From: Paramarasmius palmivorus | Taxonomy: Eukaryota > Basidiomycota > Agaricomycetes > Agaricales > Marasmiaceae | Direction: 5' to 3' | Assembly (NCBI GenBank): GCA_037176845.1 | Contig: JAYKXP010000013.1 | Span: forward strand, 310,001 to 374,000 | DNA length: 64,000 bases | In this document: piece by piece, positions 1 through 64,000 of the stretch | Position numbering within the stretch: position 1 is the stretch's first letter | Layout of the letters: the number at the start of each line of letters is the position of its first letter | Notes under the pieces: model-generated | What the model was told of the DNA's origin: nothing | The model's input: the letters and a program-made list of their open reading frames with translations, nothing else | Databases searched by the model: none | Program-made: the position numbers and the translations under genes

Positions 1-2422
1 TCCAAAAGCAGGTCTGGAAAAGACTCGGTGAGCAAAAACGCGGGAATAGTTAACATAAAACGGACATGTTGCATTGGACTATGTCCACAATCTGAAAACA
101 CCATCAATACACCGCATATTCTCATATTAGTCAGATAGAAACTGACCGTCACAAGTCCGTTTATCCGAGAATTTCCAATGTAAAGATTTGCAGTCACATC
201 GCTTGCCTACAAAGTGGTGAGTATCAACCGAAAAGGCGATGACGTTGGACATACAGAAGTAGTATGAGAATGGATCGCCCCCTAGGAATCGAACAAGGGA
301 GTACAGCTCTCCGACACGGTTCTGCAAGGGAGTACCCGATAGACACCATCGGCGGTCAGCCTGGAGTTCAAAGGCCGCTTTTGCGGTGTTGGTGGATCGT
401 TCCTTGATGTTGTGAGCTTCATCCAACTAGACATGACAATAAGTGTGGAACTCTGGAAGGATATTATGGTTCACGAACAATGACTCGATTCCACTGAATT
501 TGATGTACAGGGGACTTTTCTTTAATTATTTTGCCTGATCGTTTGAAACCACTCTGTTGCTTTCGGAAGGCGCTGATAGGAATGGGTTATTCATGGAAAA
601 CGATGAAAAAAGATGATTTACCTCTCGAGAACGGAATATGTTGTGAGAACCTAGCAAGGAAGAGTGTTAAGATGGCCAGACAAAAAGATTGCAAGGGCAG
701 GACACTCACGACGTCGTATTTCTTCAGTTCTTTGATGTCCGATTCCCTCGATGCGCCGTGCCAGACTAGAACCTTGAGATTCGGGTCAGTATGAGCTTCG
801 ATCTCGTTTCTCCATTGCATAATCGCCACTGTCGGGCTACCAGTGAAACGTTAGATGAGTAAATGCCTTCTAGACAATTCAGGACATACGCGACAACCAG
901 ATTTGGCTTCTTCCTGTCGGAAACTAGAAGCGCGATAATCTGTATAGTTTTGCCCATGCTACAGAGACAATTAGACTACGTATGTCAGATTCGCATTAGA
1001 GCAGAACACACCCCATTTCGTCCTGAAAAGGGTTTTAGGACGTGGTCAACATCTATTAGCAAGAAACCTACTGCGAGCATGCCGCCGTGCCACACGCCTT
1101 CCTCCTGCTTACGCATCCAGTATAGACTCTCAAGTTGGAAGGGGAGTAGATTCAGCTTGATTCCAGCAGGTTGCTCCGCCTTCACGGGGTCGATAATCTT
1201 GATAGTAGCTTCCAAATCGCCCCAGACATCTTTGAGCTCTGCGTGGTGCTTGTGGAGTGCCAGTGTCGATTTTTCGGCCTATACGCGATCAGTCATATGG
1301 GTAGAATTCCGAGAAGGATACAGACCGGTGTAAGTTTGCGACCAAGTTTCGATCTGAGAGCCCGCTCTGCCTGCTTGAGGTCCCCGTTTTCGGACTTCAA
1401 TCTTCTTTTTTCTTCGCGTCTTGCTTTGCGCATCTGCGCTACAGTCATGACCTTATTGCCACTATTGGCGACCTTAGAGGTGGCTTTACCCTTCCCTTTT
1501 CCCTTTCGCTTCTGAGGAAGCTCTTCCTCTGAAGAAATAGCAGAATCGCTGTCACCGTCGTCGTCAACGTCCATGGCAGTGTCATCCACCTCAAAGCCGC
1601 TTCGAGCTGCTTTAGCGATGCGACGTTCGGCAGCCTCAGCACGACGTATGGCCTCTGCGTTCGCAACGCGACCTTTGCCTGATGAAGGGCCAGCCCCGTC
1701 ACGTGCAGCCTCGCCTCGCGAAAGCTGGATGGCAGCACTGAGCATTATTTCTTCGTCTTCAGAATCAGATACAACAGCCGTGATTGGTTTGCGTGGGGAA
1801 CTGCGGGTATTGCGCAATGGCTGGTCGCTGTCGTACGCGGAATTGGCATTGTCGTCTGGAACCCCAGACTCGTTCTCTGCATCTGAATCAATGAACTCCG
1901 AGTGACTGTCATCAGAGTCATTGAGGGACTGATTCTCGTCGTATTCGAGTTCTGGTTCGGAGTCGAGTTCTTCGTCACTTTCTGCAGGTGTACTGAAAGC
2001 TGTTGCTTTTCCTTTCCCCTTATTGGTAGCTTTGGCTGACGAAACCTATTCAAGTCGGATTAGGATTCACTCTGGCTCCGACTGTTCGTCAGACGTACCG
2101 AAGTGCCACGAGTTTTCCTTTTCTTTGCAACAGGCATCTCCACATATGCGCGATTTGAAGTCGTTCTACGTTTCCCACCTCCCCTCGAGGTTATCTTCTC
2201 CTCATCGGTATCCTCGGGCTCGTCATCAGTCTCTGCCTTGCGCTTTGCTGAAGCTCTTGTAGCCCTCGTTGTTTTGACTTGTTCCTTTGGCTCAGCTTCC
2301 GAAGGTGGTGTGTTAGCTGTGGAAGTTCTAGTGCTGAAAAGAGGCGACGGGTTTGTAGTTGCGGTAGTTGAGGGTGAAGGCGATACTGCCTCTCGTATTG
2401 AACGACGGGTACGTGGTGGCAT
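1..2422 (-). CDS. RAD16: RAD16-type SNF2 DNA repair helicase (3' end outside window)
   Basis: This is a SWI2/SNF2 ATPase of the Rad16 type, which with Rad7 acts in global-genome nucleotide excision repair. The start is the ATG at 2422 ([13 protein letters not shown]). The first 300 or so residues are acidic and basic low complexity with several introns. Then come the Rad16-specific lead-in [18 protein letters not shown] with GGML (about 1215-1075), motif I ending in [11 protein letters not shown] (about 957), the segment [12 protein letters not shown]...KVLVWHG (about 829-740), and motif II DEAHNIK with motif [23 protein letters not shown] (about 420-290). The order and spacing match Rad16 rather than Rad5, although Rad16 and Rad5 are related. 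The RING finger and helicase C-terminal lobe would lie before position 1. The gene is split by short introns, so no single frame covers it. Confidence 0.88.
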
Positions 2423-2652
2423 TGGTCAGGGATCAAGCTGAACAACGTTTCTGTTGCCAGCGTTCTTAAAGTTATTTGAGAAAGAGAAACAAAGGCCCAC
2501 GAAAATTTCTTGTCACGGTGGCGTGTCCTTATGTGGTTACGCGTGACTCATATTGGTAACGCCGAGCGGAACCGCGTCGCGTCGCGTAGATAAGAAAAAG
2601 GGGCCAATAAATACAACTGATAGTACACGAAGAAAAAACTCTTGAGAACCGC

Positions 2653-5225
2653 TTATACTCGTCGAACGCGCAAAGGCATGTTGTCTGCAGGCTCTGTGAT
2701 GCATCACTTTAGTACTGGTCATTTGCATACACAACCTCAATACATACTCATTGTGACAGCAGCAGTGGGGTGAGCCCGTTGACCCTCATATGCAAGATCA
2801 AATTCAAAGTTCGCAATGAGGCCGCTAGTTCAGTGTTAACGTGGGGTTCAAGTAATTCATCGTTCATTACTTACGCCAGAACCGCTTTCATCTCAACGAT
2901 GGCCATAGTTTTTCCAATGCATGCGTGGGGACCGGCGATGAAAGAGAGAACCGAGAACGTGGAATTGTAACTCTCCGGAAGGTTCAGCCATCGCGAGGGC
3001 TTAAACCTAGCAAAAGAATTCATCAGATAGAATCAGCAGGGACAATTCAATATGGACGAACTCTTCGGCGTCATCACCCCACACGTCCTTCAATGTGTTC
3101 ACTACTCGAATCTAAAGACCAAAAGGTAAGAATAAATAATCTGAGCACCAGATCAGGACGTACAGGAATGTAAAATAATGTTCCTTTGGGCACCGTTACA
3201 CCATCAATGATATCCGTGGTTGCGGCCTGGCGGAAGGTCATCGGGACCTAACTATTCATCAGTCGAGTCCCAACGATTGGTATCCAAAGAATCTCACAGG
3301 AGGATATAGACGAAGAGATTCATTCCTGAAGATCGAGATGAGTAAGCTCAGAGCCGGTCATCAATAAGACAATTAACTGACACGACACAGTCCATCCAAG
3401 TTAAGTCCTTCAGTTCGCGATATCCGAGCCTGCCTCTCTTGATCCCACTCTCGTCGGCTTGAAGCAACGGTAAGAGCTCTTCACGTAGCTTCCTTTGTGA
3501 CTCTTTATCGTTTGCCAGTAACCACAGCGTCTAAATGAGATGATAAGCATATTTGTATTGAAACGTAAACACATCGCGTACCCAAGCCAGACCTGGAAGA
3601 GGATTAAGTATTTTATATTAAACACAACTCTAGTTGAGCATCTTACCGGAGGCAGTCGTTTCATGTCCAGCACCGAGGAATGTGAGCTAAGAAATATCAA
3701 TGAACACAGCCTTGGACTGGATCGCAACGGATTCATACCACTTGATCCATCATCTCCTTGTCACTCATGGTGTATACACCACCTGCTTGGTGCGCTGAAG
3801 CCTTGTCTTGAACCTGTCGATCCATCTCAGCTTTTCTTGCCCGAACGAGAAGACTCATGATATCTTTCTTGGCCAGAGTATCGTCAGTCGATATCGCTTC
3901 CGCTTCTTTCATCCTCTCAGCTAGGATGGAGGCAGAAACGGCTTTGATTCGGTGCATTGCATCAAGCATGACGGCCGCAGGTTCTATATGTCACGGAATA
4001 AACAAGCAGAAATCGCAGCAATCCAGTAAAGAGCGTACTGAGAGCTGGTAGCTTTGCAATCCTATGTCGGTGTTTCCAACCCCATTCTGAATTCATAAGA
4101 CGCGGAACTCCAGGAACAAGATTGAGTGCGATGAAGCGAGAAATGTTTTGTCCTTGGGGCGTCCGAATAAGATCGAAAGAATGCTCTAAGTGATACGAAA
4201 AGAAGGTAGCCTACCTGTCTGCAACGAAATTAATTCCTCGTACGCCTCGGCTAGCTCATTATGAGGGTTGTGCAAAGAATCGGAATTGTAACCAAACGCG
4301 GCCATGCAGATGATGTCCAGTGTGACTTTACTCACTGTAAGGGCCAGTTAGAGACAAAAGGAAAGCAGAATACCTCAAGACTCACTCCATTCATACATCT
4401 TTTCCACTTTCCCTGTGCCCTTGCCAGCTCTCCTCTCTTCCTCAGAGATCTTTGCATCCAGGATATCTACCAAACTGCGTGTGGAGATCTTCAGAGAAGC
4501 CACCGAATGATATCTGAGAATGAACATACCTGTCTATTGCATCGTAGTACATGTCGATCTCTGATGGCAGCAAGTTATTATGCATCACAACTCTTTACAG
4601 CCGATACGTACGAGAACTCAAACTGGCTATAGAAAAGGCAGGATTCATGGCTTTTCGCATCTGCTTGTGTTCATTTCCCGTAACAGTCAGTAAACCATAA
4701 CCTGCGACGGTTCCGAGTATGTCCCGCATAAACTTTGGCTAAAATCGTTGTCGTCAGAGCCAGCTGAACACCAAACGAAATTTTACCACTCACCCTGGGA
4801 TTAACCAACCAACCAGTAACGAGTATCTTGTGCAAGGCCTCCGGACGACAAAATATCATACGCTCGACTCCCAACGGGCCAACAGCGCGAATCGCTTGAC
4901 CATGCTCCTTCACCCATTCTCGTTGCGGAATCCCAGCTTCACCATTGATCATTTCACCAAAGCGACCTGGACAATCGCTCAGTGTCCCCTAATCTCGTAA
5001 GCAAAGACAAGACCCTGTACCGATGAGATAGTTTGGTCCAAGAGGAGGCCCAGGAACATTTCGAAGAGGTGAAAAGTACTTTGGATATAAAATGATTCTG
5101 TAGAGCCCATAGACAGCTGGGATCACTACAGAACAAAAGGAGTCATTTCAGTCAACGATAACGGTTCCGTATCACGTTCACTCACGAAATGCTGTAAAAG
5201 TCGCGAGAAAGATCCCAGGCACCAT
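2653..5225 (-). CDS. cytochrome P450 monooxygenase no. 1
   Basis: A microsomal P450 with many short introns. The start is the ATG at 5225, which after splicing a GTGAGT intron gives an N-terminal membrane anchor (MVPGIFLATFTAF joined to LIPAVYGLYRIIL) followed by the proline hinge NVPGPP. I see the I-helix oxygen-activation motif FLGAGHETTAS near 3650, the K-helix ExxR as ESLRLYPPV near 3320, and the heme-binding loop FSFIAGPHACIGK near 2930, where the Cys is the axial ligand. The last exon, after an intron that interrupts VTM, reads KPADNMPLRVRRV and ends in TAA at 2653. All catalytic landmarks are present, so it is probably functional. Family and substrate cannot be assigned by eye. It differs clearly from the second P450 in this window in its heme loop and C-terminus. 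Confidence 0.85.
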
Positions 5226-5817
5226 GGGGAGCCAAGAATGCTCGTTCGAGCCCTGGCAGAAAAACGAGGTGGGAGACATGAGGGATGTGTTTGACTCTTC
5301 TGCAACATGATAGAAGCAGGGTTTTAGGGAGGGCTCCAACAGCAAAAAGATCCATGTGAATTTGGGAGAAGGGATCAGCAGACCAAGGTCACTGGTCAGT
5401 TGAAACGAATTGTGTCGCGACTACGCGTCCACGCCACCGGTTCAAATGTTCACCGCACCCGTTCTCCTATACAAGAAGCTGTCATTCTTCAAGTCACACC
5501 CAGTTATTGTATCCACATTTGTCGATAAATATTACAGTCCAACTATTACAGAAGAAACGGTAGTAGTACAAACAATATATACAACTACTGCGACAGGGCG
5601 ACTGAAGCCGCGGTTAGGATACCATTCGCAAAGTAATCCAAACCACCACCATCATCCGTCAATATATACTGCGGTATATCACCAGCAGGGGGAGACAAGG
5701 TATCTTCACCGTCCCCGGTTCCCAAAGAAAGATTGGCAATACCAACTAATGCTTGTCCCAGCACGTCGATGGTATCGGAGAATGGAGGAGGTGCATCATC
5801 ATCTACTGCTCCGCTGT
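5226..5817. other. intergenic, P450 promoter side
   Basis: It lies between the start of P450 no. 1 and the stop of the Gln/Pro-rich gene, both on the minus strand. I see no supported gene. The long plus-strand open frame that starts here is a shadow of the low-complexity gene on the other strand. Confidence 0.6.
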
Positions 5818-8163
5818 CTACGGGACAGAAGGTATCTGGTACTCGGGGGATTGATATGGAATGTCCTGAGAAGCACCAGGTGCATTGTTGTATTGATCTG
5901 TGAAAGCGTCCGGTTGGTACGAATAGTTTTGAGAGGTAGCATCATCGTATGGTTGCTGTTGTGTGTTATGATTGTAGACAGGGTTTTCGTTATAAGACTG
6001 TTGTTGGACGGGAGGCCTGAGTGGTGGTTGTACCTGTTGGGCTGTTGGACGAGGCGGTTGTTGCTGCTGGGCGTAGCCGCTATGTACTTGGTTCGGTGCT
6101 TGAGACACTTGTTGAGTCTGAGGCACGATGTGTGTGGGCCGAGTTGGTTGGTAACTCTGATAATTGACACCACTGTGGCTATGAACGCTTGGATTAGAGG
6201 AAACGTGTTGAGAATGCTGCTGATGTAAACCTGGATAATGGGGAGATGACGGCGGTGATTGCGAATGGGGCGGCAATTGCGTCGGACGCGGTGGTTGAGG
6301 TTGTGCATTGGGATTAACTCCACTTGGGTAGTGTGATTGAGACGACTGTTGGACGTTTGGATTGGGAGAAGTGTGTTGGGATGGCTGCTGATGAAAGCCT
6401 GAATGATGAGGAGAAGTCGGCGGTGATTGTGAATGGTTCGTCGGACGTGGAGCCTGATGAAACTGTACGTTAGCGCCGTGACTGTTCTGATTGGGAGATT
6501 GAGGCGACTGTTGTGCATAATGATTGGGGGAAGTAGGAGGCGATGAATGATGCGACATTGGATGTGGCGGTTGGACGGATCCAGACTGATTAACCACAGC
6601 TGGCTGTGTGGCGTGTGGTTGCCCAAGCTGCATCCCATGCAATAGATGTTGCATCTGAGAATTGGCCTGAGCCTGAGATGCATTCTGAATTTGCTGTATC
6701 TGTTGTTGCATCGTTTGGGCATTAAGCGCAGACTGTTGTTGAATGGTGTTCATCAGGCCTTGCATCTGCTGCGTATGAGCATTAGCGATTGCCTGGTATG
6801 GATTCGTCGCGCCAGAACCACTGTTGAGAGACGTCGAGCCATACGGCGAAGTTCCTCCTGGAGACGAAAGTTGCTGGATCTTGTGCAGCGTGTCAACGAT
6901 CAACTGATAGTCGACTCCGGGAGTAGGTGAAGTCTGTTGTTGTTGGATAATTGAATTGTAAATGCTCTGATAGTCTGTCCCGGGTGCACCCTGGAGCGCA
7001 GATTGGAACTGCCCTAGATCAACACCCGCATCGCTTGGATTGAAATTCGCGAGACTGCTGGTGAGAGAACCAAGGGTGTCGCCGGACAGGAAAGATCCGG
7101 CTAACCCGGACAAATCAGGCGACAAACCCAAAACGCCTCCGAGGACAGCACCTCCGACAAGTCCTAGTGCCGCACCTCCTGCGGCTGAGGACAAGAGGGA
7201 ACCGGGACGCTGGGTTATCGACGAGAATATTGAGGTTGGCCTCGCATTTGGAGACGGAGCACCGATGTTTGCAGACATTGGTGGGGATGCTGGTTGCATA
7301 AAAGTAGCTGGCGACTGGTATTGTTGCTGCAGTGGGGTGTTATGCGGCAACAAAGAGCTAGTAGGCCCCGAAGCCGAGATCCTATGGGCTTGAGTCGGCA
7401 ACGTGTTCTGTGATTGTATCGAAGGTTTAGGTGGAGGCGGAGGAGGTACATTGGTAGTCGCAACGCCACTGTTCGTTGAATACCATGATGAGGCAACATT
7501 GGCAGACGACGGATTCCCATATTGTTGTGAACTCCCTTGGGATGATGTTTGGGATGATGCCAACTGCGGTGGTTTCGCGACCAAGACACGATGGGGTACC
7601 TCCCTGGGAGGAGTGAATTCGTAAGGCTTCGTGAAGTCTACGGCCGTACCAGACGAATAAGTCGCTGCACAGTGATGTGTCACCCGCGTTACTTCTGACG
7701 GGGTCGTAGCCTGAGTAACAGGATACGATTGCGTCCTGTGGGGGGCAGGGTGAGCAGAATTATTGATCTGCGCCAAACCGGACGTTTGTGCCCTGAGGGA
7801 CTGTGTTTGGCCGGCAATACGAGTCGCGTAAAACGACTGAGGAGACTCGGAAGGTCCTAACGAGAGGGCGCTTTGTCCATTTTGTTGGCGAGTAGTAGAC
7901 ACGGTAGAGCTGTATGCCTCTGAGTTTAGGGAGGAGGCCAATGGAACGAGTGTGGGTGGTTGGCTAGCTGAGTGAATATTGGTAGCTACCGCTGGGTTCC
8001 TGGGCGAAGGGGCTGTAATGTTGGATCCATCGGATACAGATTGAACATTCGTATCGATATCGCATTCTGTGGAACTGCGCGACTGTGCACGCACTGTTGG
8101 CTGACGACTGGCCGGCAGAGCGCTTGCATACAACCGCTGTGCAAAGGTCAAGCCGTCCGACAT
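5818..8163 (-). CDS. Gln/Pro/Ser-rich protein with a glycine-zipper segment
   Basis: A single open exon of 781 codons from the ATG at 8163 (MSDGLTFAQRLYASALP) to TAG at 5818. The same frame is open further upstream, but only to a GTG, so I start at the ATG. Most of the protein is low complexity: Ser/Thr/Gln-rich first third, a PPPPPPKP run, then a C-terminal half full of Gln, His, Pro and Asn. Near residue 320 it has one Gly/Ala-rich hydrophobic stretch (AAGGAALGLVGGAVLGGVLG) that looks like a glycine zipper able to insert in or associate with membranes. The downstream WW-domain gene has a similar zipper. I do not recognise the family. Function is unknown; a scaffold or prion-like protein is only a guess. 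Confidence 0.7.
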   Translation of the reverse strand: MSDGLTFAQRLYASALPASRQPTVRAQSRSSTECDIDTNVQSVSDGSNITAPSPRNPAVATNIHSASQPPTLVPLASSLNSEAYSSTVSTTRQQNGQSALSLGPSESPQSFYATRIAGQTQSLRAQTSGLAQINNSAHPAPHRTQSYPVTQATTPSEVTRVTHHCAATYSSGTAVDFTKPYEFTPPREVPHRVLVAKPPQLASSQTSSQGSSQQYGNPSSANVASSWYSTNSGVATTNVPPPPPPKPSIQSQNTLPTQAHRISASGPTSSLLPHNTPLQQQYQSPATFMQPASPPMSANIGAPSPNARPTSIFSSITQRPGSLLSSAAGGAALGLVGGAVLGGVLGLSPDLSGLAGSFLSGDTLGSLTSSLANFNPSDAGVDLGQFQSALQGAPGTDYQSIYNSIIQQQQTSPTPGVDYQLIVDTLHKIQQLSSPGGTSPYGSTSLNSGSGATNPYQAIANAHTQQMQGLMNTIQQQSALNAQTMQQQIQQIQNASQAQANSQMQHLLHGMQLGQPHATQPAVVNQSGSVQPPHPMSHHSSPPTSPNHYAQQSPQSPNQNSHGANVQFHQAPRPTNHSQSPPTSPHHSGFHQQPSQHTSPNPNVQQSSQSHYPSGVNPNAQPQPPRPTQLPPHSQSPPSSPHYPGLHQQHSQHVSSNPSVHSHSGVNYQSYQPTRPTHIVPQTQQVSQAPNQVHSGYAQQQQPPRPTAQQVQPPLRPPVQQQSYNENPVYNHNTQQQPYDDATSQNYSYQPDAFTDQYNNAPGASQDIPYQSPEYQIPSVP

Positions 8164-8914
8164 GTTGTATAGGGAAGATGGTGTAAAGGGATGCTGCAAG
8201 GTACCAAGTTCTACTTCTTTGAGACGTCGTTGTCGCGATTTAGAGACCTGGTGAAGAGGCTTGAATGACCGTGAACTTGATAAAAACGAGAAACTTACCG
8301 CTGTAGTACTGAGCACTGGTCGAGACTGAACGCTCCTGGAAGGAGGGGAATAAAAGGAGGGCTATGCACAGGCTCGCCGCCCAAGGGCGTCCATCCCATG
8401 ATTAATTGGATAATGGCCCGGAGAGAACTGTCAATGTAGATTGTTGAAGCTGAGATTGACATGATGGTCCAGGTTCAAGTCAAAAATGGACAGTTGCAAC
8501 GTGTGACTAGTGCCGGCAGTGCCGCCCTGAATTAGACGCCCATCCTGTCCTGAATTCGACCTGAACGCTCATCGATTTCTCTCAGAGCCCAACCGAGTTA
8601 CAATATGTACAAAATTTTATTGTATGATAAGAGTATGTATATAACAGGCAGTGACGTCAGACAAATGCTTGAGAATGGAAATGAGAAACCGGAAATAGGT
8701 ACCTAATCTGAAGTAGAAAACATGACAGATGAAATCGATGAAATATAGGAAGAAAGTACTGATAGCGAGAGGAGAGCGATGTCTGTGAACGGATCCGTTG
8801 ACGAATGTGAATGAACCCAAGAAAGGCAAGAAAGAAAGTATGAAAGAAGGACCGGCGAGGAAACTGTCCGGTACTTGTAAAGGCAGCCGGTGCAGATTTC
8901 TGACGCTTTGGAGA
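8164..8914. other. intergenic between two minus-strand genes
   Basis: It holds the promoter and 5' leader of the Gln/Pro-rich gene and the 3' side of the WW-domain gene. Small frames exist but none has recognisable motifs or splice support. Confidence 0.55.
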
Positions 8915-9961
8915 TCACCAGTCACCTCCAAAGTCACCATCTTGGCCGTCCTGGAAACCTAGACCGATAGATGAGCACAGTGCACGCAATAGCAACGTGA
9001 ACGAGACGTACCGTCCATGTAAGCATCACGCTGTTCATCTTCGATGTGATCAGAAATAGCATCGCCGATGAGAGCACCTCCCAGTAGACCAGCACCACCT
9101 GTAAATTCAGAAACGTAAACAAAACATCCGATGGAAGCCGAGGAGAGAAAAGTATGACGATTATTAACAATGTTGCCGAGGAACCGAGACTTTACTAAAA
9201 TCTTTACGCACCAACAGCCAACATTGTTCCCATTCCGGGACCTGAAGATTGCTTCGGAGGGCCCTGTGCGTAGACTACTTGTTGAGGAGGGTATTGCTGT
9301 TGGTTGTTGTGTTTATTGCCACCGAATAGACCTCCTAAGAAGCCTGTGATAGCGTGAAAAGTTAGTATGGAGGATACTGAAGCGAGAAACCCGAGACGTA
9401 CCTTTACTGCCAGAATGCTTGTGGAGGTGGAGGTCCTTGCTGATAGCCACCATACCCTTGCTGTGGTGGTGGTGGCGAACCATAGTTGTTGTAACCTGAA
9501 GGCGGCGGCGGGCCCTGTTGATAACCGGGCCCTGGACTGGGGCTGTAACCGCCATATCCTCCGTATCCTCCTTGTGGGTTTTGGTAACCGTAACCTCCAG
9601 GTCCCTGAGGTCCTGGACTGTACGGCCCACGATTATCGGGAGGTGGTGGCGATTGCATTGGCGGTGGTCCGGAGGGTGGTCCATACTGGTTTGGTGGAGG
9701 CCCAGGAGGAGGCGATGAGCTTCCAGGATGTTCCCAGGTCGTGACGGGAGGCTGAACATTCGTGTTCACATAGAACCTAACACCGATGAGTTAGAATATC
9801 GTTCGCGGCAAGTCGGAATTCACAAACCAGGTTCGATAGCTAACCGAAGCGAGAGATTGATCAGATTCATTCCATTTACCAGTGAAATAAAGTAAGACTT
9901 ACTTGTTATCATACTGGGTTATCCAGCCTGGCGGAAGTGGACGCCTGTCGGGGTTTTCCAT
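8915..9961 (-). CDS. WW-domain protein with Pro/Gly/Tyr-rich linker and glycine zipper
   Basis: The start is the ATG at 9961. Exon 1 (MENPDRRPLPPGWITQYDNK) joins exon 2 (RFYVNTNVQPPVTTWEHP) to make a WW domain with both tryptophans and the aromatic pair, a fold that binds proline-rich peptides. A linker of about 100 residues rich in PPP, GGYGGY and QQG follows. The next exons give FGGNKHNNQQQYPPQ, a glycine zipper (GAGLLGGALIGDAI) and the C-terminus FQDGQDGDFGGDW with stop TGA at 8915. Small proteins with a WW domain followed by a Gly/Ala zipper are common in agaricomycetes, but I know of no assigned function. Its nearest neighbour downstream on the same strand also has a zipper and long Pro/Gln tracts. 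Confidence 0.75.
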
Positions 9962-10092
9962 GGACTAAAGGGTGAGGGAAGTAGTGGTACGTTGCGAAGC
10001 AAGCCTTGCTGACTCTTATAGGCTCGGCCAAGTGAGGCTATCCATCGCCGTCATCTGATTCAACCAATCCGGATAAGCCGCGCACAGACCAT

Positions 10093-10250
10093 GTCCCCAA
10101 AAATAGTACGAACTCGTTCAACAAGTGTATACAGACTGTACATGAGTAAGGTAAGTGCGATGCAGAGCGCAGCAGTCGCTTGCGTCCCATTAGATAACAA
10201 GTAGAATAAGCAGGTAGTATCGGTACTATACTAGAGATGTTGCGGGTTTA
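10093..10250. repeat. dispersed repeat, copy A
   Basis: About 160 bp that reappears in the same orientation at 30497-30655 with many scattered matches, including tccccaaaaatagt, gagtaaggtaa, cgtcccattag and aataagca. It has no coding capacity. It may be a short non-autonomous element. The rest of 9962-10600 shows nothing else I can name. Confidence 0.6.
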
Positions 10251-10599
10251 AGTGAACTGGAGGATACTGTCAGAAAGCCAGACCTCTTCTGGACTGACAA
10301 TGGCTTCGTAAAGCCACAGTGGATGTCGAAATGGACATTGACGGGCCTTCCCTTCTTCGTTCTCTGACCAGATTCCTTTCGTCGCCGAGCTTCAACAGCT
10401 ATCTAGCGAATGCAGTACTTGTTCTTGGCAATCTAAATGTTCCTCCGATGGTACTACCGAGCGTGACGCGTGAGCACCCATATGAAGAATCGAAGAAGAT
10501 GGAAGATGCTGATGTGAGGCGCACCATGGCCCTCACACATTACGGACTTACAGTATATCCAGCCTATCGCAATCGCAAACTCCAGACCATCGAAGGACC

Positions 10600-11165
10600 A
10601 TCAAAGAGGATCACCATCCCCTGCCGATCCCGGACCCCTGCCGTAGTGGGACGCGCAACCCCGCGTTTAGAGAAATGGTCTTCCACAATGTCATAGTAGT
10701 TCAAAGTCTCGTTCCAGGGTACAAGCTTCAACATAGTTCTGATAATACCCGATATGGCACCCGGTGGCGAATCCAATGAAATTGAGCTGGAGACAATGGC
10801 ACATGAAGCGAGAGCGTATGCTCAAACCGAGGTGATTACACCGTAGCGAAGCCCCAATCAATGGGTTAGGCTGTCGAGGATGGTATTCCGCATGTGCAGA
10901 TACAGATGACATGGCCGAAGCCACAACGAATCGAATTTCGAATATGCAGTCCTACCACGCCCGCGGCAATGAGACATGTTCTGCACACGATAGTACGGTA
11001 CAAGGTTGGCATACGTGAAGAATGGCCCCACAATCTCTATTTTCCTCTTGAGGTGACTTCTGGTACCATCGAAAGGGCCAGGGATATTAGGATCCGGAAG
11101 CAGCATCTTGCGCAGTTGCTCAAGATAGGAGTATTCAGCGCCGATGAAGAGTGAAGATGATCTGG
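10600..11165 (-). pseudogene. degenerate APH-like kinase fragment (tandem copy)
   Basis: This is a decayed copy of the C-terminal half of the kinase next door. Matching blocks in order are YLEQLRKMLLPDPNIPGPFDGT, the substrate-loop region, HLYLHMRNTILD in place of HFDLHMRNILVD, FIGFATGCHIGYYQNYV in place of FISFIAGRYIWYYTNYI, and GVARPTTAGVRDRQ near 10620. The catalytic Asp of HxDLHxxN is lost, the frame shifts several times, and homology begins abruptly at the block corresponding to QIVFTL, right at the 3' end of the neighbouring copy. It looks like a partial tandem duplication that has since decayed. Exact ends are approximate. Confidence 0.7.
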
Positions 11166-11979
11166 AGTTGATGTCACGTTCTGCCACCAGCAACTTCGGG
11201 CACAAAGAAGCTCCACATCTTCGATAGACAGTCATATAGGACACCCATGGCTATCTGAGCCATCCGTTGACGAACAGGAGGACGCGCAACGTCAGTTGGA
11301 CGCTGAATTACAGGGTGATTCGTGTTGATATGCTGGAATGTTTCAACGTGCAGGATGAGTGGTGCAATGTAGTTCGTGTAATACCAGATGTAGCGTCCGG
11401 CAATGAAGCTGATGAACCATGCAAATGAACGTGGTAGTCGATAAAGTGGATGAGGGGCATTGGCCCACGAGGCAAGATTTGTGTATTCGAACCAAGGTGG
11501 ATACGCTCCGGCATGATCCCAGTCTATAAGCCAAACTCGGTAGTTCTTGTCGACAAGGATGTTTCGCATGTGCAAATCAAAATGGCATAGGACTAGGGGA
11601 CATGATGAATCAAATGTTGAATATCGCAAGACCTCTTTACGTCCTCGATAGTGAAAGCCGATCTGAGCCTTATGATGCTGATCGTCATGCCAAGCTGCAA
11701 GGTCGGCGTACGTGAGGAAAGGCCCAGAACGGTATCCCAAGAAGTGGCCTCCCATGCAGGGCAAGGGTTGCCCAGTACCGTCAAATGGTCCTGGGACATT
11801 AGGGTGAGGGAGAGGTGTCCTGCGTAGTTGCTGAATGTACGAGCGTAAGGTAAAAACGATCTGAATCCGACGCCACCAACTGAGGGAATGCCATGTGCTA
11901 AGTAGGGGACTGCCGTCGATGTAGTCCATAACGATCCAATGGCCATCTCCACTAGAGTGAGGAAGAACGCGGTACACCC

Positions 11980-11985
11980 TTGGCA
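11980..11985. repeat. target site duplication, left (TTGGCA)
   Basis: The sequence TTGGCA directly outside the left terminal inverted repeat is identical to 26523-26528 outside the right one. The uninterrupted kinase copy at 28.75 kb has a single TTGGCA at the corresponding codons. Confidence 0.8.
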
Positions 11986-12009
11986 TAAGAGGGACCCCTC
12001 TGGACAAAA
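11986..12009 (+). repeat. left terminal inverted repeat
   Basis: 24 bp, starting TAAGAGGGACCCC and ending TGGACAAAA. It pairs with 26499-26522 with mismatches at positions 3, 14 and 15 only. Confidence 0.85.
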
Positions 12010-12031
12010 AAACCGGCATTTACTTCGGCCC

Positions 12032-12110
12032 GGAACTTTGACTGTCAACTTCGACCTTCAACTTCGACCTTCAACTTTGACCTGCCAACTTCAACCTCCA
12101 ACTTCAACAT
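12032..12110 (+). repeat. left subterminal array of CAACTTCGACC
   Basis: Five or six degenerate units of about 13 bp (TTCAACTTCGACC and variants) start about 25 bp inside the left terminal repeat. The same 11-bp core occurs, inverted, in the right subterminal array. Such repeats are typical binding sites for a transposase near transposon ends. From about 12110 to 12607 I see no gene. Confidence 0.75.
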
Positions 12111-12607
12111 TCTACTCAACCATCAATCTAACTTTAACTTACGATCGTTGACTCCCGAAACCAGATGGGAGCCGGGGCAAATAGTTTTGGACAATGGAAA
12201 AACAGTATACAGATCAGTGCTTTGCTATGGAATAGATTATCTTGGTGCTGTTACTGTACGGTCGAGTGAGCAAATAAAGATGAAAATCAGGGCGAGGAAA
12301 ATTCAGGACAAAGAAACATAACTTGAATCCAACGAAAATACCCTCTGACTGTCAATCTCACAAGCTATATGTATTAACGCCATAGAAGGGAACGTCCAAA
12401 TGCCGTGTCAATTGCCCATCGTGGGGAGGCTTATCCTTCAAAATATCAAGCGAAATTGCGGAAAGTAGAACACTGTTCCAACTCTACCAGAGTGGTGGTG
12501 TCCGACAGTTCCATAGGTCAATGCACACCACTCTCCGACAGTATGGAATAGCCGACTTGCAACAAAATGCGGCTACTGTTGTTGGTTAACCTTGCGAGTC
12601 GGAATAC

Positions 12608-14151
12608 TCAAAAACAAACAATAATAAAAATCCCAACACCCCCCACCACGTCTAATGCTAGCCCCAGCTGTGGAATATAGAGGTATCCTCCGGTGAATCG
12701 TCCTGATGAAAAAGAAACTGAAACGGTAGTATCACCGTCGTCACAATGAAGGAGAAGCGGTAGCTTGAATACTATAGCTCTGGCATTGTAACAACCACCA
12801 CTTGTATCCATGATGCGTGCCGCTTCTCGTGCAGGGGCCAGAACTGCATGATCATGAGGGAAAAAGACTTCGATGATTGTTGAAATGTGTCGTTCAAGAA
12901 GATCATTAGCATGGTAGTAATGCGCGACGGAAGTAGAAGCACTCGAGGTGTGAATCATGTCCTTGGACTGGAAGAGTCCCTGCAGAAAAATGAGTCAATT
13001 GTGCAAGTAAAGAGTAATGAAATCCAGTACCTTTCCATGATGCCCTCGTTGTTCCCATCCCTCGACAAAGTGATGCACACCAGCCAGCTCTGTTCCTTCT
13101 TTCCCATTGTTTTCACTATACACCAGACCTGGTTCTGGAATGTTGGTTCGCATGACTTTAGCTTCCTTTGGGTCGCAAGTCCATGCTACTCCGTCTCGAA
13201 GAGGAAAACGATGCAAGCTTTTGCCCTTCTTCGCATCTACTCCATGGCGTGCTGCGGTCTGATCTGCTCCTGGGTTGTTCATAGCAGCCATAAAGTGGAC
13301 CAATTCATAGTATCGTTCAACAAGATCTGCCTAATACATCATGAGACGAAGCAGCAAATGATGCATATAATCAGCTTACCGGAAATCCATCATTGATCAT
13401 GTCATCTCCGTGCTCCTTCAGCTCCGTAAATGTACCTATCATGTCATTTGAGTCTGCAAAGGTGTAGCCCTAAACACAAATCTCAAAAATTGACCACAAT
13501 CAGAGATGATACACATACCATTTTGTTCGTTACCCAGGTCTTTGGTGTCTCAGCAAGATAAACCATGATTGTTTCGCCAGTTTCAGGGCACACAATTCTC
13601 GTAGAAGTGCTGATAATGGGAAACCCAGGCTTCTGCATATCTTCAAGCACAGGTTGCAGTCGTGCAAGTTCCTCCATACTTCCAGCATGCTTCTCGAGGT
13701 ATTGAAGCGTAACCTTGGCTTTGAAAGTTGGAATACGCCTTTCAAGATTCATGAGCCTGCGACGGTAGCCCTCTATCAGTCTCGGAATCTGCTTCTCCGG
13801 ACTACGATTAGCCAGCTTCGAGCGTTTCTTGCCAGGCTGGTTTCGAAGATGAGCTGGCGCGTACGATGTTGCCGAGGGGAACGGTACTCCGACAGATCCC
13901 TGAAAATACGTTAGTCCTCGTAATATCGTTTTCGAAGCACTTGCATTTCCGTTATAAGTTTCTTGACCGCTATGTTCGTTCGTGCGATTTTCAGATTCTT
14001 CCTCGTTACCTCTACGCCGGGTATGTCGTTCGTTGTTGGCTATGGCATTTGTAGGTTGATCTTTGTCCACGGTATCGTCCAGATACTATATTGTATAAGA
14101 TTAGCATGCCTGAGGTGTCGTAAGAGTAGTACTTGCCTTTCGTTTAACCAT
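12608..14151 (-). CDS. 2-oxoglutarate/Fe(II) oxygenase-like protein
   Basis: The best start is the ATG at 14151 (MVKRK), joined through a 51-nt GC-AG intron to YLDDTVDKDQPTN; without this exon the frame has only a GTG. The N-terminal part is charged and ends in a Lys/Arg-rich region. Later exons give GYTFADSNDMIGTFTELKEH, ERYYELVHFMAAMNNPG and an oxygenase-like C-terminus: LLLHCDDGDTT with an HxD metal motif, then FSSGRFTGGYLYIPQLGLAL. That block resembles the double-stranded beta-helix of fungal 2OG oxygenases, where it is normally followed by PGDxxxF and a distal His. Here the next block is GGVGIF and the frame stops at 12608 before any distal His, so the enzyme may be damaged or have one more exon. 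The TET/JBP-related group is a possible relative, not shown. Confidence 0.5.
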
Positions 14152-14329
14152 TACGGCCACGTGTACAGATAATGGTGGTCAAGAAGCAAGATGTTTCGGC
14201 AATTAAGCGCCGGAAAGGTCAACCTTGCAAACAGCAACGTTTCGCGTTGGGTTAGCATTCCGCTGCTACCAGACGGGCCTGGATTGCGGCTCTGTCCCTT
14301 CCTTGGGGGGTGTCAAATCTCAATAAAAC

Positions 14330-15956
14330 GAATTATTACAGTAATAATTGACTATGTACGATACAATAGACCTTGATTGAGGATGTAGGAATAAGAAAAG
14401 TGGGTTTTAAAGTGCTAATAGTATTATGTCTGTTGGTTCGGCAGCTGATATGATGTGTCTGGATGATGGGAGCTGATATGGGAGTGTTCTGAGTGTGTAG
14501 AGTAGTGAGCGTAGCTATTTTTAACGTGGTAGTCGTACTAGGGCGAATATGGATTTGGGACGAGGTTGAAGACTGAGCGATATGGTTGGTGCTGGGGATT
14601 AGGATGGGGATTACGATATCCTCCAAATGAAGTATGAGGTTGCGCGTGCTGGTGGTGGTGAGGTTGATAGCGTGTTTCCGGGGGGTAAGAAGAGGCCGTA
14701 ACGCCATGGTGTGCGTTAAGATGGGGGCCATTGTTCGAGGGATAACTATGTTGTACTTGATGATTTAACGGCGGGTGCAGATAGAGGTAATGATGCTGGG
14801 AATGAGCATTTTGTGCTCGAGGTGCGCAACGTCCTTGTACACTGAGGAGCGAGAGTCAGCTACGACTTGGAGTGGGTGATCCTGTAGAAGCGAAACATAA
14901 GTTCCAGTATAAAAACATGAAAACAGGCACCAACCTTTCGAAAGGTAAGACCACCCCAGACAGTCAACCGGGACAACCGTAGTCAACCTCGCATTGGGAT
15001 TGTCAGGTCGAGATGCACGGGAGACCTTGTACATAAGATGGTTCCGCTCTGGACCCTGTTTGAATGGTGTGAACCACTCAATATAAGCCAGATATTTCGC
15101 TGGCTGAACGTTCGGAGATGGGAACCACTCATTGGATGCAATAGGTGGGAGTGTGAATATACATCGAACCTGTCCAACTCGATATCCTGTAGAAGTAGTT
15201 GGTCAAGGTCACAGAAATGAGAAGTACATTGACGCACCTTTTACACCGCTGTTTCCATCGCCATCGACTTTGACGAGCACGGTATCAAAACGACCAAGTA
15301 TTGGCCGACCATACTTGTCAGCTCTACCAGGTTCAGCGTGAATGGAACCCACAATAAATTCCGAACCTTTGGTGATACTATAAGGGTCGTTTTGTGTAAA
15401 TTTGACGCGATGGTACACGGACACCTTCGAAAACGGCACAAACTCCAGCACTTGAAGCTTGATGCGCTGCGGCCGTAAGCGCAGCCCTGGAAAACCTTTG
15501 TTCCAGTGCTCTGGCTTGGGCAACATATTCGGCGAGGGTGTATAAGAAATCCTGAGCACCATATGCAGAGGCAAGCCTTCGGAATGTGATGCTGTTGACA
15601 GAGGGATGACGAGCCATGAGGAGCCTCTATGAGCTGGCGATAGTGTCGACAAAAATGGAGTTTGGGGATATTGAAATCCTTACGGACACCGAGTTCGATG
15701 AATATATGCTTGTTGGCGTTCAAACGTTCAAACGGCGTAGCGCATCGTCCAAACTGTCGAGCGTTTCGCTGGAATGAACGGGATATTGAGAAAGGTAGAG
15801 GAAGTCAAGGACTGCACGAACAGCCCGAGTAAGGCAGTCGGACTGGAGACCGTTGGGGAGACGCATATCGATAGAAATTGGATAGGTGTTGGTCATATAG
15901 ATTGACCTCCCACTCCAAGGCATTCGATGATTTCCAAGAGTGAACCGGTAACCCAT
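14330..15956 (-). pseudogene. Plavaka-type (CACTA superfamily) transposase remnant
   Basis: Several blocks typical of Plavaka transposases occur in the right order but in different frames: AVRAVLDFLYLSQYPVHSSE (about 15820), NKHIFIELGVRKDFNIPKLHF (about 15700), MARHPSVNSITF with YGAQDFLYTLAEY (about 15617-15530), VYHRVKFTQNDPYS, GRFDTVLVKVDGDG (about 15280), then WFTPFKQGPERNHLMYKVSR and TTVVPVD (about 15070-14970). The block between KLHF and ARHPS, normally 50 or more residues, is missing. The N-terminal half with the catalytic core is absent, and the ATG at 15956 is internal. A His/Gln/Pro-rich tail continues to about 14540. It is a fossil nested within the larger element. Confidence 0.75.
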
Positions 15957-16091
15957 GCATCCCTATTACAATGTATTTCATCGTTCAAACTACGGGTACA
16001 CTGAGTCGCTACGTTCGGTCTAAGTACGGGAACCATGGTGGGGAAGATTGGGGGCTGGTGTTGACGGGGCTAGAAATGTAATGGAACGCCT

Positions 16092-17260
16092 TCAATGAAC
16101 GAATGTGCGAATGCTACGTCGAGATAGTATACGCCGTATGGATACCGTGAAAGCTCTGTTGGCGTTGCTGCAGTCGTGGATATTATCTGCGAAATTGGCA
16201 GAGGCAAACTTGTGGAAATTTTGGGCTTCGTGAAAGGAAAGTGGCGACGTGGCAATCGCTTGGGGTCCGGGGGCGATAAATGGGTTGCGATGAGTGCATG
16301 GCGAAGGCGGAATTAGTGTTTTGGGATCATAAGGCAAGGTCTCGAGTAATTGTTAGTGTGGAGTTCGAACAAGCTAGTAGCTTGGGACACACCTAATCCC
16401 AACGACCTCTTTCCCATCCATACTTTGGCTACCTTCTCTCCGGCGTCATATTCCATCCTAGAAATCGAGTTTTAGTAATAAGGTATCGATAGAAAGGAAC
16501 GAAACGTACCCTTGAAGATCTATGGCCGAAAGGACATGTTGGTTTGTCGTCGTCAGGTTGATAAGAGGTATGAGAGTAGTGACTGCGTACCTGCCTTCAA
16601 TAACTCGTACCCAGCACCCCAAACCAGACCCACAACCCTTCTATCTCGATTCGATATCATGACAACGCGTCCGGAACGCGTCGCGCTGCAAAGGGAACAC
16701 TGGAAAGCGGAATGAAAAGGGGATGGCGGTGGTTGGGGGGAAAGAATGGAGCACGGGAAAGTTGTGGGCAAAGGGCCTGTTTGACCCTGACGCGCACGGA
16801 CCAACGTTGGTAAACGTGGTAAACTGACGAGCTTGGCGAGTGAGAGAAGGAGTGCTGTAACGCCATTCTTGTCCTTCCTGTCAATGTCTATCCCATACGA
16901 ATCATCTCGTATTGCGAGAGCTACGTCTCCATCGCATGCAGCCATGTGTAACATCGTTTTCTCGTCTCCAGCTTGGAACCCGCTCATGTTGTCCACCAAA
17001 CCTTGGATCCGACGAAAAGAAGGCGGATAACACAATTGAGAAGAGTTCTGGATGGTTCTACTTCCTCCAGAGTTTGTGTCCCTGACGACTTCTATCTCGA
17101 CAGACAAGCGATCCTGGGTGTCTTTGCGAACATCTCGCCTAAACTGTTCTTGCCTGGAATCGAAGACATGAGATTTATTGGTGAGGAGATTGGGGTCGGC
17201 TTCGAGTTGCTCGAGGAATTCGGGAGGAAGGGAAGGGTGACAAGACTTTGAAGCAGGCAT
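16092..17260 (-). CDS. ankyrin-repeat protein, agaricomycete type
   Basis: The start is the ATG at 17260 (MPASKSCHPSLPPEFLEQLE). Exons read RIQGLVDNMSGFQAGDEKTM, then the ankyrin repeat LHMAACDGDVALAIRDDSYG and IDIDRKDKNGVTALLLSLAK. Later pieces are MEYDAGEKVAKVWMGKRSLG near 16430 and LPYDPKTLIPPSPCTHRNPF down to a stop at 16092. The lead-in before the first repeat resembles a widespread agaricomycete family of ankyrin proteins, some of which also carry zinc-binding domains; I see no Cys cluster here. The middle (16550-16720) is hard to splice with confidence and the gene may be partly decayed. It lies inside the mobile element and points the same way as the oxygenase-like gene and the Plavaka remnant. 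Confidence 0.5.
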
Positions 17261-17538
17261 CGATGCTCGTAGCGGTAAGAGTTGCTTTGTAGATCTGAGA
17301 CAACAGTTCAGTTGAAGCGGCTACGTATGTAAATGGCTAGTACTAACTTCGAACAACACGAAGAAAACCATGGCTTTTGAGCTTGGAATTCTTGAAGCTT
17401 GAACGTTCACGCTCCATCTTCAATTCCAGAGCTACGGGTTTGGATCAGAAAGACCTGTTAAAAGCAAGCAGTTGACCCACATACGAAGATGTCCGCGTTG
17501 ATGAGGCGGTCGGCGTTGAGTATATTGCCTGATGATGT

Positions 17539-18160
17539 CTACGGTTCCCAAGGTGTCTCTGTGCAGAATTTGGTGTCGGAAAGACTGAAATTGCAGAAAG
17601 AGGTGGCCGAGGTGGACAGCGTGAGTTTGCTGGATCGAGATTCGAAGGAAGAGGTGTAGGAAGAGGTGTATGCATAGGTGTCCGAATCTGCGTCGAGGGT
17701 ACGCCTCGTGGTCGACGTTCCCGTGGGTGTCCTCGGCGGTGGAATGTTCTGATTCGTCGTCGCCGGCAGCGTTCTTGCGCGCTTTTCACTCGGTGCTTCC
17801 TCAACTCTCGACTCTTCATCTCTTTCCGCCTCCTTCCTCTTCTCACCGGCAACAGCGGCCTTGCGACCTTTTGCCTTCTTCTTCAAGGGTGGAATCGATA
17901 ATTTGCGCACCCACTCCCAAAGCTCTTCTCCGGGTTTCGAGTTGCGAGTCGGTGAGTAAACCTTTGAACGACCATTGTGACCCCAAGTGATCACGTCCGT
18001 AGACTTGAATGCGCACTATACGGTCGTATAAGCCCTGTCTTTCGAAGATGCTCCGGATGCAGTGATTCAAGATGGTCCTGGATATCAGCGCCAGTGGCAA
18101 CACTATCGGCGTAGACGAATAGAGAGAATTATGGACGTGCAAGGTGCGCAAGGTCCACAA
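17539..18160 (-). CDS. unrecognised Lys/Glu- and Ser/Thr-rich protein, partial model
   Basis: An upstream frame (YADSVATGADIQDHLESLHP) leads to an acceptor TATAG at about 18015, after which the frame reads KSTDVITWGHNGRSKVYS, then PGEELWEWVRKLSIPPLKKK, a long charged stretch and a Ser/Thr-rich tail ending at 17539. There is no ATG at the head of the long frame (it opens at GTG), so an upstream exon is needed. I do not recognise the family. It may be a fragment. Confidence 0.3.
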
Positions 18161-18228
18161 TAGCCGTAAGGAAACTGAAAATGGGTCATCACGTGGTCAT
18201 TGTAATAAAAGCACACGCCGTCGGCTAA

Positions 18229-18932
18229 GTGCTTTTCTCTCAACCACCGCGTCGAGAGAGAGATTCGGCCTCAAGGAACGCACGGGAGATGGCGCCCTTC
18301 CGTTTGCTCTTTGAGGCACGACTAATCCGTGACGTGGTGGTCAAGGTGAAGTTTTATTTGCTTGGATCTTTTCAACTGGATATTGCTGACTTACAAACTT
18401 GGCTTTCAGGCATTACCACGCGTCATACAGAGGGCTATGGGGTTTACGTGCGGACGTTAGCCGCCGTGGATGGACTGGGGGATTTCTTGACTAGCGGACA
18501 TTAGCCGCAGCCAAGAAGGCGTGTTCTCAGAGATCTTCGGTGAGCTAACATATCGTTCTGTTCCGTTTACGGCTTGCTAAATACTATCGCAGTACTATCA
18601 CAGGACTATCGCACCAAGTCGTCTCTTTTACGCATTCCAATTTCAATTCTTCGTACCTACACACCCCATTCCCAGACAGTTCAGTCGTAGAGCTGCACTC
18701 ATATAGGGCCCATATGAGTGCAGCTTGAGACTGGATACGTTGCACGCTTTTATGTATATCGTTGGTTTTGACTGCCTTGGAATATAATCAAATAAACTCG
18801 TCTTATAAAATTTATTTTGCAAACAATCGCGAAGAAATCAACAAAACGCGTTGACGCGTGAAAAAGTCACGTGATGTGCATTTCATTTGCTCAGCCTTGT
18901 TGACTCTGAGCGTTTGAGCTTTTGACTGCATA
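18229..18932. other. centre of the element between divergent gene sets
   Basis: Genes to the left run on the minus strand and those to the right on the plus strand, so this 700-bp stretch is the likely two-way control region. A plus-strand frame of 91 codons at 18229-18504 has no recognisable motif. A strong palindrome lies at 18691-18725. Confidence 0.45.
18691..18725. repeat. palindrome, 14-bp perfect arms
   Basis: AGCTGCACTCATAT and its exact reverse complement ATATGAGTGCAGCT, separated by 7 bp (AGGGCCC), itself nearly symmetrical. It lies about 210 bp upstream of the transposase ATG. Confidence 0.85.
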
Positions 18933-20748
18933 ATGCCTGCACACGAAGACGACATTATTGAGAACTTTCGTGTAGGATATGACCATTTACGAGAAACTGT
19001 CACTCGAGTTCTTCAAACAGCAAACGCCCCTCAAATACCAAATGTCACACGGGAATGCATCCTTTTTTTTCAGCGGATTCAACAGGTGCGTTTGCTGCTT
19101 CATATATTCTAATCCTTTGACTGAGACTTGTTATTTAGCATTACCGAATTTTTAGCCCAGATGAACTGGAGGTCATAACTGAAAGCTTAACAGAGATGAT
19201 TTTGGCCCTGGACGAATCGAGAAATACCATTCACGACCCACCAGATGCTCCCTTTCCTTTTTTCCAACCAGAAGAAAACCATGAACCACAAGGCCCGGGA
19301 CGACCAAGAAAACACATTGATCCTCAGCTTCTCTCCATTGCTGTCAACATGAGGCAGACCAAAAAGCTAGCGCGTATACTTCAAGTTCACACACGGACCC
19401 TTCGCCGACGAGCTCTTGAGCAGAATTTGGTGGAACCAGGAGAGCCCGTCTATGTTGAATTCGTAACTGAGGAAGGACTTGTGATGCGCGTGTACCGCTC
19501 GTCTACTGGCACTGTTTCCGATATCAGTGACGACCAGCTGGACGACTCTATACGCAGCATCATTCAGTCTTTTCCTTCCTTTGGACGACGGTTGATCCAG
19601 GGACATCTCAAGTTCATGGGTATTCACATTCCGAGGTCAAGAGTGGAAGCATCATATGCAAGAGTTGTTGGTCTCCCCTTGCAATCATTTGGAGTTCGTA
19701 CAATCATGCGCCGAATCTATACTGTGCCAGGGCCGAACTCACTCTGGCATCATGATGGTCAGCACGGTATGTTATTCATATAGCCACCACTATTCAACTC
19801 ATAAACCTATTGTTTACTAGGGCTCATCAAGTACAAGATTGTGATTCATGCGTTTGTAGACGGCTTCTCACGTATGGTTACTGGTATCAAGGCCAGCACC
19901 AACAACCGTGCAGATACAGTCCTTGATCTCTTTCTAGAGGCTATCGAGGTTCATGGCTGTCCTAGTCGGGTTCGAGGAGATCATGGAACAGAGAATCTTC
20001 GTGTCGCCGAGTTTATGAATACGGTAAAAGGGCCTGATAGAGGGTCATACCTATTCGGAAAGTAAGCGCCTACTATTCAATCAAGCACAGACTCTAACTG
20101 GTACCTAGGTCAATCCACAACATCCGTATTGAGCGACTCTGGAGAGACGTCACTTTGGGATTCGGTGCAAAATGGAAATACTTTTTTCAGGAACTCGAAC
20201 AGCGTCATGGACTAGAAAGAACAAACTCTTCTCATATATGGCTTCTTCACCATCTCTACCTCAAGCGTATCAACGATGATGCTGTCACATGGGCTGAAGC
20301 ATGGAATAGACACAAAATGTCTCTTCGCGACCAACGGTCTTCCACTCCAACGGAACTGTTTGTGTTTGGGATGATGGAGCACGGTGTACGTGGGATGGGA
20401 GGTGTTGTCAATGTTGATGACGAGGACCGAGTACAATTTTCAACACAAGAGGAACTTGATAGTTACGGAGTGGACTGGGATGATATGGACGATAGTGCAA
20501 TCCTTTCTCATCATAACCAACACAATCCCCCTGACTCAGAAGACTCTACGAATCCCTTTTCTACTCACAGGCCAGAACACTTCTCTCATGTAGAGGTGGA
20601 GGGGCCAGATTGTCCCTTATCTGACGAACACATCCTACAACTAGATGCTTACCTTTCTTCTCTTCCTTACTTTAATAACTTGGACTTGGATAGTGCTAGA
20701 TTACAGTGGAACGCTGCTTTGGCTTTCTGTCAAAATTTATTCATGTAA
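18933..20748 (+). CDS. integrase-core (DDE) transposase
   Basis: Four exons: 18933-19085, 19139-19766, 19821-20061 and 20109-20748, all with GT-AG introns and a continuous frame. The start MPAHEDDIIENFRVGYDHL is followed by GPGRPRKHIDPQLLSIA, a helix-turn-helix-like KKLARILQVHTRTLRRRALE, and a retroviral-integrase-like core. The catalytic triad is visible: Asp in LWHHDGQHG, Asp in RVRGDHGTENLRVA and Glu in IHNIRIERLWRDV. The intervening block IVIHAFVDGFSRMVTGIKAS is also typical of the eukaryotic integrase-core family found in fungi and fish. The C-terminus is acidic. All active-site residues and splice sites are intact, so this is the best candidate for the enzyme that moves the surrounding 14.5-kb element. 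The HECT-like gene begins 173 bp downstream on the same strand. Confidence 0.88.
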
Positions 20749-20795
20749 ACTTATTTTTGACGTCGTAACACGTGTGAACTTGAGCGACGTGCTAT

Positions 20796-20816
20796 AAATT
20801 TGGGGACCCCAAATTT
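20796..20816. promoter_or_regulatory. perfect palindrome upstream of the HECT-like gene
   Basis: AAATTTGGGG, one A, CCCCAAATTT. It overlaps a TATAAA-like stretch and precedes a pyrimidine-rich tract (CCCTTCGGTTTC twice) and the ATG at 20921. Operator or core promoter element is a reasonable guess. Confidence 0.5.
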
Positions 20817-20920
20817 TTCTTTTCATTCCCTTCGGTTTCCCCTTCCCTTCGGTTTCTTCCTCCCATCCTTTCGTTCATTTTTATTTTTATGCCTCTTATT
20901 TATCCTTAACTCTTAAGACC

Positions 20921-23900
20921 ATGCCATTGCGGTGCACGATAGCAAACTGCGACTGTGCAGATTTTCATCCTGAGGTATGTTTGTTGATATCAAACTGCGT
21001 GTTTTTCTTCTAACAGCTTATTCAGGACGGTGCTTTGGGCTCCTGTGTGTGCGATCATGCACATTCCGATCATGGAGCTATCCCTATAAGAACCAATCCT
21101 GGTGTCAAGGGCGGAATACCAGGGCGATGTGAAAGATTTATCGCAGTAAGAGTGTTCTTTTTCATTACTACCAGATAGCCCTCTTGACAGGTTCTCTTTC
21201 CATTAGACTTCGCCTACCTACACCAAGCACACAATCTGCGCCAGACCAGGTTGTGGCGTATCGTGGCTTGGGCATGAGAATGAAGAACGTCACCGCGAAA
21301 CTCAGGCAGCCCCGGGCCCTTCTTCATCAGCCATTTCTCTTCCGCCTCCATCACAACCACCTCTTTATAATCCAAGCTTATTCTCTCGATGGGAAAGACC
21401 CTCATCTAGTATCTCAAGTATGCCTCCTTCGACAGGCACTTCCGCGACCTCTTTGGCATTCGCACTCCCTTTCATTGCTTCAAGGAACATCAGTGTTCCA
21501 CGGGATGGGTCCATTACATTTCAACAGGCCTCAATGGGAATGAATGGACGCAATCTTCCTACTCCAAAGCCGTTCTCTACAGCCGTTCTTTCGGGTCTAG
21601 GACAGCAGCGCAATAGCTCCCGTCCCAACAGTCGCAGCCGAAAACCAAAGCCAAACCATGAGCAACCAACATATCATTCTGGTACCAACACGCATCAACA
21701 GAAGGTCGTCTTTGCAATAGTGCCTGTTACTGTAAGTTACTTCAAGTTGTACAAACTCTTTGAGATAACGAATTGACGTGACCAACATTAGCCATATTCA
21801 ATTCTCCCTCAAGACGATCCATTTTTCGGTTGCCCTCCAGAATTTCGCCTCTATGATGCAATCTTGGAAGAATCGCTAAACGTGATGGAGACCTTTCATC
21901 TCCTCGTTGAGGCCACATTGACCGTCACCTCGCTTGAGGTCAACAATGTTTATGAGCAAATCTACGAAGAGGTGGCCCAGCATTGTAATGCCCATGGCAT
22001 ACAAGTGGCTTCAGAGCCGCTCTCTGTGGAAACCCCTGCCTTTTCACCATTCTTTCTCTTGAAGAAGGGGAAACACCAGATGCAACACGGTACCAAACTC
22101 AATAACAATAGCGCCAGTATGCCACAGAATGCTTGGACTTTGAGTAATCTCAATGCCATGGACAGTTTGTGTACGCTACGACTATCGTATCGCAACAAGT
22201 TATTGATATTTTTAGGTGTGTTCTCATCTCATTGCAGAAAGCTTGACTCTGATCTGTTTGCATAGGCTTCAAACACCGCGTTTCAGGTCCCCTTGCAGAT
22301 GGGAGAACGCATCCATGCTTCGCATATCAGTTCATGGATGCAATTGGAGGTCTTCGTGGACTTCAAACAGGACAGGTTCACTGTCTTGAAGTATGTCCAA
22401 CTGACGATAACGACTCTGGTAGTCCTCCTGAAGAGAGTCCTTCTTCTCTCAGGCGCACACGAAGTCTCTCCATCTCTAGCGTTGACTCTATTCCTCCTCC
22501 GAGTCGACGTAGACGTCTGAACAATCGTCACCTTGATGATGACGATGCCGACTATATCCCATCACGGTCAACAACTCCTGCCATGTTGTCTACACGCCAA
22601 TCTCAACGTCATGCTTCATCTTCCAATACTTCGTCGTCCAATGCTTTATCGTCGTCCAATGCTTCATCATCGTCCAATGCTTCATCATCGTCCAATGCTT
22701 CATCATCGTCCAATGCTTTATCGTCATCCAATGCTTTATCGTCCAATGCTTCGTCATCCAATGCTTCATCTTCCAATGCTTCATCATCCAATGCTTCATC
22801 TTCCAATGCTTCATCGTCCAATGCTTTATCGTCATCCAATGTACCAACAATCGCATCAGCAAACGAACATGTACCAATATTGATCGACCTTACGTCTCAT
22901 GCTAGTATCATTCCATCGCCAACTCATCCCACAGAGTCATCCGCTGGCTCTCCGACTCCTGCATCGCCTCCACGTGTAACAACCCTTTGTACCCCAAGAG
23001 CATGGAGTATAGAGCTCCAGAGGCTGGCAGGTCCAATGTCTGTAGAGACATTGAATATGACTGCACCTATGTCGCGCTAAGCTTCAAAGACATTTCTAGG
23101 ACTTATCAAATGTCATCTGACTTCATCTCCCCGTCCTATCATTCCAGACGTCAACGTTGTAAACCTTTAGATGGCACACATATCTTATGGGCTGAAGTCA
23201 ATTAAAGTGTATGTTCTCCAACATGTTATGGTTTTCTGAAACTCGATCTAATGGCTTTTTTAGTGGGCCAGGAAGTGGCATAGCTGTCCAGCGCAACGTT
23301 GTTTGCCAGCACTCTGGAGATGTGTTCACCTTAGAACCAAATACATATCTCGAGCATCGGTATGATGCATCTGTCTCCTGGATCTTCCAAAGGTTCCCTA
23401 GTGAGGATCGCCTTGCTCATGCACAGGCTTTTGGAGCCCTGTTGGCATTGCACCTAATATGGTACAAAGCCACTGTAACCGGAGGTCGATCCTCTTTTCT
23501 ATATCGTCATGATACGCAGTCTCGACTTTATCATCGAAAATCCCGGGATGATAGAGCCATTTCGTCAAGATCTCTATCAAGAACTCTCTCGTTGGCCACG
23601 TTCTATCGAAGACCGTAATCTCGTGGACTTTAGGTCGCTATCTTCAACTCCTCATAGACGCTTGTTGTCAAATTATCTTGCAGATGTCACAGTAAGGAGA
23701 TTCTTCAGACTTCTATTACCTCTTCGCAGCTGACTTCTCTATTTACAGATGAACACTCTCAGTCAATGCTCAAGTCGCAACGAGTGGGCAAACTACACTG
23801 CGCAAATATATGCTGGGGCACTCTTCGGAACGACCCCTTCAAAGGTCAACAGCGGCGAGGAGATTGCAGCACTGAGGAAGGGTTTCAACGTCCCAATTAG

Positions 23901-24548
23901 TACAGGTACCAACCTTTTAGACGTGAGTTATGGTGCTACCCAATGTGATTCATATGTTGATTCTTCCTTAGTGTTTTAGCGAGCTCAACACAGTCGCCCT
24001 TGTCAACTCCTTCCGTGGAAAATTCATTTCATCGTCCCGACTCCTGATAGATCACATTCGCTATCCTGGTCTCGCAACGTCACCAAACGATACTTTCATT
24101 CCGGCATTCAAGCAGAAGCTTGATCAATACCTGAATGGATCAGGACATCCTCGGTCGCTAGTGGGTAGCCTTATATCTGTCGAAATGGGCGAACGAGACA
24201 ACTATCCCCTATACCGATGTGAGCGCCTCCTCCTTCAAGCCAGAGGGACTTTGTTACTTCCATTTGAGGACAACTGGTCCATCGAGGTACGCAATGTGGC
24301 AGACTGTGTAACACCTTGACTAATAATGCCGATCCTAGATCAATTTTCACTTCAATCCCCCTGACAATCGGGAGAAGGTTGTATACAGGCAATGTTTCAA
24401 CACCGTTGATATTACGGTTCCTCCCTGGCTCATGTCCAGTATCCTTAACCCCAGTGCTGCTGGAGACGAAGACGTAGAGTTCTGTTCATTTTTTCACAAG
24501 ACTGTTATTCCTTTCGAAGGTTCCACTAGTGACTACGAGATTGCTTGA
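20921..24548 (+). CDS. large protein with HECT-like C-terminus, companion of the transposase
   Basis: The start is the ATG at 20921. The first exons form a Cys/His-rich head (MPLRCTIANCDCADFHPE, then GSCVCDHAHSDHG and ICARPGCGVSWLGHENE). A Pro/Ser-rich linker leads to FFGCPPEFRLYDAILEESLN, an Arg/Ser stretch and a coding repeat of Ser-Asn-Ala (22608-22840). After further introns come RYDASVSWIFQRFPSEDRLA, QAFGALLALHLIWYKAT, a block rich in helix formers and, at the end, YRCERLLLQARGTLLLPFED, NWSIEINFHFNPP, VYRQCFNTVDITVPPWLMS and stop at 24548. The last part resembles the C-lobe of HECT ubiquitin ligases, with CFNTVDI at the place of the catalytic Cys. This is a by-eye match and should be tested. 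Splicing between about 22970 and 23260 is uncertain. Confidence 0.55.
22608..22840 (+). repeat. in-frame Ser/Asn/Ala minisatellite
   Basis: About 16 units of 12-18 bp built on TCGTCCAATGCTTCATCA, encoding SSSNAS-type repeats in the HECT-like gene. Variation is almost entirely in units of three bases, so the frame is preserved. It is probably a flexible linker. Confidence 0.8.
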
Positions 24549-24636
24549 TACCGTTCAAGCTAGGTTTACTGTATCGCACTTTACCTTAGGTATCCCTTAA
24601 TTGCTCTCGCTCATCAGGAAATTCGCACACGCATGG

Positions 24637-24780
24637 GATGTATGGACCATACATCTCCATACATCTCCATGCGCGGACCCGGATGTATGGAGATCCGAGG
24701 AATGCATAATCTCCATGCACATGTATGGGAGATGACTGCAGCCCTCCATACACCTCCATGCTTCCATGCATAGGATTTGG
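24637..24780. repeat. CTCCATACATC palindromic cluster, left
   Basis: Dense repeats of CTCCATGCA and CTCCATACA. They include a 13-bp perfect inverted repeat (ATCTCCATACATC and GATGTATGGAGAT) around a core containing CGGACCCGG, and ATGTATGG-A-CCATACAT. An inverted counterpart is at 25769-25893. Confidence 0.65.
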
Positions 24781-25768
24781 TAGGGGTACTAGCTTGATCT
24801 CGCCATGGATGAAAAGTATGAAAAACCGGTTTATTGGTATGTATTACGATACACTAGATATATGGCGTAGCTATAATTAAATACGGCCCTCTACTGGTTA
24901 CCTTCCATTAGCTTCACTCTCAACACCAGTTACTGACAATGCCGGAGATAAAGGGTTACTGCGTGAGCTGCATGAATACACATAAATGATAATCAACACT
25001 TACCGGAACCAAATGTGACAGTTAGGTTGAGGCCGATGGCAGAGGGGAAGTCTAACAAGGAAAACTTAGTGAAAGGGAATTTCGCGCGGAGAACTGACGA
25101 CGTACGAAATAACACAATCGTTGACGGATGGGGAACCTAGAACTTGGGGTTAGAAAGGGTGATTCGGTCGAGATGAAAGCTGATGAAAGACGTACCTAAA
25201 CCATAGCACTATCCATCTCAGTGCGTACACAGTACCTAACCTACATCTTCATTATCACCCAATGAGCACCTGTGGTACGAGGGTAAGCCACCGTAACATC
25301 TTTCTGGTGATAGCTTGACTTACGGTGTAATGAGAGTCGGGTGAGATTGAGGGGGGAGTGCGAGAGAATGTTGAGGGAATGCAAAGGCGGCGCCATAGAT
25401 GATGGGATTGGGAAAGAAAGAGACGCGGCTGCGGAAATGAAAAATTTTCGTATCAACAAAGTCACGACACCGATTTGAAACTCCGATTGAATTCCTACTC
25501 GGGTTTTCGAACTTGCCTCGACTTGCCATCTTATGCCCAACTTATGCCGATCGCAACGTTGTCCAGTGCTCAACTCGACACTAATGGCATATCAACGTTT
25601 TTTTTTCGATACCAGGCCGTGGAACTTGACTCGGAAGGGGAAAAGATTGTTGACTATGGAACAGCTTTTATATGTCCAGTGCGCTAATCAATCTGAACAC
25701 TAGGAATTGACGCATTTTCAACTAGACCTTATATAAAAATCTTGTAAAGTTACAGTAGAGATCATACG
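24781..25768. other. no supported gene between the two CTCCATGCA clusters
   Basis: A minus-strand frame of 110 codons (25241-25573) contains an ATG for MAPPLHSLNILSHSPLNLTR and possible short introns, but no recognisable domain and no convincing end. It could be a decayed gene. Below 25200 several possible splice junctions exist (for example around TFPSAIGLNLTVTFGSG) but I cannot build a gene. Confidence 0.4.
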
Positions 25769-25893
25769 TCCATGCACTCCATGCACCCATGCACCCCGCG
25801 TATGGGAGCTTTTGATCAATTTTTGATGAAAACCGGGTCCGGCGCGTATGGAGGTATGGGGTCTATGCGCTCCATGCGCTCCATGTGTCCCAT
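25769..25893. repeat. CTCCATGCA cluster, right, inverted
   Basis: Repeats of CTCCATGC, CCATGCACC and CTCCATGCGC, with CCGGGTCCG facing the CGGACCCGG of the left cluster. Read inwards, both clusters go ATGGGA, CCATAC, CTCCAT, CGGACCCGG. Confidence 0.6.
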
Positions 25894-26235
25894 AACGATG
25901 TGAATTTGCTGATGCTTTCTGTTCTTGCTCGCTTTCTGTCCATGCTTCGCGCAACATCCGATATAATTGCTGTCGGTTATACTACTTTTTACTTGCAATG
26001 CATAGTCCTGTATCTGCTTGTTGACACTAATGCCTGCTGTATTTCTTGTGCCAAAAATATATCAGTAGTTCTGTTGAAGTTGCGCAGGCGAGACGTTCGT
26101 TGTAGTCAAATGCGAAATTACAAGGGAAAATTACACATCATATTGTCGAACATATCATACAAGGGAAAGTTACATCGTACTTACATTAGAGTCGATCATA
26201 TCATGCCAAGGCAAGGCTCAAAGTGTCACAGTCAA

Positions 26236-26470
26236 AGGCGACTTGCACAGGTCGAAGTTGAACATGCTGCAGTTGAACTTGAAGTTGAACATGCTCCGGT
26301 CGAAGTTGGACATACGCCGGTTGAAGTTGGACGTGCTCCGGTCGAAGTTGGAAATGCCCCGGTTGAAGTTGAGGATGCCCCGGTTGAAGTTGAACATGCT
26401 CCGGTTGAAGTTGGACATGCTCCGGTCGAAGTTGGATGGTGCAGTCGAAGTTGGGCATCCGTGAGAACTC
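26236..26470 (-). repeat. right subterminal array, 21-bp units
   Basis: About nine tandem units of 21 bp (GTTGAAGTTGGACATGCTCCG and close variants) that are open in all frames, giving spurious ORFs on both strands. On the minus strand they read CAACTTCGACC, the same core as the left subterminal array, so the two arrays are inverted with respect to each other like the terminal repeats. Confidence 0.8.
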
Positions 26471-26498
26471 GTTGATGGTGATGTTGACCTATCGATAA

Positions 26499-26522
26499 TT
26501 TTGTCCAATGGGGTCCCTCATA
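26499..26522 (-). repeat. right terminal inverted repeat
   Basis: 24 bp. Read on the minus strand it starts TATGAGGGACCCC and ends TGGACAAAA, pairing with 11986-12009. Confidence 0.85.
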
Positions 26523-26800
26523 TTGGCACGAGAATGGAAGTGTGCTGTCGAACGTACTCCATGACATAGGCTTCACTTCGGTTGTTGACGTGTTTCACCA
26601 CGAGTGCATATGGCCTGAGGCGATAAACTGGTGCTGGGCCCAATACATCCAGCTCGGGTATTTCGCCAACAACGTCTTTGCTACAGTCAATACCCTCGAT
26701 GAGCGTTTGAAGCTTTTCGTCGGATAACGATTGTATGGACGAAGGAAGATCTCTCCTGAGTTCATAAGTCTTGAGATCTCACCCCGAGACTAACTCATGC
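26518..26800 (-). pseudogene. APH-like kinase, N-terminal part split off by the transposon
   Basis: The frame reads SLSDEKLQTLIEGIDCSKDV, EIPELDVLGPAPVY, the ATP-binding stretch PYALVVKHV and VMEYVRQHTSILVP, then ATA TGA, where the stop codon comes from the right terminal repeat. It matches the copy at 28.8-29.0 kb block by block (YALVVKHV and MEYVRQHTSILMP there). The match ends exactly where the left flank of the element resumes the gene at MPRVYRVL. Upstream of about 26760 the frame is disturbed by small indels, so the 5' part is decayed. Confidence 0.8.
26523..26528. repeat. target site duplication, right (TTGGCA)
   Basis: Identical to 11980-11985, directly outside the right terminal repeat. 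Confidence 0.8.
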
Positions 26801-27167
26801 GCACCTGTTCATGGTTATGGATCCGCGGTTAAGAATAAGAAGGACGGTGATGCTTGAGGAGGCTCGAGGCGAAGAACAAAAGATGTCACGGTCATGGTCC
26901 AGGCCCTTCCTAAATAAGGCAGCAGGAATACGCTTTTAAGCTTTTCAATGTTCGCCCCAAGCCATTTGCAGCCGTTCCCAATCACACATAGATATCAGCA
27001 AAGGAATCAATGCGTAGACCGGCTCTGTTCAAGAATGCTGATGAACAACTCTTTCATTATGTTGCTGCACATTACATCCACATGTATAACTGCAATTGCC
27101 CAACAAAACAAGATTGACAAAGCTACAAATATCCAATGAAAGATACACCACATGTACAAAGATACAT
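26801..27167. other. no gene seen
   Basis: This holds the 3' side of the Pro/Ser-rich gene and the decayed upstream sequence of the kinase fragment. Confidence 0.5.
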
Positions 27168-28346
27168 TTACCGTTTGACAAACTGTGCGAAACTGCCGGA
27201 CTTCTTCAAGCCCTTTCCGCTTTTCATGAAGACCATGCTCGCCCTTTTGATGAGCTTCTTCACCTTGTCCTTGCCCCCTTTGAGCTTCTCAGGTTCAGGA
27301 GAGATATCGATAAAAGATTTGAACTCTTCACCCCCATGGCCACGGGGAACGACACTGCTCGAGGACCTCAGTATCGGTCGATGTAGGAACGGCGTCTCGA
27401 GAGTTGGCTGAGGGCGTGGGCGAGGTGAAACATATTGCCTTGGCTCTTGTTTTGTTTGTTGAGACTGTCCAGAGAAGAACAGCGCCGGATAGGTTTTCTG
27501 TGCATGAAAGTCCATAGACACAGATCTCCCCCGTACTATTGACCTGATAGGTTTATCCTCACACCCAGGAGAAAATCTCAGCGAACGCATCTTCCTCGGT
27601 GAAGATGTAGTGCTGGATTCCACTGGTGTAGGTGGCAGAGGTATAGGTGGTGGAGGCTGTGGTGGATGCGCTGACGACGAGGCCGACGAAGCCGAAATGG
27701 AAGTGTACGTCGACGTTGATGGAAATTTTCGGTGACCGTGTATGCGCTGCCTGATACGGAGTTCTTCGTCAGGGACGACGACAGCGCAAGACTCGTCTGA
27801 CAGCGGTGAGACACCCAAATCGTCCAAGTCCATGATGCTCTCTTCGTCGGAGGCAGCACTTGCAAAGGGGTTCTTCCAGTGCTTATCGTTGTCAAGACCC
27901 CGTGCCCCGATCGCCCTTCTCAGCCTTAGGAGATCCCCCGTAGACCTTGCAGCGGCATCCTCTAATGTGAACAACGGCGAGCTCTTCATCCTCCGAAGGA
28001 TCGGGCTGATAGGCGGAGGCTCTGGGAAATCTAGGTCCATGTCCAGTTCGAGGTTTTGAAGGTACTCAGAATCATTACTGAGTGTACTGGTGGGTGTGAG
28101 ACTTGGCGCAACAACAGCCACGGCATTGGACGGGATGGATGTTAATGGTAGAGGGGGTGGAGGTGGCGCAGTTGCTCGAATGCCGAAATCTGTACAATGC
28201 CGACGTGCACGACGAGGATCAACTGGCGGCGAGCGTGGATTTCTGAGATCGACCATTGAAGATGAAGTGAGACGCAAATTGTCTGGACCCACATCCATTG
28301 GATGGGAACGAGGCAAAGAGATCGTACTCGCAGAAAACACCATCAT
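27168..28346 (-). CDS. Pro/Ser-rich protein of unknown function
   Basis: A single open exon from the tandem ATGs at 28346 (MMVFSASTISLPRSHPMD) to TAA at 27168, about 392 residues. The same frame is open upstream only to a GTG. It has PPPPPLPL near residue 60, an acidic ELDMDLDFPEPPPISPILRR, PPQPPPPIPLPPTP, an Arg/Ser region and a basic C-terminus (KDKVKKLIKRASMVFMKSGK). Several SxxP and RxxS patterns suggest a phosphorylated, disordered protein. I do not recognise a family. Confidence 0.6.
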   Translation of the reverse strand: MMVFSASTISLPRSHPMDVGPDNLRLTSSSMVDLRNPRSPPVDPRRARRHCTDFGIRATAPPPPPLPLTSIPSNAVAVVAPSLTPTSTLSNDSEYLQNLELDMDLDFPEPPPISPILRRMKSSPLFTLEDAAARSTGDLLRLRRAIGARGLDNDKHWKNPFASAASDEESIMDLDDLGVSPLSDESCAVVVPDEELRIRQRIHGHRKFPSTSTYTSISASSASSSAHPPQPPPPIPLPPTPVESSTTSSPRKMRSLRFSPGCEDKPIRSIVRGRSVSMDFHAQKTYPALFFSGQSQQTKQEPRQYVSPRPRPQPTLETPFLHRPILRSSSSVVPRGHGGEEFKSFIDISPEPEKLKGGKDKVKKLIKRASMVFMKSGKGLKKSGSFAQFVKR

Positions 28347-28371
28347 GGGCAGACTGTAAATGATGAACAAG

Positions 28372-29073
28372 TCAGTGTGTGTATGAGCTTGCCAATGATA
28401 ATACACACCTGGTAACAGAACGCTTATGAGAATGAAACGTTATCTGCGCATGGTGGTATTGGCGATTATGCCATCCTTCGAGAGCGGCGTAGAATTGGCC
28501 TGCTGTCTCGTGCTTCCCATCCAAGTGGCTGATGGTACAAGGTAGGGTTCTGGTACAATCAGAAGCCTCTGGAATAGTATGGTCTGGAAGGTGCGTCCTG
28601 CGTAGTCGCTGAATATAGGAGTGTAGAGTGAAAATGACCTGGAGCCGATGCAGCCAACTCAAGATACTCCATTTTACATGTAGAGTATCTCCCTCAATCA
28701 AGTCCATGACAACCCATGATCCTTCTTGACTGTGATGTTGAAGTACACGATGGATTCTTGGCATAAGAATGGAAGTATGTTGCCGGACGTATTCCATGAT
28801 ATCCGTCTCGTTGCGGTGGTCGCTCTTGACATGTTTCACCACAAGTGCATACGGCTTGAACCAATACACTGGCGTTGAGCCCAGGAAGTCCAATTCCGGT
28901 ATTGCAGCTATGTCCTCCTCCCAGTCGATGCCCTGGATTAGGTCGGATAGTTCTTCGTCGGAAAAAGAATCTATCGGTGAGATTTCACCGTGCAAACCAG
29001 AACTTCTGAGAGAAAAGATTAGAGCGTGCTCTGCGATTGTAAGAGTTTGTGGTACTGACCTACGGGAGGCCAT
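28372..29073 (-). pseudogene. APH-like kinase truncated before the catalytic loop
   Basis: From the ATG at 29073 (MASRRSVPQTLTIAEHALIF) the frame runs through ELSDLIQGIDWEEDI, PYALVVKHV, MEYVRQHTSILMPRIHRVLQ, SWVVMDLIEGDTL and LQVIFTLHSYIQRLRRT to FHSHKRSV, then about 15 unrelated residues and a stop at 28372. The HxDLHxxN loop and the DWD motif are missing, so it cannot be an active kinase. It is useful as the uninterrupted reference for the kinase split by the transposon: its TTGGCA codons correspond to the insertion site. The truncation point lies next to the start of the Pro/Ser-rich gene. Confidence 0.65.
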
Positions 29074-29415
29074 CGTTGACGATGGTGGATCAGCCTGAGG
29101 GGAGGCTCAGAGAGTGAGTGAGGGGCTTAGTGTCACAGTGGAACTTGAGACACGTGTGACGAGATCCCCTAAACTTGGTGAATGCCATTGCGAACGCTAG
29201 CCAGTACAAATCCAGGATGGGAAGCTTTGTGGACGCGGAAAAGCAGATCCTGCTCGTTGCTTCTTCGGTGGGCTCGCTGGCTATGCTAAAAACAGGAAAA
29301 ACTTCGCACAGAGAAGGAAAACCTTACCCGGACCTCGACCGGGTCTCCGACGAACTTTGAACGCCCCTATGTAAACGAAAGGTAATCATCTGTGACCATC
29401 TTTTATCTTCGTGCC
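29074..29415. other. divergent intergenic region
   Basis: It lies between the truncated kinase (minus) and the sirtuin (plus). No supported gene. Confidence 0.5.
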
Positions 29416-30437
29416 ATGCCCTCATCCAACATTGAAGACTTTCGCAATGTCTTTGCATCGTCCAAGAACATCTTGATCATTTCTGGTGCTGGTCTATCTG
29501 CTGCTTCAGGTTCGTCACGGTCAATTCTTCATGCGATCAACCAGAAGGCTTCAGTCTCACCGCTATAAGCAGGAATTGCCACATTCCGAGGTCAGGGCGG
29601 GCGTTGGCGCAAATATGATGCTACTATTCTTGCCACACTTGCTGCCTGGCATGAGAATCAGTCTCGCGTCTGGCAGTTCTTTCACTACCGAAGAGAGGAG
29701 CAAGTCACCTTTGTCACTGTTTGCTTCTTTGTAGTAACCCCACGGTGCTTAGAGTACGTCCAGCACGACCAAACGAGGGACATAATATCCTAGCTCGCCT
29801 GTGTCACCCTCCGCTCGTAGAGCGGTTGCTCCAAACACGACCTCGGTTACACATGTAACCCAGAACATCGACGGATTATGCCTCGAAGCTCTGACCAAAC
29901 ACTCCTCTGCCTCTGGTGAGGAACCCGACGGTCAAATCATCGAAATGCACGGGAACCTCTTCGATGTCGTCTGCACCGCCCACGACTGTGACTATCGCGC
30001 CAAGAATATGGACCATCCTATTTGTCCTGCGTTAGGAGGAACCGAGAAGATTGTTGCTGAAGGGAACGTCGAACCAGTCGTCAAACGTGCAGATCTTCCT
30101 CATTGCCCGAAATGCCAACAGCTTCTTCGTCCTGATGTTGTGTGGTTTGGAGAGCGTCCAAAGAAAATCCATGATATTCTTCAGGTTGCTGATTCCGCCG
30201 ATTTGTGTTTGGTCGTTGGGACATCATCACTGGTACGATATGTTCGCTCCCGTATTCGTGTGGTCATGCTACTATTGCTTGTAGGTGCAACCAGCATCGA
30301 AACTCCCCGAGCGTGTACGTGCTAATGGCGGCAAAGTCGCGGTATTCAACATGGAAGCAGCGAATCATTCGGATCAAGCAGACTTTCTGTTTTTAGGACC
30401 TTGCGAGGTTGAGCTAGGTCGGATCCTCGGAATTTGA
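29416..30437 (+). CDS. sirtuin, SIRT5-like NAD-dependent deacylase, with apparent frameshift
   Basis: Exons are about 29416-29509, 29573-29699, 29753-30232 and 30285-30437. The start [20 protein letters not shown] leads to the NAD-binding GAGLSAASG joined to GIATFRG (normally GIPTFRG), then [31 protein letters not shown], the catalytic His in [11 protein letters not shown], a Zn-binding Cys pair (CTAHDC and CPKC), [14 protein letters not shown] and the C-terminus [13 protein letters not shown]. The layout is that of short class III sirtuins. The second intron appears to use GC-AG. Between ARL (about 29800) and [12 protein letters not shown] the frame changes by one base with no possible intron of normal size, so the gene is either broken or carries a sequence error. 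In the SIRT5 signature the first Tyr of FYHYR is Phe here. Confidence 0.75.
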
Positions 30438-30496
30438 GCTCTTGTTTCAGGCTAGCCTCGACCAATCGAGGTTATTCGTGTCATATTCCAATACAA

Positions 30497-30655
30497 ATGT
30501 CCCCCCAAAAATAGTTCAATTCGTTGCAACAACTATACATTGACCGTGACCATCATGAGTAAGGTAATCGCGATGGAGGACGCTACCAACAGTCCACGTC
30601 CCATTAGGCAAGAGATAAAAACAAATAAGCAAGAAATAACGATACTAGAAATGTC
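30497..30655. repeat. dispersed repeat, copy B
   Basis: Same orientation as the copy at 10093-10250. It lies between the converging 3' ends of the sirtuin and HMG-box genes. Confidence 0.6.
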
Positions 30656-30751
30656 GCAAATTATGTTCGCCGTAATAAACTAGAGACTGAACCTTTTTCA
30701 CGAAAAGACCAAGTTTGAATAGAATGTGGTTGATAATGGACGTCGTCGCTC

Positions 30752-31704
30752 CTATGTCCGGGACTTCTTTGCTTTAGAAGTGGGCTTGTCAGACAGCCTC
30801 TGCTTTTTGGGCGGTGGTGCCTCGTCTTCCACTTCGTCTTCATCATCTTCAGCTTCTTCTTCCTCTTCTTCTTCCTCCTCCTCTTCCTCGCTAGACTCAG
30901 ACGCACTCTCTTCAGAAGCGGGTGCGGACGAGGTTGTTTTGGCTTTAGCGGCTTCAGGCTCGGGTGAGGAGTCAACCTTGGCAGCACTTTTGGGTTTCTG
31001 AGGACGTTTCTTCCGTTTTGCCTGCGTGAAAAGCAATATATTGTGGGTACAGTGGTGAGCGGATGCAGGATGACACGCACCTCCTCCTTCTCGTCACGAG
31101 AAGCCTGTGCTTTGGCTTCTGCAGCAGCGACTTCTTCGGGGGATCGGGCAGCATAAGCTGCCTTTTCGGCAGTGTACTTGTCCTTGGCTACCTGCGCGTT
31201 CTTCTTGTAGTACTACCGAATATATAACGCGTGAGTAGACGCGTATCGCAGAAAAAAGTAGACGTCCCGCACCTCCTTGTCCTCTTCACTCATTTTGGCC
31301 CATTCCTGCGATATCAGGGTCCGGATCTCGGCAGGGGTGAGGTTAGGGTGTTGCTCCTTGATAGCTTGTCGAACTTCGTTTTGGTATATGATAAATGACG
31401 ACGCTGGACGTTTGGGAGCATTGGGATCTTTGGTACGCTTGCGTTTACCACCTTCTTCCTCGACATCTTTTCCCTTGCCCTTCTTGCGCTTGAGATTGGT
31501 GCCGTTAACGAGATGAGGTGCATCAGAATCGTTTAGCACAGCAGCTAAATTTTCCGCCATTTCGGCGCAATGGCGCATAGCATCAGCAACGTCATGCAGA
31601 GCTTTCTCATACTGGATTTTGAGTGCTTGGATTAGTAGAGAAGAACTAGAGCAAGAAAAGGGACTCACGTTGGCATGGGCGACGGCGACAACGTCTTCGG
31701 CCAT
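30752..31704 (-). CDS. HMG-box chromatin protein
   Basis: The start is the ATG at 31704 (MAEDVVAVAHAN). After an intron the protein reads IQYEKALHDVADAMRHCAEM, a basic linker (KRKKGKGKD) and one HMG box: KDPNAPKRPASSFIIYQNEV, RQAIKEQHPNLTPAEIRTLI and SQEWAKMSEEDKE, with the third helix completed across the next exon (YTAEKAAYAA). The C-terminal exon has AKRKKRPQKPKSAAK, a run of 12 acidic residues and a basic end (KAKKSRT), with stop at 30752. The box resembles Nhp6/HMGB boxes that bend DNA without sequence specificity, while the N-terminal helix and acidic tail suggest a nucleosome-associated factor. It is divergent from the PNUTS-like gene over a 341-bp shared promoter. Confidence 0.82.
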
Positions 31705-32045
31705 GATAGCACAGAATAGGAACGCAAAGGGAAAAAAGAAAAAGCGTTTCACCTTTTGTTTCGGTCTTGACTTTTTTTGTTCAAATTTGTGACACTGTCA
31801 CACAAGAGGATCGTGAGAAACAGTATTTCAAGCGGAGCCCAATCGTCGCACAGAGCCTCGACCCGAGCCGTCCAGCTTGCCAGCAGCCAACCACTCAAAC
31901 GACCTGGGTGAGCACTGTGTGCCAGAGTGCCCAGTGTCCTGTGTTTACAAGGCGTAATCGTCCCTAGTTTCTCTTTAAATTCTCGCCTAAGAATTCTGCA
32001 ACGAAAAAGAGGAAACGAACGCGAAAAAAAGAAAAAGAGCGATAA

Positions 32046-35000
32046 ATGGACCCTACAATGTGGTTGTCGGACGGCCAGAGAAGTCAGCCGTCGAGCGTGG
32101 TGGATGATTGGGTGAAGGAGCGTTCGACGTCGACAACGCCGGCGGCAGCGTCAGGCTCGTCTTCGGCGTCGCCTACCCTTGACCTGGATTTCATCAATGA
32201 CATGGCTTGTGAGTTCTCGGTCTTATGTGTTCTTCCATGTTGCTAAGAATTGCATACGACAGTGTCGACCAGTGGATCCAACAGTTCGCTCTTCGTTCCT
32301 TTTCAGACCAACAGCTATTACGGGTCACCTTACAACACGATACCCTATGGCTCGTCGTCATGGGCAGGAAATTCCTCTCTTCCTTTATCCTCGTATTCTA
32401 GTCTCAACGGCGCAACGACTAGTACCACAACATCTTCATCTCCGCCTCAGAATCACCAATCATCACCTCCGATTCAGCATCAACATTCACCCCCGATATC
32501 AAGTATGGTGATCGAGTGAGTCTTTCGTTCTATTATGGGCGCTCTGTTGACTTAGTGGCACGTTCCTGTAGTCCCGCGCTCACTTCAGCTGGTGGCTCAG
32601 CTGGTCCGCCGAAACAGAACCATCAGTATTCACATTCACCCCCTCCTCAATCAACAGGCCCTGCCTTTCCATATTCTCAATACTCGACCTTGTCATCCTT
32701 AATACCCCATCTCTATCCTCAAGCTCAACAGCGACCGCAACAACATTCAGCCCCTTCCCAAGGTACCTTATCGCCCCAAGCGCTTCATACGACAGCTCCA
32801 TCATCCCTCCTCGGCGCTATATCAACTTCTCAATTTTACGGACAGCCACAACAATTACAGCCTCATGTTAAGCAGGAGCAGCAACTCACACTGCCGCAGC
32901 ACTCCCCACCGCCTATACCCTCGGGCTCCGGATCACACCAGTCACTGCCACAACAGCAGCCGGCACCGACACCACAACCTCAAGGTCCTACTCCTGAGCA
33001 ACGCAAGCAGCAACTCTATACTGCCATCAAACCCTTACTTCAGTCTTCCGCATTCACAGGCGCACAGGCTGTAAGTACGCTTGTGCAGCGGATAGATGAA
33101 TTTGGAGTTCAAGATGTCGATCCAACTTTGCGTCACGAAATTCTGACCAAGATACGAGATGGTGCCGGAAATCATTATTTTCGGGCGTGGGGTGAGAATA
33201 CCACGGCCTTGGACATAACGAGAGAATGGCTCAGGGCGGCTTATACCGCAAAGGAAGGTGATCCGTTAGCAGAGACGACAATGCCGCTACTCCATGTATG
33301 TCCTAAAAGTAATCACGGTAACAAAGCGGCTCAACGTTTGAATAGATTATCGATCGGCTACCCTTGACAGTGGAATCGCTCAAGAACTCCAAATTGGGCA
33401 AGCTAGTCGTCAAGATTGTCAAGGACCCGCCAACACCTGGTGAGTGCTCTCTTCAGCCTATTTCCTTTCTGGTATGGCGTCACCTGCCCATGTTCATTTT
33501 CGGCTATGCTTGTCGAAGCGCCCAGCGCCTATCATCTCCAAAGCTAGCTCCTGTAAAAGCTGAAAGTGGAGGGACAGTCCCCTCACCGACTGCGATATCT
33601 TCGCACTCTTAAAATACCTTTCTCAACAACCACAATGAGTTTAAATACATAAATCTAACTTACGTGTCCCCCTCTTCTTTCTATATTGCTTCGCTATTGC
33701 GGAATCGTCGTGCACGAATACACAAAATACCCATATCAATGCAAACAGCAATCAAGGATATGGCGTCCAATGTCGAACGAAGATGGCGTCAGCTTGTAGA
33801 AGGCGCGTCAAAGACGAACGGGCATAGCTCAAAAGATGCCCCAGGTGAGTCACGCCAGTTCGCTGTACGATGTCGCCTTCTCATTGAATGGTCATAGATC
33901 CAAAGGCCAGTGTCAAGAAGCGTAAGGAACCAGCGACGAGCTCGAAGGCTGCCCCTCCCGCAAAGAAACCCGCCGTGGGCTCTTCAACGTCATCGAAACC
34001 TACAGCATCGTCGGCATTAACTACGAAAGCTAGCAACAATGCAGGTGTCAAGGATGCAAAGTCGGATACCGGTTTCTTCTCTGCACCCAAGCCTAAACCC
34101 AAGCTTCCAACCTTTAAGAAGGCGCCTCCAACGGCCGCGAGTAGTGCTTCAACATCGGATTCAGTGGCGCAACCTTCGTCTATAGACCCCTTTCAAGAGG
34201 TTCTCAAGTCTATGGGCAAGTCAAGAACGCGGTCACAATCACCTGCGTCAGCTAGTGGTGGTACAGCAGGCATAACTTCTGTGTCTACGACACCGTCGAC
34301 AAACACGCCTCCGCTGGTTGGATCTTCGACGTCGAACACGGGGTTGACCAAATCGGGCAAAAAGAAGAAATCAGTCACTTGGGCGTCTGAAGAAAAACTA
34401 GAGTCTATCAGGTTCATTGATAAAGCCATCTATGATGATGACCCTTCAGATGTTAGCACTCATTTCCTCTCGCTTGAATATCTGTTAATGTTTCTTTTCA
34501 ATGTTGTTCTTTTACGTAGGGTATGCATCATCACAGTTTGCGTGATCTTGACAGAGGAGAAGGAGCCGCACTACATGCACATTTGTTTGAAGAGACGGTG
34601 GACTGGTCAGAACCTCAACGTGAGCAAAATTCTTTTCTTCTATCGGTTGAAATGATCGAGACATGTTTTTGGTATAGCGATCGAGATACCCATAGACATC
34701 GAATTACCACCACGAGGCGAAGGCAGTACAGAGAAGATTACTCAAGAGGAACGAGAGAAGACGGCACTTGTTGCTGTGTACCTTAATCCTGCACATATAC
34801 CAGACTCACCAGGTGAGCCTGCGTCGACGATATCGGATGAGGATGTCGATAAGGATGTGACTGCCATGACGTGCGGGCCTGATGCGGATGGGTACTTCTT
34901 TAGTGACACTGTGCCGCAGCCTCAGGAAACGGCAGCGTCTACTGTTGCGGATCTAGTTGCACAATTGGCGACTGGGAATGCACCGTTAGTGGTGAATGGA

Positions 35001-35582
35001 CTGAGTGGAGGGGATTCGGGCGGATTCGGCATGAACGGATTCAACAGTGATGCCGGAAACGGTTTTGGAGGTATGCGAATGAACATCGTCAATCCCGAGG
35101 GTCAATGTCCCTCTGTGAATCCCAATATTAATAAATCATGTTGTTTAGATGCAATGGCTGCGATACAGCAACAGATGCAAACGTTGGCACCAGAACAAAT
35201 GCAGGTACTCCTGCAGCAGCTCAATCCAGCCGGTGGCAGTGCAGGTTACGGCGGTGACAGCTGGCAGTCCGGAGGGCCGGGTCAGTTTACCGATTTCGGT
35301 TTTAATGGCGAATCAGGAAATGGAGACCGCACATGGGCCGACACCGGAAGCGGAGTCGGAGGAAGGGGAGGACGAGGAGGTGGCCGCTTTCGTGGTCGTG
35401 GTCGAGGTGGCGTAGATGGCGGTGGGTTTAGACATAATAAAAGAAAACCTTGCAGTTTTTTTCAGTCTGGAAGGCGAGCGAATTACATCTCTACATATAA
35501 GAAGCAAAAAAAAACTGATGCGTCCCGATACAGATGCAAGTATGGCGATCAGTGCGACTTTGCACACGAGTTGATCTCGTAG
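32046..35582 (+). CDS. PNUTS: PNUTS-like PP1 regulatory subunit (TFIIS-N, RVxF, CCCH)
   Basis: The start is the ATG at 32046 (MDPTMWLSDGQRSQPSSVVD). A Ser/Gln/Pro-rich N-terminus leads to a TFIIS N-terminal (LW) domain: ALDITREWLRAAYTAKEGDP, PLLHIIDRLPLTVESLKNSK, LGKLVVKIVKDPPTP and IKDMASNVERRWRQLVEGA. Then comes a PP1-docking motif in KKKSVTWASEEKLESIRFID, matching the PNUTS pattern KTVTW. After Gly-rich and RGG-like stretches, a single CCCH zinc finger closes the protein: CSFFQSGR joined to CKYGDQCDFAHEL, spacing C-x7-C-x5-C-x3-H, which requires a GC-AG intron at 35474-35533. The three modules in this order identify PNUTS (PPP1R10), the subunit that brings PP1 to RNA polymerase II termination complexes. 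One intron (about 33440-33750) is unusually long. Confidence 0.85.
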
Positions 35583-36193
35583 CGCTCCGTTTGGCCCTTC
35601 CGCTGCGCAAGCATTCTCTTTTCTACTTCTTTTCTTGGGACCCAGAAGTAAAATGTTCAGCAACTGCATACTACACATGTGTACATACCGCATTCTTGTC
35701 ACCCACATTTACATACATTCTTTCAGCATACTTTACACAAGCATTGAATAAAGTACTTGATGACCCTTTCCATACTGTGTCAAGTGAATCGTAGATAACC
35801 GTTGGATCGATGGAAACATGGGTGACGGTTACTTATGATCGTCCAGAAGCCACTATTCGCGAGGATGAAAAATTGCTAGATATACAGGTACATCAAGTGA
35901 TAAATAGTAGCTCAAAACCGATAAAACAAAGCGTCTCCTGCTAGAAGTAAGATATCCGATGCATGCTAGTGTACTAGGTTACAATCTATGTTGCTAAGTT
36001 GAAAAGAGGAATTAACTATTGCAGGTCGATATAAGAGCAAGATGGGAGAAAACAGAGACAAAAAAGCGGAACAGTGATAAGAAACGAGGATATAAAAAGC
36101 ACACGACGACAATAAGACACAGAAAGAGATAATGTATGACACGGCGAGAAAGCAACAACATTGGATGCCCGAGGTATGTAAATGGTTTAAGTT
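35583..36193. other. convergent intergenic region
   Basis: It lies between the stop codons of the PNUTS-like gene (plus) and the LDB1-like gene (minus). It holds 3' UTRs; no gene seen. Confidence 0.6.
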
Positions 36194-39100
36194 TCATGGA
36201 CCTGTCTTTCGTTTTCGCTGAGGACGTTTTTGCGGCGGTCCTTCGGCAGAACTATTGGGTGAATCTGTAACCTGCTTCCGTTTGAGATTGGCAGCGGACA
36301 TTGAGGGAGTGAGATTGCCAGTAGAACTAGCCGACGCTGATGACGGCGGAGCACCACCGAGCACACCTCCAATAGCACTAGGCCCAGCTGTTTGGCCCGC
36401 TGAAGAAGGTATACTCATGTGCTGCTTTCGCGGAGAGTTCTGAGCAGATGTTGGAGCATTTTGCGGCGAACTCATTGCTGAGGCCATGGTCGATGGAGTT
36501 TGTACCAGTGCTGTATTGGTAATGGAGCCAGGCGCGCTGGCATATAACGTCTGGGCTGGGATCCCTGATTGGAAATTAGGAAAGGAAGATGTGGTTGGGG
36601 TCCCTGATGGGTTCGGAAGTCCGCCAGGATGTGCAATGCCATTCATCATTGGAGCTGAATATCCCATGCGTTCCCTCAACTCCGAGCTCATTTGTCGTAG
36701 GGCATCTACATTGAAAACCAAAATGAGAGGTGTTCACACTAGAATAAAGCAAACACGCACCTTTTGGACCAAGCTCATGCTCGGTAGAAAACACGATCAA
36801 GTCCGCCATGTCTGCACAGCTATCCGCTAGCTGGTAGCCAAGGACGTTGAGCAAAGCAGACTGCAGAAGAAACGCGCGCGACGCTCACCTCTAAACACCG
36901 CATAGTTGCCTGCGGGATACCAAATGCGTTCACGGGCTCTCCAGGAATGTGACCACGTTCAATGATTATTCTGGGCTCTTCCCATTTCCTTTCTTCCTCC
37001 TGCTGATCGGAAACATCAGACTGCCTGCCTCCTCTTGACATCTTTGGGGACTCTATCGTCCGCTGTCCCATCGTGATGGCATCGAGTGCAATAAACTTCT
37101 CGTGACTCTTCGCCTCGAACTCGAAGTTTTCAAATTTCAAATAGAAATTGCCTCCGGTCTGGTGATGCGGGTGGTGTACCGATGGTGCTTGGGTGCCAGG
37201 AGGTGCAGCTGCCGTTACGACAACGTGTACCGTCAGCGGACCCTTGAGCGCAACGGTGTATCCATTGTTGAACTTGTACGTCCATATTGCGCTAACGCAC
37301 TCTACTATCGCGTGCCCATAATCGAAGAGTCGTTCCCGCGCTCCGTCAAGGGTAAGAGTCATTGACTTGACTCCGGATTGAGTCGTGACAAGAAAAAATC
37401 GAGGGAGCACAGGAACACCTATTTCTAAACCGAAGCAAAGAGAGGGGCAGAGACTTTGGTTACTAACACCGTACTCGGAAAGCCAAATAGACACGTACCA
37501 AACACCTTTGCCTCTGTTCGTTGGCTGTCTTTCCATAAAGTAAACTTCACAACGGACTTGGGCGTAAAGTACTCTCTCACGAGGTCGTTCCACCATGAAA
37601 GCTGCACTTTCTGTATCACCAGAAATGAACAGACAGGTCAGTTTTGCGCAAAAGTATATGAAGCAGTTGACGTACTTGTTTGCTCTCATTAGCTAGAACA
37701 CCACTAAACTGCAGTAACCGCAGCAAACCTTGCCCATGCCCCAAGGCGTGGGGCATCCTAACATGATAGAATATATTAGAACTAACCCCTCAAAATGAAT
37801 GAATAATTGAATAGTTAGAGGAAGACTCACGAGATGCCAGTAGGAAGTACTTGCGCCGGGTTGTATGTGGCGCCGGTTGGGCGTGGTGGCATAGCAAACC
37901 CAATAGGCGCCTGGAGTGAAACATTGGCGCTAGACGCTGAATGAGGTCCTGCGCCAGAACCACCTGAAGACGGCGAGGCTTCATCATGTGGAGGCTCAGC
38001 AGGTTGTCCTCCAGGTGGATGAAGCTGCTGGGACGGCGGTTGCGGTTGAGGAAGTTGTGGAGGCTGTGGATGCCCTGGAGGCCTCGGCGCTATTGCTGAC
38101 TGCGGGTGCTGTGACGGATTCCCATGCGGCATCGAACCTGGAGGCACCATAGGCTGTGACGGCCCAGGACCTGGCGGACCTCCAGATGAAGTCGGCCGTA
38201 TGCTTTGTGGTGGCGTTTGGTGAGACGGTGGTTGTCCAAGTGGACCACCAGATTGCGATATCCGTCCAGGGGGTAACATTCCAGAGTTTGGAGGAGGTTG
38301 CGATAGGGAAGGAGGACGTGATGTATGTGAAGATGGAGGTCGAGCATTGGGATTGGGGGGTTGAGAAGGTGGTCTCGGAGGATAGATGTTCATTGCGATG
38401 TCGTTCGGATGTGGTGAAGAGTGGTGTTGTTGCTGGGAAGGAGGTCGATGGGTTGGATGGTGAGGATGGTTGACATTATGTGGAGTAGGTGGATGCGGCT
38501 GTCCGCCATTTTGGTTCTGAGGTGACATGCCGAACGATCCAGGAAAAGCCTCGTTCGGATGCATCTGTTCCAACTTCTGGGCCGGTGTCACCGTGAAGTT
38601 TGGGTGATTAGGCGTATTCCCTGGCGTATTTCCTATACTACCTGGTAACGAGCTAGACATTTCTCCCATGTTATTCGGAGGAGTACTAGGGGGAAAACCA
38701 GTGTAGCCATTAACCGGACCATTACCTGGTCCTTGAGGAGGAAAACTGTTGCCACTTGGATTAAAAAGCAGGTTATCTGGCGTACGACGATGTATGGACT
38801 GTTGTGATGGCCCAGGGCCGCCCATGGACATGCCAGGGTTCTGTGGATGTGTGCCGGGACGAGGTGAACCAGCAAGTGGAGGGTGATGCATGGCGTTCGG
38901 AAATTCATTGCGATGTCCAGGAAGGTTGCCTGGCATGCCTCCAAGACCAAGGTTCGATGGTGGAGGGGGATTTAAGCTGTTCATGACTGGCTGTGTGGTG
39001 TTTGCTCGATTCATTGAGTTCATTGCCGGGCTACCACTTGGACCAGGACGATTTAGTTGCATGTCAGGTTGCATTGGTGCTCGCAGATGATTTTGAGGTT

Positions 39101-39608
39101 GCTGACCAGCCATTGGCGGTTGTCGCATTGTACCTGGTAGTCCGTTCTGCTGGCCTATCCCCATCCCCATGCCGGGGTTCATATTCATCCCCATCATCGC
39201 GTTTGCATTCATCTGCGGCTGGGATGAAACACGACGCAACGGGTTTGACGCTCCTGGTGGACCTCCTGCCATCATATTGGGAGAAAAGGCAAGGTTCATG
39301 GGCATATTATTGTTCATGTGAGAACTAGGCACGCTTCCGGGGTTGAGCGACTGAGGATTTTGACCTGGACGAAGAGCATTCTGTAAAGGGCGAGGTTGCT
39401 GACCTGGATGCATAGGACCTCCTGGTTGTAGCGAGAATCGATTTCCTGGGTTTGGAGGACCATTGAGCATGGTCATTGGGGGAGCACCGGGGTTCGAGTT
39501 TGGCGGCATATTTGACTGCTGGGAGTTTGTTACGGCGAAAGGACCATTGGTGAGACTCATCATTTGAGGTTGATTCACGCTACCCTGGCGTAGCATATGA
39601 TGATTCAT
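36194..39608 (-). CDS. LDB1: LIM-domain-binding (LDB1/Adn1-type) transcriptional co-regulator
   Basis: The start is the ATG at 39608 (MNHHMLRQGSVNQPQMMSLT); the frame is open further up only to a TTG. About 590 residues of Pro/Gln/Asn/Gly-rich sequence are followed by the LDB domain across short exons: LLRLLQFSGVLANE, LSWWNDLVREYFTPKSVVKF, TLWKDSQRTEAK, IGVPVLPRFFLVTTQSGVKS, GHAIVECVSAIWTYKFNNGY, NFYLKFENFEFEAKSHEKFI and EPVNAFGIPQATMRCLEV. A Ser/Pro-rich tail with a basic end (PPQKRPQRKRKTGP) stops at 36194. In fungi such proteins act in developmental, adhesion and hyphal programmes as bridging factors for DNA-binding partners. All core blocks are present. It shares a 295-bp divergent promoter with IMP3. 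Confidence 0.87.
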
Positions 39609-39903
39609 TTGAAAGAGCTGGGGGATGCGAGAGAAGGAGGGGGGAACGAGGGGGAACGAGGGGAAGAAAAAAAGGACAAGAAGAATGATAGCGAGGTGAT
39701 ACCAGTCGACAGGTGAAATCTGGTGAATCGACAACGAGGAAAGGTGCTTCGAAGACGGCGAAGAGGTGCTGAAAGACGTCGATGGCAGCGAGCAAGAATT
39801 GCTCTACGCTGCCAGCCTCAACGTTCACCCAAGCTTGTATACGGTGGGAGTCCGAACGGTCCTTCTTCCCACGTGCATCACAACACACCAAACTCCCATC
39901 ATC

Positions 39904-40674
39904 ATGGTCAGAAAACTCAAGTATCACGAACAAAAATTGCTCAAAAAAGTCGATTTCCTCAATGCAAGTATTTTCCTGTCTTTTTTTGAATTTTTTTTCC
40001 TGAGTATTTTTTTCGTAGTGGAAGCAAGATGCAAACCTCAGGGAGATCAAGGTCATGCGACGTTATCATATCCAGGACAGAGAAGATTATCACAAATACA
40101 ATAAACTGTGTGGATCGCTCCGTTCGTTCGCTCACCGAATAACTCTCTTGCCTGCTCAAGATCCTTTTCGTGCGCGCATGGAGAGCCAGCTTTTGAACAA
40201 GCTCTATGACATGGGCGTCCTCAACTCGTCAGCCAAACTCAGCGACGTTGACAAATTGACCGTAGCTGCATTTTGCCGCAGGCGTCTCGCTGTGTTCATG
40301 TGCATGACTAAAATGGCAGAAACCGTCAGCGCAGTATGTTCAATTCAACAACCCGTCTTCGTCGGCCATTTCATTCACCCATCTTACTTGTTTCCTTTCG
40401 CAGGCTGCTAAATTCATCGAGCAGGGTCATGTCCGTGTTGGACCAGATACAATTACTGACCCGGCTTACCTGGTGACCAGGTATGTTCCACGGATGTTCG
40501 GACCTACTCACTCTAATGACTCTTTTAGACGAATGGAGGACTTTGTCACTTGGGTTGACACCTCTAAACTCAAGCGTATCGTTATGTCCTACAACGACGA
40601 GGTGCGTCTTTCAAATCTTCCCGTTAATGGAATGCTAACATTTGGTCTAGCTCGACGACTTTGACCTGTTATAA
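39904..40674 (+). CDS. IMP3: IMP3, U3 small nucleolar ribonucleoprotein
   Basis: Five exons: 39904-39963, 40019-40333, 40404-40480, 40529-40601 and 40651-40674. They read [40 protein letters not shown], then the conserved [20 protein letters not shown], an S4-like RNA-binding part ([34 protein letters not shown]) and the typical terminus NDELDDFDLL. The protein acts with Mpp10 and Imp4 in the small-subunit processome on U3 snoRNA. The first intron (55 nt) has a GC donor, GCAAGT; any GT donor nearby would break the conserved DFLNWKQDAN junction, so the GC-AG call is strong. Confidence 0.93.
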
Positions 40675-42196
40675 AAAATCGTGCTCGGATTATCGGAATT
40701 GGTTCCCGGTATACACTCCCTCACCATGCGCCGATCCTGCCACGACGTACCGACCGCCTGCTTGGCAACTCGTCATGCTGTTTCTACGCATTCCGACGCT
40801 CTACCTTGCTCTTCTATCGCCACGGATCCGCACCCGTACATAGCCAGAGCTGTGCCATCTTCCATGCCCATTCATCACATCACATCATGGTGACGATGAA
40901 TGAATCTTGTGGCGTTCCGAAAAATACTTCTAGTGTTCTAGATAATAGAGCATCCCGATATTTGGTCATAATTGTGATCGTTTTTCGAGTGGTGATAAGT
41001 TAGAGGTGATATATGGATGATTCGGTCTATATGAGGAATACGTGTACTCAAAATGACCCATATCGTAGATAGATCATTCATACTATCAATAGCATCGCTT
41101 TGTCTTGCCACTTTCTTAGCGAACACTACAATTTGAATGGTTGACCGTCCCTTAAGAATCGTCGGCACCGACAATCACAACGTGGCGAAATGGGGATGTC
41201 GAGGCTCGATAGAAGGCCTTCGAGTTGGCTGGGGATATGATATTTCAAAATTGCTTCCGCGGAAGACCATATGTGGATAACTTGAATCTTAAATCCAGAT
41301 GAGCTCAGGATGGGGGAGAGCGAATGATTGTTTTCAGTCTGAAGGGCAATACAGGTGAGCGTAACACAATTCAAAGTGCTAGCATAACCTTATTTGAGTG
41401 ACCCAATGCGATGCGGGTCAGGCTGTTGCAGAATCCTTCTGCGCTTCGCGGCGATCGTCAATTGTCAGTTGAGGGTGTTGTAGGCGCTGCAATGCCTGAC
41501 CCGCGTATTCCCTTTTTTCTTCCGATTGACTCACCATGATAGTAATAATTTTCAGTTTTTAAGCACAGAGTTTCAAGTATCTGTAATTCCTGCTAGCACA
41601 GAATTGGGAGCTAACTATGACGCACCAGTACTTTCTTATACAACACCTCCGAAGACAATCTTTCATGCAGATGGTGGCACAAGTAAAGCCTTCATTCATG
41701 TTGAAACTACATAGTACCTACTCTTTCAGGTCGACAAAACAAATGAAATTTGACAGGTTACAATGTTCCAATATGTTTCTGCCAGTGCATGATTTGTGCG
41801 CTGCTGCCGCCGCAGAGCCCAGCAAGGTGTTGTTACACAGCTCTATTTTCTGGGTTGCTACAAGTGAGTGTGACACAATCTAAACTGGTGATCATCAGCT
41901 TATTGGGTAGATACCAATTGTTGTAGCCTGTTCTTCTGCACTTCTCGGTGACTAACATCATCAGAGACGGATTGTTGTGAGCAGTCTACCGCAGTCATCG
42001 GCGTACCCGATGACTGCGTTCTTCTTTTCTATCTCAAATTCTTGGCGTTGGTTTGGTACTTTGCAAGGTCCTGGACAACTGCGGCACGCGTTCGTTATAC
42101 CTATTCTTACACCACGGTCGAGAACAAGGTAGTGCATTACAATGTGAGGTGTCTTGTAGCAATGTGGAAGCCAGTATTACTAGTAGTCAATCATGC
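40675..42196. other. 1.5-kb intergenic region with inverted repeats
   Basis: No gene could be supported. It contains an imperfect inverted repeat of 18-19 bp (41413-41431 with 41487-41504, core GCGGGTCAGGC and GCCTGACCCGC) and a perfect hairpin at 41990-42018 (CGCAGTCATCGG, 5 bp, CCGATGACTGCG). Confidence 0.55.
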
Positions 42197-44573
42197 CTAC
42201 TTCCGTCGTCTGAAAACCAGTGGCATCCGGATGGGCCTATTCATCGTGGTAGTTAGGTTTAAACAGAACCCAGATTGAAACACGACGTACGTCAGCGTAA
42301 TACCTGGCTTACAGGCCAGAAGCCGAGCCTTCTTCTGCTCGAACGATTCACCTGCAAATTCAGGTTCGTCCTTCAACTCAATCTTGTACTGTGAGACCAA
42401 CATCGTAAGTATTGCGATGCCCTCGGTCTCGAAGAATCTACGCGGAGATAAGCTTGTCGTTCTCACAACTTCAAAGGATGTGCCCTTACTTGCGACCAAT
42501 ACATGCACGGGCACCTTGGACATAGAATAAGCATTTCAAATACAATTATCAGAATGTCCATCTCACGTACCACCGCTGAAAGGAAGGAACGCATCCCGCG
42601 GCCAATCTTCCCGAAAACGGGAAGGTTTGAATTCTTCAGGATCTTTCCAGTATCGTGCTGTTGCACTTGTTGAGAAAGCGCTACCAGAGTAAACCCAAAA
42701 TGGCGCGCTTACGATTGTAATGCAGACCAACTGTGTTGATACTGATGTATGTACCACGAGGGACGGGAATTACTCGAGTCTCTCCTGTCATAGTGCTTTC
42801 GGTAACGAGTGTTGTGTCCTCGGCAGAGACTTTGGGAATGACGTTCACAGGCGGGAACAGGCGCAGAGTCTCGTAGAATACACTGTCACACCGCTGTTAG
42901 CGCGGAATATGTTTGATATTTCCAATACTTACGCCATAGATTGTGTGAACAGCGGCATTTCTTCATATGTCTAAAAACGAGAAGATTAGTTTTGGGAGAC
43001 AGAAAGGTGTCATGGACGCGTACGGGTATTCTACCGTCAGGTAAAATTGACCGTATGTGCTGGTAGAGCTTCTCTTGTTCATCCGGGTATAAAGCAAGCA
43101 TAGCAAAAGTGAACGAGAGGGTATGGGCCGTAGTCTTGTTGCCGAGTCAACTCCGGAGACACCATTGAACAAGATGACACTTACCTCATGGCCAGCGAGA
43201 AGGAAAATGAAGATATTACCCACCACCTCGCGTTCAGTCAACGGCGAATCTCCTGTCGTTGTATCGTCGTTTGCATCCAGAAGACTGCTGAACAAATCAT
43301 ATCTTTCTTCCTTCTTTTCTGCGCTCCGGCGTTTCGCAATCATTTCAAACATGTATTGCTGAAAGACAGTCAGGCCACCTGATCAACAGGCGAAAGCGAG
43401 AATGTAGCACACACATCGAGTTCATCAAAAGCAAGCCTGATCTTCCGGAAGTATTCGTTGAGGCCCATAGCCCACTTTGGCACGGCAAGCTTGATAAAGA
43501 TACCAGTGCTAACTTCATGGAGCGCCTCCTTGAATGTCATTTGGTGGCCATCAGGGATAGCAAGATCGTCTTGCCAAGAGATCCTTCGACCGAATCCTAG
43601 ACAGTCCGATAAGCATAGCATCTACTGGAAGGGAAATCCACAAATTGCATACCAGCAACGCCAATTACGAATAGGGCAATCTGAACTTGTGTTAGAGCAG
43701 ATATTAGGGCCATTCAAAGTGACAAACCGGAAGGGTGATATCCAGACAGTGGTCAGTCGTGATGACGTCTTGTTCTCCCCAGACGTTCTTGAACATATCC
43801 AACATAATCCGCACCGTTTCGTCCCAGACAAGTTTATTGTTTCGCTGTCGAATGGATGTAAATCTGCGCGAACACGGTAGAAATCAAATATTGAAAACAT
43901 ACATCAGAAAACGCAGGAGAAGCGATCTTACGATACTTCTTCCACAGTTCTCCCTCAGACGCGATTATGTTCTTGCCAAAGAAAGTCAGGCTACGGTATT
44001 GTTCAACGGGCTTTGGGAACCGTGCTCGGGACGATGTGATTTCCTGACGATGGTCATATGAGGCTTTCCTTGAGTTTAACATGGCAACACTCGATACCTT
44101 AATCGCTGCTGCATTTGCAACGTTCAGTATAACGTTTGCAGGTAATGCTGATACCTGAATAGAGAAATTCTAGTAGACGACAGATAGTGAAGATAGTGAC
44201 ACGTACATTGGCTATGATGTCCCATCCAAAATAGTTATATACTAGGCATATGGTTCAGCATCTCTGGCCACCATAGATATTATGAGGGTATTACTTCTGA
44301 ACTTGTCGAGAAATGTATGATTTCTTCCAGGCGTGATCCCTGAGGTCCGAGGGAACAGATTTGCAAGGAATGTAAAATGGCACATAATTGTTCGATATCC
44401 GGGAAGACCACTGCGATGACTTCGTTAATTAGCGCTCCAAACTTGGAAGAAAGAATGACTACTCACCCAGTAGAGTTGACCAATCTCCTGAATTCTATGG
44501 CTTTCTGTGCAATGTACAAAATCACAAAAGAAGCGACAAAAAGCGCTATTTGCTTCGTCGAGAGCGACTCCAT
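42197..44573 (-). CDS. cytochrome P450 monooxygenase no. 2
   Basis: The start is the ATG at 44573, giving the N-terminal anchor MESLSTKQIALFVASFVILY, then GLPGYRTIMCHFTFLANLFP, ISPG-like GITPGRNHTFLDK, GWDIIANVSALPANVIL, ITSSRARFPKPVEQYRSLTF and SEGELWKKYRKIASPAFSD. The I-helix motif AGHETTAHTLSF spans an intron near 43190. ExxR is ETLRLFPPVNVIPKVSAED, PERF-like FKPSRFREDWPRDAFLPFSG follows, and the heme loop FSGGARACIGRKFFETEG holds the Cys ligand near 42505. The C-terminus is GITLTPIRMPLVFRRRK with stop at 42197. All landmarks are intact. This type is much expanded in agaricomycetes; its substrate is unknown. Confidence 0.87.
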
Positions 44574-44989
44574 TGTGGGTGGGAGTGGTTGTGAAGAGAG
44601 CAGTGTGTCCTCGGGGAAGGGGAAGGTGTCATTTCAATGGCATACTTATCATATTCATATTTACACATGTTTGAAATTGCGACGTCTTGATTACAGCTGA
44701 GATCTGAGAGCTCCTGGTGAACAGCAGGTGAACGAGAAACCCATCGTGAGGAATAGCATACTATGAATTGCTCGCAAGAAGGTCTGGAAGTCGAAGTAGA
44801 GATTGAGAGTGCTTAATTGGCTTGCGTAATCAAAGTTTGTCAACGGGGGCCGCGGGACACCGGCTGCCGCCTCTCCGGCCACCTCTCCGGCCACCTTGCA
44901 CCTTGTCTGACGTGCCTTGAGAGCTTGAGACTCAAATGAAAGAAATAGTGCAACATTCTGTTCTGTCTACATACTCCTCTGATAGGGTC
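44574..44989. other. intergenic
   Basis: Upstream of P450 no. 2 and downstream of the sugar kinase. It includes a GC-rich stretch with repeated GGCCACCTCTCC near 44870-44895. No gene seen. Confidence 0.5.
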
Positions 44990-47208
44990 CTAACGCTCAA
45001 CTAGTGCCTCCGCAATCTCCCTTCTCCAACGCTGCTGAACCACAATCTGCTCTCTGAATATGAGATATTTAGCCTCAAGTAGCCTCTTCTGCTTATCTGA
45101 CGCCGATGGTGACAAAACTCTACCAGGAGGTGTCATTTCCACCTGCGCCGGCACATCGTTTAGAGGCCTCCAAACTTCGAAGGAAAGCCAAAATCACCCA
45201 CCATGATATTCCACAGTAAGTTGTTCTGTTCTTTTTCCGACAACTTCTGCGCGACGCTCTCTGTGGCGAACCTTCCGAGAATTGCAGCTCCGAGAACCAC
45301 CGTTTTCGAATGGTCGAACGGTAAGATTACAGGCATATCACAAGTATCGGCGAGGAGTTGCATCATCAGAAGGTTCTTGGCCTGTCCTCCGCTCACATAG
45401 ATCGAGTCAATGGTGTGACCTTTGGCGTTCAGCTCGTCGATAACATGCCGAGTCTGAAGGGCGATAGATTCCATCATCAGGTAGTACTTGCATGCCAAGT
45501 CATGAAGACTGTCATCCTACAGCAAAAGGTTGGGTCGAGGACCAAAGTTAGAAAGAGTATGGAGGCGTACCAATGTAAGCCCGAATATAGCGCCTCTCAT
45601 TCTTGAATCAGCGATGGGCGACCGGTTACCTGCCCTGAGTGAGAATGAAGATGAGGAATAAGTCGAAACTTCGTACCATGCACATCTGGATAGAAATGCA
45701 TGTCCTTGGTGAGTTCAGTCAAGCTGTTGACGCCCTGTTCGGTCTGTAACTTGCGTAGTACATTCCATAAAACTAGGGCATTGGTTCCATCAATGAGAAA
45801 ACCTTCAGGGTTGTCGAAAACGGCTCACCTTCGTAGATAGTTATCTGCTGAGTACGAGCTACTTCAACCAGACGCGAATGACCAAGATGTGTTCTGATCA
45901 TGAAGTCAATGAGCTAGGGTGTCGTATGAATGTGATGCAAACATGGGCTACAGTTACTACGCACCTGACCCGTCGCAGGTTGACCTCCTTCATTCATTGT
46001 CCAACCAGGAAAGACGATATTCTGTCAAATATCGGTTAGCGGAACGAATCACCAAACGAAAACAAGTAAAGGTACCTTCCATGGTCCCCATAATCCTTTG
46101 ATGAAGGCGCCTTCCCGACTCTGAATCGGTTCAGATAAGTATATCTCCCACTCGAAGACTACGACTTACTTGAACGATTAGACATGTGCTCGTTCCAGCA
46201 ACAGCCGCGAGTCGATGCTGAGATTGCTCGACATCTTTGATTGTTTTGGGAAGGTTGCCTTTGTCATTGTAGCTGGCGGCTACAGTACCCAACCAACCTC
46301 CATACCTTGTAAGAATCAAAGTCAGGTACTGGAAGAGAGGAGCAGCGACATACCCATCAATAACACCGCTTCCTACCGGCGTTCCTTCCAATAACCCAAG
46401 CTCGTTTGCGGCCTTCTTCGACAATCCCTTTCCGACTGGCATACCAGCTGTCAATACATTATCGTTCGCTGCTCCCATCTGTCTGTACACGTTACGAGGA
46501 AGATCCTCAAGACCGATTTTTTCGAAGAACTCGTCTGACCATCCTCGCTCAGGAATGAACGAACATGCACATGTGACGGAGCAGCATGATCGCGTGTCAT
46601 TTTGCGTAGCGCGGTAGGTCAGAAAATCAGGGAGATTAAAGAATTGACAGCGCTCGAAGAGTTGCGGTTCCATGTGTTTCTTCAGCCATAGGATTCGTGG
46701 GATCTCCATCTCAACCTGCGAGAAATGGACTTGATGTTAGCGAAGCCTCGTGAGTTTGTGATCAACGCACCGTCATTCTTCCTCCGATATATTCCAACAC
46801 CGTAGACCCGCGGGCGATAGCATCGATATCATCCGCCTCTTGCTCTGCTCTATGATCGGCCCATAGGATAATATTCCGAGTTCCTACATGTCCCAGCTCT
46901 TTCCCTTCTGTGACCGTCACTGGGTTTCCATCGAAGTCGCACACGGCGAGAGAACAAGTCGCGTCAAAACCGATGCCTTTGACGGCTTCTGGCGGGGTGT
47001 TTGAGCTTGAAAGGCAGTCTTTGACGCAGGTCAAGATGGCATCCCAGATATTGTCTGTCGATTGCTCGTACACAGTATGGTTGTGGGAATCACGAAAAGT
47101 GATGGTATCTTTCGAAGCTGAGGCTATTGTGGTACCGTTTTTATTAACCAACAACGCCCTGGCTGAACTTGTTCCGACGTCTATACCGATGTACGCGCTG
47201 TTGTCCAT
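44990..47208 (-). CDS. FGGY-family carbohydrate kinase (D-ribulokinase type)
   Basis: The start is the ATG at 47208: MDNSAYIGIDVGTSSARALL holds the phosphate-1 motif of the ASKHA fold, followed by KGIGFDATCSLAVCDFDGNP and NIILWADHRAEQEADDI. Later exons give PRILWLKKHMEPQLFERCQF, TCACSFIPERGWSDEFFEKI, RLAAVAGTSTCLIVQ, IVFPGWTMNEGGQPATGQ and the adenosine motif YVSGGQAKNLLMMQLLADTC. An apparent stop at 45160 lies in an intron: splicing joins LLWNIM to VEMTPPGRVLSPSASDKQKR and the conserved end EAKYLIFREQIVVQQRWRRE, with stop TAG at 44990. The layout matches the YDR109c/FGGY ribulokinase group, thought to phosphorylate ribulose or related pentuloses in the cytosol. Confidence 0.88.
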
Positions 47209-48159
47209 GGAAGTGGATGACAGAGAAGATGGTGAGGACGCCGGACGTTTTCTTCCATGGTTCCAACCTCTTTTTCACTGTTTCCACTTCACATTTCACA
47301 AGACGAGGGCAGAATTAACAACAAATGTGGTTATATTGCTGAATATCCATCGACAAATGAATATCTGTATGTCCCAAAACTACGAGTATGAAGGCATAAT
47401 ATAAAAAGTCCATACTCAACTCTTACGAGACAGAACCAATCCAACCCTCCGTGAGTCCACCAAAACTTCAAAACGAAATCCAGCGGCGAAGAACTGAACT
47501 GAATCAATCTTCCACGAACGTAACAGGCCTCTGGTGTTTCTGAAATTCCGAGAAAGGAGAACCGAGAGGCCTTGACATGTTTGTGGGGTGCTTGATGCGA
47601 GTCTTCACGCGGAAGAAAAGTTGAGAAAATAGCTGCATTCGAAGGTATTCATTTGCTGAGATGGTTGAGGACAAGCTGCGAAACGAAGAAAATTTTATTG
47701 AGTGTTATCAAAACAGGAACGATTAGGGTTAGGGTTAGGACGGGAAACCGGCGAAAAAAAGGAGCCCACCCAGCCAGAGTGGCCGATGTGGGACAGGAAA
47801 ATATTGGGACGGTGCATGAGCCGAAGCCCATACAAACCGCAGACACCCTCTGTATGGACAGGGTCGCCGTGCTATGAAGGGTTTCTACGGCCCATAGACC
47901 ACAGTACGGGAAGGAGCCTATGCCATCAAGGTAAGTATGAGTTGCTCAGATCTCGGGCGATCCTTTTTATACGGCAGAAATTGCGCACGGACCATGAAGG
48001 TCACGTGTTGAAGGGTGTTCTGGTCGGACCAGTACTTCTGCAATCTGATCCAACTCTACCAGACACGAGCAAGACGCGCAACGTACTAAACGGTGAATAT
48101 CCCTATTTTTACAATGAATCTTTTGTTGAAAACCTCCGAGGTTCTGATTCTCTTCTAGA
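47209..48159. other. divergent intergenic region with telomere-like tract
   Basis: Between the sugar kinase (minus) and the F-box gene (plus). The overlapping frame of 207 codons from 47702 is a shadow and lacks a usable ATG. A telomere-like tract is at 47723-47739. Confidence 0.6.
47723..47739 (+). repeat. interstitial telomere-like TTAGGG tract
   Basis: TTAGGGTTAGGGTTAGG, nearly three units of the usual fungal telomere repeat, 421 bp upstream of the F-box start codon. Confidence 0.85.
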
Positions 48160-49827
48160 ATGGCAACCATATCACATCTTGATCCAAGTGGCACCTGTTT
48201 CAACTGTGGTTGCTCGATTCCAAAAGAAACCCAACCACCTTATCCCTCAGACTCAGCAAAGGGGTTTCTTAGGAACAACAATGTTCTATCCGACTCCGAT
48301 CATCAACTTTTTCGTCCCAACCTAGTCGAAATCAAAGCTAGGCTCTCTGGCGTAACCGATAGAATCCGCCTGCTCGAAGAGAACCTATCGTTACTTCACA
48401 ACGAGCAACGACTCCTTAGAGATGCATCGGACGCGTACTCGACGATTCTAGGGCCTGTTCGTTCATTACCAGACGAGGTGTTGCGAGAAATATTCCTTCA
48501 AGCTTGTGTAACCAGTGTCGACATGATGGACAACAGAACTCCGTGCCAGGACACTTTGGACCCCAAGGGATGTCATTGGACCTTGGGGCAAGTATGCAGA
48601 CGTTGGCGTGCGGTGATATTATGCCCCACGTTTTGGACATGCATCGGCATCATTTTGCCTATAACACCGCAGTCCCAAGCGTGTCTGGATGTGTACTCCC
48701 GTCGTTTGGTGCTTCAAATGCAACGTGCAGGGAACCGGCCGATCACGATCAGCATCAAGGCTGACAACACCGTCTCTGAACACCATCCTCTTCTCCTACT
48801 TGCCTTTTCACGTTCTACCCGATGGCATGCCCTCCGCTTTTCTATGGAGTATCACACTCTGACACGCATTAGCCCGATGCTGAAGGGAAATATGACTTTT
48901 CTTAGGCGGCTCCTCCTTGAGGTAAACAACAAAACCCGCCCGCTGCACGACGACGTCATAGTCAATGCCTTCCTGGATGCTCCAGAGCTGCAGGACGTCA
49001 GCCTGGACGGCAACATCGAATTCCTCGTTCCCCTTATTCCGATACCGTGGTCACAAATTACTCACTATCGTGACCTATGGGACATAACGTGGCGAAGTTG
49101 GCCGGACAACGCCGAGATCCTTCGTGAAACCCCAAACCTAACGCATCTATTCGGTTCTTATTGGTGGCTCGACAGACACCCTCCGATTACCATGCCTCAC
49201 TTGCACACACTCTCGCTCTACGGTGCCAGGATCGATCCCGAGAACGAGAGCTCAGACACATTCCTCGACCAACTTCATGCCCCACGCGTACGCAATCTAT
49301 GCGTTGGTGGTGGGCTAACAACTCTCACCATTGAAGCCTATAGGCGCTTCATGGATCGCTCGGCGTCTACTCTTCGAGCTGTCTCCGTAGACACCCAAGC
49401 CTGGCCGAAAGCTTCCAGAGAGTCGCTGGTCCTCGATCTGCTGAAAAGTATTCCAGACCGCGTAGAGTCTTTGACCTTGCGGGACAGGATGACCGAACAC
49501 TGGATCATTGAAGCGCTTACTCTCAAGCTTGACGGCTGCAACGAAGATGGACGGCCACGCATACTCCCTCGTTTACAGGACCTTCGGCTTTATGTTTTTC
49601 CCGATCCTCACTGTGACGTTCTGGTAAACCAATTGATATCGATGGTTGAAAGTCGAATACCTTCAGAGAGTGGGCCTGGACTTCTGAAGAAGCTTCGTCT
49701 CGATCTTCGTGGACGGACCAGGCGCATCTTAGGAGCTCCTTACTTCAAGGAGAAGGTCCTTCAGTCCAACGGTTTGGAGGTTGACCTTTCACCTCCTGCA
49801 TGGGATCGTTATTTTCCAATTTTTTGA
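48160..49827 (+). CDS. F-box protein with LRR-like C-terminus
   Basis: A single exon of 555 codons from the ATG at 48160. It starts with a Cys motif (GTCFNCGCSIP), then a coiled coil (RIRLLEENLSLLHNEQRLLR), the F-box region with GPVRSLPDEVLREIFLQACV and WTLGQVCRRWRAVILCPTFW, and about 350 residues of degenerate leucine-rich blocks such as PNLTHLFGSYWWLDRH and PHLHTLSLYGARID. This is the common agaricomycete form of F-box protein, expected to act as a substrate adaptor of SCF ubiquitin ligases. The LRR part would set the target, which cannot be guessed. It has a related gene, in the opposite orientation, at 59.9-61.6 kb. Confidence 0.85.
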   Translation: MATISHLDPSGTCFNCGCSIPKETQPPYPSDSAKGFLRNNNVLSDSDHQLFRPNLVEIKARLSGVTDRIRLLEENLSLLHNEQRLLRDASDAYSTILGPVRSLPDEVLREIFLQACVTSVDMMDNRTPCQDTLDPKGCHWTLGQVCRRWRAVILCPTFWTCIGIILPITPQSQACLDVYSRRLVLQMQRAGNRPITISIKADNTVSEHHPLLLLAFSRSTRWHALRFSMEYHTLTRISPMLKGNMTFLRRLLLEVNNKTRPLHDDVIVNAFLDAPELQDVSLDGNIEFLVPLIPIPWSQITHYRDLWDITWRSWPDNAEILRETPNLTHLFGSYWWLDRHPPITMPHLHTLSLYGARIDPENESSDTFLDQLHAPRVRNLCVGGGLTTLTIEAYRRFMDRSASTLRAVSVDTQAWPKASRESLVLDLLKSIPDRVESLTLRDRMTEHWIIEALTLKLDGCNEDGRPRILPRLQDLRLYVFPDPHCDVLVNQLISMVESRIPSESGPGLLKKLRLDLRGRTRRILGAPYFKEKVLQSNGLEVDLSPPAWDRYFPIF

Positions 49828-50693
49828 AGTTTCTGGGTTAGGCTAAGGATTGGGCCGGCCTTGATTGTAAACCATACCACGGACTCTCAACTATACCATG
49901 CACTGCTCTCACCACTGTATTATTATAGCAACGTTTTGACCAAAGTCTATATTGGATAACCTAAGATATCTTTATTCTTTGACACATTCATGTGATGCTA
50001 ATAAGTATGTTGTATGTACAATAATTTGACTTGCATGCAAAGGGAAAGAGAAAAAAGAAAAACATGAGTTCGTGATAAGAGAAACATGCGTGGTTTGTGT
50101 CAAAGAGAAACTGCGTGTACCCAATCCCAATGTGGTTACTAGAACCACGTAGCATCGAAAGAAGAAATATCCAAATCCGAATCCGTCACCTGAATTACAA
50201 GTTTGGACAGAAGCCGGAACTGTAGAGTATTGGTATTAATAAAGAGTATGACTGAGGCCACCTCTAAATCGCCCACAAGGGTGAGCGACAGAATATAGGG
50301 AATGCCGTGCTCACCCCTGGGAAGCGATCCCATTGTCTGACTCAAATGTTTGGCGAATCCCAAAAGGACCCAAAAGAATGACTGATTTTGTTTGAGCCAT
50401 GTGAGCTGAAGTGATGCAAGACGATTGCCATCGTCCACGCAACTAATGTCGGGACCGAAAAGCGCGTCGTCTCAGGCGACGGGCCCACACCTCTTGATAT
50501 GGCAAGCACCCGCCCTTCCCACCTTGGCGGGACATCCATCCCAATTTCGACCTCCCACGGCGTGTCCTCCTATACCGTAACGTATTCCATGATCTTCCTT
50601 AACCTTCTCTCTCCTTCTCTCCGGTCGTGGCGTCATGTCATCGTTTCCATCATTTACCGCCCTTGCCGCTCGCGGCTCCGAACTTCCCATCTT
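49828..50693. other. convergent intergenic region
   Basis: It contains 3' UTRs of the F-box gene and the cyclin gene. A minus-strand frame at 50139-50438 opens at GTG and has no recognisable motif; I do not call it. Confidence 0.5.
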
Positions 50694-52667
50694 TTAACCA
50701 CTGTGCCAGACTTTGCTCTGACCAATGTTGCCTCTCCTCCAAACCCGCTCGCTGTCTGGCGTCCTCTCGACGTCCATTTCCACGTCGACCTTGGCACCAC
50801 CTCTATCGTCGTCATATTCCATTGAAGCATCACCATCCTCGCGTTCATCGTCGCTCTCGTCACCCGTGACTGATCCACTATTCTGCCTGCGACTGCTAGA
50901 GTTCGCTATTCCAGCGCCCTCGTCTTGGTCATCAAAGCTGCTAACACTGCCTCTCTTGCCATCGGAGCCCCCGTAGACGCTATCTCCACAAGCACTATCG
51001 CCGCTAGCAACGCTTCCGCCATGCGGTCTAATGGTTGGCTCGTCGTCCGTAGTCCACCCACCATCCGTCTCTGTTTCAGTCTCCGTCTCCGTATCAGCTT
51101 CGGATGAAGCTTCGGAATATGCAGAGAATACAGACGAAGCATCTGATGCTCGTCGAGGCGTTTTCATCGTCCCGTTCACTGCTCCATTAACACCATGCGA
51201 ATAAGACGAGTATCCTCGTTCATCAGAGGACTGGGTACTGCTCGGGAAACTGGAGTATGGACCTGGTGGCTTATTCATGGTACCTGAGGATGCTCCTGGT
51301 ATCCGACCGCCATAAGCATCGATTGCACCCATGGCATGCATCCGCGAACTTTGTGATTCACTGCTCTCCTGAGCTGATGACGAAAATGCTGTATTATAGG
51401 AGGTTTGGAGCGATGTTGTGCTGTTTGTGGGTGTACCACCATTAGGGACTACGGTAGATGATCCAGATGAAGCGAAGGAAGAAGCAGAGGTAAGTGAGGA
51501 TGTTGAAGCGGCTGGTGTGGAATGAGTCTGAGTTTGCACTGCAAGTGGAGGTCGAACTAGCGATGCAGCCGACGGAGGAGCTACGCTAGAAGGCGTGACA
51601 GCTCCGGCCGATATTGAAGGTGCAGAGGAAGAAGTCGAAAATAAAATCAGCTGCTCAGCATATCGCTGCATCTCGTCCTTTGGAATGACCAATCGGAAGT
51701 CGTTCAGAAGCAGGAATTGAAGCTCAAGCTGATTGAGTTCGGCTAGGGGTAAACCTCCGACCTGTAGATCACGAGGAAATGAATTTGTTCGTTAAACGTC
51801 AGCTTATGTTGAATAAGAATAACGGAATTTACATACCTTTGCGTACCGCGAGTTAGTGTAAAACACATCGCTAAAGAATTTGCTGGCTACCGTTACGCCA
51901 GCAATAACTAGACGGTGTATGTTGTAGGAATCGATGACAAACGTCCTCCCAGTAGCATCCGCACACAGTTTGGACATTCGGTCAAAATAGACCAAAAGTG
52001 ACAGAAACACCTCGTTTGTCGTCGGACAATATTTAAGAATGCGTAGAAGATATTGCTCAAGGGTAATGGTGGGTATATTCCGGGCATGAAATGTTAAAGT
52101 TGATGAGGGGGTGGAAAGGGCGGTCCGAGATGCGGCGAACAGGGTACGCCAGAAGGGCCCATGCTCTATCGAAGGTGAAGGAGGTGTAAATGATGAGTGA
52201 GATTCCGCAAGAGCAGCAGAAGCGGCCGAAGAATCGAGCTTGTCATTGGCTGCTGCTATTTGGGTGAGAAGAGAGGCGAGGAGTCGTAGGAGGTCGGCTG
52301 AAGGGTACGAATGGATATCAAATACTCCACCATTCACTATTGGTGGTGGTGGTGGTGACGGCTCAACGGCTGTATCTGATGAAGCTGAAGATGTCGAAGG
52401 GTCAGATACGGGTTGCTGTTGACGCCGAGGCGGCTCTGGTGGCGGTTGGCTCTGGTGCTGGTGGGAAGCGGTATGTGATCGAGACGACGAGGATGACGAT
52501 GACGACGCTACCATCGATGGTGCAGACGACGAAGAAGGCTGTCTTGATGTCGACGTCGACGAAGATGAAGACTTTCGTGAATGCCGTTGGCGAGAGACGG
52601 AAGAGGAGGAAGGGGTTCTATGGGACACCTCCGGAGATGGGTCGTAAGGATGCGCCAGCGCGAGCAT
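50694..52667 (-). CDS. PHO80-like (Pcl-type) cyclin
   Basis: The start is the ATG at 52667 (MLALAHPYDPSPEVSHRTPS). After a Ser-rich N-terminus the cyclin box reads IPTITLEQYLLRILKYCPTT, NEVFLSLLVYFDRMSKL, FVIDSYNIHRLVIAGVTVAS, KFFSDVFYTNSRYAKV and, across one intron (51762-51836), GGLPLAELNQLELQFLLLND with FRLVIPKDEMQRYAEQL. This order is diagnostic of the Pho80/Pcl family, partners of the Pho85 kinase in phosphate and nutrient signalling. The long C-terminus is Ser/Thr-rich with an ETETETETD run and acidic patches, and ends at TAA 50694. At over 600 residues it is much longer than yeast Pho80, as is usual in filamentous fungi. Confidence 0.87.
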
Positions 52668-53417
52668 GTTGAGTAGAGCGTATGCGGCGATGAAGAAAGA
52701 GTCCCGACAACGTCGACGACAGCGAGCTCGAGTCGATGTAAAGGCAAAAACGCAAAATGCCTTTGGCTCTGGAAAAGAGTAAACAAAAAGATGTAATCAC
52801 GCCGCTCCAAGCGCCATGTGACATTTGACCAATCCCCGCTTCCGGAATCTCAGTCTGCGCGTCTGAGTTCTTCCTGGCTTCTTCAGCTTCTATCAAAACA
52901 TTCGTTCTGTCATTCGTTCTGTCATTATGCATTATCTATAGAGCTTCGTTCATTCAGTGTTGGCCGTGCATCGTGCTCTAGTCTTGTTCTGGCCTGTTCG
53001 CCGCCTGTGCAAGCAAAGTCCATCACCATCGGCAACGGCCGCAACCCACCATTCAGAGATATCAAGGCAAACACGTTCGTACCAGGGCATCTAGCATGAT
53101 TCAAATGACGTACCGCTTTCAGTATCATGAATTCAAAACCTACTGTATGTATCGGAAAACCTTGCCAAGTCGGCAGCAGTGCAGCTACATATAGATTTGA
53201 CCCTCTTCAAGTCCGCAGGGCTAGGAACACAGAAATACGTATGACGACCGTGGGTCGCCGATATCGAGGGAATCTATAGCAGCGTGTATGTATAAAGGTA
53301 TCATTACAACAATCTCGAAAGCAATCTATTCAATATATGGTAAACATCCCGCCTTTCCAAATATACCCATCCACCCAACAAAACTCATCTCAATGTCCCA
53401 AAAGAGCAATCAGCCAA
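52668..53417. other. intergenic between cyclin and ABC transporter
   Basis: Promoter of the cyclin gene and 3' side of the transporter, both on the minus strand. A directly repeated ATTCGTTCTGTC occurs at about 52902-52924. No gene seen. Confidence 0.5.
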
Positions 53418-56400
53418 TCATAGGTCCTGCTTCCTAGCCTTGGCCGCTAATTTTATATCGTCCAAGCTGATAGAAGAACGGTCGCACATCCCTTTGAATA
53501 TTCCGTTAGTCTTTTCATACAATCGTGCGGGGGTGTCGAATTCAGCAATCTGTCCGGCATCCAAAACACATATCCGGTCGTAAGATATAATCGTGCGTAG
53601 TCGGTCTGTAAACGTTTGATTATGCCGTCAGTCCATGCACATTCGCAAGTTCAATAGAAATGATGAATGAATACACTCACGGGCGATGCATAATATGGTC
53701 CTGTCCTCGAATTCATGAGCAATCGTGTCTTGTATCTTCCTATCAGTCTCGTAGTCCACCGAAGCTAATTAATTAAAAAGTCAATCAAAACCTTTGACAT
53801 GGTGAATAAAGACAAAACTCCGTACCCGTCGCTTCATCAAGAATCAGGACCTTGGTATCCTTTACTAGGGCCCTAGCCAATGACACTAATGACCGCTGGC
53901 CGATCGAGAGATTGTTTCCTTCGTCCTCCACCACGGAATCCAAGGTAAACCGATTAGCATTGCCGCTCGTATTCGGTGTATGGGCTCCGCTGGGTATCTC
54001 TTCACCAACACTTGGCTGACTCAAGAGAGACTCCCGTTTCGCCGACGATTCCACCAGGTACGAACGTTTCAAGGCATCCCACAGCGTAGCATCGTCATGG
54101 AGGCTGAAGGGGTCCAAGTTTGACCGAAGGGTTCCTGAGACTATAATTCTGCGTTAATCACCGTTCGGTAACAAAGAAGAGAAGTCAATGAAAGTAAACC
54201 CACATAGTAAAGGATCTTGCGGTATGATAGACAGTCCTTTTCGAAGATCCGTCAGGCCCACTTTTGATATATCAACCCCGTCGATACTTATCGATCCTTC
54301 ACTCAACTCCACAAGGCGATAGATGGCGGTCATCAGACTACTCTTTCCTGCGCCTGTTCTGCCGACAATGCCAATCTTTTCTCCAGCTTTGACGTCCATA
54401 GAGATACCCCTGAGAACCGGTGGCAGTTCTGGTCTATACTTGAGTACAACATTATTGAAGACCACTCTTCCTTCGCCCGGCCACGTTCCCGGTGGTCTTG
54501 CGTCAGGGAGGTGATGTGGAGCTTCTTGTTCGATCTCGGTTGCGTAGTGCACGATACGCTCGACTGAGTTCATATCATTCTCAACCTCGGCGGACTGTCG
54601 AACGAGCCAACCGAATCTATATGGTGGTGTAGTTAGTGTCCGGGATCACCGAAATGAGTGAACGGAGAAACTTACGCCTGTTGGATACTCAGAATGTACG
54701 ACAGCACCAGGCCAGTCTGAGCTGGAGAAATGGAGAACCTCGTAGCAACCGTAAGGATAGCAACCACGAAGGTGAGGAGAGTACCCAGAAAGTCGAGTCG
54801 GATACCTAGCCATCTCTGAATAAATCGTCAGAATAATGCACATCTAAAAAAAAAACGTGACAAACTTGATTAGTAACAGTCAGCTGTAAGAGTAAGAGTC
54901 ACTGTCAGTCAGGTCCAATAAGCGTGTGCGAATTGTAGAGCGTACCCAGTATGCCCGGTTCTCGATGTCCACGCGGTGTTCATTCTCCCTCAAGAACCGG
55001 TCGGTCTCTCCATAAGCCCGGATCGTGGCTAGTCCTGACAATGACTCCGAGAAGTGAGAATATAGCGAAGATCGGAGGACGGCGTCTGTTGAAGTCATAA
55101 GCCAATGCTGTCAAAGCTCACCAGATCGAGACTTACCAAGGCGCTTCAGCTCCCGAGCACTGGCGCGATAGAAGTGAGCGGCGTACAAGTATACCGACAT
55201 GATCACGACGACGGCAATAAGGAACCAAGGGAGAACAATCGAGATTAAAATAATTGCACCGAGGACACTCGAGGTTGTGCCAGCAAGCATACGAAGCGCA
55301 TCTAAAATAGCTTGTTACACAAAGACCTGCAAAGGATAATAAAAGACACGTACCTCCCAAAAGGTTGTCAATCGTGTCAATATCCTTCGAGAAACGATTC
55401 ATGATTCTCCCAAGGGGCTGTGATACAGATACAGTCAGCTTGGGCAAAGGTCGAATAACGAACGTGGTCGATCACTTACAGTAGTCTCAAAGAACGACAT
55501 TGGCGCAGCCATAACTCGTTTGATTGCTTCCTAAATGAGCAGAATTAATCATGGATTGAGCGAAAGATGGAAACAAACCGCACCTTGTGCAACCTCTGCG
55601 AGGCGAAGTAAGTCAAGAGAGCAAACGTGCTTCCCATCATGAACATTGCAACTGCCTGTGCCCCACCCAACATTGCATAAATCCCGATGTAGAACCCTTG
55701 TGGCCGATCCCATTTCAGTTCCTGCCAGTATACGAGCCAATAGGAGGCCATGACAGTTGAACCTTGAACGAATACCAGAGATAGTAGCAGGAACGGTATG
55801 ATCCATTCTCCTCTTCCTGATTTGAGATATGACTTGTACACCTGCCAGGTAACAGCACCAGTGTTGCGTTCTTCGGCTTGCATCATGCCGCCGCCACCTG
55901 TGGTTTTCTTGACTTCCTTTTCAATCTCTTTCTCTGCGATGTCCTTTTCATCCTTGGCGCCTGTGGCCTCCACGGCAGTCTCCTCTTTCTCCTGCTCGGA
56001 CTCGTTGGAGCCGAACTCCCTGACGAACGCACCGAACTCTCCACCGCTTTCCATGAGCTCAGTATATGTCCCACGTTCGACGATTCTGCCATCGGCAACC
56101 ACGTAGATGTAATCGACCTGAGGGAGGAAGTGAAGTGCGTGTGTAACAAGAATCCGAGTCTTTCCAACAGGTGCATTGAGTAGAACGTTTTGGAAGACGG
56201 CTTTTCCGACATGCGCATCAAGAGCAGAGAGGGGATCCTAGGTAGTGTGTCGTTAGCATTTTTTTTTTAAAAAAAAAAACAGGTAAACAGAACGTACATC
56301 GAAAATTTGAATGTCCGTATCGCAGTAGATTGCACGACAAATGTTCAGACGCTGCTTTTGTCCGCCAGACAGGGAGATACCCTTAAGTAGTCGTTAGTAT

Positions 56401-58648
56401 ACCACCGACTAGGCTATGGATAGATGAACATACCTTTTCACCGACTTCCGTCAAGTCACCTTCTGGCAACATCTTCAAATCCATCTCCAAACAACTGTCC
56501 GTGATCGCCTGCCAATACTTGTCATGTTCCCATTTCCTCCCAAAACATACATTCTCCTTTACGCTCGCATTCTGGATCCATGCCGTTTGCGGACAGTAAC
56601 CTACTGAACCACCAAACTTGACAGTGCCTGATGTTCTGCGCATCTCGCCGATGAGACCTTGCAGTAACGACGATTTGCCCGAGCCGACGCGACCGACAAT
56701 AGCAGTGAGAGAACCTCGTGGAATCGATAGCGAAATGTTGGGAAGGGAGAAGGGTTCTTGTTCAAGCGGCGGTGTAGATTGTCCGCCTGTAGTGTTTGGA
56801 CGAGCACCAGCCTTCTTGGCAGCAGCAGCCGCGGACTTTTTGGATTTCTTGCCTTCTGGTTCCGGTGGAGGTGCATCCCAGCTGAATGACGCGTTCTTCA
56901 CCTCTACAGCCACGTCGAGGTTGGATTCGATAACTCTCGTTTCATCCAACGTCTCTGCTTCAAAAATACCGTAGAGACGCTGGGTGGCATTCGAAGCATC
57001 GGCGATAGAGCTTAACGATATTGCTATGGAAGGTAATCAATCGGCCACACCCAAGACATGGTTGTGGCAATAAACTTACGGAGCATCATGAGGGGTAACC
57101 TCAGCAATTGGAAGAGAGTCAAACTCGCGAAAATATTCGCGGGATTCAAGTCGTGACCAGTAAGGGCATAGACTAGGAACGCCAAAACACTGGCCAGTAC
57201 TGGTAAGGACATTGCCACGGCGTTATTCGCGCTGCGGATCAGCAGGAGCGTACGAACATAACCCATTTCGCGCTGTCTATACTCCGCGACGCGTTGAAGG
57301 AAAGGTTCCTCCCATGCAAAGAACTTGATCACCTTCATACCATTCAACAACTCTTGCAAGAGCTTTGCTCGGCGATCGGTAAACGCCATAGATTTAGCAC
57401 GGAACGTGAACATTTTCTTCATGACATAGGTTTGAACCGGTGTCATGACGATGAAGAATGCAAATCCAGCGATAGCGCTAGGGCCAAGGTTGAGTATGAG
57501 AAGAATGAGACAAATGATCATTTGGATTGGGGATGCCCATGACTGCGGAGAGATAGTAAATATAGATGACAACGAAGCGCAAGACACGCAACGTACCATG
57601 TGGAAGAATCCCGCACAGAAGTCAATTCGGGAAACATCCGTCGAGATATGGTTCATGATCAGGCCATTTGGAAGTTTGCTCCTCGCCCTCGACGTTAGTT
57701 TTAGAGATCTCTTGTATATTGCGTGAATGAGACCGCCACGAACGAGAACGCCCGTCGATGCGGCCCGGTAAAAGAAGTGATTCATACACAACGACGAGAC
57801 GATGTTCAAAGCCAGGAGACCGAATGCAAGTCCAATTCCTTGACCGATTGGTGGTACTGCTTGTCCCGCGAAGTGACCAGCGTAGGATTTGGATGCGAAG
57901 TTAATGATAGCCTGTACAATCGTGAGTATGAGAGCAAGAACATAGAGAACACACGCACCTTGACAATGAGCGGTGAAGTGACCTGGGCTGTATCAGCGAT
58001 TACCTTCAATACACCACTGGTCCAGAACCACCATTTCACACTGTCATTTAAGGCCATAACCAAGCTGGGTCTTTTCTTCCCCCATGTTTCTCTCCATTGC
58101 TTCTCGCCGTCCTCTACCCGCTTCAGAGTCCACCAAGCCCTGCGCCAGATCCCAGGACTGATCTCTCCTTTAGCCAACCTCTCATTCCACGCGTCCGCTA
58201 CTTTTTTCCGGTTGTCCCAGGACTCTAGTATCTGTTCACCAATGTATGCAGCAGCGCGGTCATCTTGAAGCTTGTACAGATCTGACGCCTCGAGTGGTCG
58301 CTCATAACCAAGACGTAGCAGGTACGTGATCCATTCGAATGTGATGAGGCTGAATAGGTTGGCATTGGCTTCCGGAATGATATCCGAGTCGTCAACAGAG
58401 GCCTTTGGCGGCGGCGGTGGTTTACTTGATATAAATGGAAGAAACCTGTAATGGTGCTTTTGTCAGTAAAATGTCTAATGATAAGTAACGCGTACCAATT
58501 CTGGGATTGCGCAATGTAGAAAGAAAAAAACGACTAACCGTGATCGGGGTTTTGCGGTGTCAGTGGAACGTTCTGCCGCGCCCTTTTCGACGTCACCCTT
58601 GGCAGTATCGAGGGACTTTTCGTCGATGCTCTCAGTCTTCCTAGCCAT
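53418..58648 (-). CDS. ABCC (MRP/Yor1-type) multidrug transporter
   Basis: The start is the ATG at 58648 ([20 protein letters not shown]). It has the full-length layout TMD1-NBD1-TMD2-NBD2 without an extra N-terminal TMD0. Landmarks: [20 protein letters not shown] before TMD1; [19 protein letters not shown] in an intracellular loop; NBD1 Walker [13 protein letters not shown], signature LSGGQKQR and Walker B IQIFDDPLSALD; linker rich in Glu and Lys; TMD2 loop [23 protein letters not shown]2 Walker [19 protein letters not shown], signature [16 protein letters not shown] and Walker B VLILDEAT. The end [15 protein letters not shown] stops at TGA 53418. It has about 20 introns; one contains a run of T followed by a run of A (56260-56279). 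The type matches Yor1-like plasma-membrane or vacuolar exporters of drugs and organic anions. Confidence 0.9.
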
Positions 58649-59926
58649 GGACAGAGGATCACTGAGGGGTTTCTGGGGAAGAAACTGCTTTATGTCCTGG
58701 CTTCTTTCCGCATTATCAAGCGTGGTATGTCATTATGATACAGTCATATTTTGCCTCAACCGTTGCCGTCTGGCGAAAGGGGAAATTAGTCCTAAAATTG
58801 AACTTCGACCTGTTTTTGACTCGTGTCCTGCGTTCAATACAATTCTTTGGTTCAACACTTGAACGCGCCGTGATTCTTACAAATACAGACCACGTAGAGC
58901 TAAGTACAGTGTGTGTTATACGAGTGTTATACGAGTACAACCCGATGCCAGTTGCAACAATGAGATCCATGCCGCCGAGGCACCGATCGATCCGTTTCTC
59001 GCAACGTCAATACCACCGAGCCGACGGAAAGATATGAAATTTGTGTGAAAGCCGTCGGCAGAGCCGCTTCGTACTTGAAGGTGGTCAATTGCGTCTACAT
59101 AATATTAAGAGGGCAAATATGCGTACATGCGTGATGAGGGACGCCCAACCATCTTCTGAAACGTGAACAGAGCCGATAATTATAAAGCAGAGCTCCGAAT
59201 GCTGCGGGAAGATGTTTGGTGTAGTTACATTCCAAGCATTCCTAGTAGTAAGCATCCGGCGAGAATGTTTGTAAAGCTCCAGTTTTCGGTAAAAAGGGTC
59301 ATTGATGGAGATCAGCGGTCTTGTAGGTGTTCCAGGCGTTAGTGTTGCCGCCAGTCGAGTGGAGTCTGGTCCCCTTGGGCATTCACATTCAGTATGTACC
59401 AGTGATTGGTCCTGGTGAGCGGACCGCGGTTAGCTCTGCACTTGTGTTAGTATTGGGTTGTGTACGTCGCCTATTGTCCCAGCTAGTCTTATTAATGTGC
59501 TGCTTGAGTGCTTACCTTCTGCGGATGGGAGACAGACTCAGAAAGCTATGCAACAAAGTCACACTCGCTCACTCCTGGTCTATTTGTCAAAAATTACAGT
59601 GAGACCGAGGTGACGGCAATTGATCCTGATAGAAGACCAATGAAGAAACCCGTCGGAAAAGATACATAGAAGGCGAACAGTTGGAGAGTACTCAGCAAAG
59701 ATGATCAGAGCCGATTTAATCCATTGACGCTGAGCGCTGAATATTTGAATTCTCGTCCTCGGTGTTCATGGGAAGCGTGTCCTCTGCAGTATCTCGTCTC
59801 CCAATACCTGCGTGGTGCAAATAGTAGGAAGTAGCTAGCACAGTAATACAATTCGACACCTTGATGGAAAATTAGTTTGTATCCACAACAATGCAAGTCG
59901 ACGTAGAGTGGTCCATATGATGATAG
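58649..59926. other. 1.3-kb intergenic region
   Basis: Promoter of the ABC transporter and the 3' side of the second F-box gene. Open frames here are short and without motifs. Nothing else recognised. Confidence 0.55.
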
Positions 59927-61615
59927 TTAATGGTGTTCGGGTGTGAGGAAAAACCATATCCCATCGAAGACCTCCACCTCAGTGCCCATCGATGTCCATT
60001 CCTCCATTCGCTGCTCGACATCTCCAAGTATATTCACAGCCCTCTCGTCGACACGTAACCCTTTCAGATGTGAATATCTGATCCTGTTCTCGATCATCTC
60101 GAGCACCGGAGTGGCGTTGTCGACCTTAACCTCGTTATAGAACGTGATTTCTCGTAAACGAGGAACTAGACGTGGTGTATCACCGCTCCGTTCCCCCAGC
60201 GCCTGTAAAGTTTCAGTCTCTACACCTCGGATGGTCAATGATACCAGATTCGGCACACATTCCAGCAGCTCGACGACATGCGTCGTCTGCAGATCGCCGA
60301 TATCAATCCATAGGTCTTGAAGCGTACCAGAGCAGCGCTTAATGAACGTCTTCAGGGATGCCAGCGTCTCCTGATACCCTTCAAACCGAAAGACCCGAAT
60401 TGATTCGCATACGAACCATTCAAGAATGGAGTGAAAAAAGGGCCTGAATTCCGGGGAATAATCCTGGAATATTGATAATGTGTGCAGAGAAGGGAGATTC
60501 AGAGAGGAAGGGTTGCTCCATGGCTGGGGCATAATGTGCTGCCAAAAGAGAGCTTCCAGGTTGGACATCCTGCCAATCAGGGAGAAATCGTTACGCTCTC
60601 CCGGGGTCATCAATATCGGATGCTCGCAGCTGAAACCACGATAATGTGTGATTTGCTGCCACGGGATTCGCAGAATATCTGCAAGGTCGGCGGCGGGGCT
60701 GACAATGAAAAGGTCCCGAAGCTGTGGTGCGATTTCGAATCCGTCGATGGCGAGGTCGGTGTTAAGCCAAGGGTTCGGGGCGTTCCCTATCTCCAAAGCC
60801 AGACGTCTGAGGCGAGGGACATTTCCTCTGACCAACGACGATATACACTTGAGCCCGTACGGAGTGTCGTGTCCATGATTAACACGTAAACATTCCCATC
60901 GAGCTGAATGAGAACATATCGCAACCAGAAGAGGATGACTCTCATCGTAGGTACATGTGTTGAGGTGGGTCGTCAGAGACACCGTCAGGTGGCTTCCGGC
61001 ACGTTGAACTTGGGTCATAAGTCGATGCACCTTGGCAATAGTCTGTTGGGAATATGCCTGTAGATGACTGGGAAAGACAATGCCGACATAGGACCAAAGG
61101 CGTGAAGAGGAGAGTGCAAGGGCCCTCCACGAGCGTGATACTTGTGATAGCGACCATGGTGGGTTTCTGGGATCCAAGGTGTCGAAAGGATATGCCCCGC
61201 CTTCAACAGGCCATGACGCATCATCATCCACTTGGAAATATTGCATAACACGTCCGAAGTCGATACATGCATGAAATATTCCGAGTAGAGCCACATCTGG
61301 TAGACGACGAATCGGATGGAGAATCTTCTTGTAGGTTTCAGCATAGCCGTTGAGACGTGCGTACTCCTCGCGCAGGGGACGTAGAGTATTCTCTACCTGG
61401 TCGATATGAGATTTGAGCCGGTGGAGTCGTGTTTCCAGCGCTGACAACTTCTCTTTGTACTCTATACGAGTGGTAACCGACGGTGAATCATTGGTTTTCG
61501 AGAGATCTTCTGCCTCCAACGGAGGTGGTTCCGTTTTAATGGCTGAGAGAATGCCATTGTCTGGTTCTGTGACTTGTGTGCCACAGTGAGGACAGAATTG
61601 ACTGTTCAAAGACAC
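59927..61615 (-). CDS. F-box protein with LRR-like C-terminus, second copy
   Basis: A 562-codon open frame. The N-terminus has a Cys pair (SQFCPHCGTQVTEP), then a coiled coil (LSALETRLHRLKSHIDQVEN), the F-box segment HPIRRLPDVALLGIFHACID and WSLSQVSRSWRALALSSSRL, and LRR-like blocks such as SNLEALFWQHIMPQPWSNPS and LPSLHTLSIFQDYSPEFRPF. The layout parallels the gene at 48.2 kb, including length and Cys pair, so they are distant paralogues. The frame begins at a GTG at 61615; no ATG lies close downstream, so an upstream exon is likely, for example one ending at the GTACGT donor near 61672 with acceptor TTAG just before 61616. The true start is not settled. Confidence 0.75.
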   Translation of the reverse strand: MSLNSQFCPHCGTQVTEPDNGILSAIKTEPPPLEAEDLSKTNDSPSVTTRIEYKEKLSALETRLHRLKSHIDQVENTLRPLREEYARLNGYAETYKKILHPIRRLPDVALLGIFHACIDFGRVMQYFQVDDDASWPVEGGAYPFDTLDPRNPPWSLSQVSRSWRALALSSSRLWSYVGIVFPSHLQAYSQQTIAKVHRLMTQVQRAGSHLTVSLTTHLNTCTYDESHPLLVAICSHSARWECLRVNHGHDTPYGLKCISSLVRGNVPRLRRLALEIGNAPNPWLNTDLAIDGFEIAPQLRDLFIVSPAADLADILRIPWQQITHYRGFSCEHPILMTPGERNDFSLIGRMSNLEALFWQHIMPQPWSNPSSLNLPSLHTLSIFQDYSPEFRPFFHSILEWFVCESIRVFRFEGYQETLASLKTFIKRCSGTLQDLWIDIGDLQTTHVVELLECVPNLVSLTIRGVETETLQALGERSGDTPRLVPRLREITFYNEVKVDNATPVLEMIENRIRYSHLKGLRVDERAVNILGDVEQRMEEWTSMGTEVEVFDGIWFFLTPEHH

Positions 61616-62508
61616 TAATTAGGAAGCACGAAGGTCAAAATGAGTCAAAGACAAAGAATCAGACCACGTACTGTCGTAGTTGCTGCTGAGGTTCTGGTCA
61701 CGCTACAACTGCCAGTGTCAATTTCTGTCCATCCTCGGCACCGCTCTACTCAGCGATTTTTGAACATTCTAACCTCACGAGTCCTCTTCGAACAAGCATC
61801 TTCGATGTGGGCACTAAAGTTGGTATACGTATTAGTCAAATCAATATCTGTACAAAAACTGAGAACATACTTAGGGTCAGCTTAGGGTCCCCAATTTATG
61901 TAACAAGATACACCTTGAAAGGTTCTTGTACCGAGTGCACTGGAAATGCTGGACCTAGAGCAATGGTTGGAAGGACATGGTGGTGCATGGTAGAGGTAGA
62001 ATGACGCGTCTGCCCTTGGAATTCGACCACCACTTCAACCAGACGTTCCATGGAACCACCTGTTAGTTCTGCGAAAATCTTCTACTGTATTGCTATCAAA
62101 CAGAAGCTGGAAATTCGGGCAGACTTTCTCCTTGGGTCGACATGCATGGGCGTTGTCCTTGCCGGGAGTCCAGCCTCGCTTGACTCTCAAGTCGCCGTCC
62201 CAAGCCGTTAGAATCGTATGTTTCTTCGGTGGTATCACGCCTTATCTAGCCCAATGCGGCGACGAACTAATATTCTCTCAGGCTTCATCTACATATTAGA
62301 GGGACTTCAGAGAGACCAATCCGGTGCATCGATTATAGGCCCGGTGAACTATCGCCTCTTCCTAGGCCTCCGAAACTCTTTCCAAGAGCTCCAGAAAGTG
62401 TTGCCTGTACATTTTCTATGTGCCGACATCGGATATTGCGGCCAATGATTGCCATTTCTCTTGGAGGTGTGGTCCCTATCCTTCGTCGCATATGGATCCG
62501 AACACAAA
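61616..62508. other. divergent intergenic region
   Basis: Between the second F-box gene (minus) and the deacetylase (plus). It may hold a short first exon of the F-box gene. Nothing else supported. Confidence 0.5.
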
Positions 62509-64000
62509 ATGCCACGGAAATTCTCGTGTTTTAGGCGAGCAATCCAACCTCTCCTTCTCATGCCATCTCTCCTATGGCTCCTCGTAGTGGGATTTCTGAC
62601 CTATCCGCAGGTACAGGCGCAAGATGGTGGTGTAACTGGTCCGACGACAAGTACAGAAGCCGCCGGATACTCTTGTGATCCCTCCGCATGCAAGTTGCCC
62701 AACTGTCATTGCGCCAGTACGAGTCCTCCAGGTGGAATCGACACAGTGAGCAAATTTCACACAAGCTTGTCTTCTTGCGCCGGAGCTCAGGCTGATTCGA
62801 TGATAGGCAGATACACCTCAGTTCATTGTCGTCACAGCAGATGACGCTGTTCAATCGTACACGCTGGATGTAGTGAACCGGTTGCTGGCGCATCGACGAA
62901 ATCCCAACGGATGTTCGCCCAAGATGACATACTACACTTCTCTTGGTTACACCAACTACTCGCTCGTAACAGGTGCGCTATTCTCGTCGAAGTGGATGAT
63001 GAAACTAATAAAGCTTGTTGGTAGACTGGTATGTTGCAGGGAACGAAATCGCCGATCATACGTACGGTCCAAGCGCCTCTAACTCGTTCTGGAACTATAC
63101 GCGCTGAACCGAATTTTGCAGAATGACACACCAAGCCGACCCTTCTCCTGCTGAAATCAACGGGAATCTTGTCACTCTTAATGCCTTGGCCGGCATACCC
63201 CTCTCTTCGTTGCAAGGTTTTCGCGCCCCATTCCTCAAGTACTCGACGTCTACCCTTCGGCACCTGTATGCTACAGGCTTCACCTACGACTCGAGCGCAA
63301 CTTCTGCAATACCAGTGACTGACCCACGGACTGATGCATATTGGCCATATACGCTCGACTATGGAATGGCAAATGACTGCATGGCGGTGAATGGACTATG
63401 CAAGGGCCAGTTGAAGTTGAAGGGGTTCTGGGAGGTCCCTATGTACGCGTTCTTCGACCGACTAGGACGGCCACACTTGATGGATCCTTGGCTGTGAGTG
63501 CTCCCTCTCCTTCATAGTCAAAATGATCTTAGTTTCTTGTTATCAGTGATATGGCGAATGGAGCAAACGCACCTAATGATACGGCTACCGGAGAGTATAT
63601 GAGGCGGACTTTCATGGATCACTACAACGGCAACAGACAACCAATCGGGATCTATACACATCCGGTACATTTGTCGGTTCGTATCAATTCATATCTTGTA
63701 TCAGTGATAGCAGTGCATGTCGATCGAAACATAGGACCTACCCGGGATGAATCCCCGCAACACCACCATGCCGATGATCAACGGGTTTTTGGACTGGGCT
63801 CAACAACACGATGATGGTACGGTTCACGTTTCTCAATAACGCCACCGCTCACATCAAGGAAAGTGTGGATTGTCTCGACCGCTCAGCTGCTCGCATGGGT
63901 ACGCAACCCAGTTCCGGCATCCGAGTTGCGCTCGAACTCCTTTGAACCTCTGCAATGCCCTCCTCCGAACATTGATCCGTCAATTCAAATTTGTAATGGG
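62509..64000 (+). CDS. secreted polysaccharide deacetylase (CE4-like), cut by window end
   Basis: Two in-frame ATGs, at 62509 and 62560; the second gives the cleaner signal peptide, MPSLLWLLVVGFLTYPQVQA. A Cys-rich segment (CDPSACKLPNCHC) follows. Splicing then gives TPQFIVVTADDAVQSY, with the NodB motif-1 Asp pair, NPNGCSPKMTYYTSLGYTNY, DWYVAGNEIADHTMTH, whose HxxxH binds the metal, AGIPLSSLQGFRAPFLKYST with the motif-3 Arg, and later WPYTLDYGMANDCMAVNGLC and GNRQPIGIYTHPVHLS. The last exon ends in VWIVSTAQLLAWVRNPVPAS with FEPLQCPPPNIDPSIQICNG at the window edge. The family is typical of basidiomycete cell-wall chitin or polysaccharide deacetylases. The catalytic residues seen are intact. 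Confidence 0.88.

Follow-up and report, generated by a model that had tools for sequence, protein, structure and literature searches.

A kinase gene interrupted at TTGGCA

In the 64,000-nucleotide stretch analysed here (the window), a gene for an APH-like kinase on the reverse strand lies in two pieces. The C-terminal piece occupies 11177..11985 (271 aa; Pfam APH, 3.9e-10) and the N-terminal piece, taken as the open-frame part beside the insertion, was located by translated comparison at 26523..26778 (85 aa, ending at 26524). Translated comparison also identified a kinase paralogue on the reverse strand at 28375..29106, for which Pfam gave nothing at E up to 0.1; the N-terminal piece matches residues 43-116 of its translation at 61% and the C-terminal piece matches residues 114-230 at 48%. 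When the two pieces are joined via a single TTGGCA the frame is open across the join, which bears out the claim of a first-pass annotation that one kinase gene is split here. The same annotation had called the copy at 28.75 kb uninterrupted. That copy does show the uninterrupted site, but it is a diverged, C-terminally truncated paralogue whose frame stops before the C-terminal part, and it is not an empty allele, for which a search of the genome's own assembly found no candidate. In this assembly the right flank of the kinase has diverged matches on contigs C52 and C129 and the left flank has no match elsewhere.

Direct reading of the sequence places the hexamer TTGGCA on both flanks of the insertion, at 11980..11985 and 26523..26528, as had been claimed. 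Inside these duplications an inverted-repeat search found terminal inverted repeats (TIRs) of 24 bp, the left at 11986..12009 (forward strand, start TAAGAGGGACCCC) and the right at 26499..26522 (reverse strand, start TATGAGGGACCCC), which delimit an element of 14,537 bp. The left TIR recurs on C199 and, with a GA start, on C42, while the right TIR recurs on C235 and C179. Identity between the two TIRs is 21/24, the figure given previously; the search itself reported 11985-12009 and 26499-26523 as a 25-nt pair at 88%. Between 10001 and 31000, a scan for 24-bp inverted pairs that agree at 21 or more of the 24 positions and have the same 6 bp on either side gave one pair, and none of 20 mononucleotide shuffles, run as a control for this interval, contained a comparable pair. 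Subterminal repeats form a left cluster at 12036..12120 (reverse strand, by motif count) and a right cluster with a 21-bp period at 26237..26457 (forward strand, by repeat search and motif count). The motif GTYGAAGTTG occurs four times in 12010-12150, always in reverse orientation, nine times in 26200-26498, always forward, and once in the 14-kb middle of the element, and the clusters at the two ends are in inverse orientation to each other.

Between the left end and the transposase gene lies a gene for a TET/JBP-like 2OG dioxygenase (12443..14151, reverse strand) that is broken near its 3' end. The 2.3-kb segment at 14223..16543 is wholly different from the segment that the C199 copy has at this point; the four of its frames that were scanned have no Pfam match, and by its look it may be a Plavaka transposase remnant. 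Open frames at 16553..18196 (reverse strand) are 99% to the C199 copy and gave ankyrin matches only, all sub-threshold. The transposase gene (18933..20748, forward strand; exons 18933-19085, 19139-19766, 19821-20061 and 20109-20748) encodes a DDE transposase of 553 aa, identical to the annotated protein VNI00_004734, in a whole frame with no internal stop. Its Pfam matches are rva_4 (1.9e-64) and rve (1.4e-9), and residues D257, D314 and E349 are invariant in 13/13 aligned proteins, taken from at least 120 matches.

An intron-rich second cargo gene at 20921..24546 (forward strand) was seen only in copies of the element. Its hand-spliced 926-aa product has no Pfam match, no homologue outside element copies at E up to 1e-3 among 7,993 candidates scored, and in the PDB only 4pw0 at E 0.17 over its C-terminal part. 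A HECT-type identity was a by-eye impression that no search supports, and we leave the gene unnamed. A search of a plasmid collection gave no match. The nested insert at 24612..25914 (1,303 bp), which the copies on C235 and C179 lack, has CATCAG..CTGATG ends and a CT duplication. We call it PlavakaB-like by its termini, as the available part of PMC12730594 gives CATCA..TGATG termini and a 2-3 bp duplication for PlavakaB; it differs from PlavakaB in being only 1.3 kb long, with no transposase identified in it. The first-pass description of a large element with several cargo genes thus stands as regards the non-transposase genes, whereas nested insertion accounts for part of the length, and such insertions inflate the apparent cargo of an element.

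The dioxygenase gene and its relatives

The dioxygenase gene was hand-spliced into exons 14085-13519, 13469-13380, 13330-13031 and 12979-12650 and a remnant at 12572-12443, with its start at 14151 placed as in the model for the copy on C199 (P0002). Ten relatives were found, two of which carry a precomputed PF12851.14 (Tet_JBP) annotation. When eight relatives were scanned with hmmscan, five matched PF12851.13, and matched only Tet_JBP, while three had no Pfam match; every Tet_JBP match among the eight falls below the curated cut-off (best 24.8 versus 34.9 bits). The spliced window protein matches no Pfam family at E up to 1. Residues H311, D313, H359 and R379 are invariant in 7/7 aligned relatives, and the window copy encodes HCD, with the part downstream disrupted. 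In this residue set the HxD...H residues would form the iron site and the R would bind 2OG. The HxD/E and H residues of TET/JBP are likewise given in PMC12730594, as far as its available text goes. From these weak matches the cargo gene is predicted to belong to TET/JBP.

A profile search of the PDB with the family reached CcTET only at E 0.17-0.18, and its top match was a designed repeat protein that is unrelated. As a lone query the full-length relative P0003 (Marasmius sp. AFHP31) gave no match, and its predicted structure had a mean pLDDT of 33.9, too low to use. Searching the genome with the Tet_JBP profile yielded two places on C207 at 23.9 bits, below the cut-off, and did not recover the window gene. 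Together, the sub-threshold matches, the distant reach to CcTET and the lack of fold evidence give some weight to a different explanation, that the same IS3EU-like transposon carries another 2OG dioxygenase that acts, for instance, on RNA, a protein or a small molecule, with no part in DNA demethylation. We consider this unlikely, although well short of negligible, as Tet_JBP is the sole Pfam family for the five relatives with any match, the HxD/H/R set is invariant throughout the alignment, and TET/JBP genes are already known as fungal transposon cargo in the portion of PMC12730594 at hand.

Recurrence of the ends and placement of the element

Recurrence of the ends had been set beforehand as a test, and was assessed in the same 68.3-Mb assembly of 393 contigs. 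The ends occur at 10 places (8 besides the window's two) versus 0 for a reversed-control pattern, and they stop at the same position as the window ends. Nine of the 10 start with TA, the exception being the GA start on C42. The window copy alone has both ends on one contig. A second insertion, found through between-contig comparison of flanks, is spread over two contigs, with GTCGAA where the left flank ends on C199 and the right flank begins on C179. This site has a 6-bp duplication of its own, different from that in the kinase. The tails of the two contigs overlap by 3.57 kb at 95.5%, and 27 of 40 among the matches listed for the joined target site cross the join. A search for mate ends sharing the same 6-mer on the stretches examined gave no convincing partner for any of eight ends. 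A looser TIR pattern hit 70 places versus 34 in the reversed control. Two of the looser-pattern places, C12:276781-276803 and C233:47139-47161, sit where the elements on those contigs might end and were excluded from the counts.

The available part of PMC10045372 characterizes IS3EU by ends that read TA..TA, by duplications that are usually 6 bp long and by a DDE transposase resembling those of IS3/IS481. In the element TA..TA is present at both window ends, 6-bp duplications are present at two sites (TTGGCA and GTCGAA), and the DDE transposase is of the rve/IS3-IS481 kind. Most likely, then, we are dealing with a cut-and-paste DNA transposon of the IS3EU superfamily, placed by its termini, duplications and transposase type. 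This manner of placement, together with a tree in PMC10045372 that, in the text available, does not separate IS3EU/GingerRoot from IS481EU, speaks for a related but separate superfamily, with the transposase in GingerRoot, IS481EU, Ginger or an unnamed rve/rva_4 clade. We judge this improbable. TA..TA termini with 6-bp duplications are marks of IS3EU/GingerRoot, whereas the same source gives duplications of about 4, 15 or 25 bp for IS481EU (with TNT..AYA ends in T. vaginalis), 4 bp for Ginger1 and 4-5 bp for Ginger2. That no element exists, and that a chance inverted-repeat pair or an assembly join of two kinase paralogues was seen instead, has virtually nothing left to commend it beyond the absence of an empty allele from the 393 contigs, given the shuffles, the eight further ends, the kinase pieces that meet at the duplication in a single frame, and the second site with its own GTCGAA.

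The earlier view, in which a DNA transposon bounded by TIRs and flanked by a 6-bp duplication splits one kinase and bears non-transposase genes, is therefore upheld. Its suggestion of an undescribed type is not, because the termini, duplications and DDE transposase are those of published IS3EU in the available part of PMC10045372, and because cargo-bearing IS3EU have already been published from rusts (PMC12730594, in the part available).

Taken together, it is very probable that an IS3EU transposon split the APH-like kinase at TTGGCA and bears a broken TET/JBP-like gene with a product predicted to counter methylation silencing. The transposase would bind the TIRs and subterminal repeats, excise the element and join its ends to the target at a 6-bp stagger between the strands. 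In intact relatives the dioxygenase would oxidise 5-methylcytosine on the element's own DNA, by which element genes would stay expressible, and the gene now broken would have helped the element escape host silencing. Because the dioxygenase is broken and the transposase frame is whole, the window copy may still move and would need relatives for anti-silencing. The case also illustrates a DDE transposon that moves more than 13 kb and breaks a host gene.

Each of the four dioxygenase-family loci detected in the genome has an IS3EU-type transposase at a distance of 1.5-5.0 kb. The genes take three arrangements, upstream divergent (C13/C199), downstream in the same direction (C233) and downstream opposed (C12). 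It is a real possibility, which we hold tentatively, that mushroom IS3EU carry a fourth, unnamed TET/JBP type as a dedicated anti-silencing module; the three arrangements would then mean that the enzyme was captured or moved several times within the superfamily. If true, this enzyme has diverged beyond the reach of the standard TET profile and offers a testable transposon-borne counter-defence against DNA methylation.

Comparison with known mobile elements

Starships are large, cargo-bearing fungal mobile elements with a tyrosine-recombinase captain, and are not known to use a DDE transposase. The element described here is likewise cargo-bearing and large, but it is much smaller than a Starship and has a DDE transposase and TIRs; no recombinase was among the Pfam matches of the subset of window frames scanned.

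With IS3EU (including GingerRoot) as described in the available part of PMC10045372, the element has in common the TA..TA termini, 6-bp duplications and IS3/IS481-like DDE transposase. Compared by description, it differs in its length, about 13.2 kb once the nested insert is taken out, and in its several extra genes. Kyakuja and Zisupton with AG-type TET also bring TET-type cargo into Agaricomycetes, but their transposases are unrelated and their duplications are 7-8 bp; in the part of PMC12730594 available, AG-type TET is reported only on these two.

A like pairing occurs in the TET+ IS3EU which the same part of PMC12730594 reports from rusts and Tuber indicum, naming none from mushrooms. These share an IS3EU-type transposase with a TET/JBP or TET/JBP-like gene and a 6-bp duplication. 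The cargo of the rust elements is a TET/JBP dioxygenase and an alpha-kinase, with TET between transposase and alpha-kinase, whereas the element here is without alpha-kinase; an exon-wise search placed none on C13, C199, C235 or C179 among the matches listed and found alpha-kinase at at least six places elsewhere in the genome. The TIRs also differ, being 24-25 bp with starts TAAGAGGG/TATGAGGG here and >30 bp with TAYGG..CCRTA in rusts. Furthermore, the host here is an agaric, likely Paramarasmius palmivorus, the dioxygenase lies under the Tet_JBP cut-off, and gene order varies within the one genome. As far as our literature searches reach, a diverged TET/JBP-like dioxygenase as IS3EU cargo in such a host is new and, if true, would bring mushroom-forming fungi into the pairing of a TET-type enzyme with IS3EU that is reported from rusts and a truffle.

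Insertion site and anatomy of the element

The first-pass annotation had described a 14.5-kb transposon with terminal inverted repeats (TIRs) at 11986–12009 and 26499–26522, flanked by a TTGGCA duplication, inside an APH-like kinase gene. The ends, duplications and split kinase are all present in the sequence at these positions, with the inverted 24-bp ends matching at 21 of 24 positions, and an inverted pair of equal quality with identical 6-bp flanks arose in none of 20 shuffles of the region. Compared with a kinase copy at 28.4–29.1 kb, the two kinase pieces correspond to abutting parts (residues 43–116 at 61% and 114–230 at 48%), and the frame stays open across the junction when a single TTGGCA is retained. 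This copy, cited earlier as uninterrupted at ∼28.75 kb, does show the form of the empty site but is a truncated paralogue rather than an empty allele, and no empty allele was found in the assembly (68.3 Mb in 393 contigs). By eye, a minus-strand frame at 10858–11250 resembles a further APH-like kinase fragment beside the split gene; kinase paralogues seem to be clustered there. The host is very likely P. palmivorus (Agaricales, Marasmiaceae), a fungus on record from cacao and palms (PMC8581569).

From left to right the element comprises a TIR, four copies of the subterminal motif GTYGAAGTTG in reverse orientation, the disrupted dioxygenase gene (minus strand), a segment of 2.3 kb (14223–16543), minus-strand frames without assigned function, the gene for the transposase, a second gene rich in introns (20.9–24.6 kb), a nested insert of 1,303 bp (CATCAG..CTGATG ends, CT duplication), nine forward copies of the subterminal motif, and the other TIR. 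A single further copy of the motif lies in the 14-kb middle of the element, which measures 13,232 bp without the nested insert. The 2.3-kb segment is unrelated to its counterpart in the copy on contig C199 (C199:57497–59727), these 2.2–2.3-kb segments sharing the same two break points with ∼99% identity on either side. In the C199 copy, a full LTR retrotransposon of 4,320 bp (C199:51744–56063; 312-bp LTRs 100% identical, CAACC duplication) interrupts the dioxygenase gene. In the genome the second gene was found only on C13 (the window's contig), C199, C235 and C179, i.e., in copies of the element, and a hand-spliced, provisional query detected no relatives elsewhere at the sensitivity used. 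Within this gene an in-frame 15/18-bp tandem repeat (22611–22841) encodes a run of SSN(A/L) units.

Further copies and a second insertion

The genome search with the 24-bp ends that the annotation had proposed showed that they recur, with the TIR pattern present at ≤3 mismatches in 10 places including the window's two (reversed control, 0). The TIRs begin with TA in 9 of these places and with GA on C42, and the flanks are unlike each other, shared duplications excepted. Further left ends are on C199 (98%) and C42 (78%), further right ends on C235 and C179. Over aligned pieces of ≥250 nt, these copies match the window at 98.1% in 9,422 nt (C199), 98.7% in 1,348 nt (C179) and 95.8% in 5,861 nt (C235, whose transposase has several stops). 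Identities of 95.8–98.7% suggest that the element moved fairly recently.

Only two insertions have both ends paired, that of the window and that of C199/C179; no mates for eight TIR ends were found on the fetched stretches around them. The left part of a copy, as far as window position 23752, is on C199, and the right part, from that position on, is on C179; both contigs stop there within a nested insertion. The two contig tails share 3.57 kb at 95.5% identity, a mismatch that would fit either one locus broken by assembly or two haplotypes. GTCGAA closes the left flank and opens the right flank. When the joined 394-base target site was searched against the genome, 27 of the 40 matches listed (two being the site itself) crossed the join at ∼base 200, starting at base ≤180 and reaching base ≥220, at 66–77% identity, which identifies the target as a multi-copy repeat with uninterrupted relatives.

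Transposase and dioxygenase genes

Four exons, spliced by hand, yield a 553-aa transposase identical over its 553 aa to VNI00_004734 of P. palmivorus, with Pfam matches to rva_4 (1.9e-64) and rve (1.4e-9). All 13 proteins aligned, from 120 listed, keep D257, D314 and E349. At E ≤1e-3 the transposase matches 506 proteins, and the genome has at least 20 transposase loci (57 matches grouped by hand).

The hand-spliced dioxygenase, with its disrupted stretch omitted, has 10 relatives, recorded under Paramarasmius, Marasmius and Mycena. The window's own spliced protein has no Pfam match; five of eight relatives scanned have Tet_JBP (PF12851) as their sole match (E 1.4e-5 to 0.017, all under the cut-off) and three have none. 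H-x-D, a distal H and R are common to the seven relatives aligned. A ten-sequence profile reached CcTET, a TET protein with a solved structure, at E 0.17–0.18, ranked after one designed repeat protein, and the Marasmius sp. AFHP31 relative as single query matched no solved structure; a structure predicted for that relative was of too low confidence to be used (mean pLDDT 33.9). Because of these sub-threshold and marginal matches we call the dioxygenase TET/JBP-like, with membership in TET/JBP unproven. A Mycena sanguinolenta protein annotated as a SET9 histone methyltransferase aligns with this dioxygenase family in its N-terminal part, either a gene fusion or an annotation error. Two equal-score sub-threshold Tet_JBP matches (C207:15504–15701 and C207:60999–61196) point to another TET-type family in the genome.

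The dioxygenase part was found at four loci, on C13 and C199 (copies of one element), C233 and C12, each 1.5–5.0 kb from a transposase of the type of IS3EU, a published superfamily. A C47 match was left out of this count, as it spans only residues 199–283 of the relative P0001, outside the Tet_JBP match. Relative to the transposase, the dioxygenase lies upstream and divergent on C13 and C199, downstream in the same direction on C233, and downstream and opposed on C12. TIR-like sequences with two mismatches at C12:259895, C12:276803 and C233:47161 are candidate termini for the elements on C12 and C233, with half as many such places in the reversed control.

Proposed mechanism and comparison with published IS3EU elements

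Judging from structure and homology, the TIRs and subterminal repeats are likely the recognition sites of the transposase, which would cut the element out and join it to a target staggered by 6 bp; the insertion split the kinase gene. The dioxygenase, to go by weak homology and by association, is predicted to act on methylated cytosines of the element, whose oxidation would lessen silencing; this role is proposed for other transposons carrying a TET/JBP gene (PMC12730594). The window copy is no evidence for this function because its dioxygenase gene is disrupted.

The earlier suggestion of an undescribed type of transposon does not hold, as the element has the marks of IS3EU, namely termini of the form TA..TA, duplications that are usually of 6 bp, and a transposase like those of IS3/IS481 (PMC10045372). 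IS3EU as such is known from Ganoderma and Phlebopus (PMC8955403, PMC12411881). TET-bearing IS3EU elements have been described in Tuber indicum and in seven species of rust, those of rusts having TIRs of >30 bp that end TAYGG; in all TET-bearing IS3EU families, according to the same source, the TET gene is flanked by the genes for the transposase and the alpha-kinase (PMC12730594). The TET carriers named for Agaricomycotina in the parts of that source covered are Kyakuja, Zisupton, EnSpm, Plavaka and Helitron2, IS3EU not being among them. Unlike in the rust elements, with an alpha-kinase beside the TET gene, none of the alpha-kinase places detected in the genome (at least six) is on a contig with a copy of this element; one of them, on C47, lies ∼17 kb from another IS3EU-type transposase. 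C47:367041–385722 brings together, within 19 kb, that transposase, a stretch resembling the N-terminal region of P0001 and, in opposite orientation, the alpha-kinase, and may be an element nearer to the rust layout. The literature searched yielded nothing further on TET-bearing IS3EU in agarics; hence the element most likely belongs to a known superfamily and, as far as these searches reach, is new in its cargo, host and layout.
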